DNA from: a virus
DNA: 62,381 nucleotides
Direction: 5' to 3' (one strand)
IMG/VR virus record: IMGVR_UViG_3300013125_000007
Coordinates: 1 to 62,381 of that record
In this document: piece after piece, positions 1 to 62,381 of the stretch
How positions within the stretch are numbered: the stretch's first letter is position 1
Layout of the letters: the number at the start of each line of letters is the position of its first letter
Position numbers and translations under genes: made by a program
The notes under the pieces: generated by a model
Told to the model about the DNA's origin: nothing
Seen by the model: only the letters and a program-made list of their open reading frames with translations
Database searches by the model: none

Positions 1-4
1 TGAT

Positions 5-223
5 GTGCCTTGTGATTTAAAATTATATGTAACAGGTACAATAAAATGGGATGGATGTTCCCATTTATGGTTTGGTGAAAAGGAAGAAAACGACAAACAA
101 GATGGATACTTGCATCTTTGCGGAAAATACTGGTGGAAGAATCATGTTGATATGATGAATGCACTCTATGAGTTAGCAGAGAAAACCATTAAGGAATTTA
201 ATAAGAATATAGCAGGTGCATAA
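5..223 (+). CDS. Small hypothetical protein, probably 5'-truncated by window edge
   Basis: The frame is open back to the first bases of the window, so the GTG at position 5 may be internal and the true start may lie outside. The 72 visible residues are rich in Trp, Cys, Lys and Glu, with a short acidic stretch (EKEEND) and a helical C-terminus. I do not recognise the family. The stop codon is followed at once by a 15-bp element (225-239) that recurs after the gene ending at 1186. Confidence 0.5.
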   Translation: MPCDLKLYVTGTIKWDGCSHLWFGEKEENDKQDGYLHLCGKYWWKNHVDMMNALYELAEKTIKEFNKNIAGA

Positions 224-224
224 C

Positions 225-239
225 AGAGTAGCTGCTAAT
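225..239 (+). repeat. 15-bp direct repeat, copy 1 (AGAGTAGCTGCTAAT)
   Basis: AGAGTAGCTGCTAAT begins one base after the TAA of the first gene. An identical copy at 1188-1202 sits one base after the TAA of the HAD gene. The core TAGC-T-GCTA is an odd-length palindrome. Its position after two unrelated stop codons suggests a 3'-end or recombination-related element, but the role is unknown. Confidence 0.6.
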
Positions 240-318
240 AGCGGCGGAAATAAATTTAATAACTAACACAAGGAACAAACAAAAGTTTGTCGAATTTTAA
301 TTTGAAATTAGTAAAGAG

Positions 319-540
319 TTGTGTGAATTAAAAGAAAGATATTACAACGCATTTAACGAACTACCCAAAGCAGAAAATAAAGCAATGTTTGGCAGAGTGC
401 TGATAGTTGAGGAAGATATATTACCGCCCAGTGCGATAATGTGGAGATTCTCAAACTCTACTGATAATAAAATATTCGTTTATAAAGAAGGTAAGCTTTA
501 TTTGATTTGTGGTATTATAGCTCAAAATAATTATAACTAA
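319..540 (+). CDS. Small hypothetical protein
   Basis: This is a 73-residue protein. The only possible early start is TTG at 319, because the frame is closed by TAA at 298-300 and no ATG occurs before about residue 23. The ribosome-binding site is weak (AAAGAG). A hairpin (ACAAAC/GTTTGT, 275-290) lies in the leader. No family is recognised. Codon choice is less AT-rich than in the tail genes. A start at an internal ATG is possible. Confidence 0.45.
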   Translation: MCELKERYYNAFNELPKAENKAMFGRVLIVEEDILPPSAIMWRFSNSTDNKIFVYKEGKLYLICGIIAQNNYN

Positions 541-661
541 ACTATCTAACGGGCGGCAGCTAAATAAAAATGATAGCATTTACTGGTTAACTATTAAATA
601 TACTGTCGGTAAATTACCAATGGGGGAAAAGTTAAAATATTGCAAAACAAATAAATGATAT

Positions 662-697
662 TGTATCGTTTTGATACATATGTATTATTTTGATACA
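662..697 (+). promoter_or_regulatory. Tandem palindromic operator-like sites
   Basis: TGTATC-N5-GATACA (662-678) is a perfect inverted repeat. It is followed by a second, slightly imperfect copy, TGTATT-N5-GATACA (681-697). The repeated half TTTTGATACA occurs 19 bp apart, close to two helical turns. The pair sits just upstream of a promoter-like element (716-752) and the HAD gene at 788. This looks like a dimeric repressor or activator site; the binding protein is unknown. Confidence 0.5.
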
Positions 698-715
698 CGT
701 ATAAATTAAATAAGA

Positions 716-752
716 ATTCTATGTATTTTTACTGAAATTATTGTTATATTTA
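716..752 (+). promoter_or_regulatory. Promoter-like 37-bp element, copy 1
   Basis: This element begins ATTCTATGTA and ends TTATATTTA. It aligns without gaps, at about 28 of 37 positions by my count, with 3078-3114 upstream of the DNA ligase gene. Conservation is concentrated at the two ends, as expected for -35-like and -10-like boxes. It lies 35 bp upstream of the HAD gene and just downstream of the palindrome pair. Confidence 0.45.
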
Positions 753-787
753 CTATACAAAACAGATAATTAATCAGAACAAATTAA

Positions 788-1186
788 ATGAGACAAAACT
801 TAAATAAAACAAAAACCACATCTATACAGACGGTTGCAAGCCAGAAAATCAGTTTTGATTTTGATGGTACTTTAACACAAAAAACAATGAGAGATCTTGC
901 GACAAATTTGCTAAAGAGTGGGGTACAAGTTTATATTATTACTTCCCGTTGGTCTGATTGTATGAAAGATGTTTATGAGCTTGCAAAAAAAATAGGAATA
1001 AAAACTGACAATGTATACGCAACAAATAATAAAGATAAAGGCGACTTCATTTTGAAAAACGCATTGGACATAGATATTCACTTTGACGATGATTTTTTTG
1101 ACATAGACTCCATAAACAGAAAAACAAAAACAATGGGTGTGTTAATTGCGTTAGACTTGCACCCGACAAATAATTTTTCTGACTAA
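788..1186 (+). CDS. HAD-superfamily phosphatase
   Basis: This 132-residue protein has the HAD signature. Motif I is DFDGT (D24, D26), where D24 would be the nucleophile. Motif II is the TSR at 52-54, a lysine (K84) precedes the last strand, and motif IV is an acidic DDD at 100-102. It is short, with a minimal cap, like phage phosphatase-only HAD proteins and the phosphatase half of polynucleotide kinases. The substrate cannot be read from the sequence; a nucleotide or a nucleic-acid 3'-phosphate are options. The first ~20 residues are Thr/Lys-rich and may not be native, since no clear ribosome-binding site precedes 788. Confidence 0.75.
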   Translation: MRQNLNKTKTTSIQTVASQKISFDFDGTLTQKTMRDLATNLLKSGVQVYIITSRWSDCMKDVYELAKKIGIKTDNVYATNNKDKGDFILKNALDIDIHFDDDFFDIDSINRKTKTMGVLIALDLHPTNNFSD

Positions 1187-1187
1187 T

Positions 1188-1202
1188 AGAGTAGCTGCTA
1201 AT
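1188..1202 (+). repeat. 15-bp direct repeat, copy 2 (AGAGTAGCTGCTAAT)
   Basis: Identical to 225-239, and again one base after a stop codon. The sequence that follows differs: AATTG here, AATAG in copy 1. Confidence 0.6.
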
Positions 1203-1327
1203 TGATTGACTCAAAACCTTGATCAATATATGGTTGAAAGTCAAAACTAAATATAACATATTGAGCCTGACGAAGCGATAGTGAAGTCAGATTTGGGTGG
1301 CGAGTTAAACAATGAGAAGTGGACATT

Positions 1328-1543
1328 ATGAAAAAATATGAAGCAACATTACTTTCTTATGGGGACAATGATAAATTCCCCGACCCAAGTAAAAAAGATT
1401 TTAATACAAGAGAAGACGCTTGGAATTATGTTATTGAACACCTGTGTGATAGTTGCAGAAGTTCTAAAAATCCCATTAAGTCACAATGCGCCGCAGAATG
1501 GATGGTAGAAGAATATGAAAGCGAACACTACTCGATTAGTTAG
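1328..1543 (+). CDS. Small hypothetical protein
   Basis: This is a 71-residue protein starting at ATG 1328 (MKKYEATLL). A GTG nine bases upstream is possible, but ATG follows the purine-rich GAGAAG better. It contains a CDSC motif and a further Cys near the C-terminus, and an acidic tail. The last 29 bases overlap the next gene, which suggests translational coupling. No family is recognised. Confidence 0.5.
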   Translation: MKKYEATLLSYGDNDKFPDPSKKDFNTREDAWNYVIEHLCDSCRSSKNPIKSQCAAEWMVEEYESEHYSIS

Positions 1544-2003
1544 CCGAGATTTTTGCGCGTATGGGTATTGTGGTATAGGATTAGATAACCCCAAATGTGA
1601 TGCAAATATAGGGAGTGCATTGAGGGCGTGTGGTGTATATGGCGCAGCCTTTTTAGCAACTACTGGTAAAAGGTATAAACGGGTTTCAACAGATACAATG
1701 AAAAGTGTTAGGTATCTTCCATTGTTTCAAGTTGATGATTTGCATGATATTATACCTTTTGACTGTGTGCCTGTAGCTGTTGATCTTATTAATGGTGCAA
1801 CGCCATTGCCCGAATATAATCACCCACAACGAGCATTTTACATTTTTGGGGCAGAGGATGCAACACTTGGAAAACGAATAACAAATTGGTGTAAAGATAT
1901 TATTTATATACCGACTAATGGATGTATGAATTTAGCCGCAACAGTAAATGTAGTTTTATACGATAGACTAAGTAAAAATTCCGGTCAATATAGTTATAAA
2001 TAA
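1515..2003 (+). CDS. SpoU/TrmH-family RNA 2'-O-methyltransferase
   Basis: This 162-residue protein is about the length of a minimal SpoU (SPOUT) methyltransferase such as TrmL. The three family motifs are visible in order: NIGSALRAC (31-39; N31 and R37 are the conserved Asn and catalytic-type Arg), FGAEDATLG (111-119; usual form F-G-x-E-x-x-G-L), and the C-terminal knot IPTNG...NLAATVNVVLYD (132-150). The family uses S-adenosylmethionine to methylate ribose 2'-OH groups in tRNA or rRNA. Motif 3 has MNL where SLN is usual. The gene is less AT-rich than the virion genes, suggesting fairly recent acquisition. The target RNA is unknown. Confidence 0.85.
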   Translation: MKANTTRLVSRDFCAYGYCGIGLDNPKCDANIGSALRACGVYGAAFLATTGKRYKRVSTDTMKSVRYLPLFQVDDLHDIIPFDCVPVAVDLINGATPLPEYNHPQRAFYIFGAEDATLGKRITNWCKDIIYIPTNGCMNLAATVNVVLYDRLSKNSGQYSYK

Positions 2004-2045
2004 TTAGTCGAAATAAATTAAAAACTACAAACTAAATAATGTTAA

Positions 2046-2139
2046 AAACTTTAATTTAAATTAAGTTGAATGGCTGGGTCTTGGATATATAAGAACACAA
2101 GTGTTGACCAGTTGTGCCATTCAACTTATATTAAAGTTT
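2046..2139 (+). ncRNA. Structured intergenic RNA candidate (long interrupted stem)
   Basis: An outer 10-bp stem (2046-2055 with 2130-2139) is followed by an asymmetric bulge (6 nt against 1 nt) and an inner perfect 13-bp stem (2062-2074 with 2116-2128). The 41-nt apical region can fold further: TGGGTC/GACCA closes a multiloop holding two small hairpins (TCTT/AAGA around 2079-2094 and AACA/TGTT at 2094-2105). No U-tract follows, so it is not a standard intrinsic terminator. It does not match a tRNA. A cis-regulatory RNA or a small stable phage RNA are possible. Confidence 0.55.
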
Positions 2140-2169
2140 GCAACAGATAAAAATTTAGAAGGAGAGTAA

Positions 2170-2259
2170 TTGATTATTATATTGGAGATCAGATATAACA
2201 ACTGGAAACAGATTCATAAATTTAAAATAGGTAAAAAATATGAAATTTACAATGGGTGA
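2170..2259 (+). CDS. Possible 29-residue leader peptide
   Basis: A strong ribosome-binding site (GAAGGAGAG, ending at 2166) is followed three bases later by TTG at 2170 and a 29-codon frame that ends at 2257-2259, inside the start of the gene at 2240. The good ribosome-binding site has no other obvious user. The peptide is Ile/Lys/Tyr-rich. It sits between the structured hairpin and the next gene, so a leader-peptide role is conceivable. The very short spacing and the TTG start keep confidence low. Confidence 0.2.
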   Translation: MIIILEIRYNNWKQIHKFKIGKKYEIYNG

Positions 2260-2509
2260 ATATAATTTAGCAAATGAATTTGATTTAGATTTATCTTTAT
2301 ATAAAGAAATTCCGCTATGGCCAGTTCAGAATCACTTTACTAAAGAAACAATAATGTTGAATAATTTGGGTCTTAAATTATATAATAACATTATGAATAA
2401 ATATGAAGCATATGAACGTGGAGAATCTGGTGCAGTAAGATTTTATGATAGATTAAAATATTTATTTGCAAAGATGTTTCCAAAAGAATATATGAAATTA
2501 ATAGATTAA
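2240..2509 (+). CDS. Hypothetical protein
   Basis: This is an 89-residue, Tyr/Leu/Asn-rich, mostly helical protein starting at ATG 2240 with AGGT about 10 bases upstream. Composition matches the AT-rich core of the genome rather than the left edge. No family is recognised. It is separated from the next gene by 123 bp. Confidence 0.5.
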   Translation: MKFTMGEYNLANEFDLDLSLYKEIPLWPVQNHFTKETIMLNNLGLKLYNNIMNKYEAYERGESGAVRFYDRLKYLFAKMFPKEYMKLID

Positions 2510-2632
2510 TAATTAAATGTAAATATGTGGATAGGATGAAAATAATGTCTGTGTAGAATTATATGTTCCTAGACCTTCTATATATTTTCTAAAGATTACC
2601 CTCATCTATTTATAATAAAAATAAGGATTAAA

Positions 2633-2926
2633 ATGAAAAGATTTGTTCATGACGAAAATGTAAAAACTAAATATAAAGATTTATGTATTACATGTAATTC
2701 ATTTGACGGTAAGATATATTATTTTAGTTGTCCACTACAAAATGGAAATACATTATATTTATATCTTAGACTGGCTGATATGTCATTTCCAGTCGCAATA
2801 AATTCAAATTACATTATTAATGATCTAAATTATTTCTTATTAGAAGAAGTTAATCCAACAAAACAACTTGTATTTAATTATGAACCTACTTATTATCACG
2901 GTACAGGTACTGAAGTAAAATATTAA
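2633..2926 (+). CDS. Hypothetical protein
   Basis: This is a 97-residue protein preceded by a clear AAGGA ribosome-binding site and an AT-rich stretch containing CTATTTATAATA about 25 bp upstream. The predicted content is mixed beta, with many Tyr residues (YYFSCPLQNG, TLYLYLRL). No family is recognised. Confidence 0.55.
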   Translation: MKRFVHDENVKTKYKDLCITCNSFDGKIYYFSCPLQNGNTLYLYLRLADMSFPVAINSNYIINDLNYFLLEEVNPTKQLVFNYEPTYYHGTGTEVKY

Positions 2927-3077
2927 AATGTGTAAAACAACTATTAAATATTTATGTTTATTTGACAACACATATTAAAAATTAATAATGTAAACCATCT
3001 CTAAGTAGACTGAAAATACATAAAAGAATACTTATTTTATATTTGAAACTAATCAAAACACCTTAAAATAATAACAA

Positions 3078-3114
3078 ATTCTATGTACTTTTATGTAGAA
3101 TTGTATTATATTTA
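3078..3114 (+). promoter_or_regulatory. Promoter-like 37-bp element, copy 2
   Basis: Aligns without gaps with 716-752. The shared parts are ATTCTATGTA at the left and TTATATTTA at the right end. It lies 47 bp upstream of the DNA ligase start, in a 235-bp gene-free gap. Probably a promoter used at an early or middle stage. Confidence 0.45.
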
Positions 3115-3161
3115 ATAGTTAAATAAAATATATTAATAATGACAAACAAAGGAAAAACTGG

Positions 3162-4292
3162 ATGAAATTTCCAACTATTTATAAACGTACAAAACTTGGT
3201 TCAGTCCAAGAGTGGACAATTGAAGTAGAAGGTAATAAGTATCGAACCATTACCGGTCAAACTTCTGGGAAAAAAATAATTTCAAAATGGACTGTTTGTG
3301 AATCTAAAAATGACGGAAAAATAAATGGAACAACTCCTGTCGAACAAGCACAACTTCAAGCTCAACGTCTTAGAGAAAGAAAACTAGAAAGAGAATATAA
3401 AGAATCAGTTTCTAATATAGACGAAAAGAATTTTGTTCAAACCATTCAACCTATGTTGGCAGCAAAATGGGAAGATATTAAAGATAAAGTTTCTGGAAAA
3501 GTTTTTGTCCAACCTAAACTAGACGGAATTAGATGTATTATAACGAAACACGGAATGTGGTCACGAAACGGAAAACCACTTTTAGCTGCCCCACATATTT
3601 TTAAAGAAGTAAAATATGTTTTTGATAAATATCCGGATATTATTGCTCTCGACGGAGAATTATACAATCATAGTTTATCGGAAAATTTCAATAAAATTAT
3701 TTCAATTGCAAAAAAAACAAAACCAACTTTAGAAGATTTAAAAGAATCTGAAGATGTTATTCAATTTTGGAACTATGATGTTATCTTGACAATTAATCCT
3801 AGTTTTTCTGAAAGAATTAAATTTCTTGAAAAATTACATAAAGAAAATAAGAAAGTCAACTATAACACAAGTCATATAGTTTTAGTTGATACGTTGGAAT
3901 GTAACAAAGAAGAAGTTGATGATTATTTAGAAAGCATGATTAATCAAATGTATGAAGGTCTAATTATCAGATTGGATAAACCATATGAACAAAGACGGTC
4001 AAATAATTTATTAAAATACAAAGTTTTCATGGATGAAGAATTTCCAATTGATGATATTGAAGAAGGTGACGGAAATAGAACTGGAATTGCCGGAAATATC
4101 ATCACTCATAATAAAGATGGAAAATCATTTCATTCAAACCTTAAATTTGATAATGATTTCTGTAGAGACTTATTAGTTAATAAAAAGAAATATATTGGTA
4201 AATCCTGTACAATAAAATTCTTCCAATATACACCAGGTGGAATTCCTAGATTTCCATTCGTTATCAATATTAGTAGAGAAGATTACGAATAA
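3162..4292 (+). CDS. ATP-dependent DNA ligase
   Basis: This 376-residue protein joins DNA nicks through a lysine-AMP intermediate. Motif I is KLDGIR at 119-124, with K119 the adenylated lysine. LDGELYN (motif III-like, about 165) and EGLIIRL (motif IV-like, about 265) follow, then LLKYK (motif V). The C-terminal part is OB-fold-like. The first ~85 residues precede the catalytic core and resemble a WGR-like/phage N-terminal domain with a basic helix (RLRERKLEREYK). The gene has an AAAGGA ribosome-binding site. It heads a repair cluster with the RNA ligase at 4655. Confidence 0.93.
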   Translation: MKFPTIYKRTKLGSVQEWTIEVEGNKYRTITGQTSGKKIISKWTVCESKNDGKINGTTPVEQAQLQAQRLRERKLEREYKESVSNIDEKNFVQTIQPMLAAKWEDIKDKVSGKVFVQPKLDGIRCIITKHGMWSRNGKPLLAAPHIFKEVKYVFDKYPDIIALDGELYNHSLSENFNKIISIAKKTKPTLEDLKESEDVIQFWNYDVILTINPSFSERIKFLEKLHKENKKVNYNTSHIVLVDTLECNKEEVDDYLESMINQMYEGLIIRLDKPYEQRRSNNLLKYKVFMDEEFPIDDIEEGDGNRTGIAGNIITHNKDGKSFHSNLKFDNDFCRDLLVNKKKYIGKSCTIKFFQYTPGGIPRFPFVINISREDYE

Positions 4293-4349
4293 AATTAAAT
4301 TAGTTAATATTTATTATAGTTAAAATGTTATATTTAATAGGTTATTTAA

Positions 4350-4658
4350 ATGAGCATCGCAAAAAAACTTTTAGAAATTAAAATTGGTGTATCAAAATGG
4401 CCCAAAAGTTCTATAAAAACAAATGTTATTAAAATAGAAAAACCTAAAATTGAAACTTTATCACTTACAGATGTGAATAAAGTACATCTTCTTGTAACTA
4501 CTACGTTTGAAAATAATAAATATTTTGCAAAAGCCGGAGATGAGGATTATACTCAATTTATAAATCAAGCAAAATTAAAATACGCGTTTACTAGAAGTGG
4601 TAGAATTAAAGGTACTATTAATAAAGATAATACTATAGTATGGAGAGTTACCAAATGA
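4350..4658 (+). CDS. Hypothetical protein sharing a C-terminal module with the 6225 gene
   Basis: This is a 102-residue basic protein. The C-terminal ~60 residues align with the C-terminus of the protein at 6225-6821: a beta-like segment, then LKYAF..SGRIKG and a final WRV motif (here VWRVTK, there KWRVIK). The function is unknown; the module could be a small nucleic-acid-binding domain. A TATATTTAAT motif lies 12 bp upstream, and the stop overlaps the RNA ligase start (ATGA). Confidence 0.6.
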   Translation: MSIAKKLLEIKIGVSKWPKSSIKTNVIKIEKPKIETLSLTDVNKVHLLVTTTFENNKYFAKAGDEDYTQFINQAKLKYAFTRSGRIKGTINKDNTIVWRVTK

Positions 4659-5689
4659 GAAAATTAGCAACTATAAGACGAATTTCAAATATTAAACCAA
4701 TACCAAATGCAGATAAAATTGAAGTTGCAACTGTAGATGGATGGCAAGTTGTTATTAAAAAAGGAGAATTTTCAGTTGGTGAGTTATGCATATATTGTGA
4801 AGTAGATTCATTCTTACCTATTAAACCTGAATTTGAATTTTTAAGAAAATCATCATACAGAAAATTTCCCGATGGACGTGAAGGTTTTAGACTTAAGACC
4901 ATTAAAATGAAAGGTCAAGTTTCTCAGGGATTAATTTTACCACTTGATGTTATAACAGGTTTAATGTCAATTGATCAAGATGACAATGAAATAGGTCACT
5001 CTCTATTATTCAGAGATGTAACTGATATTTTAGGTATTGTTTTATATGACCCTCCAATTCCTGCATGTCTAAATGGTAAAGTTATAGGTTTATTTCCATC
5101 TTTTATTCCGAAAACTGACGAAGAAAGATTTCAAAATTTAAGTATGGTATTATCAAAATATTCAGGTAATAAATTTTATGTAACTGAAAAGATTGATGGA
5201 ACTTCAACTACCATTTATGTTAAAGATGGTCGTGTTGGTGTATGTTCCAGAAATTTAGAATTAGATATGTCTGATGTAAATAATAAATATATTAAAACAT
5301 TTACTGAAATGGGTCTAATTGACAAATTGCAAATTTTTTCACGTAATTTAGCTATACAAGGTGAATTAGTTGGACCTGGAATTCAAAGAAATCTTTATAA
5401 AAGAACCAAGGCGGAAATATATGTTTATAGTATATTTAATATAGATACCCAATCATATTTATCATATAATGAATTTTTGTTTATGTTGAACTATTTTCAA
5501 TTGAATAGTGTTCCAATTGTAGATTCAAATTTTGTGTATGAAGGTCAAGATTTATTACTTATGGCAGATGGTAAATCTCTGTTAAATCCAGAATTAGATA
5601 GAGAAGGTTTAGTGTTTAGAACAGTAGATTTGCCTAAATTTTCTTTTAAATCAATTAGCAATAAATTTTTACTTATAAATGAGGATTAA
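4655..5689 (+). CDS. RNA ligase, DRB0094 (Rnl5-like) family
   Basis: This 344-residue protein starts at ATG 4655, which overlaps the previous stop as ATGA and has GGAGAG seven bases upstream. Starting here gives the family's usual beginning, MRKLATI..I. The N-terminal ~140 residues form an OB-fold-like domain seen in Deinococcus DRB0094-type ligases. The nucleotidyltransferase core then has motif I EKIDGTS (K179, D181, G182), CSRNLEL (197-203), GELVGPGIQ (236-244) and REGLVFR near the C-terminus. The expected reaction is ATP-dependent sealing of RNA (5'-P/3'-OH). It probably counters host RNA cleavage or repairs tRNA. Confidence 0.88.
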   Translation: MRKLATIRRISNIKPIPNADKIEVATVDGWQVVIKKGEFSVGELCIYCEVDSFLPIKPEFEFLRKSSYRKFPDGREGFRLKTIKMKGQVSQGLILPLDVITGLMSIDQDDNEIGHSLLFRDVTDILGIVLYDPPIPACLNGKVIGLFPSFIPKTDEERFQNLSMVLSKYSGNKFYVTEKIDGTSTTIYVKDGRVGVCSRNLELDMSDVNNKYIKTFTEMGLIDKLQIFSRNLAIQGELVGPGIQRNLYKRTKAEIYVYSIFNIDTQSYLSYNEFLFMLNYFQLNSVPIVDSNFVYEGQDLLLMADGKSLLNPELDREGLVFRTVDLPKFSFKSISNKFLLINED

Positions 5690-5690
5690 A

Positions 5691-6212
5691 TTGAAAGTTT
5701 ATATTTCAGCGCCAATGAATAACAATCCAATAGGTAATATAATTGATTATTATTCTTATTGGGAACAAGTATTACGAATGCAAGGTTATAATGTATTGAA
5801 TCCAATGGCAGGAAAAATGATTAAGAATGAGTTACATAACTGGGGTATACAGCCAGGTGATGTATTAACTAATGAAAATTTAGATCCTCTTCAAAACATT
5901 TCTATTTGGAATTATCAAAATATATTTGCTAGAGACAAATGGATGATTAATCAATCTGACATCGTATTTGCAACACTTATAGAACCATTTACCGATGGTC
6001 TTAATTCTAAAGTTTCAACTGGTGTATTATGTGAAGTTGCATGGGGACACATATTAAATAAAAATGTAGCATTGGTTATTAATAAAAATAATTCATCACA
6101 TAATCATACATTTATTACTTCATGTGCAACAAGTTTATTTTATCATAACAAATATACAGATGATGTATTAAAAGATTATTTTAATACATTATTAAATGGT
6201 AGTTTTAATTAA
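5691..6212 (+). CDS. Nucleoside 2-deoxyribosyltransferase-like protein
   Basis: This protein has 173 residues from TTG 5691, which has GAGGA five bases upstream. ATG 5679 is in frame but lacks a ribosome-binding site. The fold signature is KVYISAPM at the N-terminus, then ARDKWMINQSDIVFA in the middle, and STGVLCEVAWGH, where the Glu is at the position of the catalytic Glu of this superfamily. Such proteins transfer or hydrolyse deoxyribosyl groups in nucleotide salvage; related phage proteins are often annotated DUF4406. It overlaps no neighbour and follows the RNA ligase directly. Confidence 0.7.
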   Translation: MKVYISAPMNNNPIGNIIDYYSYWEQVLRMQGYNVLNPMAGKMIKNELHNWGIQPGDVLTNENLDPLQNISIWNYQNIFARDKWMINQSDIVFATLIEPFTDGLNSKVSTGVLCEVAWGHILNKNVALVINKNNSSHNHTFITSCATSLFYHNKYTDDVLKDYFNTLLNGSFN

Positions 6213-6224
6213 AGAAAGGTTTTC

Positions 6225-6821
6225 ATGGCAATATTAAAGTTAAATGATTTCAAAGTAGCATATCCTAATTTATGGGTAACAATTAATAATATAAGAATTG
6301 AAACTGGTTCACAGAAACTTGATAATATTTATCCTGAACAGTTTAATATTCCTATTAGAATGTCAGATGCATCTCTTGCTGAATTATTTTTAACAAAATC
6401 TAATACAACTAAGACCTTAGTACCATTGGGTTATAATCAATTTGAAAAAATTAAACAAGCTGTGATTAATGAACCAAACGTTATAAACTGGTTGAATGTA
6501 TTATACTATAATTTAAAAGAAGGGGATACTACTAATATTTATAATAAAGAATTAAAAGTAAAACTTAAGAATAAAGTTAAAAAACAACAATCTTATTTTA
6601 ACAAAGATACAGAAATTATATTAACATTAACTGTATCTAAGGTTAATAACAAAGATGTATATCGTGCAATAGATACAAATACTGGAATAGATTATACATC
6701 TAAAGTAAATAACATGAAAATGAAATACGCAGTTGTTAATAAGGGTGTTATTCGAGGTAGAGAAGATTCAAGTGGAAATTATAAATGGCGTGTCATTAAA
6801 GAAAAATTTATTAAAGATTAA
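6225..6821 (+). CDS. Hypothetical protein with the same C-terminal module as the 4350 gene
   Basis: This is a 198-residue basic protein with a GAAAGG ribosome-binding site. The N-terminal ~110 residues are not recognised. Residues ~130-195 resemble the C-terminus of the 102-residue protein at 4350 (MKYAV..KGVIRG, then KWRVIK). It is therefore a longer paralogue with an added domain. The two genes sit in the same transcription block, separated by the RNA ligase and the deoxyribosyltransferase-like gene. Confidence 0.6.
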   Translation: MAILKLNDFKVAYPNLWVTINNIRIETGSQKLDNIYPEQFNIPIRMSDASLAELFLTKSNTTKTLVPLGYNQFEKIKQAVINEPNVINWLNVLYYNLKEGDTTNIYNKELKVKLKNKVKKQQSYFNKDTEIILTLTVSKVNNKDVYRAIDTNTGIDYTSKVNNMKMKYAVVNKGVIRGREDSSGNYKWRVIKEKFIKD

Positions 6822-6823
6822 TT

Positions 6824-7027
6824 ATGAGTAAAGTAGATATATATACAATTACATCTTTGTTAGATGATAGTCCAGAAACAAATGAGATGTACAGATTATG
6901 GGATTTAGGTGATTGTTCTTTAATAGGATTACTTAAAATTTTATTAAAACAGGAAATTAATAAAGAAATTAAAAGTCGTGGTCAATATTATGATGGAGAA
7001 TTTAAAGAATTAGAGTCAGTGTTATGA
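6824..7027 (+). CDS. Small hypothetical protein
   Basis: This is a 67-residue acidic protein starting two bases after the previous stop, so translation is probably coupled. It is mainly helical (LIGLLKILLKQEINKEIK). No family is recognised. It is followed by a 123-bp gap with no clear signal. Confidence 0.5.
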   Translation: MSKVDIYTITSLLDDSPETNEMYRLWDLGDCSLIGLLKILLKQEINKEIKSRGQYYDGEFKELESVL

Positions 7028-7150
7028 AATTAAGATTTAATTTATAATGTGATGTACCTAATAAGATTTGCCCAACACTACTACCAATAAGAATTTAAAA
7101 AGTATTTTAAAGAAAATGATAGAATCAGTAAATCATAATAGAGAATTAAA

Positions 7151-7417
7151 ATGAAAATGAAAAAAATAATGGAAATGCCTCATGTTGATGTTGGCAAATC
7201 TACTTTTGACTTATGTATAGAAAAATATCCGATGTCATTAAATGAAAAATCAACATTGATAAAGTTATTTAATGAAAAAGGACTAAATGCATATCATAAA
7301 AAATATAAATGGATTTTAATTAAACCTAGTAGAATAGAAAAAATTAAATTTCCTGTATCACTATTATATACTCTTCCAGAATATTGGCAAGATTATGTTG
7401 TAGGTAATATAGAATAA
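7151..7417 (+). CDS. Small hypothetical protein
   Basis: This is an 88-residue basic protein beginning MKMKKIMEMPHV; the second ATG (7157) is an alternative start. It is in a tight run with the next two genes (1-bp gap, then a 14-bp overlap). No recognised family. Confidence 0.5.
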   Translation: MKMKKIMEMPHVDVGKSTFDLCIEKYPMSLNEKSTLIKLFNEKGLNAYHKKYKWILIKPSRIEKIKFPVSLLYTLPEYWQDYVVGNIE

Positions 7418-7418
7418 T

Positions 7419-7619
7419 ATGCACATATTAGTAGAAATAGAAAATCATATTACAGCTATAGATATTTTTGCTTTCAACATCGCTCAATTTTTGTTAATAT
7501 CAAATTCTGATATAACTAGTAATAATATTAAATATAAAATTAATATGTTGAACAATGACAGAAGAGATTTATTTAAATTAATATCTAAGTTAAAAACTTT
7601 ATCACATGAAAGAAATTAA
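7419..7619 (+). CDS. Small hypothetical protein
   Basis: This is a 66-residue protein with a hydrophobic/helical N-terminal half (IDIFAFNIAQFLLI) and a basic C-terminus. It starts one base after the preceding stop and overlaps the zincin gene by 14 bp. Function is unknown. Confidence 0.5.
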   Translation: MHILVEIENHITAIDIFAFNIAQFLLISNSDITSNNIKYKINMLNNDRRDLFKLISKLKTLSHERN

Positions 7620-8340
7620 TAGTGGATTTTTGTTAACTACATCTCAAAGAGAAGTAAATAATAAATCCATAGAATATATGTGGCAAAGGTTGTGTATGCT
7701 CTTAGCATATAGTGATTTGAGTACGCCAAACATTGTATTTACATCAAATAAAGAACGGTGGATAAAACATTGTGGTCATGAAAAGGTATCGTGTCTGTAT
7801 GACGAAGATACTGGTTCAATTGTATTTGATGCTGATAATTATTATTTGACATCTACCTTAGTTCAAAAATACGTACCTCAAACTATAATTAATTTAGCAA
7901 AAGAAAAAAATTATATTTATATAATTCCACTAGCAGATGTTTATCACGAAATGATTCATCACGTTCAATTTAGTATAGGTATATGGACACATAATGATTT
8001 ATTGGAGGCAAGTGCTGAATTATATTGTTATATGATTACAAATTATAGAGCAGATGAATATTACGATGAGATGTTATCTTTTTGGTATATTGCTAAAAAA
8101 ATATTAAGATTAAAACCGTGGGAGTTATATTTATTTGTTAGAGACTCAATTGTAGATGAAAATTTCTATATAAAATATTTTAGCAATCCTAAATTTGTAA
8201 AATATATTGCAGATGAATATTCAGGTTCAGTAGAAAAATTCTGGTCAACATTTAAATTAAAGAATGCTAAAAAAAGATTTAAATCTCAAATGTTAAATGA
8301 TATTAATAAAATACACACTGAAATGTTTTATAAATGGTAA
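7606..8340 (+). CDS. Putative zinc metalloprotease (HEMIHH zincin)
   Basis: This 244-residue protein carries HEMIHH at 114-119, the zincin H-E-x-x-H motif, and an acidic EASAE at 134-138 that could supply the third metal ligand, as in gluzincins. The motif sits in a helix predicted from YHEMIHHVQF. No signal peptide is visible, so it should act in the host cytoplasm or be packaged. Substrate unknown. A second, unrelated zincin (8832) lies 0.5 kb downstream. Confidence 0.65.
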   Translation: MKEINSGFLLTTSQREVNNKSIEYMWQRLCMLLAYSDLSTPNIVFTSNKERWIKHCGHEKVSCLYDEDTGSIVFDADNYYLTSTLVQKYVPQTIINLAKEKNYIYIIPLADVYHEMIHHVQFSIGIWTHNDLLEASAELYCYMITNYRADEYYDEMLSFWYIAKKILRLKPWELYLFVRDSIVDENFYIKYFSNPKFVKYIADEYSGSVEKFWSTFKLKNAKKRFKSQMLNDINKIHTEMFYKW

Positions 8341-8831
8341 AGAAAAACGAAAGTGAAAATAATATTATTAAATTTTACGTTTCATTAGTTAAAATTGATA
8401 AAATGATAACGGAAAACTATTATAGTTGGTTGCATAATGAAATACGGGCATATAGTACACTTCATAATAAATCATATGATGAGGTTTATACTAATTTTAT
8501 TACAACTATGATTGCACCGAATTTTTCAATAGCAGAAAATCTAAATGTGACACTGAGACTAATGTTATATCCTATTTATAATAGATACAATATTGACGAT
8601 AAGTCATTTAAAGATTTTAACATTGATATAAATACCCTATTATCAATAAACGCCTTCAGTAGAATGTCAACAAATTCTTTAAGTTTAATTTCATTTGAAT
8701 TTAAAAATAAAAAATTAAGTACACTAAGTTTTAAAACTAGTATTGGATCGATTAACACATATAATTATAAATATGAACTTAAGTCTATCAAATTGGTAGA
8801 TGGTTATATAATGAACTATCAAGAGGAATAA
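8334..8831 (+). CDS. Hypothetical protein between two metalloprotease genes
   Basis: This is a 165-residue protein whose ATG overlaps the preceding stop by 7 bp and whose stop abuts the next start, so the three genes are probably co-translated. It is Asn/Ser/Leu-rich. The C-terminal half looks beta-rich (LSLISFEFKNKKLSTLSF). No family is recognised; a partner of one of the two zincins is possible. Confidence 0.55.
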   Translation: MVKKNESENNIIKFYVSLVKIDKMITENYYSWLHNEIRAYSTLHNKSYDEVYTNFITTMIAPNFSIAENLNVTLRLMLYPIYNRYNIDDKSFKDFNIDINTLLSINAFSRMSTNSLSLISFEFKNKKLSTLSFKTSIGSINTYNYKYELKSIKLVDGYIMNYQEE

Positions 8832-9308
8832 ATGAAACAATTAACAATAAATAAAAAAACTTATACCGAATGTCCAGAAGCAAAAACTATTGCAACTGAA
8901 ATTTTGACAACTGAAGATATGATTAAATCTTTAGATATAGATATACCACGTGTTGAATTCATTGCTGTATATCCAAATATTTCTAAATCAATTGCCGGCA
9001 AATGTATTAAGAGTGGTAGAGAATTAAAATACTTTAGTGATTGTGATTATATAATTGAAGTATCCGGTGAAATTTGGGATACACTTAATGTAGAAACAAA
9101 ACGTATTTTAATTTTACATGAACTTCTTCATATAAAGATTACTTATAATAAAAAAAATGAAACTGTTTATGGCATAAGAGATCATGATATAAAAGATTTT
9201 TCACAAATCATTTCAAAATATGGTATAGACTGGTTTAATACACTTAAATTAAGTATATCATCTTTATATGATTTTGACCCATCAAAAGAAAATAGCATTA
9301 AGATCTAA
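8832..9308 (+). CDS. Phage metallopeptidase-domain protein (HELLH)
   Basis: This 158-residue protein has HELLH at 96-100 and, about 17 residues later, RDHDI (116-120), where H118 is the likely third zinc ligand. This spacing is that of the 'putative phage metallopeptidase' domain, a short family common in phages. A GAGGA ribosome-binding site precedes the start directly at the previous stop. The role is unknown; cleavage of a host or phage protein is the plain reading. Confidence 0.72.
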   Translation: MKQLTINKKTYTECPEAKTIATEILTTEDMIKSLDIDIPRVEFIAVYPNISKSIAGKCIKSGRELKYFSDCDYIIEVSGEIWDTLNVETKRILILHELLHIKITYNKKNETVYGIRDHDIKDFSQIISKYGIDWFNTLKLSISSLYDFDPSKENSIKI

Positions 9309-9339
9309 ATCACTGAATATGATTTAATTTAAATTTTTC

Positions 9340-9349
9340 TATATTTATA
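9340..9349 (+). promoter_or_regulatory. TATATTTATA motif (candidate late promoter)
   Basis: An exact TATATTTATA in the gap upstream of the gene at 9377, with 27 bases between motif and start. It is one of a set at the heads of gene blocks; see also 14859, 17234, 34041 and 59368. Chance occurrence is considerable in such AT-rich DNA. Confidence 0.35.
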
Positions 9350-9376
9350 AAAATACAATACATAAGGAAATACAGT

Positions 9377-9577
9377 ATGCGATATCGAGCACAAATAAGT
9401 AGTAAGTTGGATAATTTAAAAAATGGAATAGAATTAACCAAACGTGGTTTAACTAATCGCACAATCACTGCTGAAGAAACTGTAAGAAATTTAGATACAG
9501 CTTTAAATATTATAGAAGACACTATTAATTTAGTCGACAAGGAATATGACAGTCGTCCTATTAGAGAAAAGAATTGA
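9377..9577 (+). CDS. Small helical protein
   Basis: This is a 66-residue charged helical protein with heptad-like Leu/Ile spacing (LDTALNIIEDTINLV). The ribosome-binding site is AAGGA. Its stop overlaps the TTG start of the membrane protein at 9574 (TTGA), so the two are probably made together. Function unknown. Confidence 0.55.
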   Translation: MRYRAQISSKLDNLKNGIELTKRGLTNRTITAEETVRNLDTALNIIEDTINLVDKEYDSRPIREKN

Positions 9578-10563
9578 AGATAACACCATTATTGTTAATA
9601 ACTATATTGTCATCTCTTTTAATTGCAAGTATTGCTGCGTTATTTTCAGTAACTGGTATATCAATGTTATTTTCAAAACGAGGATTGCAAGTTGCGACAA
9701 TGGCGTCCTTTTTAGAAATAGGAAAACTAGTACTAACTACAATAGTTTATAGATATTGGAATATTTTAAGTAAGTTATTAAAATCATATATGGTAACTGC
9801 AGTTGTGATATTAATGATAATTACATCTGCTGGTATTTTTGGTTATTTGTCAGATGCATATCAACGAACTAAAGGTAATTATGACATCATTGATAAAGAA
9901 GTTCAAATATTAATAAATAGAAAACAATTACTTAGTACTGAATATAGTAGGTTTGAAACTAGATTAAATAGTTTAGTTCAAAATAGAACAACAATAGAAA
10001 GTAGATTAGATAATTTATATCAAAGTGGTGCGGTATCAAGTGTTAAACGTGTAGAACAAAGTATTAAAATTCAAGATAATCAAATAGAAGGATTAAATAA
10101 AAATTTATCAACAATTTCAGATTCTATATCTTCAATAGAAAAACAGATTATAGAAAAACAATCAGTTAATATAAGTGGTGAACTTGGTCCTCTTATGTAT
10201 ATTTCAACTGCATTTAATACTGATATGGATTCAGTAGTGAAAATTTTTATTTTAGTATTAATATTTGTATTTGATCCTCTTGCACTATCTTTACTTATTT
10301 CTGCGAATACAATATATAGTAAATCTCATATCACAAATGTTGAATGGACACATGCATTAACAAAAAAGAAAGATAATATAAAAAATACAAATATTGTAAC
10401 ACCTGATGTACCAGATGATATAACAGATACACCTAATGAAATATTACCTACAGATACTAATGTAATTGAAGAACCTATACCTCAGGAGCCTATACGTGAG
10501 GAAAATATTCAACCTACTAAATTTTCTAAATGGAAGTGGAAAACTTCTAATTGGGCAGATTAA
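9574..10563 (+). CDS. Membrane protein with large coiled-coil
   Basis: This is a 329-residue protein from TTG 9574. Hydrophobic segments lie at about 5-30, 45-62, 72-92 and 218-245. Between the last two is a ~110-residue helical, heptad-rich stretch (about 100-205) that should form a coiled coil. The tail (250-329) is Pro/Thr/Asp-rich with repeated EP/PQEP units and ends KWKWKTSNW. It resembles 'coil-containing' membrane proteins of T4-like environmental phages. Possible roles are membrane remodelling or superinfection control; there is no direct evidence. Confidence 0.65.
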   Translation: MKITPLLLITILSSLLIASIAALFSVTGISMLFSKRGLQVATMASFLEIGKLVLTTIVYRYWNILSKLLKSYMVTAVVILMIITSAGIFGYLSDAYQRTKGNYDIIDKEVQILINRKQLLSTEYSRFETRLNSLVQNRTTIESRLDNLYQSGAVSSVKRVEQSIKIQDNQIEGLNKNLSTISDSISSIEKQIIEKQSVNISGELGPLMYISTAFNTDMDSVVKIFILVLIFVFDPLALSLLISANTIYSKSHITNVEWTHALTKKKDNIKNTNIVTPDVPDDITDTPNEILPTDTNVIEEPIPQEPIREENIQPTKFSKWKWKTSNWAD

Positions 10564-10647
10564 TTTTATAAACTATTTACTTTTAAGTTTTTAAAAATTA
10601 TATTTAATTTATAAATTTTATAAATAATTAGGTAACACAAAAATATA

Positions 10648-11118
10648 ATGCGAAGAAAAAAGATTACTAAGATGTCTAAGATCGACTTAGATAAATTTAA
10701 AGAGCAAAATACTATAACATTATATTGTTCTAAATGTAATGCAGAAGTTAATGGTTGTACTTCTACTGCAGTTTCAGTTTTATGTTTTAGATGTACGACT
10801 TTACTTGCTCCTATCGAAGAAAAAATCAAAAAGGAACCTAGTGGATTTCCTAGAGGTTGGAAATTGTATGCCAGATTTGTTCATGCCGATGGTTCAGTAT
10901 ATGATAAAGGAATTGAACAACCTGAATTAAAAGGTACTCTTAAACCCACTGATATGGAAGAAATCAAAAAGAAAAGTGCAGCAAAGAAAATTTCTAAAAA
11001 AGAAAAAATTAAAAAGAATGATTATAAATTGGAAAAAAGATTTGAAAAAAGAAAAGAAGCAAAAAAACTGGCAAACAAGAATAAAAAAAATAAAATAAAG
11101 GAATTGTTAAATGCGTAA
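10648..11118 (+). CDS. Zinc-ribbon protein with basic tail
   Basis: This 156-residue protein has a four-cysteine zinc ribbon, CSKC (about 27-30) and CFRC (about 46-49). A PRGWKLYARFVHADGSVYDKG segment follows, then a Lys-rich helical C-terminus (about 105-156). The composition suggests RNA, DNA or RNA-polymerase binding. ATG 10648 is weakly supported; ATG 10672 (MSKIDLDK) is a good alternative. It overlaps the deformylase gene by 8 bp. TATATTTAAT lies 39 bp upstream. Confidence 0.6.
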   Translation: MRRKKITKMSKIDLDKFKEQNTITLYCSKCNAEVNGCTSTAVSVLCFRCTTLLAPIEEKIKKEPSGFPRGWKLYARFVHADGSVYDKGIEQPELKGTLKPTDMEEIKKKSAAKKISKKEKIKKNDYKLEKRFEKRKEAKKLANKNKKNKIKELLNA

Positions 11119-11833
11119 TTATTATTTTGATAATGATAATTTAAATGAATATTCTATTCATTTTTGGACTATACCTGGAAAAATAGTAAAGGACAGAAAT
11201 TATTTATCTAATAAAACATTACCAGTTGATGACATTAATTTAGGTGAAAAAATTGCTACAAAGTTATTAAATACAATAGGAAAACATGGTCGAGATGCTA
11301 TTGGCTTAAGTGCAAATCAAATTGGAATAAATAGACAAGTATGTGTTATTAATGTAACATCTCCTTTAATTTTTATTAACCCTGAAATTATAGAAACTTA
11401 TACAATCGATAATTCTTCAACATTAATTAATGATATTTTTATAGAAGGATGTTTATCATTTCCTGGTAAATACGCACATGTTAAACGTGCAATCGGTATT
11501 AAAGTTAATGCTCTCAATCTATCTGAACCAATCATATTTGGTGCAATTGATGAAGAAGATTACAATAAGAAAGGATTAGGTCACTCTAATTATCCTCATA
11601 TGTTAGAGTGTGTTACTATTCAGCATGAGATTGATCACTTAAATGGTATTACAATGTTAGATAGAAATATTATATCTAAACCAATTATTGCAAAACATAA
11701 AATTGGTAGAAATGAAACTGTAAAGATTCATAAAGGTGATGAATTTAAAATAATTAAATTCAAAATATTTTCTAAGTATCAAACCGAAGGTTGGAATTTA
11801 ATAAATGACAGTGATTATCTTTCAGGATTTTAA
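11111..11833 (+). CDS. def: Peptide deformylase
   Basis: This 240-residue protein removes the formyl group from nascent N-terminal Met. All three PDF motifs are present: GLSANQ (65-70), EGCLSF (112-117, with metal ligand C114) and QHEIDH (171-176, H172, E173, H176). A ~35-residue insertion between motifs 2 and 3 (about 138-162) and a C-terminal extension (about 190-240) make it longer than bacterial enzymes of ~170 residues. Phage deformylases are known, notably in cyanophages. The active-site residues look intact. Confidence 0.93.
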   Translation: MRNYYFDNDNLNEYSIHFWTIPGKIVKDRNYLSNKTLPVDDINLGEKIATKLLNTIGKHGRDAIGLSANQIGINRQVCVINVTSPLIFINPEIIETYTIDNSSTLINDIFIEGCLSFPGKYAHVKRAIGIKVNALNLSEPIIFGAIDEEDYNKKGLGHSNYPHMLECVTIQHEIDHLNGITMLDRNIISKPIIAKHKIGRNETVKIHKGDEFKIIKFKIFSKYQTEGWNLINDSDYLSGF

Positions 11834-12094
11834 ATGATAGATCAAATTAAAATAATTAATAATAGACTTAGTTATTTATATGATATATGCGTAGTAACTA
11901 ATAGTGCAATTGAATCATTAAGTACAATAGTATCAGTACTTAAAGAGGTAATTATCAAGTCAAAATTAATGAAGCCGAAAGAATTAGAAAAATTAATTAA
12001 GATTAAAGAAGAAGAAATAGAAAGTTTAAAAGTACAAATGCAAAAAGAATATCTGGAAAAGATAGAATTAGAAAAAAATAAATTTATAAACTAA
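11834..12094 (+). CDS. Small coiled-coil protein
   Basis: This is an 86-residue helical protein with heptad pattern, starting directly after the deformylase stop. The C-terminal half is Lys/Glu-rich (KELEKLIKIKEEEIESL). It may be an oligomeric adaptor. No family is recognised. Confidence 0.55.
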   Translation: MIDQIKIINNRLSYLYDICVVTNSAIESLSTIVSVLKEVIIKSKLMKPKELEKLIKIKEEEIESLKVQMQKEYLEKIELEKNKFIN

Positions 12095-12105
12095 TAAGGA
12101 AAACT

Positions 12106-12426
12106 ATGTTAACTAGAGAAGAAAAAGAACAAATCGTAAAATACTTTAATGTATTGAAATCTAAATTAGGTTCACTAATTATAGTTATTTTATCTATAAT
12201 TATAGGATGGACCGCAAATTATGTATACACAAATATTACCTCAAAAGCGGTTGTATTTAAAACAGATAAAACTACATCAATCGCAATTGATGAACGTGGA
12301 AGATTACATGTATTAGATTTAGATGATCTAAAAACTGTTATTTATTCTGACACAATAGCATTAGCGATTCACTCAAAAATTTCAAATGATCTTTACAAAG
12401 ATTACGTCAACAAAACAGGAAAATAA
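12106..12426 (+). CDS. Single-pass membrane protein
   Basis: This is a 106-residue protein with a charged N-terminus (1-20), a strong transmembrane helix (about 21-41, LGSLIIVILSIIIGW) and a ~60-residue soluble domain with beta-like strands (AIDERGRLHVLDL). The ribosome-binding site is AAGGA. It lies directly before the secreted lytic transglycosylase, so a lysis-related role such as an inner-membrane spanin or signal-anchor protein is possible. Confidence 0.55.
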   Translation: MLTREEKEQIVKYFNVLKSKLGSLIIVILSIIIGWTANYVYTNITSKAVVFKTDKTTSIAIDERGRLHVLDLDDLKTVIYSDTIALAIHSKISNDLYKDYVNKTGK

Positions 12427-12452
12427 TTTAATAATAAAATAAGGATAAATAA

Positions 12453-12959
12453 ATGAAACACATTTTTATATTGTGTCTATTTTTAATTTCAGTCACGTTT
12501 TTATCACTTAAATTAACTAACTCAACACCACTAACAAACTCAAATTCAGTTGATTTAATTAAAATTTCACCACCATATTTACAAGTATATCATGCAGTAA
12601 ATAAATATGCACCGAAATATAATGTACCAACCGGAAATGCATTTAGAACTGTAAGATTGGAAACAGGATATAAAGGACCAAACCAGGTTGACTATAATCC
12701 GTTCCAGACTTCTAGTGCTGGTGCAGAAGGTCCTTTTCAATTTATTTTATCAACTGCTAGATATATATCCGGTAATAAAAATTTATCAAGAGACGAAATA
12801 CGAAATAATATTGAACTTAATACAAAGCTTAGTATGAAGTACCAGCGTCAATTAAAAAATACATATAAAAAGTGGGCAACAGTATACGGTTACTATAATA
12901 CAGGATATCCGATTGTTAATGAATATGCGAATAAAATAGTTCGTAAAAATAGTCTGTAG
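12453..12959 (+). CDS. Secreted lytic transglycosylase (SLT domain)
   Basis: This 168-residue protein has an N-terminal signal peptide or anchor (about 3-22, IFILCLFLISVTFLSL). The SLT core has the catalytic Glu in LETGY (E70), then SAGAEGPFQF (88-97) matching the family's G-x-x-Q-F/M motif, STARY, and YGYYNTGYP (about 144-152) in place of the usual A-Y-N-x-G. It would cleave peptidoglycan from the periplasmic side, for lysis or local wall opening. AAGGA ribosome-binding site. Confidence 0.82.
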   Translation: MKHIFILCLFLISVTFLSLKLTNSTPLTNSNSVDLIKISPPYLQVYHAVNKYAPKYNVPTGNAFRTVRLETGYKGPNQVDYNPFQTSSAGAEGPFQFILSTARYISGNKNLSRDEIRNNIELNTKLSMKYQRQLKNTYKKWATVYGYYNTGYPIVNEYANKIVRKNSL

Positions 12960-12995
12960 ACTATTTACATTATTAAATAAAATAAAGAAAGTTAT

Positions 12996-13754
12996 ATGAA
13001 TATGAAGTTAACAGAAGAACAATTAATTGAAAATTGGAAAAGAGTATTAGATATAATCACGACAGAAATTAAAGGTCAAAGACAAACTAATCTTTTATCA
13101 TTATACAATAACTTTGCCGAAAGAATGATTTTGGCACCAGCAAGTGGACGAGATTATTATCATGGTGCCTTTCCTGGTGGTTATATTAAACATGTTTTAA
13201 ACGTGGTAGACTTTGCATTATCAATAAATGATCTCTATATATCTAAAGGATTAGTTCCGACATATACACGTGAAGCATTAGTTTTTTCTGCATTGAATCA
13301 CGACCTTGGAAAAATTGGTGATGATGAAGGAGAATATTTTATTACTCACAATGAAAAGTGGAGAAAAGAACGTGGTGAAATATATATACACAATGGTAAG
13401 ATTAGGTATATGGATGTGCCTGATAGAGGGTTATGGTTGCTTCAAGAGTTTGGTGTCAAAGTTACTCAATCGGAAATGATAGCAATAAGATTACACGATG
13501 GAATGTATGATGAAGGCAATAATAAATATTTAGTTGTATTTTCAGAAGATAAACAACTGAAAGATGATTTACCACACATCTTACATCATGCCGATATGAT
13601 GGCAACAATTATAGAAAAAAATCAATGGAAAAAAGAAACAGGTAAAATTAAAGAAATAAATAATTCTACACCTATATTAGAATCTAAATTTAAATCAAAA
13701 CAATTGAATAAAATAACTCACGAATTTTTTAATAATATGGATAATACAAAGTAA
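12996..13754 (+). CDS. HD-domain phosphohydrolase
   Basis: This 252-residue protein has HD-superfamily metal-binding residues in order: GGYIKH (H66), NHDLGK (H102, D103), LHDG (H167, D168) and ILHHAD (H197, H198, D200). The pattern HDLGK with a later HHAD is that of HD phosphohydrolases acting on nucleotides or RNA ends, for example YhaM-type HD domains; no exonuclease partner domain is present. The substrate is unknown. It lies between the transglycosylase and a small membrane protein. Confidence 0.8.
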   Translation: MNMKLTEEQLIENWKRVLDIITTEIKGQRQTNLLSLYNNFAERMILAPASGRDYYHGAFPGGYIKHVLNVVDFALSINDLYISKGLVPTYTREALVFSALNHDLGKIGDDEGEYFITHNEKWRKERGEIYIHNGKIRYMDVPDRGLWLLQEFGVKVTQSEMIAIRLHDGMYDEGNNKYLVVFSEDKQLKDDLPHILHHADMMATIIEKNQWKKETGKIKEINNSTPILESKFKSKQLNKITHEFFNNMDNTK

Positions 13755-14060
13755 ATGGAACTTATAACAATATTCTTGTTAATATTATTATTAATATCAT
13801 GTTATATAAATTATCTCTTTTATAAAAAAGAAAATAAGTATCAGGAGATAATTTATAAATATGAGCTTACTATAGATAATATAAGTAGCTATATGAAAAT
13901 AGCACTAGAAAATTTAACAGTAATAGATAAATCACATGTATATGAAGCAGAAGATGAAGTAGGTTGGTTTTATAAAACTTTAAAAACTGTAATTATAGAT
14001 CTAAATAACAAAATTGCAACAACAGTCAATGAACAGGATATCCCGGATGAAAAAAACTAA
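13755..14060 (+). CDS. Small membrane-anchored protein
   Basis: This is a 101-residue protein with an N-terminal transmembrane helix (about 2-22) followed by a basic patch (YKKENK) and helical, heptad-like segments. This topology is compatible with an i-spanin (Rz-like) but also with other anchors. It starts immediately after the HD gene stop and overlaps the sigma-factor gene by 14 bp. Confidence 0.5.
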   Translation: MELITIFLLILLLISCYINYLFYKKENKYQEIIYKYELTIDNISSYMKIALENLTVIDKSHVYEAEDEVGWFYKTLKTVIIDLNNKIATTVNEQDIPDEKN

Positions 14061-14802
14061 GAAGGCTAAAAAAAGTAAAATATATATGGGACCAGATGTA
14101 GATTTAGCAATTGTTGAATACAATACCGAATCTGATTCTGTAAAACGTAACATTATCTATAATCAAAAAATTAAATATGCACTAGAGAAGTTAGCAGAAA
14201 ATATTTTAAACAATTGGAAATTTCCGTATTTAACTGAATCTTTTAAAAATAAAAAAGCAGAATTAATATCTCATTTTATTATGAATTTAGATAAATATTC
14301 TCCAGAGAAAGGAAGTTCATTTACGTATTTCACGTATGCAGGTAGAAATTATTTGATAATACACAATAACTTCAATTACGGAAAAGTTAAATGTGAAACA
14401 TCAATCAATGTGGATTCAAGTGATGAAATAAATAATATACTTCAAATTGAAGATCATAATATTTTATATGATAATGTTAGAGATGATAAACGAGAATTAA
14501 TAATCTTAATAACAGAATTTTTTGAAAAAAATGTAAATTTTATATTTAAGAAAAAAGCTGACATATTAATTGCCCACGCTATAATTCAGTTACTTCAAAA
14601 TTATGAAGATATTGAAAATTTTAATAAGAAAAATATATACATTCTGATTAGAGAGATGACTAATAGTAGATCACAAAATATTACTAAGGTATTGAATAAA
14701 ATGAAAGAATTATATAAAACTCTAATTACTCAATATTTAGAAAAAGGTGAAATTAAAATGGAATATAATCGTATAAAAAATAGTACTAAATTCTTTAAAT
14801 AA
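14047..14802 (+). CDS. Late transcription sigma factor, gp55-like
   Basis: This protein has 251 residues from ATG 14047. An in-frame TTG/ATG run begins at 14014, but 14047 gives a natural MKKTKKAKK start. The segment LDKYSPEKGSSFTYFTYAG (81-99) and the following NYLI match region 2 of T4 gp55-type sigma factors, where the pattern is D-x-x-P-E-K-x-x-x-F-x-Y-F-T. T4 gp55 directs host RNA polymerase to late promoters together with the sliding clamp and gp33. The gene lies just before a strong terminator and the structural genes it would activate. Confidence 0.78.
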   Translation: MKKTKKAKKSKIYMGPDVDLAIVEYNTESDSVKRNIIYNQKIKYALEKLAENILNNWKFPYLTESFKNKKAELISHFIMNLDKYSPEKGSSFTYFTYAGRNYLIIHNNFNYGKVKCETSINVDSSDEINNILQIEDHNILYDNVRDDKRELIILITEFFEKNVNFIFKKKADILIAHAIIQLLQNYEDIENFNKKNIYILIREMTNSRSQNITKVLNKMKELYKTLITQYLEKGEIKMEYNRIKNSTKFFK

Positions 14803-14825
14803 AATTTCACATTATTATCAACAAT

Positions 14826-14851
14826 AAAGGTTCATTTTTGAACCTTTTTTT
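14826..14851 (+). terminator. Intrinsic terminator
   Basis: A perfect 9-bp stem (AAAGGTTCA / TGAACCTTT) with a TTTT loop is followed by a run of T. It closes the block that ends with the gp55-like gene and is followed within 10 bases by a TATATTTATA motif. Confidence 0.9.
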
Positions 14852-14858
14852 GTTTCTA

Positions 14859-14868
14859 TATATTTATA
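14859..14868 (+). promoter_or_regulatory. TATATTTATA motif (candidate late promoter)
   Basis: An exact TATATTTATA directly after the terminator and 30 bases before the first gene of the tail module (14899). Its placement between a terminator and a new gene block is the strongest case for a promoter role. Confidence 0.5.
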
Positions 14869-14898
14869 TTAAAAATTCTTAACTAACTGAAGTGTAAT

Positions 14899-15360
14899 AT
14901 GGAATCCCTAGATAAAGATACTGTAATATTTAAAAATAAATCATTATCAGACCTGTTAGGTGTTATTTATGATAATAGTACAAAAAAACAAAAAGTAATT
15001 GAATCATTATTAGAATCAGTAAAACCTTTATTGGCAAATATAGCAGATGTTTCTGTTATGTTACCTATATTAAAAGAGGTATTAGATGTGTCCGTAAAAA
15101 ATGATGAGCAACTTATTAAAGTTGCGGCTATAATTCAACGCCTGATACAACCTCAAGCAAAATCTAATTTTAATACACCAAATAATGAATTTATTATTTT
15201 ATCTGATACTGAAAAAGCTGATATTTTGAAAAAGTCAAAGGAATCAAGTTTTAAACTTGACACTGATAATCAGCTCAAAAATTTACAGGAAAAAATTACT
15301 AAAGCAAAAGAAATTGTACAACATGAAAATGCAAAAATAATGGAAGGAATATCTAAATAA
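14899..15360 (+). CDS. Hypothetical protein at head of baseplate module
   Basis: This is a 153-residue, almost entirely helical protein: hydrophobic heptads at about 28-88 and a charged coiled-coil C-terminus at about 110-150. Its stop overlaps the hub gene start (TAATG). Position suggests a small tail or assembly protein; T4 encodes gp26/gp51-type assembly proteins near the hub. No sequence match is claimed. Confidence 0.55.
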   Translation: MESLDKDTVIFKNKSLSDLLGVIYDNSTKKQKVIESLLESVKPLLANIADVSVMLPILKEVLDVSVKNDEQLIKVAAIIQRLIQPQAKSNFNTPNNEFIILSDTEKADILKKSKESSFKLDTDNQLKNLQEKITKAKEIVQHENAKIMEGISK

Positions 15361-16625
15361 TGGAATATACTAATTTCGGGTCAGACAGAGAATCTAGTAG
15401 AAATCCAGGAGTATCAACACCGTCACAGGTTATGTCTAGAGCATCTAGCATGTTTGGTTCAATGCCCGGACAATCTTCTAGTGATGTGTATGCTGAAGTT
15501 ATAAATATAGTTTATAATAAAAAATCTAAACATTATAAATCAAGTTTAGATATTGGAAAAATTCAAATTAAGTATCATGGAGAAGCTGCAACTTCTGATA
15601 AACCTACAGATGATAATATTTCTAAAAATATTGCGTATCCGTTATGGTCATCTATAAACCAATATCCAGTTAAAGGTGAGACAGTTTGTATATTAAATTT
15701 TAGAGGTACAAATTACTATTATCCGTCATCAATAAATATTTTAAATCGTACAAACAATAATTCAGTATTAGGTTTATCTACATTACCGGTTATTCAATCG
15801 TCAGAACAAAAGGTCGAATCATATAAACATAATTCATTTGCTAATTCTAATACAAAACGAAATCATACTGCTTCTAATATACCTTTAGGTGACACTTTTA
15901 AAGATAAGTCATATATACCTATGCTTGCGCCAAACGAAGGTGACCTCATATTAAGTGGAAGATTTGGAAATTATATTAGATTTGGAAATAATCCATCAAC
16001 TAATTCTCCCAATATTAAAATTTCTGTATTTGGTAATATATCTAAGACATTAACTGAATCTCACATTACAGAAGAAAAATATGTAGCAAGTACGAAAGGA
16101 ATTAATAATAGTTATATTTGGTTAGTGAGTGATGAAGTTATAGATTTAACAACTGCTATTACTGGTAAATCAATATTTTTAAAATCATATAATAAAAAGA
16201 CAAGTGATTATAATAAAAGTCAAATTGTAATTTCAAGTGAACGAATTGTATTAAATTCTACATTAGCAGATTTATTATTATTTTCTGGTGGTGGAATTGC
16301 ATTAAATACAAATCAAGTTATAGCAATTGATGCTGGAAATGATGTTAATATTTCAAGTAGTACAAACTTTAATATAGACGCAAATAAAACAAACATTATA
16401 TCAAATAAAATTAATTTAGGAAGTACTAATGACACAAGTGGATTACAACCTTTAGTATTGGGTAATGAATTAATAAAGCTATTAGGTGATTTGATAGACG
16501 AAATTGTTCAAATTACAGTTGCAAATGGTGCAGGAAAATCTGGTCCACCTTTAAATACTACTAAATTATTATCTATTAAAAGAAATTTTAGAATGTTATT
16601 AAGTAAAGTATCTAAAACACAATGA
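15360..16625 (+). CDS. Baseplate hub protein, gp5-like (OB fold plus beta-helical C-terminus)
   Basis: This 421-residue protein has an OB-like domain at about 40-145 (DVYAEVINIVYN, DIGKIQIKYHG, YPVKGETVCILNF) typical of gp5/VgrG-family hubs. A middle region of strands follows, and a repetitive C-terminal part at about 310-360 (AIDAGNDVNISSSTNFNID) resembles the intertwined beta-helix of puncturing hubs. No lysozyme domain is present, unlike T4 gp5. It would form the central spike of the baseplate. It overlaps the next gene by 4 bp. Confidence 0.75.
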   Translation: MEYTNFGSDRESSRNPGVSTPSQVMSRASSMFGSMPGQSSSDVYAEVINIVYNKKSKHYKSSLDIGKIQIKYHGEAATSDKPTDDNISKNIAYPLWSSINQYPVKGETVCILNFRGTNYYYPSSINILNRTNNNSVLGLSTLPVIQSSEQKVESYKHNSFANSNTKRNHTASNIPLGDTFKDKSYIPMLAPNEGDLILSGRFGNYIRFGNNPSTNSPNIKISVFGNISKTLTESHITEEKYVASTKGINNSYIWLVSDEVIDLTTAITGKSIFLKSYNKKTSDYNKSQIVISSERIVLNSTLADLLLFSGGGIALNTNQVIAIDAGNDVNISSSTNFNIDANKTNIISNKINLGSTNDTSGLQPLVLGNELIKLLGDLIDEIVQITVANGAGKSGPPLNTTKLLSIKRNFRMLLSKVSKTQ

Positions 16626-17209
16626 TAGTTTGGTCATCACTTATTAAAAATATGCTAGATTTATTTGTTAGTAATAAAATATCTAATATGACTTCTAGAG
16701 TTAAAGTTGATATACCAAATTCATCATCTACTCTAAATCAACTTGATTTAAATTTTGGCAGTGAAAAGAAATTTGCTAAACAGTTGGCCAATATGATTAA
16801 AAACGATATTCTAAATAATGTAACTGATATTTATAAAAATAAAATTATTAGTATAGGACCACAACATTTTAAAGATTTTGAGAATCTTATTAAAATAAGT
16901 GCTATAAGAAGTAACCTTACAGGTAAAACTAAATACTTAGTATTTGGTATAACATTAGGTTTAAGTTTATTATTACCTCAGTGTATAATGGAATCAACTT
17001 TTGTACCAGGTGGTGTAGGTGTTACAAATATGATACTAACAGGTGGTAAAGGAGTTATGGTTGAAGTACCTATTTCTAATGATCCGTTATCATTTATAAG
17101 AAATTTAAGTTCTATAATACAATTACAGCTTACACAAGTTACAGGTGTTATTAATTATGTCACACCTAATGGTACACCTCTAGTATTATCATGGGTAGGT
17201 TTAAAGTAA
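16622..17209 (+). CDS. Putative tail/baseplate protein
   Basis: This is a 195-residue protein starting with an ATGA overlap on the hub gene. The N-terminal two thirds are helical. The C-terminal part contains a Gly/Val-rich stretch (FVPGGVGVTNMILTGGKGV) and beta strands. The tight coupling to the hub gene implies a role in hub or tail-tip assembly. No family is recognised. Confidence 0.55.
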   Translation: MIVWSSLIKNMLDLFVSNKISNMTSRVKVDIPNSSSTLNQLDLNFGSEKKFAKQLANMIKNDILNNVTDIYKNKIISIGPQHFKDFENLIKISAIRSNLTGKTKYLVFGITLGLSLLLPQCIMESTFVPGGVGVTNMILTGGKGVMVEVPISNDPLSFIRNLSSIIQLQLTQVTGVINYVTPNGTPLVLSWVGLK

Positions 17210-17233
17210 ATTCTTAAATAAAAATCAAATTAT

Positions 17234-17243
17234 TATATTTATA
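17234..17243 (+). promoter_or_regulatory. TATATTTATA motif (candidate late promoter)
   Basis: An exact TATATTTATA in the 60-bp gap upstream of the gene at 17270; an AAGGAG ribosome-binding site lies between motif and start. Confidence 0.4.
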
Positions 17244-17269
17244 TATAATTCAACAAGGAGTACACATAT

Positions 17270-17977
17270 ATGTCAATTGACAAAAAGACATTAAAAGTCA
17301 TAGATGAAGTAGTAAAGTTGAGAATAAAGAATTATTTAGCATCTACTTCTTTTAAGCAATCTATTAAAGAAATAATACATAAAGAAATGATTCAATTATT
17401 ATTAGAAAATACAATAAAATCTAATATTACTGAGGATATTGCACCTCGCGCAGTTAGATCGTCATCACCTAAAACATATCCGCAATTACCTAAGAATACA
17501 ACTAAAATGAAACCTAGAGCCGAAATTAGATATTCTAAAGATGATATACTTAATAGAATTTTATCAAATACGGCAAAAGATAAAAATGGAGTTAATTCAC
17601 TTAGTTACGGAAATCCTTTAATGGATAATGTTGATACTTTATCAAATGGTAATAAACGTGGAAGTGAACCACTCAATTTAAATTCTATAAATGATGAAGC
17701 AAGTATTATTGCTAAATCTGAATTATCTAAATATAGTAACGTAGGTAAAATTATACAGGATAATACTGATTATTCTCAATTTGAACATACAAGTGTAAAC
17801 GGAACAGCCGAAGATTCTATGTCTGACGGTCTACAAAATATTGAAACAGATTCATTGATGCAAGCGATGTCTGGAGATCCTAAATACGATCATGTAGTAA
17901 ACGCATTAACAAAAGATTATTCTAGTTTATTAAATTTAACAGAAGAAAAAGTTAAAATGAGACGACCATCAATATGA
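17270..17977 (+). CDS. Hypothetical structural-module protein
   Basis: This is a 235-residue protein with a strong AAGGAG ribosome-binding site. The N-terminal helical region (1-50) is followed by a long low-complexity Ser/Asn/Asp-rich middle that looks disordered and a helical C-terminus (LTEEKVKMRR). It overlaps the gp25 gene by 4 bp (ATGA). It may be an assembly factor or a hub-associated protein. No family is recognised. Confidence 0.5.
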   Translation: MSIDKKTLKVIDEVVKLRIKNYLASTSFKQSIKEIIHKEMIQLLLENTIKSNITEDIAPRAVRSSSPKTYPQLPKNTTKMKPRAEIRYSKDDILNRILSNTAKDKNGVNSLSYGNPLMDNVDTLSNGNKRGSEPLNLNSINDEASIIAKSELSKYSNVGKIIQDNTDYSQFEHTSVNGTAEDSMSDGLQNIETDSLMQAMSGDPKYDHVVNALTKDYSSLLNLTEEKVKMRRPSI

Positions 17978-18351
17978 AAGCAATAAATATAGCATGGCCA
18001 ATTCAAAAAGGAAACTCAGGTTTTTTTAATCAAACATTCGATACTTTATCTGCAGTAAAAAGTAAAATTTATATTTTATTTAATACTATGGAAAAGGAAA
18101 GACCTTTTAATCCTAATTTCGGAATAGGTTTGCAACGATATGTATTTCAACAATTAACTGATGATTTATATAATGAGTTAGAAAATAAAATAACTGACAA
18201 ATTAAATAAGTATGTTCCTGAAATTAAAATTGTATCAATTGATATAAATAATTATTTAAATGAATATACCGACCAAAATAAATTAAGTATTAGATTGTCA
18301 TTTAAATTAAAAACGAATCCAACTGTAACTGAAACTATTAATATTAATTAG
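17974..18351 (+). CDS. Baseplate wedge protein gp25-like
   Basis: This 125-residue protein is a normal length for the GPW/gp25 family. The diagnostic segment is ERPFNPNFGIGLQRYVF (about 45-61), followed by the C-terminal helices and strands of the fold (IKIVSIDINNYL, LSIRLSFKL). gp25 initiates sheath polymerisation at the baseplate. It lies directly before gp6, as in many myoviruses. Confidence 0.93.
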   Translation: MKAINIAWPIQKGNSGFFNQTFDTLSAVKSKIYILFNTMEKERPFNPNFGIGLQRYVFQQLTDDLYNELENKITDKLNKYVPEIKIVSIDINNYLNEYTDQNKLSIRLSFKLKTNPTVTETININ

Positions 18352-18359
18352 AGAAACAC

Positions 18360-20207
18360 ATGCCAACTCAAAATGTAATAAAAGATATAAATTATTTAGG
18401 TAGAGATTATACTAGTTCTAGAAAATCATTAATTGAGTTTTCTAAAGTTTATTTTCCAGACGAATATAATGATTTTTCCGATGCATCAGTAGGTATGATG
18501 TTTATTGAAATGTCGTCCTATATTTCAGATGTCATGTCATTATATACAGATACTCAATTAAGAGAATCATTCTTGCAAACTGCGGTTAATTTTCCTAATA
18601 TTATTAACAACGCGCAGTCACTCGGGTATTCTCCACGCATGTCATCTGTAGCAAATACATTTCTAGATGTATATCAATTAATACCTGCGATAGGAACTAT
18701 TGAATTCGAACCAGATTGGAGATATGCGCTTCGTATATCTGACTTACAAGTTGCGTCAAAAACTTCTCCATCTGTAAAATTTTACACAGACGAAGTTGTT
18801 GATTTTTCAATATCGGGGTCAGATGCGATAGACATTAGTATCTATAGACGTAATCCGGCGGGCGATAAAATAGAATATTTTCTACTTAAGACACCCGTTA
18901 GAGTTACGTCGGGTAATATTGTTACTAAAGAATTTACAATAGGTGATGCACAGGCATATTTAACAATAACAATGCCAGATGAAAATATTATAAATATTTT
19001 AGATGTATATGATTCAAGTGGAAATAAATGGTATGAAGTACCATACTTAGCACAAGATACTGTTACTGACGATGTTCCAATAAATAATATTACTCAATTT
19101 TCTAATTCAAAATATAATACATCATTTTTATTAATGTATAAAACTGTAGCTAAAAGATTTATAAAACGAATTAATACAAGTGGTAAAACTGAAATACGTT
19201 TTGGTGCAGGAACGTCAGCATATCCTGACGAACTTATTATTCCTACTCCATATACAGTAGGCTATACATATTTTAATAAACCATTAGATCCTAGAAACTT
19301 TTTAAATACTAATACATATGGTCAAGCACCTAGTAATACAACATTAACTATAAGATATATAGTAGGTAATAATTTATCTTCAAATGTAGAATCAAATGAA
19401 CTAACAAGTATTATAAATATGAATGCAACACAAGTAAGTGCAGATGTAGATAATACACTCATGGGATTTGTTATTAGTTCAATAGCATGTAACAATCCTT
19501 CACCTGCGGTTGGGTCAAGAGGTCCAGAAGGTATTGAAGAAATTAGAAATAATGCACTTGCATATTTTTCTGCCCAAGATAGATGTGTAACATTACCAGA
19601 TTATGAAGTTAGAATATTATCAATGCATCCTAAATATGGTTCTATTTCTAAAGTTAAAGTTCAAGCAGATAGTTCTTTAGTTGATAAAGATGCTATAATA
19701 CCAAACCAATTTGCTCTAAATGCATACTGTTTAACATATGACAAAAATAAAAATTTAACAGTATTAAACGATGCAATTAAATATAATTTAATAAATTATC
19801 TTAATGAATATAGAATGGCAACTGATGCCGTAAATATTAAAAATGCTAACATAGTTAATATTGCAGTAGAATTTGATATTACAACATATGATAATATTGT
19901 AAATAAACGTGAAGTTTTATTAATGTGTATAGAAAGTTTAAAATTATATTTTAATATAGATAACTGGAGTATAGGACAGCCAATTATTATATCTGAGATT
20001 ACAAATATATTAGATAGAATTAAAGGAGTTATGACTGTAAATAATATTAAAATTATTAATAAATATGATACAAGTGGGGCATTATATTCTACTAAAAAAT
20101 ATAATATTCCATCTGCGACTATACAAGGTATAATTTATTCGCCTATGGATCCAAGTATATTTGAGGTAAAATATCCAGATGTAGATATTTCTGGGAGGGC
20201 GAAATAA
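18360..20207 (+). CDS. Baseplate wedge protein gp6-like
   Basis: This 615-residue protein is close to T4 gp6 in length. The N-terminus (INYLGRDYTSSRKSLIEF, then DFSDASVGMMFIEMSSYISD) is the gp6/baseplate_J-type hallmark, with FGAGTSAYP (about 281-289) and GSRGPEGIEEIRNNA (about 382-396) in the J-domain. gp6 forms the inner baseplate ring that joins wedges. The stop overlaps the next start as TAATG, behind a strong GGGAGG ribosome-binding site. Confidence 0.92.
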   Translation: MPTQNVIKDINYLGRDYTSSRKSLIEFSKVYFPDEYNDFSDASVGMMFIEMSSYISDVMSLYTDTQLRESFLQTAVNFPNIINNAQSLGYSPRMSSVANTFLDVYQLIPAIGTIEFEPDWRYALRISDLQVASKTSPSVKFYTDEVVDFSISGSDAIDISIYRRNPAGDKIEYFLLKTPVRVTSGNIVTKEFTIGDAQAYLTITMPDENIINILDVYDSSGNKWYEVPYLAQDTVTDDVPINNITQFSNSKYNTSFLLMYKTVAKRFIKRINTSGKTEIRFGAGTSAYPDELIIPTPYTVGYTYFNKPLDPRNFLNTNTYGQAPSNTTLTIRYIVGNNLSSNVESNELTSIINMNATQVSADVDNTLMGFVISSIACNNPSPAVGSRGPEGIEEIRNNALAYFSAQDRCVTLPDYEVRILSMHPKYGSISKVKVQADSSLVDKDAIIPNQFALNAYCLTYDKNKNLTVLNDAIKYNLINYLNEYRMATDAVNIKNANIVNIAVEFDITTYDNIVNKREVLLMCIESLKLYFNIDNWSIGQPIIISEITNILDRIKGVMTVNNIKIINKYDTSGALYSTKKYNIPSATIQGIIYSPMDPSIFEVKYPDVDISGRAK

Positions 20208-20404
20208 TGATTACTATTGATGTTGAAGTAGGTGATATAATTTTAACCGGAAGATTTAAAAATAAAAAAGTTGAAGTTAAAAAAATAGGTAAAGATGAAT
20301 ATGGGTTACCTACTATAAATGGTAAAAAGGTAGTGACATTTAGAATACAAAAACTTATGAAGAAAGAACAAAAATTAAAAATTTCAAACTTATTAATTAA
20401 ATAG
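20207..20404 (+). CDS. Small beta-rich protein next to gp6
   Basis: This is a 65-residue protein (VGDIILTGRFKNKKVEVKKIGKD) predicted to be a small beta barrel with a helical tail. Very similar small genes accompany gp6 or other late genes in T4-like environmental phages, but no function is established. The ribosome-binding site GGGAGG is one of the strongest in the window. Confidence 0.65.
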   Translation: MITIDVEVGDIILTGRFKNKKVEVKKIGKDEYGLPTINGKKVVTFRIQKLMKKEQKLKISNLLIK

Positions 20405-20412
20405 AGAACACA

Positions 20413-21477
20413 ATGTATCAATTATTATATCCAATTAAAGATTCTACAATATACAGTTATAAACCTTTGTTAAATACAGGTAAGGACCAATTAGTAGAAA
20501 TATATAAAGTAGTTGATCACAATGATTATAACTTTTCTAGAATATTAATGCAATTTGATTTTGCATATATTTCTTCTTCTATTGCAAATGGTACAATATC
20601 TTCTCCTAAATTTTACTTGAATATGTATGTCACAACTGCAATTAATCAACGTGAATATACAAACTTATATATTTATCCAGTATCATCTAGTTGGACAGAA
20701 GGTTTAGGTACATTTTCAGAAATAGTTGATGCTGCAGATGGAGTTACGTGGGAATATAGAAAACGAGAATTAAGTATACCATGGACAAATAGTGGTAGTG
20801 ATTATTTACCAAATGTAATTTCGGCATCACTTTGGAAAGAAGAAAACATATATCAATCGACTGGAATATATAGTGACCAAGTATCTGATTTGAATGTAGA
20901 TATTACAAGTCTAGTTATGAGTTGGATTAGTGGTTCAATTCCTAATAATGGATTTATAATAAAAAGAGATTCAAGTGAAGAATTAGATATAGAGTCGTAT
21001 GGTAAAATAACATTTTATTCTAAAGACACACACACAATTTATTCACCTCGTATAAGTGTTGTATGGGATGACACATCATTTATAACCGGGTCATTAGTAC
21101 CTTCTGATATAAATGACACATACATATATGCACGCAATATGAAAGAAAAATATAATTGGAAAGAAAAAACCAGAATATATTTGGGAGTACGAGCTAAATA
21201 CCCAGTGTCTTCGTTTTCAGTATCTAATAAAATGTATCTAGATAAATTTATTCCATCATCTTCATATTATTGTATTTTAGATGCGATTACTAATAGTATT
21301 TTTATTCCATTTGATACGGATGGTACAAAAATTTCATGCGACGCAAATGGTAATTATTTAAATTTATCATTTGATGGATTTTATCCTGAACGATTCTATA
21401 GTATCAGAATTAAAATGGTATCTGGATCTATAGAAAATATAATAGATTTACCTGTACCATTTAAAGTTATAAAATAA
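20413..21477 (+). CDS. DNRLRE-like structural protein of the tail
   Basis: This 354-residue protein begins LLYPIKDSTIYSYKP, with ILMQFDF and VSSSWTEG following. That is the pattern of DNRLRE-type beta-sandwich domains (D-x-x-I..., R-x-L-L-x-F-D), here spanning about 1-215. The C-terminal ~130 residues form a second beta domain. It is probably a baseplate-surface or fibre-attachment protein. It starts 8 bp after the preceding gene and overlaps the next by one base. Confidence 0.65.
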   Translation: MYQLLYPIKDSTIYSYKPLLNTGKDQLVEIYKVVDHNDYNFSRILMQFDFAYISSSIANGTISSPKFYLNMYVTTAINQREYTNLYIYPVSSSWTEGLGTFSEIVDAADGVTWEYRKRELSIPWTNSGSDYLPNVISASLWKEENIYQSTGIYSDQVSDLNVDITSLVMSWISGSIPNNGFIIKRDSSEELDIESYGKITFYSKDTHTIYSPRISVVWDDTSFITGSLVPSDINDTYIYARNMKEKYNWKEKTRIYLGVRAKYPVSSFSVSNKMYLDKFIPSSSYYCILDAITNSIFIPFDTDGTKISCDANGNYLNLSFDGFYPERFYSIRIKMVSGSIENIIDLPVPFKVIK

Positions 21478-24056
21478 TGTCAAATATAATTAATAACGAG
21501 GGTACATTTGCCCAGTATAAGGATCAAATTAATACTGACGTAGATATTAATAGTAGAATATTATCAATATCAGATACTACTATTCCAATATTAACGGCAT
21601 CACAATATATAACTGCCTCAATTGATTCTGTTAATTTTGGATCATCGTATTTAGATAAAATCATAGATACTAATTTTAGTGAGTTTATTTATTATCCACA
21701 AATTTTAACAACTAATGGTTTATTATTAATCAGTAAATCTGAATATCTTCAATTAGAAACAGAAAATTTATATTTATCAAGTAGTATAATATATAGTCAA
21801 TCTATAAATGATTCAGAAATTAAGTCACGTGAATACAGAAATATAGCATTAAAAAATACAGCATGCACAATTAATTTGTCGGTTATTAATATAATTAATA
21901 ATTTAATGACAACTAAATATTATAATAACACAGAGGTACTAGATCTATTAAACAATTTAAAGACAATGTTATATACGTCGTATGACAATTTATTATTTAA
22001 TGAATACACACTCGTTAATTCATCTAATGAATTTATTAATAAAATAAATGTGCCCATTATAATGAGTAAATCATTCATGGATACTACATATTCGTGGGTA
22101 GAAGATACATATATTAATAAAATATATAAAACAGATTATGTATTTAATGTCACAGAAGATCTTTTAAAATATAATATCTTTACACCGCAGACTTCTAATT
22201 GGGACGCACCATTTAAATCAACACAATCATCTGTAGATATAAAGTTAAATTTAAGTGTATATCCATTATCAGTTACTGATGTTGATACTGTAAATGAATA
22301 TGATGCTTGGTTAAAGAATTTAAAAGTTACATTACGTAATGAATCAGATATATATTTATATACATACTTCGACACAGCCGATCGTACATCATTCTTAAAA
22401 CAATGTTCTATACCAAATTCTCAATACTTTATAGTAGAATTAAATGCAGATCCTAGTTCATATGAACTAGATATTGATAATTCATATCTGAGATTTATTA
22501 AACAAGCATCAAATAGTGTAATTACTGGATCTACATTATCTGATACTGTACCTATATATGAATATAGTACAGTTGGTATGTCGAACATATACATTAATAA
22601 AGACCAATTGGGATTTTATGGGTATAAAGTTGAAGGAATGGGTCACGAAGGAGTTTTACCAGTAGAGTTAAAATTAAATATTAGATGGGCTCATAATCCT
22701 TCACCTATTACCTCTAAATATTTACAACTAGAACCATTATATCCACAACTTAGTATTCAAAATACATCTCCTTGGAATACAACTGATATAGAAAATTTTG
22801 AAAAATTTAGAAAAGGTTTAATATTAACGCTTACAAATATAAATAATAATAAAATAATACATGAATTCTATCCTGATGCAAATGGAAATTTTGATTCTTT
22901 ACAATTGAATAAAATAAATTTACAATACGGACGATATAGACTAGATTTTAATGGTAGTGCATATAGAAAATATAATAATACGTTTAGAATAAATTCAATT
23001 CGGTTTTTTTATAAAGATGATAATGGTCAAGAAATAAGTTTATATGACAAAGACATGGAGATTACAGAATCAGGTGGTAGAATATTTAATATAAAATCAA
23101 CTGGACGAGGATATTTATTTAAGTTTGATATTATATGGATATCCATAATAGATGAAATAGAGTTTGGCGAATCACCAATTAATTATGATTATCATAAAAA
23201 TGTAATTTACGATGCTGCATTTGACACAAATAGACCTGAATCATATTGGGGTGGTTTAGCCGAAATACATAAACCTATGTGGTGGATTAATAAACCGGTA
23301 TTTAATATGTTAGAAGGTCATAATTTAAATGGAGTTAGAGAAACATTTTCAACTTCACCAAATGGCTTACCTGCCTTATTTGAAAATTATGGAGTATACA
23401 ATAAAGTAGATAGACATGTGGATTGGTCTCGGACACATACATCATATCTTATTATTATTACATCAAATATTCCATACTCTGATATGACTGAAATTCAAAA
23501 AAATCAATATGACGAATGGATAAATACTGCTATCATAAAATTTGAGTTTGAGGACGCAACTACTAATATGCTATATTCAATATCATCATATTTTAATAAA
23601 GAACAGAAAGTACATGCATATAACCAAAGTGGAAGAATATTATTAGATGAATTATATGATTACACACTACCATCTGTAATTCCTGTAGATGAACAAGACT
23701 GGTGGAAACTTCCTCATCCTGTACTTAATTTTCCAAATACTACAGCAATTAAACGTAAATTTAAAATTAAATTTAATAAGTCATTAGAAGATTATAATTT
23801 ATATGATATTGATATAATTAATCGAAATACGAAGAAAGCACATTATATTGCAACTGTATATAGTAAAGGTGCGGCGACACCAATGTATGTCGACCAAGTT
23901 ATAGAAAAAACCGATATTAATAATACTGAATTTATTATGCCATGGAATAAATTCTATGATTATGATGACTATGGAAATAAACAACCAAATGATAATGGAC
24001 TATTTAACCCAGTAAATTATTATTTTAATATGAAAATTGAATATATAGTGAAATAG
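21477..24056 (+). CDS. Large baseplate protein, paralogue A
   Basis: This is an 859-residue protein, all beta except an N-terminal helical part (about 85-170). The first ~90 residues (ILSISDTT, LTASQY, FGSSYLDKIIDT) and a later block (AWLKNL, YTYFDTADR) align with the protein encoded just downstream (24058). The pair therefore looks like an ancient tandem duplication. The position after gp6 corresponds to the T4 gp7/gp8 region, but I see no convincing gp7 signature. Confidence 0.6.
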   Translation: MSNIINNEGTFAQYKDQINTDVDINSRILSISDTTIPILTASQYITASIDSVNFGSSYLDKIIDTNFSEFIYYPQILTTNGLLLISKSEYLQLETENLYLSSSIIYSQSINDSEIKSREYRNIALKNTACTINLSVINIINNLMTTKYYNNTEVLDLLNNLKTMLYTSYDNLLFNEYTLVNSSNEFINKINVPIIMSKSFMDTTYSWVEDTYINKIYKTDYVFNVTEDLLKYNIFTPQTSNWDAPFKSTQSSVDIKLNLSVYPLSVTDVDTVNEYDAWLKNLKVTLRNESDIYLYTYFDTADRTSFLKQCSIPNSQYFIVELNADPSSYELDIDNSYLRFIKQASNSVITGSTLSDTVPIYEYSTVGMSNIYINKDQLGFYGYKVEGMGHEGVLPVELKLNIRWAHNPSPITSKYLQLEPLYPQLSIQNTSPWNTTDIENFEKFRKGLILTLTNINNNKIIHEFYPDANGNFDSLQLNKINLQYGRYRLDFNGSAYRKYNNTFRINSIRFFYKDDNGQEISLYDKDMEITESGGRIFNIKSTGRGYLFKFDIIWISIIDEIEFGESPINYDYHKNVIYDAAFDTNRPESYWGGLAEIHKPMWWINKPVFNMLEGHNLNGVRETFSTSPNGLPALFENYGVYNKVDRHVDWSRTHTSYLIIITSNIPYSDMTEIQKNQYDEWINTAIIKFEFEDATTNMLYSISSYFNKEQKVHAYNQSGRILLDELYDYTLPSVIPVDEQDWWKLPHPVLNFPNTTAIKRKFKIKFNKSLEDYNLYDIDIINRNTKKAHYIATVYSKGAATPMYVDQVIEKTDINNTEFIMPWNKFYDYDDYGNKQPNDNGLFNPVNYYFNMKIEYIVK

Positions 24057-24057
24057 T

Positions 24058-26085
24058 ATGGACATAATAATTAATGATATTAGGTCATTTGAAATAAATC
24101 GAGATCTAATAGAAACAACTATTAGTGATAATAATAGTATATTGTCAATCAGTAGTTCAATATGTAATCCATTAACTGCATCACAGTATTTAGATTTAAC
24201 GTTAAGTGCAAAAAATTTTATACTATCTGACACATTAGATAAAAACATCATAGATACTACAATCTATGAACTTATAGATCCTACTCAAATTGTAAAAACA
24301 TCGAACGCTATGACGTTAATTTCAGAATCTAGATTTAATTTAATTACAGATTCTATTACAGATTATAGAAATGTTAATGATATAGCACATTTGGAATTTA
24401 ATTCTACTACAGCGTCTTTGGACCAAGAATACGCAGTATTAAATAGTACAATAAATACAACAAATATTGTATTGAATACTGTATTAAGAGGTACTATTGA
24501 TTCAATGTTTAAAAATAATTTTGGTATTAAACAAGATTTAGAATCATTGAGATATGTATTCAGTTCTTCTGTACAACATATATTAAATAATCCTTCTATA
24601 TTATATTCAACAAATGAAACAATACTTCAATCACCCACAGATAGTGATACTACAACGTGGGTGCAACGTGTGACAAATGTTATACAGGAATTAAATCCAC
24701 ACACAATAGAAAATAAAGTTAACATATCAACCCAAGGTGTATATTTTAATACTTATAATATACCAATTAATGATAAATTCATATTAGGTAAATTTATACC
24801 GATATTTTTAAATATACATATATTACCTCTTATTTCTACTTTAAAATTATATGAAGACAAATATAATGCCTGGTTAAAAAACTTATATGTAGAATTAATT
24901 GATGCATATGACACTTCACAATATATTAGAACATATTTTGATACATCTGGAAATGCATATTCGTGTAAATATGCAACATATATTCCATATGATAGACCAT
25001 TTTATTTTAACATAAATAATATTGATACTAATTATTATATTCAAAATTCATCATTAATATTTAAACAAGGATATAAAATTCCAGCAATAGGTCCAACTGG
25101 TCAATTTGAGGGAATATATGTTGGTGCGACAGTAGTTGATACAATTACACACAATATTATTACATCTAATATAAATGAAAATACACAGTTTACTGCTGAT
25201 AGTGAATTTGTATCTGGATCAGCATTTGCGGTTGTTGCGAATATTAATATAGGATGGACAGCTGATTTTAATAAAGTAAATTTACAAATTAATTTAAATG
25301 ACTTAAATTCTAGTGGATTTCAAGAATGGTCAAAAATTAACACGTTTAATATTAGAGATAAATATGATAATGACAGAATTATAGATACTATATTTATATC
25401 AGATTGTATAGAACCGTTAACTTTAATATTATCTGAAAGTAAATATGATATTACATTTAATACAACTGATCAATTACGTGTTGAAAATTCTACTGTAACA
25501 TATGTCGATTTATATAAAAATACACTTAATTATTTAATAAATACCCAGAGTTTAGAATTTAATGTTAACAATAATGAATCAGGTATGTTTATTAAATTTG
25601 ATTTATCATTAACTGATATGGATTTATTATTAGATATTGCGGTAAATGGTCCAATTTATAGTAAACCTTCAACTTGGTCATTAAATAAGATTTTAGCATT
25701 TAACTCATATTTTAATGATAATACACCACCAACATTAGAAATTTATAAGAATGATATATTATATAAAGTTTTTAATTTTAACAATGAAACGTTGTATATA
25801 GATACTCCAAACAGATTAATAAAGTTTGGGACGGGTTTATATAGATTTGTTGTCAATCAGCCTTATAGACTAGATAGTAAATTTAATATGTATATAGCTA
25901 GATTTCATTACACATTACCTGATAAAACTAGACACTCGACAGACTTAAAGATAGATCACAGTACTAATAGTACTACTTTAAATTTGGATATTAATGATAC
26001 ATTCGATTCAAATTTAAGCTTAGAAATATTAACTTCATTTGATTATAGAGAGTCTAAAGTATTACCAAATTCATCTCAATTATGA
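24058..26085 (+). CDS. Large baseplate protein, paralogue B
   Basis: This 675-residue protein starts one base after paralogue A. Its N-terminal segment (ILSISSSICNPLTASQY, LDKNIIDT) and AWLKNLYVELIDAYD...YIRTYFDTS block match A at the same relative order. A's C-terminal ~200 residues (MWWINKP...HVDWSRTHTSY) have no counterpart here. It probably occupies an equivalent site in the wedge or forms a heteromer with A. Confidence 0.6.
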   Translation: MDIIINDIRSFEINRDLIETTISDNNSILSISSSICNPLTASQYLDLTLSAKNFILSDTLDKNIIDTTIYELIDPTQIVKTSNAMTLISESRFNLITDSITDYRNVNDIAHLEFNSTTASLDQEYAVLNSTINTTNIVLNTVLRGTIDSMFKNNFGIKQDLESLRYVFSSSVQHILNNPSILYSTNETILQSPTDSDTTTWVQRVTNVIQELNPHTIENKVNISTQGVYFNTYNIPINDKFILGKFIPIFLNIHILPLISTLKLYEDKYNAWLKNLYVELIDAYDTSQYIRTYFDTSGNAYSCKYATYIPYDRPFYFNINNIDTNYYIQNSSLIFKQGYKIPAIGPTGQFEGIYVGATVVDTITHNIITSNINENTQFTADSEFVSGSAFAVVANINIGWTADFNKVNLQINLNDLNSSGFQEWSKINTFNIRDKYDNDRIIDTIFISDCIEPLTLILSESKYDITFNTTDQLRVENSTVTYVDLYKNTLNYLINTQSLEFNVNNNESGMFIKFDLSLTDMDLLLDIAVNGPIYSKPSTWSLNKILAFNSYFNDNTPPTLEIYKNDILYKVFNFNNETLYIDTPNRLIKFGTGLYRFVVNQPYRLDSKFNMYIARFHYTLPDKTRHSTDLKIDHSTNSTTLNLDINDTFDSNLSLEILTSFDYRESKVLPNSSQL

Positions 26086-26115
26086 TAATATTTTGTTTCA
26101 TCTATATTTAATAAT

Positions 26116-27654
26116 ATGACAATAAACAATAATCAACGCGTACAATTAGTAGAATCTCCATCTTTCAATAACGATGTTCTAAATAATTTTAAGCAGTTTG
26201 GTATTATATACTTAATAATAAACGATATAACAACCGGAGAATTAATATCTGTAAACACATTTAATCTGGCAGATGGAGGAATATATAACAATTATTTCTT
26301 TATTAGTCAAGATGATAATAACAAATATACTTTAACTTTTAATCCTGGTATGTTTTTTAGAAATATTGGAATAATTGACGGGTCATATAATTATGAATTT
26401 AAATTTACTATACCTAAATTGGGCAATAGTACTAGAAATTATGTTATAAACAGAATTTCTACTTCTAGACTTGAAGTAGAAATTGTTGAGCCTGATATAA
26501 ATAAAACTGAAGAAGATTTACAATTGGACAATTTAATTTCGAATAAAGAATTTAAGGCGTTTATTAATAATAATGACACACCGTTAAATGACACAATATC
26601 TAAATTGAAAACTTATATAAACTTTGGTAATATTAATAGTTTCTTAATTGTTAATTCATACTACTATCAATATAAATTATATTTAAAATTGTATGAACCA
26701 CTTTCTGAAGAAGTGGATAATTATTCTAGGTTTATAATTGAAGAAGATATTATTAATAGTATACGTGGAGATATAACATTATATACTGAATCAGAATTAT
26801 TAAAAGAGTTAGTAGATGATATACCTGCTGTATTTACTAATCCAATACCTGCTGACGAAACCGAATTATTAAATTATACAATACTAAAACAAAATTCTAT
26901 TTCTACAAATGAACACTTGAATTATAATATAAGTTCTTCATTGGAAGGAATTAGTTTGAATACTGACTATAGAATATTTAATAGGTTTATACATTATTCA
27001 ACTTCAGTTAATAGAATACAAAATTTTAAAACTAAAATACAAAGTATAGAATATTATAACTCAAAAATAGATGAATATAATGCAACGACAGATGCTCCAG
27101 TATATGCTACATCTAGTGTAAATTATTATACAAATTTAAAAAATGATATACTTATGTCGTTTGATTCATTTGAAAAATATTTATATTACCAAAGTGCATC
27201 TAATGTCGATATAGATGAATTTTATAGTTCGTCAAACGAACCAGTTCAATTTGTTGTTCAGCCATGGCCTAAATCAAACTCAAGTAAACCATATACATTA
27301 TATTATTCTACATCTAGTCAAGTAACAAATTGGTATAATGAACTAATAACTGAATCTGAAATATATGATAATAAAAATCCTGATAAATTAACAAATTTTA
27401 TTCCTATGGAAATACGCAACAATGTGTTTAATGAACCATATGTTAAACTTATAAATATGGTATCACATTTTTTTGATACTAGATATAATTATATAAAAGA
27501 AATGACATCGATAAATAGAATACATCCAGATATTAATAAAGGTATACCAAAAGATTTAATAATATCAAGATTAAATCACTTTGGGTTTGATGCCAAGAGT
27601 GGATTTTCTACTATGCCATTCAATGTAACAACGCCAATTTCACAATCTATATGA
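26116..27654 (+). CDS. Putative tail/baseplate structural protein
   Basis: This is a 512-residue protein with N-terminal beta structure and an Asn/Ser/Tyr-rich helical middle. A TATATTTAAT motif lies four bases before its start, which is too close for a promoter of this gene unless the mRNA is leaderless. Its C-terminus (NRIHPDINKGIPKDLIISRLNHFGF) runs into the very large next gene with a 1-bp gap. In related phages this neighbourhood encodes wedge or fibre-base proteins. No family match is certain. Confidence 0.5.
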   Translation: MTINNNQRVQLVESPSFNNDVLNNFKQFGIIYLIINDITTGELISVNTFNLADGGIYNNYFFISQDDNNKYTLTFNPGMFFRNIGIIDGSYNYEFKFTIPKLGNSTRNYVINRISTSRLEVEIVEPDINKTEEDLQLDNLISNKEFKAFINNNDTPLNDTISKLKTYINFGNINSFLIVNSYYYQYKLYLKLYEPLSEEVDNYSRFIIEEDIINSIRGDITLYTESELLKELVDDIPAVFTNPIPADETELLNYTILKQNSISTNEHLNYNISSSLEGISLNTDYRIFNRFIHYSTSVNRIQNFKTKIQSIEYYNSKIDEYNATTDAPVYATSSVNYYTNLKNDILMSFDSFEKYLYYQSASNVDIDEFYSSSNEPVQFVVQPWPKSNSSKPYTLYYSTSSQVTNWYNELITESEIYDNKNPDKLTNFIPMEIRNNVFNEPYVKLINMVSHFFDTRYNYIKEMTSINRIHPDINKGIPKDLIISRLNHFGFDAKSGFSTMPFNVTTPISQSI

Positions 27655-27655
27655 T

Positions 27656-30600
27656 ATGCTAAATCCTTTAACACAATATAACGAAAAAATACAATACGAC
27701 CCTAACACTGATTATATTGTATATAAAGATATAACATTAGAAATTTGGAATAGAATTTTAAATAATTTACCATATCTTTATAAGACCAAAGGTACAATCC
27801 GTGGTATTAAAGCATTAGTTACATGTTACGGTATACCATCATCCTTATTATCAATTGTTGAATACGGTGGGCCAGATTTAGATCCTGTTAATCAAATTTA
27901 TAACGAATATTCAATAGATAATTTTTCGTACGCAGCTCAATTCAATATGAGTCAAAGTATTCAATTTGATTGGACATCATCATTATACAATAGATTTCCA
28001 AGTTCAGTCCAATTTAGATTTTTAATTCCAATAACTGGATATGATCAAACTAGTATGTCACTCGTAGAAGTACCAGGGAGTTGGTCACTGTCAGTTATAC
28101 CAACTGGTACTGAATATGGTGGAAAAATTAAATTTTCTATTTTAACTGGAAGTAATGTATATGCATCATTAACATCAAGTGATATGCGTTTATATGATGG
28201 TCAATTTAATTTTGTAACTATACAAAGAGAAAATGCGATTGATACTCAAATTGATCAGAATTATAGCCTATATGTTAAAAAATATGATAATTTAATATTA
28301 GAATCATCTAAGGAAATATTATTTGTTCCTAGTGCATCTAATAATACATGGGCATCTGCTGGAACATTCTTATTAGGTGGAAGTGGTTCACAATTTGCGC
28401 ATTCATTTGATGGCTCAATTGATGAATTGAGATTTTGGGATAGTGCACTCTTAGAATCAACTATCGATTCTCATACTAAATTTCCTCAATCAATAATTGG
28501 CAATTATATTACATCATCATATACTGATTTAATATTGCGTATATCATTTGATAATCCTGTGCCTTTTGATACGTCAAGCGCAGTTTCTATTCCAAGTTGG
28601 AATGAAGTACAACCACTTGGATTAAATAGTGGACAATATACTGGAATTACGGTATCGTCTACTGGTGATTCAATTGTCATAGCCAATCAAAACGCGAAAA
28701 TAATGAAGAGTACAAATTATGCATCTTCGTTTACTGACATTACTCCTGCTACATTTGATGGTAGTACGTGGAACACACTTGCAATGTCAGATGATGGTTC
28801 TGTAATTTTGGCTGGAGATAGTAATGCATTAATTGCTGCTCTCAGTATTGACGGTGGGTCTAATTGGTATACAACTAGACATCCTGTTGCATCCAATAGT
28901 TGGAATGGTGCAACAGTTAGTGGTGACGGAAATACATTACTATTAGGTACGGGCTTTAAGATTTTCATATCAACTGACGTTGGATTAAATTGGACACAGG
29001 TTGATGCATTTGCAGGTAATACTATATATGAAGCAACTTGGATTAATTATGATGGTAGTATTATAATTTTAGGTACTTCAATTCCATATAGTCCGTATAC
29101 ACAAAAATTTTTATATAAGACAGTAGATGGTGGAGCAAATTGGACAACTATATCTTCAACAATACCGACGTTATTAAGTTATTATAGTGTTGCTGCATCT
29201 GATAATGGTAATATTATATTATGTGCCGGATATGAATCAGCAGTAGGTTACCATACATATTTAAGCACTGATGGTGGAACAAATTGGACAGAGGTAAATC
29301 AAGCAGGACACACCCAATGGAAAATGGTTAAAGTTAGTAGTGACGGAAGTTTACTTATTATGGGTTCATCAGATGGTGGATTTTTTATTTCTACTAACAG
29401 TGGTTCAACTTGGACAGAATATACAACCCCAGGTGCAGTCTTTAATTATCTTGTTACTGGAATTAATACAACAGGTACAAAAATACTTACATCGGACAGT
29501 AGTAAACTTTGGTTTATCAATATTGTAACATGGCACGGAATTCCATTATTATCTAATGAAGCGCCTCAAAATTTATATTTATTAAACGGATTAAATTTTT
29601 ATGGCTGGACAAACATTACTACATATCCGTTTGGTTACCATTATTATCAATACCGCAGTTCAATACGTCCAATAAATATTGGTTCAACTAGATTAACATC
29701 AAATAAAATACGATTTGAAAATACTACTACTAAAGATAATGTTTTACAATTAGGAAAAACAACAGAAGTTGGTCAATATGATTATTCAAAATTAGATAAT
29801 GCAAAATTAGGATTAAATTTTAATCCAATAGAATTATTAAATGAAAACATAGTTAGAACATTAGCAATTGAAGATAGTGGCAATTGGGTCGGTTCACCTT
29901 CTAGTATGTATGATTCAAGTTATACAGATTTAGATTTACTTAAGAAATATTATTTTTCATTATATCCTAATACAGGTACAATAAAAGAATACATAAATTA
30001 TATTAGATTTTATGATAAGTCTTTATTTGAACATATTAAACAGATGATACCTGCAAGAACAAAATTATCAGTAGGAATAATTTATGAATCAAATGTTTTA
30101 GAAAGACCTAAGTATCAATATAAAAAACCATATTTATCAATAGATGATAATAGTACTTCTATAAACCTGGCAGCTGAATATAAAAACCAGTATATGTCAT
30201 CGGAAAATATTTCATATGACCTCATATTATCAGGTTCTAGTATTAAAAAAGATATTTTAAGTGGCGTGTCAGATTTAACTACACAAATTCCTCAAACTTT
30301 TACAGAATTAAATTCATTAAATTTTGGGGTTGATACTATATATAGTATATTATCATTGAATATGTCTACCTCATTTAGTAGTAGTTTAGACAGTATAGTC
30401 AATCCAATTGTTAATTTTGATTCAAATTATTTAATATGTGGAGAATATAGAAAATCTGATAGTCAAAAATATAATCCAGTTGACGGATATCCAGATGGGC
30501 ATTATAAAAATTATTTAGGTTATAATACTGCTGAACAAAGACAAAAATATATTGGATGTTTGCAGAATTCAACTACAACATTAGATTTAAATTCGCCAGT

Positions 30601-30673
30601 AGAAGTTTGGTCAGTAGATAATACAATTTTAAGAAAAAACGATAACGGAATTACAAAATTAGAAACATTATAA
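27656..30673 (+). CDS. Giant baseplate/tail protein with LamG-like domain and inserted beta-propeller
   Basis: This is a 1005-residue protein. Residues 1-85 contain WNRILNNLPYLYKTKGTIRGIKALV, which looks like a conserved attachment region. About 95-285 is a LamG/concanavalin-like domain ending in GSIDELRFWDSAL. About 310-628 carries seven repeats of the type S-x-D/T-G-x-x-x-L-x-G alternating with Asp-box (BNR) motifs such as STDGGTNWTE and TVDGGANWTT, which indicates a seven-bladed propeller. About 630-1005 resumes a tail-type fold (PFGYHYYQYRSSIRPINIG, IRFYDKSLFEHIKQMIPAR). The propeller probably binds glycans and looks inserted. Confidence 0.72.
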   Translation: MLNPLTQYNEKIQYDPNTDYIVYKDITLEIWNRILNNLPYLYKTKGTIRGIKALVTCYGIPSSLLSIVEYGGPDLDPVNQIYNEYSIDNFSYAAQFNMSQSIQFDWTSSLYNRFPSSVQFRFLIPITGYDQTSMSLVEVPGSWSLSVIPTGTEYGGKIKFSILTGSNVYASLTSSDMRLYDGQFNFVTIQRENAIDTQIDQNYSLYVKKYDNLILESSKEILFVPSASNNTWASAGTFLLGGSGSQFAHSFDGSIDELRFWDSALLESTIDSHTKFPQSIIGNYITSSYTDLILRISFDNPVPFDTSSAVSIPSWNEVQPLGLNSGQYTGITVSSTGDSIVIANQNAKIMKSTNYASSFTDITPATFDGSTWNTLAMSDDGSVILAGDSNALIAALSIDGGSNWYTTRHPVASNSWNGATVSGDGNTLLLGTGFKIFISTDVGLNWTQVDAFAGNTIYEATWINYDGSIIILGTSIPYSPYTQKFLYKTVDGGANWTTISSTIPTLLSYYSVAASDNGNIILCAGYESAVGYHTYLSTDGGTNWTEVNQAGHTQWKMVKVSSDGSLLIMGSSDGGFFISTNSGSTWTEYTTPGAVFNYLVTGINTTGTKILTSDSSKLWFINIVTWHGIPLLSNEAPQNLYLLNGLNFYGWTNITTYPFGYHYYQYRSSIRPINIGSTRLTSNKIRFENTTTKDNVLQLGKTTEVGQYDYSKLDNAKLGLNFNPIELLNENIVRTLAIEDSGNWVGSPSSMYDSSYTDLDLLKKYYFSLYPNTGTIKEYINYIRFYDKSLFEHIKQMIPARTKLSVGIIYESNVLERPKYQYKKPYLSIDDNSTSINLAAEYKNQYMSSENISYDLILSGSSIKKDILSGVSDLTTQIPQTFTELNSLNFGVDTIYSILSLNMSTSFSSSLDSIVNPIVNFDSNYLICGEYRKSDSQKYNPVDGYPDGHYKNYLGYNTAEQRQKYIGCLQNSTTTLDLNSPVEVWSVDNTILRKNDNGITKLETL

Positions 30674-30685
30674 TAGGAGACAGAT

Positions 30686-31300
30686 ATGTCATATCTTGAC
30701 AATTCAAGTATCACAGTAGATGCTATATTAACAAAGCGCGGTAGAGAAAAATTTGCACAAGGAGATTTTAATATAACTAAATTTTCTTTGTCAGATGATG
30801 AAATTGATTATAGGTTATATGATGTAACTAACCCATCAGGTTCAGACTATTACGCAGTTGCACTTGAGAATTTACCTCTTTTAGAAGCTATACCAGATGA
30901 TACTATGTTAATGAAAAATAAATTAATTACATTACCAAAACCTCAAACTACGATACCTAAAATTACAGTTAATTCAACTACGTGGGTGGTTGGGACAAAT
31001 GATATATCACAAGAGATAGTAATTGGACCTTCTAATATTAATGTAACATATGGATATACTGTTACTAATTTTAATTATGATAAATTTGAATTAATACCTT
31101 TTGTTCCTACTGGACAAACTGCTCCAGTAAATGCTAGTAATATAATTCCAACATCAGGTAATGTTCAAGTAATGGTTTGCAGAGCATTTAAAATAATGGG
31201 AAAAGCATTAACAAGTGTAGGTATAGTCAATATTGAAGGTAATGAAGCGGGGGGTAGTATAGTACTTAATGTTACAATTAATAAGAGTGAAGATAGATAG
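30686..31300 (+). CDS. Conserved tail-region structural protein of T4-like environmental phages
   Basis: This 204-residue protein has a strong AGGAG ribosome-binding site. The N-terminus (YLDNSSITVDAILTKRGRE, then FNITKFSLSDDEIDY and LPLLEAIPDDTMLMK) is the hallmark of a protein family recurrent in cyanophages and other marine T4-like phages, located with baseplate genes. The C-terminal ~90 residues are beta-rich. The precise role is unknown; probably an outer baseplate or tail-tip component. Confidence 0.65.
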   Translation: MSYLDNSSITVDAILTKRGREKFAQGDFNITKFSLSDDEIDYRLYDVTNPSGSDYYAVALENLPLLEAIPDDTMLMKNKLITLPKPQTTIPKITVNSTTWVVGTNDISQEIVIGPSNINVTYGYTVTNFNYDKFELIPFVPTGQTAPVNASNIIPTSGNVQVMVCRAFKIMGKALTSVGIVNIEGNEAGGSIVLNVTINKSEDR

Positions 31301-31355
31301 GTTAAAAAAAGTATATTACACGCATTAATAAATTAAAATAATACGGAGAAAGTAA

Positions 31356-32381
31356 ATGTCATTTACACAATTTAATAAAGACGAAGATATAGTACAAGAT
31401 GCCAGAACTAGAATTACACGAGGTTTATGGTCTAATGGAGTCGGCACAATGACAACATTCGTAACTGCATCTGGTCTAGATATGTCAAGTTCACCTGGAA
31501 AATATTATTATAATGTATATGCGACGGCAGCCGCGACAGGTAGTTCTGAAGCTGAATTTTCAGTTGCATACGCACACATTTCAGGTGGTGGAGCATTATC
31601 TACAGATATTGATCAACCTACTAAGGCTATATATGGTCAATACGCAACTATGTTATCAAATAACCCAAAATCTATATTAACATATGGATCTAAAACATAC
31701 AGTGCAACTTTAGGTGTAACAGAGTCATCTACATTTAATGATTTTATTGCTATTAGTATTAAGAGATCAAATCTCAAGAGTACAATGGATCCAGGTAACT
31801 GGCAATTAACTCTTAAAGGTATTAATAATGTATATCTAAGTCTTGTAGATAATAGTAATGGTTCTACTGATAACATTGTAACAGAAGATACTTATTATGG
31901 CATTGTTAGTGGTAGCATTAATGATGGAATTTATAATCCAACTACACCTGTATACTATGGAAAATTTTATCCTAAACATGGTGTACTATTGATAGATCCA
32001 CTTATAGTATCTCAATCCGCGACATTTTTATATAATTCAGGTAGTGATGGATATAAAAATAATCACGGGTATTTCTTTGACATTATTAGCAACGGGGCAT
32101 ATTTTGAAGGTAGATCAGCTGAATCAATTTCATCTACTCATTATTTTGTAAGAGTTAAAAATAAACAATATAATTTTACTAACAACCCAACTTTTGTATC
32201 TAGTTCCAATGGTGTTGATTATGTTCTTTATTCTGAATTTCAAAATGATCCAAAAACATTTATAACAACAGTCGGTTTATATAATGATTTTAATGAATTA
32301 TTAGCAGTTGCTAAGTTAAGTAAACCAATTAAGAAATCATTTTCAAGTGAAACACTTATAAAAGCCAGAATAGATTTTTAA
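31356..32381 (+). CDS. Putative tail-tip/fibre-associated protein, paralogue 1
   Basis: This is a 341-residue beta-rich protein with an AGGT/CGGAG ribosome-binding site. Its final ~75 residues (YNFTNNPTF, then ITTVGLYNDFNELLAVAKLS and KPIKKSF) are clearly related to the C-terminus of the next protein, which ends with the same order of motifs. Such domains recur in tail proteins of T4-like environmental phages. It sits after the conserved 204-residue protein and before its paralogue with a 12-bp gap. Confidence 0.6.
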   Translation: MSFTQFNKDEDIVQDARTRITRGLWSNGVGTMTTFVTASGLDMSSSPGKYYYNVYATAAATGSSEAEFSVAYAHISGGGALSTDIDQPTKAIYGQYATMLSNNPKSILTYGSKTYSATLGVTESSTFNDFIAISIKRSNLKSTMDPGNWQLTLKGINNVYLSLVDNSNGSTDNIVTEDTYYGIVSGSINDGIYNPTTPVYYGKFYPKHGVLLIDPLIVSQSATFLYNSGSDGYKNNHGYFFDIISNGAYFEGRSAESISSTHYFVRVKNKQYNFTNNPTFVSSSNGVDYVLYSEFQNDPKTFITTVGLYNDFNELLAVAKLSKPIKKSFSSETLIKARIDF

Positions 32382-32393
32382 TAGTCAAGCGGT

Positions 32394-33176
32394 ATGGCAT
32401 ATAAATATATAGATCCCAATACTATAAATATATCTAAATTTAAAGTATATAAGTCTTGGGCATGTAATCAATATACAACGAGCAGCATTAATGTAAAAGT
32501 GCAAACTGGAACATATTCCAGTATACCAGTTAGAGAATTGGGAGATGTTAACCCGGATGGGTCATATAAAAAATTAGTATGGCATTCTATTAACAATTTA
32601 TTCTATGAAACCGGTTCACTTAATTATTATAAATTTCTTAACTCCAATGCAGTATCAATTATTACACGTAGTATACAAGATACAATTTCTGTTATAACAA
32701 TAGACAAAGATACTTTCGGTGAATCAATTAAAAAGGGATCTGTAGTTATTGAAACTGGGTCTCTTATATTTCTAGACGATTCAAACTATAATTTGTATGT
32801 AAGTGGAACATCACCTCATAATGTAATAGGTAATGTTTTATATGAACACGGTAAAATTATTATTACAAGTTCAAGCTATGCATCTACATTTGAAACATAT
32901 GAAATACAATTTAAATCTACATTTGAAATAACAGAACATGAGTATTCATGTATTATTAATTCATCTGAGTTTAATTATACTATGAATCCGACCGCAATTA
33001 GTGGAAGTAATGATAATTATTTACCAATGTTTACATCATCTTTAGAATCACCACTCATTACTACTATAGGTTTATATAATAGTCTAAATGAATTATTAAT
33101 GGTAGCTAAACTACCTCGACCTTATAGACGTAACTACGATTTAGATACAACATTTATAATAAAATTTGATACATAA
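32394..33176 (+). CDS. Putative tail-tip/fibre-associated protein, paralogue 2
   Basis: This is a 260-residue protein sharing the C-terminal module of the preceding gene (FNYTMNPTA, ITTIGLYNSLNELLMVAKLP, RPYRR). The N-terminal part (about 1-185) differs. Tandem placement and a shared end domain suggest duplication followed by divergence, or two subunits docking to the same site. Confidence 0.6.
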   Translation: MAYKYIDPNTINISKFKVYKSWACNQYTTSSINVKVQTGTYSSIPVRELGDVNPDGSYKKLVWHSINNLFYETGSLNYYKFLNSNAVSIITRSIQDTISVITIDKDTFGESIKKGSVVIETGSLIFLDDSNYNLYVSGTSPHNVIGNVLYEHGKIIITSSSYASTFETYEIQFKSTFEITEHEYSCIINSSEFNYTMNPTAISGSNDNYLPMFTSSLESPLITTIGLYNSLNELLMVAKLPRPYRRNYDLDTTFIIKFDT

Positions 33177-33190
33177 TAAAAGAAAAGATT

Positions 33191-33715
33191 ATGAATATCC
33201 ACAGTGCAAAGGCCAAAGGGAGAAACCTCCAAAAGAAAGTTAAACAATTAATTTTAGAAACATGGACAACATTAGAAGACGACGATGTAAGATCAACATC
33301 GATGGGTTGTTCAGGTGAAGATATTTTATTTTCACCTGCTGCCAGAAAATTGTTTCCATTTTCAGTAGAATGTAAAAATCAAGAAAATGTAAATTTACAA
33401 AAATCAATAGATCAAAGTGAATATAATAGTAGAGTAGGAATTATTCCAGTATTAATTATAAAGAAAAATCATAAACCTATTTATGCAATATTTAAATCTG
33501 GTTTATTATTACCTAGACTTAAAATTAATTTACAAGAATTTATACCATTACACAGAACAACATTTTCACCGAAAATTAATATATGGAAAGAAATAGATTC
33601 ATTCAATAAAGAAGAATTTGTATTTAATTTTCCATATAAAAATTCAATTTATAGTTGTATGAAATTTGATAAGTTATTAGAATTAGTAAAAAATTATTTG
33701 TTGATAACTACTTAA
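33191..33715 (+). CDS. PD-(D/E)XK-type endonuclease
   Basis: This 174-residue protein begins with AKGRNLQKKVKQLILE, where a Glu in the first helix is typical of restriction-like nucleases. It then shows SGEDILFS (G-E-D, the metal-binding acidic residue) and FSVECKNQE, an E-x-K catalytic motif. It resembles small phage Holliday-junction-resolvase or RecB-like nucleases. It is encoded just before a primase and an Mre11-Rad50 protein, supporting a DNA-repair or recombination role. Confidence 0.72.
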   Translation: MNIHSAKAKGRNLQKKVKQLILETWTTLEDDDVRSTSMGCSGEDILFSPAARKLFPFSVECKNQENVNLQKSIDQSEYNSRVGIIPVLIIKKNHKPIYAIFKSGLLLPRLKINLQEFIPLHRTTFSPKINIWKEIDSFNKEEFVFNFPYKNSIYSCMKFDKLLELVKNYLLITT

Positions 33716-33841
33716 TAAAATTATCAATAATATTTCATAATAAATATAATTAAAGTATTGTTCTATAATTAAAATTTATTTTTCAAAATATTTTACCAAA
33801 TCAACATTTTTCTTAAAACTTTAATACATATAATAAAGGAA

Positions 33842-34015
33842 CTTGATATTTGTGATTGTGGAAACAATATAAATCGAGACATTAATGGTGCAATAAACAT
33901 TTACAAACAATTTGTGGGTGATTATAATCCGTTATTTGAAACATTAATTGTTTCAGAAAGATTTGATTGGTGTCATATCAATCAAATGAACAGAAATTAT
34001 AATTTTTATAATTAA
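33842..34015 (+). pseudogene. Relic of a TnpB/IS605 OrfB C-terminus
   Basis: This lies inside the only gene-free gap over 300 bp (33716-34069). In frame, 57 codons to the TAA at 34013 encode CDCGNN followed by NRDINGAINI. These are the end of the zinc-finger (C-x-C-G) and RuvC-III (R-D-x-N-A/G-A-x-N-I) motifs of TnpB-type RNA-guided nucleases. The open frame reaches back to about 33774 but has no ATG and no recognisable RuvC-I/II, so it is a 3' fragment of a decayed gene. The first CXXC pair is not recognisable. Confidence 0.68.
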
Positions 34016-34040
34016 TTATTTAATTTATAGATTTTTGTAT

Positions 34041-34050
34041 TATATTTATA
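34041..34050 (+). promoter_or_regulatory. TATATTTATA motif (candidate late promoter)
   Basis: An exact TATATTTATA, 19 bases before the TTG start of the primase gene, between the TnpB relic and the replication genes. A late promoter upstream of a primase would be unusual in T4, so this could instead be a general promoter box or chance. Confidence 0.3.
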
Positions 34051-34069
34051 ATAAATTGAACGGTTATTT

Positions 34070-35050
34070 TTGCAATTAAATATACTCAATATACTAGAAA
34101 AAGTTTTAGGTCAATCAGCTGACATTATTAAAGATGACGCGGCATTTTGGTGTCCAGTTTGTAAAAATGAAAAACATAAAAAAAAATTAGTTGTTAACTT
34201 AAACCCAAATCATGAGAGGTACGGTTGGTGGAGATGTTGGATATGTAAAGATGAAAATAAAATGGGTGGAAAAAACCTAGTATCTCTTTTATATAGACTT
34301 AAAGCATCAAAAGACGATATAAATAATTTATCTAAACAATTAGATACAGGAACGTTATTAGTTAAAAAAGATTTATCGAAAGATTTATTTTCAGATGAAG
34401 TTGAAGATAAAACAATTACTGTTAATTTACCATCTCACTTTCATCCATTATATGAATACAAAAGTTCATCTGAATATCATGACGCACTAAAATATATTGC
34501 AAACAGAGGTTTAAGTTTTTCTGATATAATTAAATATAATATTGGATATTGTGAATCAGGAGAGTATGCTCATAGATTAATAATCCCATCTTATGATGAT
34601 ATAGGTAAATTAAATTATTTTGTATCTAGAACATATTATGATAGTATAAAATTAAAATATAAAAATCCTAAAATAAATAAAGATGATATAATTATATTCG
34701 ATTTATTTGTAAACTGGAAAATGCCCATACTAATCTGTGAAGGTGTATTTGATGCAATTTCGGCCAAACGAAATTCAATACCGTTATTAGGTAATTCACT
34801 TTCAAGTGCGTTGAATAAAAAAATTATAAAGGAAAATGTAAAAGAGGTTATTTTAGCATTAGATATGGATATTATTAATACGTCACTTAAATATATAGAA
34901 AAATTTATATCAAATGGAATTTCTGTTAAATTTATAAATATGGATAAAAAGGACCCATCTGAATTAGGATTTAAAAAGTTTATAGAACTATATAATAATG
35001 CAACACCCATGCACTTTGAAGATTTAATTAGATTAAAAATGAAAATATGA
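34070..35050 (+). CDS. DnaG-type DNA primase
   Basis: This is a 326-residue protein from TTG 34070. The zinc-binding domain has CPVC (28-31) and CWIC (56-59). The TOPRIM core has CEGVFDAISA with E224 and the LALDMD motif with D265 and D267. The segment NRGLSFSDIIKYNIGYC (about 148-164) is typical of the primase RNA-polymerase N-subdomain. It synthesises RNA primers with the replicative helicase, as T4 gp61. The last 4 bases overlap the Mre11-Rad50 start (ATGA). Confidence 0.88.
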   Translation: MQLNILNILEKVLGQSADIIKDDAAFWCPVCKNEKHKKKLVVNLNPNHERYGWWRCWICKDENKMGGKNLVSLLYRLKASKDDINNLSKQLDTGTLLVKKDLSKDLFSDEVEDKTITVNLPSHFHPLYEYKSSSEYHDALKYIANRGLSFSDIIKYNIGYCESGEYAHRLIIPSYDDIGKLNYFVSRTYYDSIKLKYKNPKINKDDIIIFDLFVNWKMPILICEGVFDAISAKRNSIPLLGNSLSSALNKKIIKENVKEVILALDMDIINTSLKYIEKFISNGISVKFINMDKKDPSELGFKKFIELYNNATPMHFEDLIRLKMKI

Positions 35051-38000
35051 CAATACACAATATAAATACTCAAATCAAGAATGTAGATAAAATAGTTCAT
35101 ATTGCCGATGTACATATTCGGCCATATAAACGACATCAGGAATATAGAGAAGTATTTAATAGATTATATAAATCAATTTCTAAAAACACAACCGTAGATT
35201 CCATAATAACACTAGTAGGGGATATAGTTCACGCAAAAACTGAAATGTCTCCAGAATTAGTATCTATATTATCGGAATTTTTAGTTGATTTATCTAATCT
35301 TTGTACAGTAATATTAGTTCCTGGAAATCATGATGGTAATTTAAATAATCTAAATAGATTAGATACACTAAGTCCAGTTGTAACATCATTAAATTTACCA
35401 CGACTACATTATCTAAAAGAAAGTGGAATATATTCATTTGCAAACTTATATTTTTCTAATATGTCAGTATTTGATTCTGAAGATAAGTACATTTTAGCGA
35501 AAGATATGCCGAGTGATGGTACTAAAATTGCACTATTTCACGGTGCAATAAATAATTCAGTTAATGATTTTAATTTCAAATTGAAATCAAATACTGGAGT
35601 TTCTATGTTCAGAGGTTTCGATTTAACTTTGTTGGGTGATATTCATAAAATGCAATTCTTTGGAAAAACAATGGCGTATTGTGGAAGTCTTATACAGCAG
35701 AATCATGGAGAATCAGTTACTGAGCATGGATATATTCTATGGGATTTAAATGTTAAATCATCATCTTTTATTAAGATACCTAATGATTATGGTTATTATA
35801 CCTTAGAACTAAATGGTGATACTACAACCATCGATAAAGCTTCAGATATGCCTAAAAAGTGTAGACTTAGGATTAAAGCTTACGATGTAAATACTACGAA
35901 ATTAAACGAACTTATAGTTGAAATTAAACAAAAATATAATCCAATTGAAATTACTATTAATCGAATTAATAAAACTCTTAATGATAAAAATATAAGCGAA
36001 GTTTTTGAATTACCAGATGTTCATGATATAAATTGTCAAAATAATTTAATAGAACAAATTTTAATTTATGAACCATTAGTAACAACACAAGATATTGAAG
36101 AAGTTAAAAAAATTAATATAGAAATTAATTCTAAAATTGAAGTAGAAGATATAATACGTAATTCAAGGTGGAATCCTATTAAATTTGAATGGTCTAATAT
36201 GTTTTCGTATGGTGAGAATAATGTAATAGATTTTTCAAAATTAAAAGGTATTGTAGGTTTATTTGCACCAAATTCAACTGGCAAGAGTTCATTTGTTGAC
36301 AGTTTATCATTCTGTCTATTTGATAAAACTGCAAGAGATTTTAAACCTATTAATATATTAAATAATAAAAAAAATAATTTCACGTGCAAATTAGATTTTG
36401 AATTGTCTAATACTCAATATACAATTACTCGTAAAGTTCACAAAAATAAAAAGGGTGATCCTCAATATAAACTAGAATTTACTACAGGGGATGGTAAAAT
36501 TGTCAAATCTTTAAATGGAGAAAATAGATGGGATACAAATAAATATATTTTTTCTAAAATTGGTACGTACGAAGATTTCACGTTAACATCACTAAGTGCA
36601 CAGAATAAAGGATCTGGGTTTATTGACAAAGGTCATTCTGAAAGAAAAGATCTAATTATACAATTTATGGGGTTAGGTATATTTGATAAGTTATGTATAA
36701 TTGCACTAGATGAAATAAAACAATTAACTACATTGATCAAATCATTATCGCTCGACGACTGGGATAGTAGATTAAATAATACAAATAAAGAAATTAAAAT
36801 TTTATCTAAGACATATAAAGATGTTAATCTTAAAAGAGATCGTATATCAGAAAATATAACAGAGATTAGAAATTTAATTACTTTTTTAAAATACGATTTA
36901 ATTGAAATAGATGAAAATTTAGACATAGATGAATTAAACAATACACTATTATATTTAACAACTGATTTAGATGAGCAAAAAGAATTATTAAGTAATAATC
37001 AGTCAAATATTAAATCTAACACAGATATGATGTCTGAATTACGTGAAAATATTTTATTATATGAATCACTTGATATTGAATCAATGTATACAGATTATAT
37101 AAAAACTGTAACTAATAAAGATAAATTATTATCTGAGTTAAATAGTTTAGAATATGTTCTAAATACTAAACGTGATAAAATGAAAAAACTTACCGAATTA
37201 GAGTATGACCCAGATTGTACATTTTGTATGAATAATATTTTTGTAAAAGATGCTATAGAAACTAAAGCTAGTATAGAAGTAGATTCTACCCAATATGAAG
37301 TATTGAAAATTAATGTAAACGCAATGAAAGAAATTATTACATCTAATTATCATATTAAAGAAAAATATTCAGAATACAATAAATTGAAACAAAATTATAT
37401 AACTTATGAATTAAAGAAACATCAATTAGAACTTATAGAATCAAAAATAAATAATAATATTGAATCTATAAAAAATAATATTATATCTACTGAAGAAAAA
37501 ATTAAAAAATACGAATCCAATAAAATATCAATTGAAAAGAATAGAACTATACAATGCCAAATAGATGAGAATATGATATTGTTATCAAAAGAAGAACTTT
37601 TATTTGAATCAATCGGACATGAAATATTAACTATATATGGTAAAATGGAAGTAGAAAAATCTAATAAACATTTGTTTATAGATAATATTAATAAATTAAA
37701 GAATTATAATATTAAACTAGAACATTATAAGAGATATATTAATTGCATTAAACGTGATGGAATTCCATATACATTAATTCAAAAAATTATACCAGTTATT
37801 GAAAATGAAATAAATAATATTTTAAGTCAAATTGTAGAATTTTCTATTGTAATAAACTTAGATGATTCTAAAAACATTAATATGTTCATAGTATATGATG
37901 AAAATAATTATTGGCCGCTAGAATTAGCAGGTGGTATGGAGAAATTTATATCATCTATTGCAATCAGAGTTGCTCTCACTAATATTTCAAATTTACCTAG

Positions 38001-38202
38001 ACCTAATTTCTTAATTATTGATGAAGGATGGGGAACATTAGATAGAGAAAACTTAGGTTCTGTATCTATGTTAATGGACTATCTTAAAACCCAATTCGAT
38101 TTTGTTTTAATTATATCACATGTCGATCAAATTAAAGACGTAGCCGATGTTCTGATAGATATTAAAAAAGAAGACAATTACAGTTTAATACAGCATATCT
38201 AA
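35047..38202 (+). CDS. Single-chain Mre11-Rad50 (gp47-gp46) recombination nuclease
   Basis: This is a 1051-residue fusion. Residues 1-~330 form a calcineurin-type phosphoesterase: ADVHI (D21, H23), GDIVH (D59, H62), GNHD (93-96) and LLGDIH. Residues ~375-1051 form an SMC/Rad50 ATPase: Walker A APNSTGKSS (K413), long coiled-coil arms, a zinc hook CTFC (724-727), signature ELAGGMEKF (from 959) and Walker B LIIDEGWG (D992, E993). In T4 these are two proteins, gp47 and gp46. The complex resects DNA ends for recombination-dependent replication. No internal stop, start or frameshift is seen at the junction (~340-375). Confidence 0.9.
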   Translation: MTIHNINTQIKNVDKIVHIADVHIRPYKRHQEYREVFNRLYKSISKNTTVDSIITLVGDIVHAKTEMSPELVSILSEFLVDLSNLCTVILVPGNHDGNLNNLNRLDTLSPVVTSLNLPRLHYLKESGIYSFANLYFSNMSVFDSEDKYILAKDMPSDGTKIALFHGAINNSVNDFNFKLKSNTGVSMFRGFDLTLLGDIHKMQFFGKTMAYCGSLIQQNHGESVTEHGYILWDLNVKSSSFIKIPNDYGYYTLELNGDTTTIDKASDMPKKCRLRIKAYDVNTTKLNELIVEIKQKYNPIEITINRINKTLNDKNISEVFELPDVHDINCQNNLIEQILIYEPLVTTQDIEEVKKINIEINSKIEVEDIIRNSRWNPIKFEWSNMFSYGENNVIDFSKLKGIVGLFAPNSTGKSSFVDSLSFCLFDKTARDFKPINILNNKKNNFTCKLDFELSNTQYTITRKVHKNKKGDPQYKLEFTTGDGKIVKSLNGENRWDTNKYIFSKIGTYEDFTLTSLSAQNKGSGFIDKGHSERKDLIIQFMGLGIFDKLCIIALDEIKQLTTLIKSLSLDDWDSRLNNTNKEIKILSKTYKDVNLKRDRISENITEIRNLITFLKYDLIEIDENLDIDELNNTLLYLTTDLDEQKELLSNNQSNIKSNTDMMSELRENILLYESLDIESMYTDYIKTVTNKDKLLSELNSLEYVLNTKRDKMKKLTELEYDPDCTFCMNNIFVKDAIETKASIEVDSTQYEVLKINVNAMKEIITSNYHIKEKYSEYNKLKQNYITYELKKHQLELIESKINNNIESIKNNIISTEEKIKKYESNKISIEKNRTIQCQIDENMILLSKEELLFESIGHEILTIYGKMEVEKSNKHLFIDNINKLKNYNIKLEHYKRYINCIKRDGIPYTLIQKIIPVIENEINNILSQIVEFSIVINLDDSKNINMFIVYDENNYWPLELAGGMEKFISSIAIRVALTNISNLPRPNFLIIDEGWGTLDRENLGSVSMLMDYLKTQFDFVLIISHVDQIKDVADVLIDIKKEDNYSLIQHI

Positions 38203-38216
38203 AAATTTAGTTTTCA

Positions 38217-38226
38217 CATATTTATA
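38217..38226 (+). promoter_or_regulatory. CATATTTATA motif (candidate late promoter)
   Basis: CATATTTATA, matching nine of ten positions of the TATATTTATA consensus, 34 bases before the giant fibre gene at 38261. Confidence 0.35.
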
Positions 38227-38260
38227 TATTAAGTGTTTATATAAACCTAGATGAGAACTA

Positions 38261-41200
38261 ATGCCTAATACAATACGTAAAAAAACAATTCAACACCTAG
38301 ATAATATCCAAGTGTATAAAATTGACACAGATAATTCTGTATTTCAAATAACTAACATTCCAACTGTGTTTCCAATTGGCAAGAGTTATTTTTTAATAAA
38401 GGGTAGTGATGAACTTCAAAATTTATCTGAAATAGAAATAGAAATAATAGATGCGGCAGGTAAACCCGTATTTTATGATATTGTGTCTACTATAGAATCT
38501 ACATCAAATATTATTTCAGTTTGGGTTCAAAATGATACTGAACAAGGTAATGCCAACTTAATCATACTTGGTAAATCTAAAGATGTTCCAACAGAGTGGT
38601 TTAACAACTATAATGTAAAATATAAAACTCAATTATATTTAGATAAAAATATTCCAAATGTAAATCAAATTAAATTTGAATTTAATCCAACTGTAACCGC
38701 AACTGAATTTATTAGAAAATATGTAAATTACGAAACTACTAAACTCAATGATTTAGAATTTTCAGGTGGAACAATTAGTGGGAAGAACATATCAGTATTA
38801 TCAAATGATAATGGATTTGACATTAAAACATTACCATACGAAATGTCATTATCTTCGGGTTATGAATTATCATCATCATTTGAAAATCCAATATTATACA
38901 TAAACCAAATAACCGGAGATTATAGACTTGGAAATAAAATATATCATACAACGATTTATAATTATACATCATCTATTTTAAATATTAAGAATTCGCACAC
39001 ATTTACTGTAAGTAATCCTCCAACCAGTTCTTTAGGTGAAATATTAAATTTTACCAATATGCCCAATTATAAAATTAAATATGAAAATAATACAACCGGT
39101 TCTTCTACAATATATACTGCGTCATATTTAGAATTAGATATAAAAAATATAATTCCGTTTAGTGGTGAAGTTAAAACATTACGAATATATAAAAATATTC
39201 TTAATTCTGATATTACCCAACAACATTTAGGTGATTATTTAATACAAAATTATGAACTATTAAGTATTGATAATTCATTTGAAAGAATAAATATTGGAAA
39301 CTTTAAAGTAAATAATACTATTAGTAACTGGGTTACATCGAGTAAGTATGAAGTAATGTCAATTGGTCAAATTCCTCCTATAGTTCAATTGGATAATAAT
39401 CAAATATTCGGTGCAGTAGAATTGATGAATGTACCAATAGATAATACTTCAAAATTTTATCCAAATTTAACTATATCTAGTGATGCCAATGTTGAATATA
39501 CCTTAAATTTTGATTGTGCAACTCTATTAGATTCTAGATTGATAGACAATGAATGGAATATAAGTATAGGGCAATATTATATTGGCGATATAGTATATAA
39601 TTATAACATACCATACATTTGTTATAATAATCATAATTCAACCCAAGATGGCTCAGAGCCTGGAACAGGTCACTCGTGGCCAGACTATTGGATAGATATG
39701 GATCCAGTAACGTCAAATCAACTAATAAGTAGTATAGATATATATGTATCTGGAAGTGCAGTTAATAATACAGATTTAAATGGTAAAAAAATAGGCTCAA
39801 TACAATGTTCTACAATAAAAAATTACGGTAACTTGAATTTTAATGTTATAACTGATAAACAAGGTACATTTAAACCTGTATTTATAATTAAAACTGGAAA
39901 ATGGTACATAGCTAACATATCATTTAAGTATTCAAGTGATTTAGGTTATAATCCTTATTCAACTAAAATTTATATTCCAAATATATCTAATAAACGTAAT
40001 GATTATTCACAATTTGATATTCAATTTTTAAATTCAAAAAATGAAATATCTCAAACTCAAATACAAACCAATGTAATTAAAATTGTCAATAATCCTACAT
40101 ATATTGAATTAGATGATAATGTATTATCTGGAAGTATGTTCATTGGAGCAGAAATTAATTCTGGTATTGAAATGGCGGGCAAAGGTTCCGGATATGTAAG
40201 GTCAATCGGATACAATGGTTATACAACTGCAACCCAAGGTTCTACACCGGCAGGATTTATTATTTATAGTGGATCTAAAAATTTATCAACTGTACTTTCA
40301 TCTAATGATAATTATGAAGGTGTAGGTATCGAACTAAACGCCGGAGCAAATTACGGTAGAATGAAATTTAAAGCAGATTATACTCATTCTATTTTTGAAG
40401 TAATTGCAGACTCATTCTATGTAGGATCATCGACGACACAATTTATAAGTGGAAGTGGTGGTTTAATAGAAATAAGTAGTAGTAATTTTCATTTATCTTC
40501 AAGTGGTGATGTTATTGTCAAAGGTTCAATAACAGCAGATAGTGGTTATTTTGGTGGGTTTACTATATCATCCCATTCAATAGGTTCAGCACACTTGTTT
40601 TTAAGTGGAAGTCCAACAAGTATAGACGGGTATGATACAACATCAAATATGTTTATATCAACTTCAAATTTTAATGTTAAGAGCAATGGTGATATAACCG
40701 GAAGTAATGTATTATTTTCAGGTGGTAAAGTCGGAGGATTATTAATAAATGACACTAGTTTATATAATAATTATTTAAATATCACATCTAGTTTACAACA
40801 GACTATACCTGAAAACTTAATACCTACTGTACTATTCGACAATGTAAATAATTTTACTATTGTTAATCAAGGACCCCCATCAGGGTCAGGTATTGTTACT
40901 ATTGATGGAATACAATACTTAAAACTACAAGTTGCAGATGGTTCAAATCAAACTCCCGAATATGCTGAAACGGGTATTCAAGTAGAAAAAGATGTATTAT
41001 ACAATATATCTTCAAATATATTTATTAGTGGAAGTGATTACCTCAATTATATGGCATTGCCTTTTCCACTATTAATAACTATTTATGAAAATTCAGTTTT
41101 ACAAGATACAATAACATACGAATTTGATAATCCAAATTATCCAGATAATCCAGAGTGGTATCCTATAAATATATTAATACACTATATTGCAAAATCGTCA

Positions 41201-42016
41201 ACAACTGCAACTATACATCTCGAATTTGGAAATATTCAACAAAGCCTAGTTGGTATACAAGCATATATTTCTAATTTTAATATATCATATTATAATCCCC
41301 TAGTTGAGATAAGTGAAAAAGGAATATTAATAGCATCATCCCCATCACAATATATTAATATGAATATAGACTATACTAAATTTACATCTCTAACTACAGA
41401 CACGTGTTATACACATGATATTCGTGGTATTAATGGATGGAATACACACTTTTATATTAAACCTGTATCTGCATCAAGTGCAGTTGCAATCGGGTATGAT
41501 AATGGATTAGTGGTTCAATATACTGGTAGTAATGCACAAGTTAAATTAACACGTGGAAAATTAATATTTGAAACTACAGATATTAATTTATATAAAAGTG
41601 GGTCAGGAATATTAAAAGCAGATTCAAATTTCGAGTGTAAAGCACTAAAAATATCAGGTAGTAATGTTCCTACGATTATTTATTCTTCTACCGGGTCTGG
41701 TGCTATATCTTCGTTTAATCAAAATATTACTACTGCATCGGGGTTTTATAGAACTACAATTTATTATGGTGTATTGGCACTAGGGTCCGGCACAGGAACG
41801 GTTTATAGTACACTCACATATGATAATCCAAGTGGAACTCAACACACGATGACAGGTGCAACACTAACTACATCAAATGGTATTGGATTTTATTATACAT
41901 ATCAATATAATGTATACCATATTGGTACAAATAATATTAATATAGCATTAACAACTGCTGGACTAGGAGCAGGTGGTACAATTACATACGCACTTACAGT
42001 AGAAAGACTTGTGTAA
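38261..42016 (+). CDS. Giant tail-fibre/receptor-binding protein
   Basis: This is a 1251-residue, almost all-beta, Ser/Thr/Asn/Gly-rich protein. The N-terminal part (1-~170) has a conserved-looking attachment region (PIGKSYFLIKG, FEFNPTVTATEFIRKYVNY). A central region (~625-860) has repeated strand-turn units such as GGLIEISSSNFHLSSSGDV, GYFGGFTISSH and NFNVKSNGDITGSN, the fibre-shaft pattern also seen in phage J-type and long-fibre proteins. The C-terminal ~95 residues form a compact Gly/Thr-rich sandwich (GAISSFNQNITTASGFYR onward), probably the receptor tip. It is followed by a 48-bp gap. Confidence 0.75.
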   Translation: MPNTIRKKTIQHLDNIQVYKIDTDNSVFQITNIPTVFPIGKSYFLIKGSDELQNLSEIEIEIIDAAGKPVFYDIVSTIESTSNIISVWVQNDTEQGNANLIILGKSKDVPTEWFNNYNVKYKTQLYLDKNIPNVNQIKFEFNPTVTATEFIRKYVNYETTKLNDLEFSGGTISGKNISVLSNDNGFDIKTLPYEMSLSSGYELSSSFENPILYINQITGDYRLGNKIYHTTIYNYTSSILNIKNSHTFTVSNPPTSSLGEILNFTNMPNYKIKYENNTTGSSTIYTASYLELDIKNIIPFSGEVKTLRIYKNILNSDITQQHLGDYLIQNYELLSIDNSFERINIGNFKVNNTISNWVTSSKYEVMSIGQIPPIVQLDNNQIFGAVELMNVPIDNTSKFYPNLTISSDANVEYTLNFDCATLLDSRLIDNEWNISIGQYYIGDIVYNYNIPYICYNNHNSTQDGSEPGTGHSWPDYWIDMDPVTSNQLISSIDIYVSGSAVNNTDLNGKKIGSIQCSTIKNYGNLNFNVITDKQGTFKPVFIIKTGKWYIANISFKYSSDLGYNPYSTKIYIPNISNKRNDYSQFDIQFLNSKNEISQTQIQTNVIKIVNNPTYIELDDNVLSGSMFIGAEINSGIEMAGKGSGYVRSIGYNGYTTATQGSTPAGFIIYSGSKNLSTVLSSNDNYEGVGIELNAGANYGRMKFKADYTHSIFEVIADSFYVGSSTTQFISGSGGLIEISSSNFHLSSSGDVIVKGSITADSGYFGGFTISSHSIGSAHLFLSGSPTSIDGYDTTSNMFISTSNFNVKSNGDITGSNVLFSGGKVGGLLINDTSLYNNYLNITSSLQQTIPENLIPTVLFDNVNNFTIVNQGPPSGSGIVTIDGIQYLKLQVADGSNQTPEYAETGIQVEKDVLYNISSNIFISGSDYLNYMALPFPLLITIYENSVLQDTITYEFDNPNYPDNPEWYPINILIHYIAKSSTTATIHLEFGNIQQSLVGIQAYISNFNISYYNPLVEISEKGILIASSPSQYINMNIDYTKFTSLTTDTCYTHDIRGINGWNTHFYIKPVSASSAVAIGYDNGLVVQYTGSNAQVKLTRGKLIFETTDINLYKSGSGILKADSNFECKALKISGSNVPTIIYSSTGSGAISSFNQNITTASGFYRTTIYYGVLALGSGTGTVYSTLTYDNPSGTQHTMTGATLTTSNGIGFYYTYQYNVYHIGTNNINIALTTAGLGAGGTITYALTVERLV

Positions 42017-42064
42017 ATACACTAAAATCCTTAAATCATATATTTATTAATAAATGGAAAACAA

Positions 42065-44116
42065 ATGAAACGAGATATTTCAAGATTTATAGCAGATGAA
42101 GTATTGTCTATATTTTTAAAAGAACAATCTAATATAAAAGATAAAGTTGTAATATATAGTGGTAGGTTTCAACCGTATCACAGAGGACATCAATATGCTT
42201 ATGAAGATTTAGTATCTAAGTTTGGTAAAAATAACGTATATATCGCAACATCTAATAAATCGGATAATGATAAGTCTCCATTTACATTTAATGAAAAAAA
42301 AGAAATTATAACTAAGTTGTTTGGTATACCTTCTAATAAAGTTATAAATGTTAAAAATCCATATAAACCTGAAGAAATATTAAATAAATTCGATCCTAAA
42401 AAGACCGCGGTTATTGTTGCAATAGGTGAAAAAGATGTAGATCGATTAAGTGGAAAATATTATGTTAGATATGATGGTATCGCAAATAAAGGTTATTTAG
42501 ATAAAGGTTATGTTTATATAGTTCCACAATTACAGCTAAAGCTTAAAGGTAAAACAATTTCAGGTACAGAAGTTAGAAAGAATTTTTCTAAGGAAATGTT
42601 TAAACATTTATATCCTAAATTTGATTTAAACATTTACAATATGATGAAAAAGAAATTATCAGAAAGTTTAATTGTAGAAGGTTTATTTGTTAGATGTATG
42701 ATATGCGGAGAATTACATAAACAACTAACAAACCACATTCCAAAACATAATATAACTATTCAAGAATATAAAGAAAAATATCCTAATTCTAAATTGGTAT
42801 CAGAAGAAAAACGAAATAAAAACAGTATTACTTTAAAACAATTAATTTTGGATATTCAAGATAGTAAAAATCCACCAGATAATAAAATATTGTTATTATG
42901 TAGTGGCGGGTATGGACATTTAAAACATCCATTTGAAGATATGGACCTTACATTTGGTGATATGAAAGTAATGATTAAAAACGCATTGCAAGGTAAATTA
43001 GAATTAGCACAAGAAAAAACAGATGGTCAAAATTTGATGTTCTCTTGGATTGATGGTAAACTAAGAGTTGCTCGTAATGGTGGTCATTTGAAAAATTTTG
43101 GAAAAACATCATTAGATTTATCGGGTATTTCTAATATGTTTGCGGGTAGAGGTAATATTCAAACTGCATTTACTGAAGCTACTAGAGATTTAGAAGCTGC
43201 GGTATCTAAATTATCTCAAAAACAAAAAGATAAAATATTTGCAAATGGTAAAAAGTTTATGAGTGTTGAAGTAATTTATCCGGCGAACGCAAATGTAATT
43301 CCCTATGGACTAGCAATGCTAGTATTTCATGGTACTATGGAATACGATGAAGCAGGTAATGTTATTAATGCAGATAAATCTGAAGCTACAACATTGGCCG
43401 GAATGATTAAACAAATTAATGCAGATGTTCAAACTACATTTAAAATTAGACCTCCTAATAATTTAAAATTACCTAAAGTACAAAATTTTTCATCTCAGCA
43501 AACATATTTTATTTCTAAGTTGAATAAATTACAACAACAATTTAAACTTAAAGATAGTGATCCTGTAATGCTATATCATCAAAAATGGTGGGAAAATTTT
43601 ATAAATGACGAAGCTAAAAAATTAAAATATTCAATAACAAATAATGTATTAATGTTATTAATAAAACGATGGGCATATGCTGATAAATCTGCAAAGATAA
43701 ATGATATTAAGAAAAGAATAGACAATGAATCATTTGTATCTTGGGTAAATGAATTTGATAAAAATTCATATTCAAGTAAATTTAAAGATAATATTAAACC
43801 ATTTGAACAAATCTTTTTAGAATTATCAGTACAAGTATTAAAAAATATGAATGAGTTTTTAACAGTAAATCCTGACGCATCATTAAAACAAATTAAGGCA
43901 GACTTAAGTTCTACTATATCTAAGATACAGTCATCAAATGACATTAAAGATATTGAACTACTTAATAAACAAATGGATAGATTAAATTCACTTGGTGGTG
44001 AAGATATATTGGTACCATCTGAAGGAATTACATTCATGTATAATAATAAACTTTATAAATTAACCGGTGCGTTTGCACCTCTAAATCAAATAATGGGAAT
44101 AGGAAAATTTAGATAA
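42065..44116 (+). CDS. Nucleotidyltransferase - zinc finger - ligase-like fusion (DUF6267-like)
   Basis: This is a 683-residue protein. Residues 24-200 form a cytidylyltransferase/NMNAT-type domain: SGRFQPYHRGH (H39, H42) and TISGTEVR (164-171). Residues 208-245 contain a C2H2 finger (C211, C214, H224, H228) followed by IQEYKEKYP, the MucR/homing-nuclease-type finger. Residues ~255-683 contain LAQEKTDGQNL (K318, D320, G321), a covalent nucleotidyltransferase (ligase) motif I, then LRVARN and FMSVEVIYP. It could activate a nucleotide or NAD precursor, or repair RNA ends. The N-terminal helix ends FLKE. Confidence 0.7.
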   Translation: MKRDISRFIADEVLSIFLKEQSNIKDKVVIYSGRFQPYHRGHQYAYEDLVSKFGKNNVYIATSNKSDNDKSPFTFNEKKEIITKLFGIPSNKVINVKNPYKPEEILNKFDPKKTAVIVAIGEKDVDRLSGKYYVRYDGIANKGYLDKGYVYIVPQLQLKLKGKTISGTEVRKNFSKEMFKHLYPKFDLNIYNMMKKKLSESLIVEGLFVRCMICGELHKQLTNHIPKHNITIQEYKEKYPNSKLVSEEKRNKNSITLKQLILDIQDSKNPPDNKILLLCSGGYGHLKHPFEDMDLTFGDMKVMIKNALQGKLELAQEKTDGQNLMFSWIDGKLRVARNGGHLKNFGKTSLDLSGISNMFAGRGNIQTAFTEATRDLEAAVSKLSQKQKDKIFANGKKFMSVEVIYPANANVIPYGLAMLVFHGTMEYDEAGNVINADKSEATTLAGMIKQINADVQTTFKIRPPNNLKLPKVQNFSSQQTYFISKLNKLQQQFKLKDSDPVMLYHQKWWENFINDEAKKLKYSITNNVLMLLIKRWAYADKSAKINDIKKRIDNESFVSWVNEFDKNSYSSKFKDNIKPFEQIFLELSVQVLKNMNEFLTVNPDASLKQIKADLSSTISKIQSSNDIKDIELLNKQMDRLNSLGGEDILVPSEGITFMYNNKLYKLTGAFAPLNQIMGIGKFR

Positions 44117-44184
44117 TGACTAAATAATAAAAATGGATCACGCACAGATACATTAAGATAAGAAGAATACTTACTAAGACTAAA

Positions 44185-44913
44185 ATGTCTTATAATAAAA
44201 ATTCTAAAAATTATGTAAAAAATATCAAAGACAAGGATAAGAGGTTTTATATGAGTGTAGAAAATTTAATTAATGAACGTAGTACTGAAGAGTTAAAAGC
44301 AATTGCTAAAAAGAATTTAGAAAAATCATCTGCTCGTCCAATGGGTACTATTAATATGGACGCAGTGCGTAGTGTACTAAATGGTGAATCACCTAGGTTA
44401 AGTGTATCAATGTATACATCTGAAATGCAACCTAATACAGTTGAAGAAAATGAAGAAAAAGAAAAACGACATAAATTATTTCAAAATTTGCGAAAAGAAA
44501 TAAATCCAACATTCTGTCCTAATTGTAATAAATTTATGGGTAGAAATAGATTAGATGATAAATTTTTTTCATTGCGTAAAATGTGTTTTGAGTGTGCTAT
44601 TAAACAAGAAACAGAACTTAGAACTCAGGGGAAATGGGAATTATTTGAAACAACACGATTAATAGAAAATAAATTATCATTTTTAGCCGAAGTAAAAGAA
44701 GAGGCAATAGATTACTTAACGGTCGGATTAAAGAAATGTCATGAGGTTGTAAATGAAGATGGTTCTATTCAAAAATTTACAAACGATGATTATGATGGAA
44801 TGAAAGAAATTATTGAAAGTCAAGTTGTAGAAATTGAAGGTTATATAACAGATTTAAATGAATATTTAATTGAATTAAATCTTAGGTTGACGGAGAATAG
44901 TAATGTCAACTAA
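44185..44913 (+). CDS. Zinc-ribbon protein upstream of terminase (small terminase candidate)
   Basis: This is a 242-residue protein with a four-Cys ribbon CPNC (about 111-114) and CFEC (about 133-136), flanked by acidic helices and a coiled-coil C-terminus. Homologous-looking proteins sit directly before the large terminase in environmental T4-like phages. The position fits gp16-like small terminase, but no gp16 signature is visible. ATG 44251 (MSVENLINER) has a better ribosome-binding site (AGAGG) and could be the real start. It overlaps the terminase gene by 11 bp. Confidence 0.55.
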   Translation: MSYNKNSKNYVKNIKDKDKRFYMSVENLINERSTEELKAIAKKNLEKSSARPMGTINMDAVRSVLNGESPRLSVSMYTSEMQPNTVEENEEKEKRHKLFQNLRKEINPTFCPNCNKFMGRNRLDDKFFSLRKMCFECAIKQETELRTQGKWELFETTRLIENKLSFLAEVKEEAIDYLTVGLKKCHEVVNEDGSIQKFTNDDYDGMKEIIESQVVEIEGYITDLNEYLIELNLRLTENSNVN

Positions 44914-46489
44914 TATAAATTATAGGGAACTAATTAAACAAGAATATACAAAATGTGTAGAGAGTCCTATCTATTTTATTAAAAATTATTGTTTTATTCA
45001 ACATGCACAACGCGGCAAAATAAAATTTAATTTATATGAATTTCAAGAAAACGTCTTATCTGCATTTATTCATAATCCTAGAAATATAATTCTTAAAAAT
45101 AGACAAATGGGTTTATCTACATTGGCAGCTGCGTATTCATTTTGGCTAATGACGTTTTTTCCCGATAAGAATATTTTAGTTATTGCTACTAAACAAGGTG
45201 TAGCTAAAAATATTATTACCAAGGTTAGAACAATGCATGAACTCTTGCCAAGTTGGTTAAAAAGAAAATGTATAGAAGATAATAAACTTGGATTAACATA
45301 TGATAATGGTTCTAAAATATTTGCAAGTACTAGCACTAGTGATTCAGGTAGATCAGAAGCAGTATCTTTACTTATTGTAGATGAGGCTGCATTCATTTAT
45401 GGTATGGATGAATTGTGGACATCATTACAACCTACACTATCTACTGGTGGTGATATTATTATTTTATCTACTCCAAATGGTGTAGGTAATTGGTATCATC
45501 AAACATTTACAATGGCAGAAGAAAATAAAAATAATTTTTACCCTATTACTCTTCATTGGAAATTACATCCTGAGCGTGATCAAGCGTGGAGAGATACTCA
45601 AGATATTGAATTAGGTTATAAAAAAGCTAAACAAGAATGTGATGCGTCATTCTTGGCATCAGGTGAAACTGTAATTCCTGGAGAATTATTAGAATTTTAT
45701 AGAACGACACACTGTAAAGATCCGATACAAAAAACCGGGTTTGATACTAATGTATGGTTATGGGAATTTCCAGATTATACTAAAAAGTATATGATAGTAG
45801 CTGATGTGGCACGTGGAGATGGAAAAGATAATTCTACATTTCATGTTATAGAATTGGAAAGTATGGTTCAGGTTGCAGAATATCAAGGTAAAATAGGTAC
45901 TACAGAATTTGCAAATTTATTAGTAGAATATGCAACTAAATATAATGACGCACTTTTAGTAATAGAAAATGCGAGTATAGGTTGGTCTGTAATCCAAGTT
46001 GTCATAGACAGAAATTATAAAAATTTATTTTACAGTGACTCCAGTACTACATATATAGATAAAAAGGTTGAAACAAAATATATTCGTACTAATAGTAACA
46101 ATACAAAATCGACCCCAGGTTTTACTACATCTCTTAAAACTAGACCTTTAATTATTTCTAAAATGGAACAATATTTTACAGAAAGAACTATCACTATTAA
46201 ATCAATTAGAACAATAAATGAATTGACAACATTTGTATGGAGAAATGGACGTCCTGAAGCATCACCTAATTATAATGATGACTTGGTTATTGCATTGGCC
46301 ATAGGGTTATGGGTAAGGGATACAGCATTAAGACTATTTGAAAAATCTAAAGATTTAACAAAAATTTCACTTGATACATTTAAAGTAGAACGAAGTGGAA
46401 TAAATGCTATAAATCAATATACGTATTTACAAAATTCTAGATATATGAAAATTGGAATGGGCAATTATGATTTGAGAGAATTAATTTGA
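44903..46489 (+). CDS. Large terminase (gp17-like)
   Basis: This 528-residue protein packages DNA using an ATPase and a nuclease. The ATPase has the adenine/Walker A region NRQMGLST (66-73), an R-Q-x-G-x-S/T variant usual in T4-type terminases, Walker B LLIVDEA (D160, E161) and coupling motif ILSTPNG. The RNase-H-like nuclease has VADVARGDG (D301), LLVIENAS (acidic second site) and YNDDLVIALA (third site). All catalytic acids appear intact. A GGAG ribosome-binding site lies inside the previous gene. The stop overlaps the HD gene's TTG. Confidence 0.95.
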   Translation: MSTNINYRELIKQEYTKCVESPIYFIKNYCFIQHAQRGKIKFNLYEFQENVLSAFIHNPRNIILKNRQMGLSTLAAAYSFWLMTFFPDKNILVIATKQGVAKNIITKVRTMHELLPSWLKRKCIEDNKLGLTYDNGSKIFASTSTSDSGRSEAVSLLIVDEAAFIYGMDELWTSLQPTLSTGGDIIILSTPNGVGNWYHQTFTMAEENKNNFYPITLHWKLHPERDQAWRDTQDIELGYKKAKQECDASFLASGETVIPGELLEFYRTTHCKDPIQKTGFDTNVWLWEFPDYTKKYMIVADVARGDGKDNSTFHVIELESMVQVAEYQGKIGTTEFANLLVEYATKYNDALLVIENASIGWSVIQVVIDRNYKNLFYSDSSTTYIDKKVETKYIRTNSNNTKSTPGFTTSLKTRPLIISKMEQYFTERTITIKSIRTINELTTFVWRNGRPEASPNYNDDLVIALAIGLWVRDTALRLFEKSKDLTKISLDTFKVERSGINAINQYTYLQNSRYMKIGMGNYDLRELI

Positions 46490-46983
46490 TAAGTATAATA
46501 AAAGAATTATCATTAATAGATAAAGCAAAAGACTTAGCTCAACAGGTGCACTTGGGTCAAACACGTAAAGTATCAAAACAACCTTATATTATACATCCAT
46601 TTAGAGTATTTCAACAATCATTATTAAAAAATTACAATAAAGATATACAATTGGTCTCATTGTTACATGACACATACGAAGATTCAAAAAATAAAAAATA
46701 TGTAGAAGATACAATTAAATCCAGATTCGGTAATATAATCTGGTCATATGTTAAATTATTATCACATGACCCTAGTATAAATTACAATGAATATGTATTA
46801 TATCTTGCTAAAAAAAGTAAAGTTGCATTAACTGTAAAATTATTAGATATGGTCGAGAATCTAAAAGATAATCCTAGTTCTAAGCAAAAAACTAAATATT
46901 TAGAAGCTGTTCTATATTTATTAAATAATGGTATTAATATTGACTCTAGTATAGTATCTAATATAAAATTATTAACAACATAG
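46486..46983 (+). CDS. SpoT/MESH1-like HD hydrolase (putative (p)ppGpp hydrolase)
   Basis: This is a 165-residue protein from TTG 46486 (TTGA overlap with the terminase stop). The RelA/SpoT hydrolase metal and substrate residues are in order: AQQVHLGQTRK, YIIHPFRV (H37), LLHDTYED (H61, D62, E65, D66), and VKLLDMVENL (D121, N125). The length equals stand-alone MESH1-type small alarmone hydrolases (~180 residues), and no synthetase domain is present. It would lower (p)ppGpp and relieve the stringent response. Its place between terminase and portal is unexpected for a metabolic gene. Confidence 0.8.
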   Translation: MISIIKELSLIDKAKDLAQQVHLGQTRKVSKQPYIIHPFRVFQQSLLKNYNKDIQLVSLLHDTYEDSKNKKYVEDTIKSRFGNIIWSYVKLLSHDPSINYNEYVLYLAKKSKVALTVKLLDMVENLKDNPSSKQKTKYLEAVLYLLNNGINIDSSIVSNIKLLTT

Positions 46984-46993
46984 TGAGAATTAA

Positions 46994-48829
46994 ATGGCTA
47001 CCCAAACACTAATAGAAAACGTATTTAAAGGACTAAAAAGAATATTTGCGTCCGACGTAACAGTACGTAGAATTGGTAAAAATAAATTTAAAGTAATAGA
47101 TACTTATAATACTCAAGCAATGGGTATGCTAGCAACCAATTATTTAAATCACAAATACAGTGCATTTTTTAGTACAATGAAAGGTGGATACGGTGGTTAT
47201 ACACAGAATCATTCAGGTAATAGTCCTATACAACGTTCATTACTCTTTAGAGAATATGAACTTATGGATCAAGATCCTATACTCGCATCTGCTTTAGATT
47301 TATACGCCGAAGAAGCAACAGTAAAAAATGAAAATGGAATGATTGTTGCTATTAAAAGTGAAGACCAAGAAATTAAATCTATTTTAGAAAATTTATTTTA
47401 TGATATATTAAACATAGATTTTAATCTATTACATTGGACTAGAAACTTAGTAAAATATGGTGACATGTTTTTAAAATTAGATTTAGCTGAAAAAATTGGT
47501 ATAGTTCGAGTAGTTCCTATATCTCCATATTATATTGAAAGACAAGAAGGTCTTAGTGAATATAATCCATACGGGGTAAACTATAAAATTGAAGGTCCTA
47601 TATTAAAAGGTGTATACGAAGATTATGAAATAAGTCATTTTAGATTATTAAGTGATTCAAACTTTTTACCTTATGGTAAATCTATGATTGAGCCTGCAAG
47701 GCGAATTTGGAAGCAATTGACTTTGATGGAAGATGCTATGTTAATTCATAGAATCATTAGAGCACCTCAGAAAAGAATGTTTAAAATAGATATAGGTAAT
47801 TTATCACAAGATGATGCAAAATTTTATATACAAAAGATATCTGACCAAATAAAGAAGGTTCCTTATATTGATGAAACTACAGGTGATTATAATCTCCAAT
47901 ATAATATGCAAAATCTAACTGAAGACTTCTTTATACCTACACGTGGTGGAGCTGACACTACTCAAATTGATACCCTTCCAGGATTAGAATATAATGCTAT
48001 AGAAGATGTTGAATATCTAAAAAATAAAATGATGTCTGCACTACGTATTCCTAAGGCGTTTCTAGGATTTGATGCAGCTATAAATTCTAAGTCAACATTA
48101 TCTCAAGAAGATATTAGATTTGCTAGAACAATAGAACGTATTCAAAAAATTATTGCGGCAGAACTTAAAAACTTGGCAATAGTTCATTTGTTTTTACAAG
48201 GGTTTAATAACGAAGATTTAGCTAATTTTGAATTAACATTAACTAGTCCGTCGGTTATATATGAACAAGAAAAACTGGAAATTTGGAAAAGTAGATTAGA
48301 AGTTTCTACTCAGATGTTAGAACAAAAAATGTTTGGTAGTAAACTTATATATAGCAAAATATTTGGATTAAGTGAAACTGAAAGAAATGAATGCCAAGAA
48401 GATTTAGTCGAAGATACTAAATTTCAATATAGATTACAACAAATTTTAGAACAGGGCAATGACCCTAAGAAGACAATTACACACGCTGGCAATAACGAAG
48501 TTGATGATCCGGCGCGTACATTAGTAGCTGATAAAGAACTTAATGGAGATAAAGACACTAAAGGCAATCAAATGGGTAGACCTAAAGAAATCAAAACACG
48601 TTATGGAACAGATGAACATCCACTTGGTAGAGACCCATTAGGTCAAACTGCAATGCATAAAGCTACTGATGTTTATACATCTGAAAATAAGACTAAAGCT
48701 GGTCCAATGAGTTCAGATGCAAAGCGTAAAATAAATTCAATATCAAATTACATATTAAATAAGTCTAGTATATTGAAAGAAAACAATGAAATTTTAGGCG
48801 GAAGTATAGAACAGGCATTAAATGACTAA
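46994..48829 (+). CDS. Portal protein (gp20-like)
   Basis: This 611-residue protein forms the dodecameric portal vertex. Typical gp20 features are RSLLFREYELMDQDPILASALDLYAEE (about 76-102), the stem/clip segment around RIIRAPQKRMFKIDIG, and LPGLEYNAIEDVEYLKNKM followed by LRIPKAFLGFD (about 320-360). The C-terminal ~110 residues are charged and probably flexible. It follows the terminase and HD genes and precedes the head-assembly cluster, as in T4 (17-20-21-22-23 order with 18/19 displaced). Confidence 0.93.
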   Translation: MATQTLIENVFKGLKRIFASDVTVRRIGKNKFKVIDTYNTQAMGMLATNYLNHKYSAFFSTMKGGYGGYTQNHSGNSPIQRSLLFREYELMDQDPILASALDLYAEEATVKNENGMIVAIKSEDQEIKSILENLFYDILNIDFNLLHWTRNLVKYGDMFLKLDLAEKIGIVRVVPISPYYIERQEGLSEYNPYGVNYKIEGPILKGVYEDYEISHFRLLSDSNFLPYGKSMIEPARRIWKQLTLMEDAMLIHRIIRAPQKRMFKIDIGNLSQDDAKFYIQKISDQIKKVPYIDETTGDYNLQYNMQNLTEDFFIPTRGGADTTQIDTLPGLEYNAIEDVEYLKNKMMSALRIPKAFLGFDAAINSKSTLSQEDIRFARTIERIQKIIAAELKNLAIVHLFLQGFNNEDLANFELTLTSPSVIYEQEKLEIWKSRLEVSTQMLEQKMFGSKLIYSKIFGLSETERNECQEDLVEDTKFQYRLQQILEQGNDPKKTITHAGNNEVDDPARTLVADKELNGDKDTKGNQMGRPKEIKTRYGTDEHPLGRDPLGQTAMHKATDVYTSENKTKAGPMSSDAKRKINSISNYILNKSSILKENNEILGGSIEQALND

Positions 48830-48888
48830 TATTCAATAGAATTTTCAAAAGTTCTATATTATATATTATACAAAATTGAGGATTACAA

Positions 48889-49800
48889 ATGTTAAGTAAG
48901 AACATAAAGCACAACAAAATTAAAAATGTAGGTTTATTGTTCGAATTGTTAGCTAGACAACTTACTGCCGATGTATTAGAGGATAAAAAATCTTCAGTTA
49001 GTGCTACAATTATTAAAGAATTTTTTTTTAAAGATTCAGAACTTAGAAAAGAGTTAGATTTATATCAAAAACTAATAAAAAGTAATTTTGTTTCAGAAAT
49101 TAAAGCAGCTAATTATGTTGATATAATAGTTGAAGCTCGCCACACTATTAATCATACTAAACTTAGAAAAGAAAAATATAATATAATTAGAAAAATATCT
49201 GAAAATTTTAATATTGATTCATTTTTCAAATCTAGAATTGATAATTATGCGACATACGCTTCTATCTATAAATTATTTGAATATAGCACACTCACAGAAT
49301 CACAATACAAAAATATACATGACCTAATTGATTGTAAGTTTAAAATCGTTGAGCATCTTACTCGTAAAAATGTTAAAAAAGAAAAAGTTAAATCTAATAT
49401 ATCTAATATATCGGATATATTGGCTAAAGAAAATATGTCTATTAGATTATTAACTCAAAAGATTATCATAGATGATTTTAATAAGAATTTTAGTAATAAA
49501 TTAAATGAATCTCAAAAAATGTTAATAAGGAATTATATAAATGGAATTACTAATACAAATTCGTTTATGGATTCTGTATATAAATGTATTCCGATTATAG
49601 TTACTGAAATGACAAATTTAAGTAAATTAATTCAAGATATTCCTATAAGAATAAAATTAGTTGAATTAACTAAGGGTATAGATAGACTTAAAAATGCAAA
49701 ATCTATTAATGATGACCAGTTTATTGCATTATTAAAAGTTTATTCTTTAATAGAAGAAATACAATCAAATTTAAAAAAACACAATTGCGGATGTAAATAA
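48889..49800 (+). CDS. Head-module hypothetical protein
   Basis: This is a 303-residue, highly helical, basic protein with a GAGGA ribosome-binding site, ending CGCK. A 59-bp gap with the inverted repeat ATAGAA/TTCTAT precedes it. The position between portal and protease corresponds to T4 gp67/gp68 prohead-core genes, but it is far longer and basic rather than acidic, so equivalence is not claimed. Similar genes occur here in environmental T4-like phages. Confidence 0.55.
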   Translation: MLSKNIKHNKIKNVGLLFELLARQLTADVLEDKKSSVSATIIKEFFFKDSELRKELDLYQKLIKSNFVSEIKAANYVDIIVEARHTINHTKLRKEKYNIIRKISENFNIDSFFKSRIDNYATYASIYKLFEYSTLTESQYKNIHDLIDCKFKIVEHLTRKNVKKEKVKSNISNISDILAKENMSIRLLTQKIIIDDFNKNFSNKLNESQKMLIRNYINGITNTNSFMDSVYKCIPIIVTEMTNLSKLIQDIPIRIKLVELTKGIDRLKNAKSINDDQFIALLKVYSLIEEIQSNLKKHNCGCK

Positions 49801-49801
49801 A

Positions 49802-50353
49802 ATGAAAACAATTAAATTAAAAGACGTATTAACCGAAAAATCAATTAGTAAATCGAGTCCTGAATATGACACATATTTTAAAGCTGCATTAAAAAAGTTT
49901 AATATTAAATCACCTTCTGAATTAGATGATTATAAAAAAACTGAATTTTTTAATTATGTAGACAGAGGTTGGGATGCAGAAAAAAATGAAACTGATTTAG
50001 ATGAAACATCATCGGTAGGTGGACTATCGGGTGGTGATAGTTATCAAACTCCGTTTGCATTTTCTAAACGTGAGTTAAATCCTCGTAAAAAAAAATCAAT
50101 TGAAAAAAACGGTGTAGTAATAGTTAAAGAAGAAGTTACTCCTGAAATTTCACCTAAAAAACATATCGCGAATTGTGTTAAAGAAATTAGATATAAATTG
50201 AGTGAGGTAGAAAAAATGATAGATCAATCTAAAGTATTTAAAGAAACAGTAGGACTTAAATCGTCTGATTTTTATAAAAGAACTAATAATAATCTTAAAC
50301 GAATTGGTGAACAAATTTATAGAATCATCAATAAAATGCAGACAATTAAATAA
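49802..50353 (+). CDS. Head-module protein with SPEYxxYFKAALKKF motif
   Basis: This is a 183-residue protein. The N-terminus has a short helix ending VLTE (L-x-E, the T4-type prohead-protease consensus). The conserved-looking segment KSSPEYDTYFKAALKKFNIKSP...FFNYVDRGW follows at about 16-58. The middle is Ser/Gly-rich and the end a charged helix. It is probably a prohead-core or internal protein. The stop overlaps the next start (TAATG). Confidence 0.55.
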   Translation: MKTIKLKDVLTEKSISKSSPEYDTYFKAALKKFNIKSPSELDDYKKTEFFNYVDRGWDAEKNETDLDETSSVGGLSGGDSYQTPFAFSKRELNPRKKKSIEKNGVVIVKEEVTPEISPKKHIANCVKEIRYKLSEVEKMIDQSKVFKETVGLKSSDFYKRTNNNLKRIGEQIYRIINKMQTIK

Positions 50354-50555
50354 TGAAAGATATAAATAATAAATTTTTAAGTGAACTTAGAAAAAATTTA
50401 CAAATTAGTATTTTAAATGAAAGTACTAGTAGTTATGTTATAGGTTTGTTAAATAAATTGTCGATTAAGAGTGAAGATTTATTGTTGTATTTGATAAAGG
50501 TGGTAAAAATGATTAATATACCTTTTCGAATGTTAGTGATATATTAGAAAACTAA
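50353..50555 (+). pseudogene. Small head-module gene broken by a frameshift and a stop
   Basis: The frame from ATG 50353 (MKDINNKFLSEL, helix ending ILNES) runs to about GEDL-type codons near 50475 and then gives an unnatural tail ending at 50547. In another frame, from 50481, the sequence reads IVVFDKGGKND, a TAA at 50514-50516, then YTFSNVSDILEN and TAA at 50553-50555, which looks like the genuine C-terminus. Ten bases later the next gene begins with a good ribosome-binding site, as expected if the old stop was at 50555. The 203-bp length is one base short of a whole number of codons. A sequencing error could explain one lesion. Confidence 0.55.
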
Positions 50556-50564
50556 AAGGTTAAT

Positions 50565-50885
50565 TTGAATTATTTAGATGAAATAAAAGATGAAATAGTA
50601 GAAGAAAAAATAGAAGGTTTAGATAAAATTAGATCATTTGAAGACATTCAAACTGAATTATTGTCTAATAGAATTATAAATACTTTAAAAAATAAAGGTC
50701 TTCTATTAGAAGGTTCAAGATTTGATTTAATAGATAATAGATGTAAAATGTTATTAATATGTTTAGATGACATTTTACCTGGTAAAATAATCGATACAAA
50801 TGGTAAAGTGTTAAGCTTATCATCTAAATGGATGTATAAACGCATAGATGCTAATAAAGTATTAGTTGAATATGTTTTTAAGTAA
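50565..50885 (+). CDS. Hypothetical head-module protein
   Basis: This is a 106-residue protein from TTG 50565, preceded by AAAAGG. The N-terminal acidic helix is followed by a small mixed domain (LLICLDDILPGKII). It ends 8 bp before the prohead protease gene. No family is recognised. Confidence 0.5.
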   Translation: MNYLDEIKDEIVEEKIEGLDKIRSFEDIQTELLSNRIINTLKNKGLLLEGSRFDLIDNRCKMLLICLDDILPGKIIDTNGKVLSLSSKWMYKRIDANKVLVEYVFK

Positions 50886-50893
50886 GGAAACAA

Positions 50894-51502
50894 ATGAAAA
50901 AACTTTTAATTGAATGTAGTAATTTTTCTCCTACTAGTATGGTATTAGAAGGTACTAGTACTATTGGCAAAAAATTAATTGTTAGTGGTATTATACAACG
51001 GGCTAATACCAAAAATCAAAATGGTAGAGTATATCCTAGATCAATTTTAGAAAGAGTTGTACAAGATTATTTAATTTTAATTAAAGAAAGAAGATCTTTA
51101 GGTGAATTAGACCATCCAGATTCTGAAATTATAACACTCGCGAATGTATCTCACGTATTCACGGAAATTTGGTGGAAGGGTGATGATTTATATGGTAAGG
51201 TAGAAATTTTGGATACACCAAGTGGTAATATATTACGTAAACTATTTGAAGCCAAAATTAAACTTGGTATATCATCACGAGGTACAGGTAGTGTTAGAGA
51301 ACTGGCGACGGGTGGTGTTGAAGTATTAGAAGATTTTGATTTAATTGGATGGGACTTTGTTTCTAATCCATCTACACAAGGTGCATTTATGAATAAAATA
51401 AATGAATCTACTAAGAAACAACCACTTAATGAAAAAGCAGTGTGTCGTAATAAAGTAGACTGCTTAATAACAGAAATTTTAATAGACTTAAATAGGAAAT
51501 AA
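50894..51502 (+). CDS. Prohead protease (gp21-like)
   Basis: This 202-residue serine protease is of the herpesvirus/T4 prohead type. IVSGIIQRANTKNQNGRVYP (29-48) is the conserved first strand region, GELDHP supplies catalytic His (H74), and LGISSRG supplies the nucleophile Ser (S127 or S128). WDFVSNPS (about 153-160) closes the fold. It cleaves scaffold, capsid and internal proteins after L/I-x-E. The N-terminus itself contains MVLEG, a possible self-cleavage site. AAGGA ribosome-binding site. Confidence 0.93.
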   Translation: MKKLLIECSNFSPTSMVLEGTSTIGKKLIVSGIIQRANTKNQNGRVYPRSILERVVQDYLILIKERRSLGELDHPDSEIITLANVSHVFTEIWWKGDDLYGKVEILDTPSGNILRKLFEAKIKLGISSRGTGSVRELATGGVEVLEDFDLIGWDFVSNPSTQGAFMNKINESTKKQPLNEKAVCRNKVDCLITEILIDLNRK

Positions 51503-51504
51503 TA

Positions 51505-51789
51505 ATGCGAATTAAGATCCAACGTGTGAAAGCATGGGAAGCAGATAATGCTCCAATAGTATGGGGATTTTTTGGTGTACCTGTAGGTGTAAGTGGTGTA
51601 TTTAAAGAAATGAATTCTAAATTAAATGAATCATCAAGTAATACTGGTGAAAAAAGTGAAAAATTTTATTTTGATAATATACGAAAAATTTGGTATACTA
51701 AAGACAAAAGATCAGTTGAAATAGCAAGAGAAAAAATAGAAAAAATATTTGCTAATAGCAATATATCTTTAATTTGGAATATAATTTAA
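51505..51789 (+). CDS. Small hypothetical protein after the protease
   Basis: This is a 94-residue protein with an AGGAAA ribosome-binding site. It has a short N-terminal domain rich in Trp/Gly/Val (AWEADNAPIVWGFFGVPVGV), a Ser-rich linker and a basic helix. No family is recognised. Confidence 0.45.
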   Translation: MRIKIQRVKAWEADNAPIVWGFFGVPVGVSGVFKEMNSKLNESSSNTGEKSEKFYFDNIRKIWYTKDKRSVEIAREKIEKIFANSNISLIWNII

Positions 51790-51848
51790 TAAAAGCTATG
51801 GCATATAGTAAATTTAATAAATTTAAAGACTTTTAATAAGATAATATA

Positions 51849-51874
51849 ATGAAAAAATCAGAATTAAAACAAAT
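51849..51874 (+). repeat. 26-bp direct repeat, copy 1 (shared gene start)
   Basis: Exact 26-bp identity with 52562-52587, beginning at the ATG of each gene and encoding MKKSELKQI. The identity stops abruptly on both sides; the base before the ATG differs. Confidence 0.8.
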
Positions 51875-52031
51875 AATTACATCTGTTATATTAGAATCTA
51901 TATACGATACACGTGAAGAGTGTGGCGCTAAAGGTGCGCTTAGATATAATCGCTCAGGTCAATTATTAAATCCAAAATCTATTATATTTAGTACTGATAA
52001 GATGCTATGTAAAAGTGTGCAGATATTTTAA
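51849..52031 (+). CDS. Small protein with MKKSELKQII N-terminus, copy 1
   Basis: This is a 60-residue protein. The first nine codons are identical at DNA level to those of the gene at 52562 (26 bp). The N-terminal helix ends VILES, giving an I-L-E site for the prohead protease, so residues 1-16 may be a capsid-targeting peptide like those of T4 internal proteins. The rest (CGAKGALRYNRSGQLLNPK) contains two Cys. Confidence 0.5.
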   Translation: MKKSELKQIITSVILESIYDTREECGAKGALRYNRSGQLLNPKSIIFSTDKMLCKSVQIF

Positions 52032-52150
52032 TTAAAAATAAACGTAGAGTAGTATAATAAATTATTACGTAACTAATAACTTATATCGATATAGTATTTT
52101 AAGTATAGTAGCGAAATTGAAACTGTAATTGCAATAAATGGAGAAAATAA

Positions 52151-52510
52151 ATGAATAAATTTGCTGGAATATTATTAACATCAAGAACACAAATGCATAT
52201 AGCACATTTACAAGTACAATCTTATGCTGCACATATGGCTCTTAATGCATATTATGATGGTATCGTTGGATTAATTGACGGTTTAGTAGAAGAGTATCAA
52301 GGTAAATACGGAATTGTAAAAGGGTATAAAATAATTGGTATTAAAGATATGGATACCCCTGAAGCTATATTAACATATTTGAAATCAATATTAAAATTCG
52401 TAGAAGTAGCTAGAAAACAATTACCTCAAGATACCAATATTCAAAATAATATTGATGCAATAGTAACTCTATTAGATAGTACAATTTATAAACTAACATT
52501 TTTAAAATAA
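52151..52510 (+). CDS. DUF5856-like helical protein
   Basis: This is a 119-residue protein with a GGAG ribosome-binding site. It is a four-helix-type pattern with HIAHLQVQSYAAHMALNAYYDGIVGLIDGLVEEYQGKYG (about 17-55), the motif set of a family found in environmental T4-like phages near head genes (DUF5856). The His/Glu/Asp arrangement in helices 1 and 2 recalls ferritin/Dps-like folds, which is inference only. Confidence 0.65.
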   Translation: MNKFAGILLTSRTQMHIAHLQVQSYAAHMALNAYYDGIVGLIDGLVEEYQGKYGIVKGYKIIGIKDMDTPEAILTYLKSILKFVEVARKQLPQDTNIQNNIDAIVTLLDSTIYKLTFLK

Positions 52511-52561
52511 AATCTGAAATGTTAGAATTAAAAAAAATAATCAATAAAATAAGGCAACTAT

Positions 52562-52587
52562 ATGAAAAAATCAGAATTAAAACAAAT
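52562..52587 (+). repeat. 26-bp direct repeat, copy 2 (shared gene start)
   Basis: Exact partner of 51849-51874; see that entry. Confidence 0.8.
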
Positions 52588-52954
52588 TATATTAACAGAA
52601 CTAAAACGTTATTTAGTATTAGAAGATAAACCTACGACTGGTTGGGTTTTCGATCAAAATAATACTGTAAAATTATTAGCTAAAGCTATGGGTCAGGGAT
52701 TTAAGGTAGGTTTAGGATATGAATATGATAACAGAGTAGAATTTAATTTTAACTCGTGGCATGGTGAAAAATTTCCAAATCTTAAAGAATTTATAAAAGT
52801 TGTAAAAACAATTCCTGGAATTTTAAAATATGTAAATATATCAAAAGCGCACCAAATACTTGGTCAAGCTGATAGTAAAAGAGTAAGAACATTTGTAATT
52901 CCTAAATTACCACAATATTTTATGAAACCTACTAAATATTATAATGTTTTATAG
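52562..52954 (+). CDS. Small protein with MKKSELKQII N-terminus, copy 2
   Basis: This is a 130-residue protein. The shared N-terminal peptide continues LTELKRYLVLEDK, giving L-T-E and V-L-E candidate cleavage points. The body is a small alpha/beta domain (TGWVFDQNNTVKLLAKAMGQGF) unrelated to that of copy 1. This is consistent with a common targeting peptide fused to different cargo. Confidence 0.5.
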   Translation: MKKSELKQIILTELKRYLVLEDKPTTGWVFDQNNTVKLLAKAMGQGFKVGLGYEYDNRVEFNFNSWHGEKFPNLKEFIKVVKTIPGILKYVNISKAHQILGQADSKRVRTFVIPKLPQYFMKPTKYYNVL

Positions 52955-52975
52955 TTTGTTAAGTAAAGGAGACGT

Positions 52976-53374
52976 ATGACTCAAATTATCATAAGTAAGT
53001 TAATTAAAGAAGAGCAAGAAAAAAAAGAAGCTCAAATACTAACACCTGACCAGAAGAAACAATTTTTAGAAACAGTTTCTAATTATAATTCATATAGGAA
53101 TAAATTAAAAACTGAAACAGATTTAGTTCAAATGGCCAATGAGTTATGTACAATTGCTGATACTGCACAAAGTTTAGCATTAAATGAAACTGATGAATGG
53201 TTTGATACTATAACAATTAATAGAAATATGAAAGAATTAAAAAAGATAAATGAACTTTTTAATTCATCAGCAAAAGATGCAAAACTTTTACAAGATAGAA
53301 TGTTATCTTTATATGAAGATATGGGTCACATTTTAGGTAGGTATTTCGATATTAAAACTAATAAGGTAAGTTAA
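52976..53374 (+). CDS. Helical head-module protein
   Basis: This is a 132-residue protein with a strong AAAGGAG ribosome-binding site. The N-terminus is a short amphipathic helix ending KLIKEE (I-K-E). The remainder is helical and charged, with a likely coiled coil. It may be an internal head or core protein. No family is recognised. Confidence 0.5.
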   Translation: MTQIIISKLIKEEQEKKEAQILTPDQKKQFLETVSNYNSYRNKLKTETDLVQMANELCTIADTAQSLALNETDEWFDTITINRNMKELKKINELFNSSAKDAKLLQDRMLSLYEDMGHILGRYFDIKTNKVS

Positions 53375-53376
53375 AT

Positions 53377-53655
53377 ATGATAAATATATTCAATAAAATA
53401 GGTAATTTTTTTGTTAAAGCAATTACATTTAATAATAATATATCATCAACTAGATTAATCGCGGTTTGGAGCGGATTTGTATTTTCTATATCTTTAGTAT
53501 ATGGATTTAGTGTAGTATTAATATATTATAAAGATTTAATTATACAATACGCTGGAATTTTATTGGGTGGGTTGCTTGGAACCTTAGGTGTTAAGGCATA
53601 TGAGAAAAAAGGAACAACAACTTTAAGTACAAAATTAAACAATAGTACAAATTAG
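53377..53655 (+). CDS. Two-helix membrane protein (holin-like)
   Basis: This is a 92-residue protein with two predicted transmembrane helices (about 27-50 and 55-73, the second Gly-rich: AGILLGGLLGTLGVKAY) and a short polar tail. The size and topology fit a class II holin, but nothing in the neighbourhood proves a lysis role; the transglycosylase gene is 40 kb away. Confidence 0.45.
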   Translation: MINIFNKIGNFFVKAITFNNNISSTRLIAVWSGFVFSISLVYGFSVVLIYYKDLIIQYAGILLGGLLGTLGVKAYEKKGTTTLSTKLNNSTN

Positions 53656-53714
53656 ATAAAAATATCGATAACTAATATATATAATAGTAATTTTCAATAA
53701 ATAATGAGGTTAAT

Positions 53715-53963
53715 ATGTCCGGTATAACTGTTAAAGTTAGACAAAGTAAATTCAGTTCAAATGATAAAAAATATAATGATGATATTAAATTAAATGTAGA
53801 TAGAGCATTAAATTTATTTAAAAAAAAAATTAAAGATTCTAGGTTAATGATAGAAATAAACGAAAGACAATATTTCATAAAACCTAGTATTAAACGTAAA
53901 CTTAAACATTCAAAAGCAGTTGCTAGGAACAAATTTTTAAATAATGTTAAAAACAATAGTTAA
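53715..53963 (+). CDS. Small basic protein
   Basis: This is an 82-residue, Lys/Arg-rich protein with a GAGG ribosome-binding site. The C-terminal half (IKRKLKHSKAVARNKFLNN) is strongly basic, which suggests nucleic-acid or ribosome contact and recalls S21-like basic tails, though no S21 signature is claimed. It overlaps the next gene by 20 bp. Confidence 0.5.
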   Translation: MSGITVKVRQSKFSSNDKKYNDDIKLNVDRALNLFKKKIKDSRLMIEINERQYFIKPSIKRKLKHSKAVARNKFLNNVKNNS

Positions 53964-54129
53964 TTATATAATAAATAGACGAATACGTTATATCTCTGAT
54001 AAAATTAAAGATACAGAAGAAATGACGTATAAGTTAAAAGAATTACATAACCAATTAAAAGTTGATAGTATTTTATCTGCTGTTAATTCAAATCAATTAT
54101 CGACAAATCATATATACAATAAGGAATAA
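53944..54129 (+). CDS. Small helical protein
   Basis: This is a 61-residue charged helical protein whose ATG lies in the end of the preceding gene. It has a heptad-like middle (YISDKIKDTEEMTYKLKELH). No family is recognised. Confidence 0.45.
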   Translation: MLKTIVNYIINRRIRYISDKIKDTEEMTYKLKELHNQLKVDSILSAVNSNQLSTNHIYNKE

Positions 54130-54131
54130 AT

Positions 54132-54368
54132 ATGCCTTCACTTACACCCACACCACATTTTAATTCAGAAGGATGGGATACATATGCACGATTAGTTTTA
54201 AATAAATTAGAAGATCATGACAATTTATTAAACGAAATTAATAAAGAGTTAACACTTATACGAGTAGAAATTAGTATGCTTAAAGTTAAATCTGGTGTAT
54301 GGGGTTTGGTTGGTGGGTTAATTCCAGTAACTATAGCTGTAATAGTAGCAATTTTAAGAATTATATAA
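54132..54368 (+). CDS. Coiled-coil plus C-terminal transmembrane protein (XhlA-like)
   Basis: This is a 78-residue protein with an AAGGA ribosome-binding site. The N-terminal GWDTYARLVLNKLEDHDNLLNEI leads into a helical heptad stretch (about 25-50), then one transmembrane helix (about 57-77, GLVGGLIPVTIAVIVAIL). The layout is that of haemolysin XhlA/holin-associated proteins. Together with 53377 it could form a membrane pair. Confidence 0.5.
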   Translation: MPSLTPTPHFNSEGWDTYARLVLNKLEDHDNLLNEINKELTLIRVEISMLKVKSGVWGLVGGLIPVTIAVIVAILRII

Positions 54369-54434
54369 TTATTGAAAATATTTTTAGAAAAACTGAATTT
54401 TTCTTTAAATTTTCTATATATATAAACACTAAAT

Positions 54435-54498
54435 ACGTTATTCTTATATAACGTCCACAAACATAACAAATCTTATTAAACTCCTTAATGAGTTTAAT
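54435..54498 (+). promoter_or_regulatory. Two leader hairpins upstream of the scaffold-capsid block
   Basis: Hairpin 1 has ACGTTAT (54435-54441) pairing with ATAACGT (54448-54454) around a 6-nt loop. Hairpin 2 has a perfect 9-bp stem, ATTAAACTC (54475-54483) with GAGTTTAAT (54490-54498), and a 6-nt loop. No T-run follows either. They lie between CTATATATATAAA (about 54414-54426, promoter-like) and the scaffold ribosome-binding site, so they would form the 5' leader of the most heavily expressed genes. Confidence 0.55.
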
Positions 54499-54525
54499 CC
54501 AAAATTTTAATAATTGGAGATACAA

Positions 54526-55638
54526 ATGAGTGATATTTTAAAAAATGCGGTAGCACGTGCTAAGGTTCTTAGAAACGTTGCTATCGAAAATGCAAAGACT
54601 ATGTTAATTGAGTCTTTAGATGACAAAGTTGAAGGTATCTTAAGTAATAAACTTAAATCAGAAATGGAAGACGAAGATCCAGACAACTTAGAATCAACAG
54701 ATGATGAAGATGAAACATTTACAGAAGAAGATGAAAGCCAATCTGTAGATGATACCGACGATACAGTTGATTTCAAATCTGAAAGTTTTGAAGAGGATCC
54801 TGATCAAGAAGAAATCACTGAGGAAGATGAAAGTCAACCTAAAGATGATACTGATGTGACAGACGACTTTAAAGCTGAAGGTGCTGAAAAAGTAGATACA
54901 ACTTCAGATGATGAAGGTGTAGATACTGAATTAGAAAACATTATCAGAGAATTAGACGACGAAAATGATGAACTTGAAGACGATGAGACTGAACTTTCTG
55001 AAACAGAAGTTTCAGCTGATGACGAATTTGAAGATGACTCTAAGGTTGCTCCTGAACTTGAAGAGATTGACGGAATTGAAAATTCAGATGATGATGAAGA
55101 AATTGACGTTGATTTAACTGACGAAGGTATAGATGATGATGAAGGTGATATAATTCCCGAGGATGATGATCCAGAAGATAAAATACCTGAACCTAAACTT
55201 GAATCATTAAAATCACAAAATCAAAAACTTAAAGTTGAAGTTGCAAAAAGAAATAAAGTAATTAATAAATTGGTTGAACAAATTGAAGAATTGAATCTAT
55301 TCAATTATAAATTAGCTCATACTACCAAGTTGTTTAAGAAATATAATCTTTCTAATACTTCAAAAATGAAAGTGATTGAAACATTTGATAGAGCAAAAAC
55401 TATACGTGAAGTAAAACTTATATATGCTACACTCGCTGAATCATATAGAGGTGGATCTGCACCTAAAGTTGCTGTATCTAAAACTGTAAAGTCTATTAAA
55501 AATATAAATGAAGTAAAAGGTGGTGCTAGTAAATCAATATTAAGTGATTCATTATTTAATGCAACTACAGTATTGACTGAAGGTACTAAATTTACAAATA
55601 GACTTGCTACATTAGCTAATCTTAATAAAAAAAAGTAA
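54526..55638 (+). CDS. Prohead core scaffold protein (gp22-like)
   Basis: This protein has 370 residues from ATG 54526, with TTGGAGAT as ribosome-binding site; the in-frame TTG 12 bases upstream overlaps that site. The N-terminus is a helix ending MLIES (L-I-E). Residues ~45-235 are extremely acidic (Asp/Glu/Ser/Thr), and a basic helical coiled coil follows (SLKSQNQKLKVEVAKRN). The C-terminus is compact (TIREVKLIYATLAESY). Acidic, helical, and directly before the capsid gene, it matches the T4 gp22 role: it fills the prohead and is degraded by the gp21-like protease. Confidence 0.8.
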   Translation: MSDILKNAVARAKVLRNVAIENAKTMLIESLDDKVEGILSNKLKSEMEDEDPDNLESTDDEDETFTEEDESQSVDDTDDTVDFKSESFEEDPDQEEITEEDESQPKDDTDVTDDFKAEGAEKVDTTSDDEGVDTELENIIRELDDENDELEDDETELSETEVSADDEFEDDSKVAPELEEIDGIENSDDDEEIDVDLTDEGIDDDEGDIIPEDDDPEDKIPEPKLESLKSQNQKLKVEVAKRNKVINKLVEQIEELNLFNYKLAHTTKLFKKYNLSNTSKMKVIETFDRAKTIREVKLIYATLAESYRGGSAPKVAVSKTVKSIKNINEVKGGASKSILSDSLFNATTVLTEGTKFTNRLATLANLNKKK

Positions 55639-55653
55639 CTGGAGAAAATATAG

Positions 55654-57270
55654 ATGAAAAATCTTAATGTTCAACAACTATTAAATGGTAGAAATCCTCA
55701 AGAGGTTCTTCTAAATGAAACCAGAAAATTAGTTGGAAAATGGGAGCCTACAAGACTGTTAGAGGGCTTAAAAAATGAAACAGAAATTCGTGGTATGGCT
55801 GTCCTTTTGGAAAACCAAGCACGTCAATTAATTAAAGAATCATCAAGAGTGTCTGGTGATGGTGCCGAAGAATGGTCACCTATCGCATTAGCACTTGTTC
55901 GTAGAATCTTTGGTGAAACCGCAGCAAAGGAATTTGTTTCTGTTCAACCTATGAATTTACCTTCAGGCCTAGTATTTTTCTTAGATTTCAAATATGGTTC
56001 AGGTAATCAACCTGGATTTAAATTTAATCATTCAATATATGGTGGTGATTCTGCATCAAACGGTACTCCTGGTTTATTCGGTAGAACTACTGATGCTTCA
56101 GGTGGTCTTTATGGTGCAGGTCGTTTTGGATATTCTATTAATAACTTTGTAACAAGTTCATTAACAGGTACTCAAGCAAGTGCGTCATGGGCAGAATGTA
56201 ATTATAATACTGATCTTTCAGCTTCAGTTGTTAGTGGTAATATGAAAAAAGTTACAGTAACAATGAACGGTGATATCGATGAACAAGGTGTTAGAGCATT
56301 CAAACTTACTTCAGGTTCAACTGAACTTGTTTATTTCCCTGAATATACTTCAGCTGCACAAAGTGGTACACAGTATTTGGTAACATTTATTGTAAGTCAA
56401 TCTGCTGCTTTTGGTGCATTGAATGCATTTAATGTTTATTATCATAAACAACCAACTGCAGATGCTAGAGGTGATTTTGAAGATCAATCGTTCTCAGGTT
56501 CTTATCAATCACTTGATATTCCTGAAATCGACATTGTGTTAAAATCAGAACCAATTGTTGCTAAAACTCGTAAGTTGAAAGCAGTTTGGACTCCTGAATT
56601 AACACAAGATTTGAGCGCATATCACTCAATCGATGCTGAAGCAGAATTAACAAGTATGTTAAGTGAATACATTACCATGGAAATCGATCTTGAAATTCAA
56701 GATATGCTTATCCAAAATGCAGATACAACTGAAGTTTGGTCAGCACGTGTAGGTTTCGAATATGATGCTACTACTAATGTATTTAATCAAACAGCTGTGA
56801 ACAATCAAGCTTATACGAAATCAACTTGGTTCCAAACACTTGGTACTAAATTACAAAAAGTAAGTAACACTATTCATAAGAAAACTCTTCGTGGTGGTGC
56901 TAACTTTGCTGTAGTATCCCCTGATGTAGCAACTATTCTTGAATCAATTCCTGGATATATGGTTGATACTGATGGCGACAAAATGACATTCGCAATGGGT
57001 GTTACAAAAGCCGGTTCATTTGCAAATAGATACACCATTTACAAGAATCCATATATGACTAGTAATGTAATATTACTTGGTTATAAAGGTGGTTCATTCT
57101 TGGAATCAGGTGCCGTTTATGCGCCTTATGTACCTTTGATCAGCACGCCTGTAGTTTATGATTACGATAACTTTACTCCTAGAAAAGGTGTAATGACTCG
57201 TTATGCTAAAAAAATGATTAGACCTGAATTTTATGGTCGTATCATAGTAGCAGATCTTAACTATGTGTAA
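55654..57270 (+). CDS. Major capsid protein (gp23-like)
   Basis: This 538-residue protein is close to T4 gp23 (521). The N-terminal region has helices with LLE at 35-37 and 51-53, both candidate protease sites that would release the delta-domain. FVSVQPMNLPSGLVFFLDFKYG (about 90-111) is the gp23 HK97-fold entry. LKAVWTPELTQDLSAYHSIDAE (about 308-329) and the conserved C-terminus (VYDYDNFTPRKGVMTRYAKKM) are diagnostic. Codons are less AT-rich than in neighbours, consistent with high expression. A strong terminator follows. Confidence 0.95.
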   Translation: MKNLNVQQLLNGRNPQEVLLNETRKLVGKWEPTRLLEGLKNETEIRGMAVLLENQARQLIKESSRVSGDGAEEWSPIALALVRRIFGETAAKEFVSVQPMNLPSGLVFFLDFKYGSGNQPGFKFNHSIYGGDSASNGTPGLFGRTTDASGGLYGAGRFGYSINNFVTSSLTGTQASASWAECNYNTDLSASVVSGNMKKVTVTMNGDIDEQGVRAFKLTSGSTELVYFPEYTSAAQSGTQYLVTFIVSQSAAFGALNAFNVYYHKQPTADARGDFEDQSFSGSYQSLDIPEIDIVLKSEPIVAKTRKLKAVWTPELTQDLSAYHSIDAEAELTSMLSEYITMEIDLEIQDMLIQNADTTEVWSARVGFEYDATTNVFNQTAVNNQAYTKSTWFQTLGTKLQKVSNTIHKKTLRGGANFAVVSPDVATILESIPGYMVDTDGDKMTFAMGVTKAGSFANRYTIYKNPYMTSNVILLGYKGGSFLESGAVYAPYVPLISTPVVYDYDNFTPRKGVMTRYAKKMIRPEFYGRIIVADLNYV

Positions 57271-57300
57271 GTGTTATAAGTTAATATAAACAAATAACTT

Positions 57301-57328
57301 AAGGGTAGTAGAAATACTACCCTTTTTT
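57301..57328 (+). terminator. Intrinsic terminator after the capsid gene
   Basis: A perfect 10-bp stem, AAGGGTAGTA / TACTACCCTT, with GAAA loop and T-tail. Related in sequence to the terminator at 59292-59324 after the inserted gene. Confidence 0.93.
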
Positions 57329-57377
57329 ATTTCTCTAACCTACAAACTAGATAATAGGTTATAATTTTACGGAATAG

Positions 57378-57390
57378 TTATTTATCATCA
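57378..57390 (+). repeat. 13-bp direct repeat TTATTTATCATCA, copy 1
   Basis: Identical to 59340-59352. In both places it lies between a terminator and a (C/T)ATATTTATA motif, so the whole terminator-repeat-promoter block is duplicated around the gene at 57444. Confidence 0.7.
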
Positions 57391-57397
57391 CTTCATA

Positions 57398-57407
57398 CAT
57401 ATTTATA
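57398..57407 (+). promoter_or_regulatory. CATATTTATA motif (candidate late promoter)
   Basis: CATATTTATA, eight bases after the 13-bp repeat and 36 bases before the nuclease-methyltransferase gene. Confidence 0.4.
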
Positions 57408-57443
57408 TGTAATGAACATATTAAATACAAAGGTTAGAATTTT

Positions 57444-59267
57444 ATGGAAATCTGTAAATTGTGTCAAAAACAATTTAAAACAAACAAATCATTATCATAT
57501 CATTTTACTACAACACACCACATAGATTACATTAAATGGTTATTAGATAACAATATGTTAACAATACCAAAATGTAAAGTATGTCATACAGATATTAATA
57601 TAATATTTGGAAGAGGAAGGGCTAAGATACTAAATTCACCAAGTGAATTAATTTATTGTAGTAATAAATGTAAATTAAATTCACCTGAATATAAAATAAA
57701 AATGTCAGATTTGGGTAAATCTAATGCGCATTATATGACAGACAGAATTATATCTAAAGAAGAAAAAGAAAAAAAATCTATATCTACTAAAAATTCATGG
57801 TTAGATAAAGATATAAGAAATTCAAGAATAAATAATATGAAATTATATAAAAATACTTCAATTCATAATGAACATATTTCGAATGCACTCAAAGGAATAA
57901 AACGTAGTACAGAATATAAAAATAAAATGTCAAAAATTATAAGTGAAAAATATATTAATGGTGAATTTATGTCTACTAAAATAAAATTTAATTCTGTAAA
58001 GGCTGGAAAATTACTTCATTTAATGTCATCATATGAATTTAAGTTTGCATTGTATTTAGATATTAATCCAAACGTAACATTGGTACAATATCAACCATTT
58101 TATTTAAAATCTAATAATAAAAGATATATACCTGATTTTTATTATGAAGAAAATAATAAAAAATATTTAGTAGAAATAGATAGATATAAAGGATATAAAG
58201 AAAAATACGGGTATGGTTGGAAATTACAACTTGCAAAGGAATGGTGTAATAATAATAATGCTACATTTTTATATATAGATTTAACGGATATATGTGCAAT
58301 GTGGAAAGAAAATATTCCTACTTTAAATATATATGATATTAACCTTGATATACAACCATATAACACATACGCAATAGAGCAAATGACTCAAATGTTAATT
58401 CATTCAAAATTATATATATCAATACCTAAAAATGATGTATCAAAACATATTGATGAAGACTTTATTAAATTAAATTATGTGTCGAATAGAAAATTTAATA
58501 CTACACCATACACAACGTTGGGTTATTATGATAATTATTGGGATTGTAAATGGAAAATTGCTAGATTTTCACCCAATAATGCGATAAATTATAAAACTAC
58601 ATTAAAAACAATATTAAATAATATTGCTAAAAAAAATATTCAAATTAATGGTACCACTTTAATTTCTCAAATAAAAAGTGAAAGATATTCAATATCAGTT
58701 TTTCCTGAACAGTGGGCAGAATGGATATATAAAAAATTATTAACAAAAACTAATCATCTATCTATATTAGACATATGTGGTGGGTTTGGTGGTCGAATAT
58801 TAGGATTTAATAAATTTTTAAATGGATATAAAAATTATGATTATACATATGTAGACGCAAATAAATATAATTGCATTAATACACAACATATGTGTAATCA
58901 TTTAGGCATTAAAAATGTAACATATATTAATAATATGTTTGAAAATGTATTAGAATTATATAATAAAAAATATAATTTAATGTTTACTTCAATTCCGTAT
59001 TATGATTTAGAAAAATATAATGATATAGATATTGAGAAAATATATGTGTCAAAAGAATTATTTATTTCCAAATTTATTAACAATATTTTTAAATTAGATT
59101 GTAATGTCATATGTATTAATATATCTCAAAAATATTCACATATCCTAAACAATGACTTTGTTAATTATAATTCATATAAACACATAAATACATTTTCTAT
59201 AGAAATGAGTAAACACCCATTTCAAACCCAACAAAATACAGAACTATTTTATGTGTATACGAAATAA
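57444..59267 (+). CDS. Zinc-finger / NUMOD-like / PD-(D/E)XK-like nuclease fused to DNA methyltransferase (mobile gene)
   Basis: This is a 607-residue protein. Residues 4-26 form a C2H2 finger (C4, C7, H20, H25). A second Cys4 ribbon uses C44, C47, C72 and C76. About 104-175 has NUMOD3-like repeats (HISNALKGIKRSTEYKNKMS). About 192-285 is a nuclease-like core with SYEFKFALYLD (E198), YIPDFYY (D231) and YLVEID (E244); the usual E-x-K Lys is replaced by D246. About 335-607 is an S-adenosylmethionine methyltransferase: ILDICGGFGGRILG (441-454), VDAN (470-473) and TSIPYYDLE (515-523), a variant of (D/N/S)PPY. The first half is homing-endonuclease architecture. It is very AT-rich and flanked by duplicated regulatory blocks. 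Confidence 0.78.
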   Translation: MEICKLCQKQFKTNKSLSYHFTTTHHIDYIKWLLDNNMLTIPKCKVCHTDINIIFGRGRAKILNSPSELIYCSNKCKLNSPEYKIKMSDLGKSNAHYMTDRIISKEEKEKKSISTKNSWLDKDIRNSRINNMKLYKNTSIHNEHISNALKGIKRSTEYKNKMSKIISEKYINGEFMSTKIKFNSVKAGKLLHLMSSYEFKFALYLDINPNVTLVQYQPFYLKSNNKRYIPDFYYEENNKKYLVEIDRYKGYKEKYGYGWKLQLAKEWCNNNNATFLYIDLTDICAMWKENIPTLNIYDINLDIQPYNTYAIEQMTQMLIHSKLYISIPKNDVSKHIDEDFIKLNYVSNRKFNTTPYTTLGYYDNYWDCKWKIARFSPNNAINYKTTLKTILNNIAKKNIQINGTTLISQIKSERYSISVFPEQWAEWIYKKLLTKTNHLSILDICGGFGGRILGFNKFLNGYKNYDYTYVDANKYNCINTQHMCNHLGIKNVTYINNMFENVLELYNKKYNLMFTSIPYYDLEKYNDIDIEKIYVSKELFISKFINNIFKLDCNVICINISQKYSHILNNDFVNYNSYKHINTFSIEMSKHPFQTQQNTELFYVYTK

Positions 59268-59291
59268 AATACTCACATAATTTATAAACAT

Positions 59292-59324
59292 AAAGGCTAG
59301 TAGAGATACTAGTCTTTTCATTTT
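59292..59324 (+). terminator. Intrinsic terminator after the inserted gene
   Basis: An 11-bp stem, AAAGGCTAGTA / TACTAGTCTTT, with one G-T pair and GAGA loop, followed by a T-rich tail. It resembles the post-capsid terminator (shared frame AAGG-TAGTAGA-ATACTA). Confidence 0.85.
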
Positions 59325-59339
59325 AAAAGAATCTACCTC

Positions 59340-59352
59340 TTATTTATCATCA
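59340..59352 (+). repeat. 13-bp direct repeat TTATTTATCATCA, copy 2
   Basis: Exact partner of 57378-57390, again downstream of a terminator and upstream of a TATATTTATA motif. Confidence 0.7.
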
Positions 59353-59367
59353 AATTTATAGATTTTT

Positions 59368-59377
59368 TATATTTATA
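59368..59377 (+). promoter_or_regulatory. TATATTTATA motif (candidate late promoter)
   Basis: An exact TATATTTATA, 15 bases after the 13-bp repeat. The next annotated start is 59563, leaving a long ~185-base leader in which I see no convincing gene. A 28-codon frame from ATG 59490 lacks a ribosome-binding site. Confidence 0.4.
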
Positions 59378-59562
59378 GTAAATAATAAATATAGTAGAAA
59401 TAAACTGTATTAATGATACCAGTTGGTCTAACATAAGTACTTATAATTTTATTAATTTATATATACAACATTAAAACAGATGCTTCTAAATGATAACAGA
59501 TTATAAAAATTTTATGCAACACAAAGGTATTAATGTGAATATAAATAATTTGGAGAATATAA

Positions 59563-60735
59563 ATGGCAAATTATAATATTTGGCCTGGAAGCGCATCATT
59601 AGCAGAAGTTAGTCAATACACAAATTTTGGATTCTATAATTCAGATGTGAATTTCATAAGTGAATCTATTGCATCTACAAAATGGGCAGCATCTAGATTA
59701 GGATATCCAGTTAATGATGTTGAATTGACAAATTCAAATTTTATATCTGCATTTGAAGAAGCTGTTAATGAATATAGTGCGATGGTAAATGCAAATAATA
59801 TAAAAGAATATATGTTTTTATTACAAGGTAGTTCTAAAAATGTAAATTTAACCGGTAGAGAAATTCGAGGTGGATTAGGAAGAATAATTAAACTTGTAGA
59901 TGCATACGGTGCAGAAGTTGGGGCAGGTGGTGATGTATCCTGGAAAACAGGAAGTATCATGCTTACAAGTGGTACACAAGTATATGACTTAAATACTTTA
60001 TTTGCAGCAGCATCTGAATCCGGTAATTCAATAAGAATTAAAAGAATATTTCACGATAGAGAACCAGCGCAACTACGTCAATTTGATCCAATGGGTATTA
60101 GTTCACCAATTGGTATAAGTGGTATAGGTAACCTGAATGGATTATCCGGTGGTGGTTCACTTGGATATCCAGGAACATCATATATTCTTAGACCTGTATA
60201 TGAAGATGTATTAAGAATGCAAGCAATTGAATTTAATGATCAAATTAGAAGAAGTGCATATACATTTGAAATTATAAATAATCAATTAAGAATATTTCCT
60301 ATACCTAAACAGGATTTTCCACTTTGGTTTCATTATGTAGTTAAAAACGAAAGTGATATTGCTTATACAAGTGGAAGTGTAGGTGAAGGAAAAATAACAG
60401 ATCCAGCAGATATTCCATATCAAAATATTATTTATTCTAATATCAATTCAGTTGGTCGACAATGGATTAGAAGATATTTTTTAGCATTATGTAAAATTAC
60501 AATGGGTGGTATTAGAGCTAAATTTACCAATATACCAATACCTGGTTCTGAAGTTAGTTTAGATGGTGAATCTTTGCGTAATGAAGGTACAACAGAAAGA
60601 ACTGCATTAATTGAGGAATTAAGAGATATGTTAGAAAAAAGTGGTAAGAAAAATCAACTTGCAAATAAACAAGAAGAAGACGAAAATATTCAGAAAATTT
60701 TATCCAAGATACCTCTTGGAATATTTGTAATGTAA
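59563..60735 (+). CDS. Neck protein, gp13-like
   Basis: This is a 390-residue protein with TTGGAGA ribosome-binding site. Typical of the family are WAASRLGYP and the following FISAFEEAVNEYSAMVN near the N-terminus, YILRPVYEDVLRMQAIEFNDQIRRSAYTFEI (about 206-236), and the C-terminal GGIRAKFTNIPIPGSEVSLDGESL (about 320-343). gp13 completes the filled head and binds gp14. The order 23-(insert)-13-14-15 fits the T4 scheme, where this group lies elsewhere. Confidence 0.78.
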   Translation: MANYNIWPGSASLAEVSQYTNFGFYNSDVNFISESIASTKWAASRLGYPVNDVELTNSNFISAFEEAVNEYSAMVNANNIKEYMFLLQGSSKNVNLTGREIRGGLGRIIKLVDAYGAEVGAGGDVSWKTGSIMLTSGTQVYDLNTLFAAASESGNSIRIKRIFHDREPAQLRQFDPMGISSPIGISGIGNLNGLSGGGSLGYPGTSYILRPVYEDVLRMQAIEFNDQIRRSAYTFEIINNQLRIFPIPKQDFPLWFHYVVKNESDIAYTSGSVGEGKITDPADIPYQNIIYSNINSVGRQWIRRYFLALCKITMGGIRAKFTNIPIPGSEVSLDGESLRNEGTTERTALIEELRDMLEKSGKKNQLANKQEEDENIQKILSKIPLGIFVM

Positions 60736-60739
60736 TTAT

Positions 60740-61204
60740 ATGTCAAGATTTATATCAGCAAATGACGTTAAATTCTTTCAGTCTATAAATAGAGAATTAA
60801 TAAATGATGTAATTGAAACTGAAATATCCATTTTCAAAAGTATACCCGAAGATTCAAACCCAGAAGATATTTATGGTGAATCAGTTGATAGATCATATTA
60901 CTCTGGAATTACAATTAACTGTATAATTGACAGGTCTTCACAGGATAGTAAGTTTTTAGATCAAGGTGTTACAACTATTCAATCATTTGTTGCATCCATT
61001 AATAGATTACATGCAGTTGAAAAAAACATAATACCAGAAGTTGGTGATATTGTGTGGTGGAATGGATTTTATTACGAAATAAGTAATACAAATGAAAATC
61101 AATATATTGCAGGAAGAAAAGAAGATGATTATAATTGGTCATATATTATTACTGCACAATTGACAAATACTTCATTCATTAATATAACAGAGAGATTACA
61201 ATAA
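60740..61204 (+). CDS. Neck protein, gp14-like
   Basis: This 154-residue protein is shorter than T4 gp14 (256). It has YGESVDRSYYSGITINCIID (about 44-63) and EVGDIVWWNGFYYEIS (about 102-117), which correspond to the IFGED and EGDLIYFP...FEI elements of T4 gp14. It is sandwiched between the gp13-like and gp15-like genes (4-bp gap, then TAATG overlap), supporting the call. Confidence 0.65.
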   Translation: MSRFISANDVKFFQSINRELINDVIETEISIFKSIPEDSNPEDIYGESVDRSYYSGITINCIIDRSSQDSKFLDQGVTTIQSFVASINRLHAVEKNIIPEVGDIVWWNGFYYEISNTNENQYIAGRKEDDYNWSYIITAQLTNTSFINITERLQ

Positions 61205-62085
61205 TGATTGAAAAAAGAGAAAACCAATATAGAAGAGATATAGATAGAATTAGCATACCAAAAATTAGTATTCAAAATATTGATACTGCTATTTTAACTT
61301 ATATAAAAGATACAATTAAACCTACCATAATCGAAAATGGAATACTTAGAGAAGTTCCAGTATATTATGCTACTCCACAGATTTGGAAAAATATCCAAGC
61401 ACATAATTGGTTTAGAGATGCGAAAAGTAATCAATTGATGGTACCATCAATTGTAATTAAAAATACTAGTATAACTAAACAAACTAATATGCCAATTGAT
61501 AAGTTAGATGGTAATATGGTTAGAACAGTTATAACACAGTGGGATAAAAGTAATAGATATGATTCATATGCTGCGACTACTCAATATAAACCACCTGTAA
61601 AATATTTTTATACAACAGTTCCTGATTATGTTGTAGTATCATATGAAGTGAAAATATGGACAGGATTTTTAAAACACATGAATTTTTTACTTGAAAGATT
61701 TATATATGCAGAAAATGCATATTGGGGTGGAGAAAATTATAAATTTAGAACATCATATGATTCTATGGATAAAACTATTGAATTATCTGAGGGTGAAAAC
61801 AGAGCAGTATTATCAACGTTTAATATGAGTGTTTATGGATATATAATTCCAGAATACGTAGGAGTTAAAAACACGTCAAATGTATTTGTGAGTCCTGCAA
61901 AAATTATATTAACAAGTGAATTGGCAGCAGAAACATCACAAGTAGAAAAACCAGTATTTACTAAGATGATAGTAAACGATGTTGAAAAAGAAAAGAAAAT
62001 CAGTACGGATTCTACATTTATTACACTTGATGAAGAATATTTTAAGGTTGATGATCCAAACAACCCAACAAATCAACAGATATAG
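61204..62085 (+). CDS. Tail completion/sheath terminator, gp15-like
   Basis: This is a 293-residue protein. The segment ENGILREVPVYYATPQIWKNIQA (about 44-66) followed by RDAKSNQLMVPSIVIKNTSI is the gp15/sheath-terminator pattern. VPDYVVVSYEVKIWTGFLKHMNFLLERF (about 138-165) and SVYGYIIPE near the C-terminus also agree. gp15 caps the contractile tail and joins it to the neck. Start overlaps the gp14-like stop (TAATG). Confidence 0.75.
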   Translation: MIEKRENQYRRDIDRISIPKISIQNIDTAILTYIKDTIKPTIIENGILREVPVYYATPQIWKNIQAHNWFRDAKSNQLMVPSIVIKNTSITKQTNMPIDKLDGNMVRTVITQWDKSNRYDSYAATTQYKPPVKYFYTTVPDYVVVSYEVKIWTGFLKHMNFLLERFIYAENAYWGGENYKFRTSYDSMDKTIELSEGENRAVLSTFNMSVYGYIIPEYVGVKNTSNVFVSPAKIILTSELAAETSQVEKPVFTKMIVNDVEKEKKISTDSTFITLDEEYFKVDDPNNPTNQQI

Positions 62086-62094
62086 GAATTAATA

Positions 62095-62381
62095 ATGGCA
62101 AAATACATAAGTAAATGGACAGGTTTACAAATAGATACTGCGATAAGTAAGTCTTTAAATATATACGAGGTTTCCAATATTTACCAAAGTGGGTCTTATG
62201 TTGGTATAAATAATCAACATCCTACATCACAATTTGATGTCATAGGTTCCGGTATATTTAGAGGCGATTTAATAGTAACTGGTTCGTTAATTGCAGGTGA
62301 TATATTAAATATAACCGAACAAACAGCTAGCTTATCTGGAAGCTTAATAATTTCAAATTCATTTCAATATATTGATGGTAA
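62095..62381 (+). CDS. Fibre-type structural protein, 3'-truncated by window edge
   Basis: The 95 visible codons begin MAKYISKWTG after an AGGA ribosome-binding site. The segment YVGINNQHPTSQFDVIGSGIFRGDLIVTGSLIAG (about 36-69) is the repeat commonly seen in phage fibres and fibritin/collar proteins (x-G-I-x-x-x-x-P-x-x-x-x-D/H-V-x-G). The reading frame is open to the last base. Confidence 0.65.
   Translation, partial: MAKYISKWTGLQIDTAISKSLNIYEVSNIYQSGSYVGINNQHPTSQFDVIGSGIFRGDLIVTGSLIAGDILNITEQTASLSGSLIISNSFQYIDG

Follow-up and report, generated by a model that had tools for sequence, protein, structure and literature searches.

A gene of a bacterial virus encodes a nuclease and a DNA methyltransferase (MTase) on one chain behind the major capsid gene and, judged from its sequence, is somewhat likely to be a free-standing homing gene, carried by large T4-like phages, with immunity built into the same protein. 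Relatives occupy the same spot in dozens of distant phages, a pattern suggestive of a selfish gene whose product would cleave DNA that lacks a mark and place that mark on its own DNA. Homing endonucleases usually avoid self-cleavage in one of two ways: their own gene splits the site, or the carrier has a different version of it. A homing gene beside its target, in contrast, leaves the site undestroyed by its own insertion and needs another shield. The fused MTase would be one, and its mark would solve the problem of self-cleavage.

The window, meaning the entire 62,381-base viral record analyzed here, carries the fusion gene at 57444 to 59267 on the plus strand, and the single uninterrupted frame of 607 codons described in a prior sequence-only reading was confirmed. 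The gene lies 173 bp downstream of a gp23-type major capsid gene (55654 to 57270, plus strand; Pfam Gp23, E = 2.9e-75; PHROG major head protein), the putative homing locus, and 295 bp upstream of a neck/head-tail adaptor gene (59563 to 60735, plus strand; PHROG head-tail adaptor). Among 80 gp23 loci retrieved as relatives of the window capsid, 55 have an empty site, in which the neck gene directly follows gp23 after 97 to 144 bp rather than the roughly 2.3 kb seen in the window, and the fusion gene is present at 3. Moreover, the G+C content of the fusion gene is 20 to 24%, compared with 28 to 37% in the flanks. Together, the empty sites and the low G+C content of the insert bear out the earlier claim of an insertion behind the capsid gene. 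At loci L142 and L149, GIY-YIG homing genes with NUMOD3-like repeats occupy the same space downstream of gp23 and upstream of the neck gene. A group I intron or an intein was ruled out: an Rfam scan of the window returned no match at the gathering threshold and no intron family even at a relaxed E value, the fusion gene lies between genes and leaves gp23 intact.

An intrinsic-terminator-like hairpin, AAGGGTAGTAGAAATACTACCCTT followed by TTTT, stands behind gp23 (57301 to 57324, plus strand), and a second terminator-like hairpin resembling it stands behind the fusion gene (59292 to 59317, plus strand). The gene is also flanked by a 13-bp direct repeat, TTATTTATCATCA (left copy, 57378 to 57390; right copy, 59340 to 59352; both plus strand), whose significance is marginal, as its score is 27 and the highest score among shuffles was 26; neither a target-site duplication nor a co-conversion tract was demonstrated in the window. 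A 56-bp exact direct repeat with the gp23 terminator flanks the fusion in L175 (same as L020; around 5693 to 8006). Flanking direct repeats were nevertheless rejected as a general insertion signature, since only L175 was clear, the window was marginal, and the others had none. The sequence TATTTAT was likewise rejected as a late-promoter mark because it is no more frequent than expected by chance. We note that gp23 is split over two frames in three carriers of the fusion (L171, 5179 to 6826; L207, 4839 to 6440; L213, 2171 to 3760), either by sequencing frameshifts or by true breaks in the putative target gene, and that phage RM378 has an annotated HNH endonuclease behind its gp23 homolog on the opposite strand (L006, 4753 to 6036).

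When the window protein was used in a single-sequence search, no relatives were found in viral contigs, and phage matches were to the MTase region only. Relatives were instead reached by profile searches, which did not select for genome location, and these recovered a full-length ortholog in viral contig L171 that is 55% identical to the window protein, has the same domain order, and likewise lies behind gp23. The protein begins with a C2H2 zinc finger (residues 1 to 26; 57444 to 57521, plus strand; C4/C7/H20/H25), for which the Pfam match was weak (zf-C2H2_4, E = 0.07), the model has a pLDDT of 75 to 80 (about 77), and the motif is retained in L171. A Cys4 zinc ribbon (residues 44 to 76; 57573 to 57671, plus strand), recognized from sequence, follows, and L171 retains all four residues (C44/C47/C72/C76). 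Helical repeats resembling NUMOD3 and DUF7487 (residues 79 to 176; 57678 to 57971, plus strand) gave a weak PHROG match. Similar repeats occur elsewhere: a "putative mobile endonuclease" of phage UPEC03 has NUMOD-like repeats that match the equivalent region of L171, and clade relatives bear DUF7487 or NUMOD3. Finger, ribbon, and repeats had each been proposed from the letters alone, and each was supported.

The nuclease (residues 181 to 290; 57984 to 58313, plus strand) appears to be a PD-(D/E)XK enzyme of the TnsA/T4-gp4 type. Pfam TnsA-like_N matched the window protein at an E value of 0.002, and the TnsA-like domain of L171 exceeded the curated cutoff (27.4 versus 26.5 bits). Moreover, a profile built from the nucleases of the window protein and L171 matched T4-gp4-type head-completion nucleases in hhalign (97.2%, E = 2.9e-11), and T4 gp4 was earlier placed in the PD-(D/E)XK superfamily (PMC1189080). 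The AlphaFold model of the whole chain gave a pLDDT of only about 50 for the nuclease, but a domain alignment gave an alpha-beta core with a pLDDT mostly of 77 to 94, for which TnsA is the best solved structural match and for which viral matches include head-completion nucleases, Vsr-type nucleases, and other homing nucleases. Profile and model thus bear out the nuclease core that had been read from the sequence. E198, D231, and E244 are present, and D246, which is kept in L171, replaces the Lys of the E-x-K found in TnsA and gp4. The D-G-x-x-H motif of Vsr nucleases, invariant in 27 relatives, is absent from the window and L171 proteins, the window protein being without the Gly and His of a Vsr-type site. 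Assignment of the window nuclease to the Vsr type of its clade was rejected (profile match of 4.8% versus 97.2% for gp4). A search for the window-type nuclease domain across viral contigs found nothing beyond L171's own contig.

The remainder of the chain matches an MTase profile from residue 331 to 580 and consists of an N-terminal part common to relatives (residues 331 to 432; 58434 to 58739, plus strand) and a class I MTase core (residues 433 to 607; 58740 to 59264, plus strand). Motif I reads DICGGFGGR, with GGFGGR at residues 446 to 451, and motif IV reads TSIPYYD, with SIPYYD at residues 516 to 521. The core was modeled with the strand order of a Rossmann fold, and its matches among solved MTases include M.BseCI, a DNA adenine MTase, such that the methyltransferase claimed earlier was upheld. 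In a relative, L013 (6116 to 7951), PADLOC matched the MTase domain to mad2 of the MADS system (E = 1.7e-13), and the phage MTase family appears by sequence to be kin of that bacterial defense MTase.

The clade comprises at least 35 distinct fused proteins, some of them near-duplicates, and all are from phage; a scan of 84,980 cellular genomes, within its sensitivity, recovered no member. Upstream DNA is readable for 33 fusions, and gp23 lies upstream in 32, with a median gap of 144.5 bp. Genes intervene at three of these 32 loci, namely, a GIY-YIG homing gene in L188 and Mom-type nuclease genes in L003 and L213, and the fusion in L213 is a broken copy. The only exception in the clade that is not behind gp23 is L184 (4047 to 7645), where the fusion lies between an upstream open reading frame that looks TnpB/IS605-like by eye and a downstream tail-type gene. 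Capsid and MTase relationships disagree (Mantel r = 0.48). The nearest capsid and the nearest MTase came from the same locus in 8 of 28 cases and disagreed in 20. For example, L014 and L189 have MTases that are 85% identical and capsids that are 68% identical, whereas L014 and L015 have capsids that are 87% identical and MTases that are 58% identical. Because cassette and capsid histories are discordant at 20 of 28 loci, we conclude that the cassette moves at a fixed site. The family thus appears to have the features of homing endonucleases, namely, a homing-type nuclease fold, an intergenic site that is empty in relatives, and lateral movement. The homing-gene character suggested by the sequence-only reading gains support from these, from the NUMOD, DUF7487, and zinc finger parts, and from the other homing genes in the same gap.

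The nuclease itself has been exchanged. Most clade members carry a Vsr-like nuclease in which the D, D-G, H, and D residues are invariant in 27 sequences. In the MTase tree, the window protein and L171 sit on a long branch inside the Vsr-bearing clade (inner-node support of 99/91), and as a gp4/TnsA type nested among Vsr types, the window branch appears to have swapped its nuclease. The MTase family has also been joined to LAGLIDADG nucleases elsewhere in its tree, where motif IV reads SPPY; at least two branches beyond the clade carry such fusions (L007, 1988 to 5677; L031, L033, L041, L067, L071, L075, and L055), and a different, HK97-like capsid gene lies directly upstream in 7 of 8. A single HNH case, L024 (5414 to 7204), has the reversed domain order, in which NUMOD4 and HNH_3 come after the MTase in the same chain. 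The MTase-only relatives that were examined adjoin genes for a helicase, a clamp loader, and other replication functions, and no capsid gene of either type was seen in their vicinity. The same MTase family also occurs with a long zinc finger/HTH N terminus beside an open reading frame of 1,700 to 1,800 amino acids (L027, 5354 to 7951; L060, 5177 to 7774; L068, 5471 to 7762). At or near the gp23 loci, zinc finger or DUF7487 nucleases carry a Mom/GNAT-like C-terminal domain (NHLQG...), in what appears to be a parallel fusion of a nuclease to a DNA modifier (L003, 948 to 2660; L020, 7866 to 9278; L021, 7939 to 9318; L014, 2 to 1372; L213, 4393 to 5625). The Pfam Mom domain was matched in L014 (E = 2e-5), and the others were assigned by sequence.

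How the fusion might spread can be proposed in outline. The zinc motifs and NUMOD-like repeats would guide the protein to a target within or close to the gp23 locus, where the nuclease would cut the unmodified site in a co-infecting phage. Repair templated by the carrier genome would then install the fusion gene between gp23 and the neck gene. Methylation of the site by the MTase part, probably at an exocyclic amino group of A or C, would let both the carrier and the new recipient escape further cutting. Thus, cleavage, methylation, a target common to both, and the homing event itself are what we infer from the arrangement. Perhaps, with about even chances, self-marking homing genes form a class in which a single protein cleaves an allele lacking the mark while methylating the one it comes from. 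Such genes would have been assembled at least three times from one MTase family and unrelated nucleases (Vsr type, later swapped for the TnsA/gp4 type; LAGLIDADG; and HNH), mostly behind two unrelated capsid types.

Two readings would deprive the fusion of one or both activities. That it is a decaying remnant or an assembly chimera of two genes is highly improbable, even though the variant residues were flagged on first reading as possible decay and broken copies like that of L213 do exist. L171 has a full-length copy with the same order in the same place, and we conclude that the fusion is neither wreck nor chimera. Across the 55% identity of the two proteins, the nuclease is the better conserved part (61%), LVEIDRYKGYKEKYGY is unaltered, and dN (0.37) is below dS (1.3, near saturation). 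Moreover, a close pair of clade relatives has a dN of 0.07 and a dS of 0.69 (dN/dS of about 0.1), which shows strong purifying selection on that pair at the sequence level. D246 is invariant across 28 aligned relatives and the Ile of SIPY is found in nearly the whole clade; as hallmarks of the family, both make decay unlikely. Thus, of the earlier interpretation, the one-chain fusion, the intergenic insertion behind the capsid gene, and the homing-gene character stand, and partial decay does not. It is also improbable, if less so, that the MTase-like domain is a noncatalytic DNA- or AdoMet-binding part of a protein that is solely a nuclease. SIPY does depart from the canonical amino-MTase (D/N/S)PP(Y/F), and it does so in nearly all clade members. 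However, L212 retains PPY, L017 and L187 have TPY (L184 has SIPF), and motif I and the Ser, Pro, and Tyr of motif IV with their surrounding positions are invariant in 28 proteins. Active enzymes vary likewise: Erm/KsgA-type rRNA adenine MTases have N(I/L)PY, and BamHI and BglII have E-x-E and E-x-Q at the position corresponding to E-x-K. Both E-x-D and SIPY are therefore compatible with activity.

Other readings keep both activities and change their purpose. The next-best-fitting explanation, although an unlikely one, is a phage weapon, a one-chain restriction-modification-like protein that marks the carrier genome widely and destroys unmarked phage or host DNA without homing. Iyer et al. (2021, PMC7824862) predicted such action for jumbo-phage fusions of Mom to a nuclease, and genes of the Mom type are found at or near the gp23 loci of L014, L003, L020, L021, and L213. 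In addition, a relative's MTase resembles the defense MTase mad2, and interference by a phage endonuclease has been published (PMC11620839). A weapon, however, needs neither a constant site behind gp23 nor a pattern of empty and occupied sites. Moreover, the NUMOD, DUF7487, LAGLIDADG, and HNH parts are typical of homing nucleases. We favor homing over a weapon because of the constant site and the lateral replacement. Less likely still is a homing nuclease with a passenger MTase that shields the phage from host restriction and makes the insertion beneficial, unlinked to the protein's own cleavage site. MTase-only relatives do occur as ordinary phage genes beside replication genes, but the repeated joining of one MTase family to unrelated nucleases suggests that the link to cutting matters, and the fused clade has its own variant of motif IV. 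Finally, a lineage-specific accessory gene traded by ordinary recombination would also fit the constant site.

Homing with self-marking would combine parts that are known separately: free-standing homing genes behind gene 23, Vsr homing nucleases, one-chain restriction-modification enzymes, and Mom-nuclease fusions. Homing genes near capsid genes are commonplace (PMC10448857), and segD of T4 sits between genes 23 and 24 (PMC2988022), behind gene 23 like the window fusion but on the opposite strand. The Seg and Mob endonucleases of T4-like phages are likewise free-standing and intergenic beside an essential gene and have zinc finger or NUMOD-type DNA-binding parts, but their nucleases are GIY-YIG or HNH and a review does not mention methylation (PMC2988022), whereas the window protein joins a TnsA/gp4-type nuclease to an MTase. 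The Mom (GNAT)-nuclease fusions of jumbo phages also place a nuclease and a DNA modifier on one chain and are predicted to mark themselves and cut other DNA, but the modifier is an acyltransferase, and they are described as a restriction component without a constant capsid site or homing (PMC7824862). Most clade members share the Vsr-like nuclease and DUF7487/NUMOD3 parts of Vsr-like homing endonucleases (I-Bth0305I type) and DUF7487 proteins; the clade differs by the fused MTase and the window protein also by its nuclease. T4 gp4 and TnsA have a homologous nuclease domain, but the window protein is multidomain, has E-x-D, and is no virion nuclease. Type IIG/IIC and other fused restriction-modification enzymes also unite a nuclease and an MTase in one polypeptide. 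The window protein, however, is phage-borne, with homing-type DNA-binding parts and a fixed site behind the capsid gene, and its MTase is nearer the phage family that resembles mad2. In the open-access literature searched, no paper was found to describe fusions of a homing nuclease to an MTase downstream of a capsid gene, and the combination of parts, its recurrence, and its fixed site appear to be new.

Restriction-modification systems and homing genes have long been proposed to be two forms of one selfish strategy. If the fusions are self-marking homing genes, that proposal could be put to a direct test, with one locus offering dozens of natural variants and the MTase-only relatives elsewhere in phage genomes serving as a built-in control. 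The fusion would then represent a gene drive of natural origin that carries its own immunity and falls between homing endonucleases and restriction-modification systems, and it may bear on how co-infecting phages compete over the capsid locus. Elsewhere in the window, positions 4640 to 5689 encode an RNA ligase with a PHA02142 OB-fold domain (Pfam, E = 5e-42 and 3e-25).
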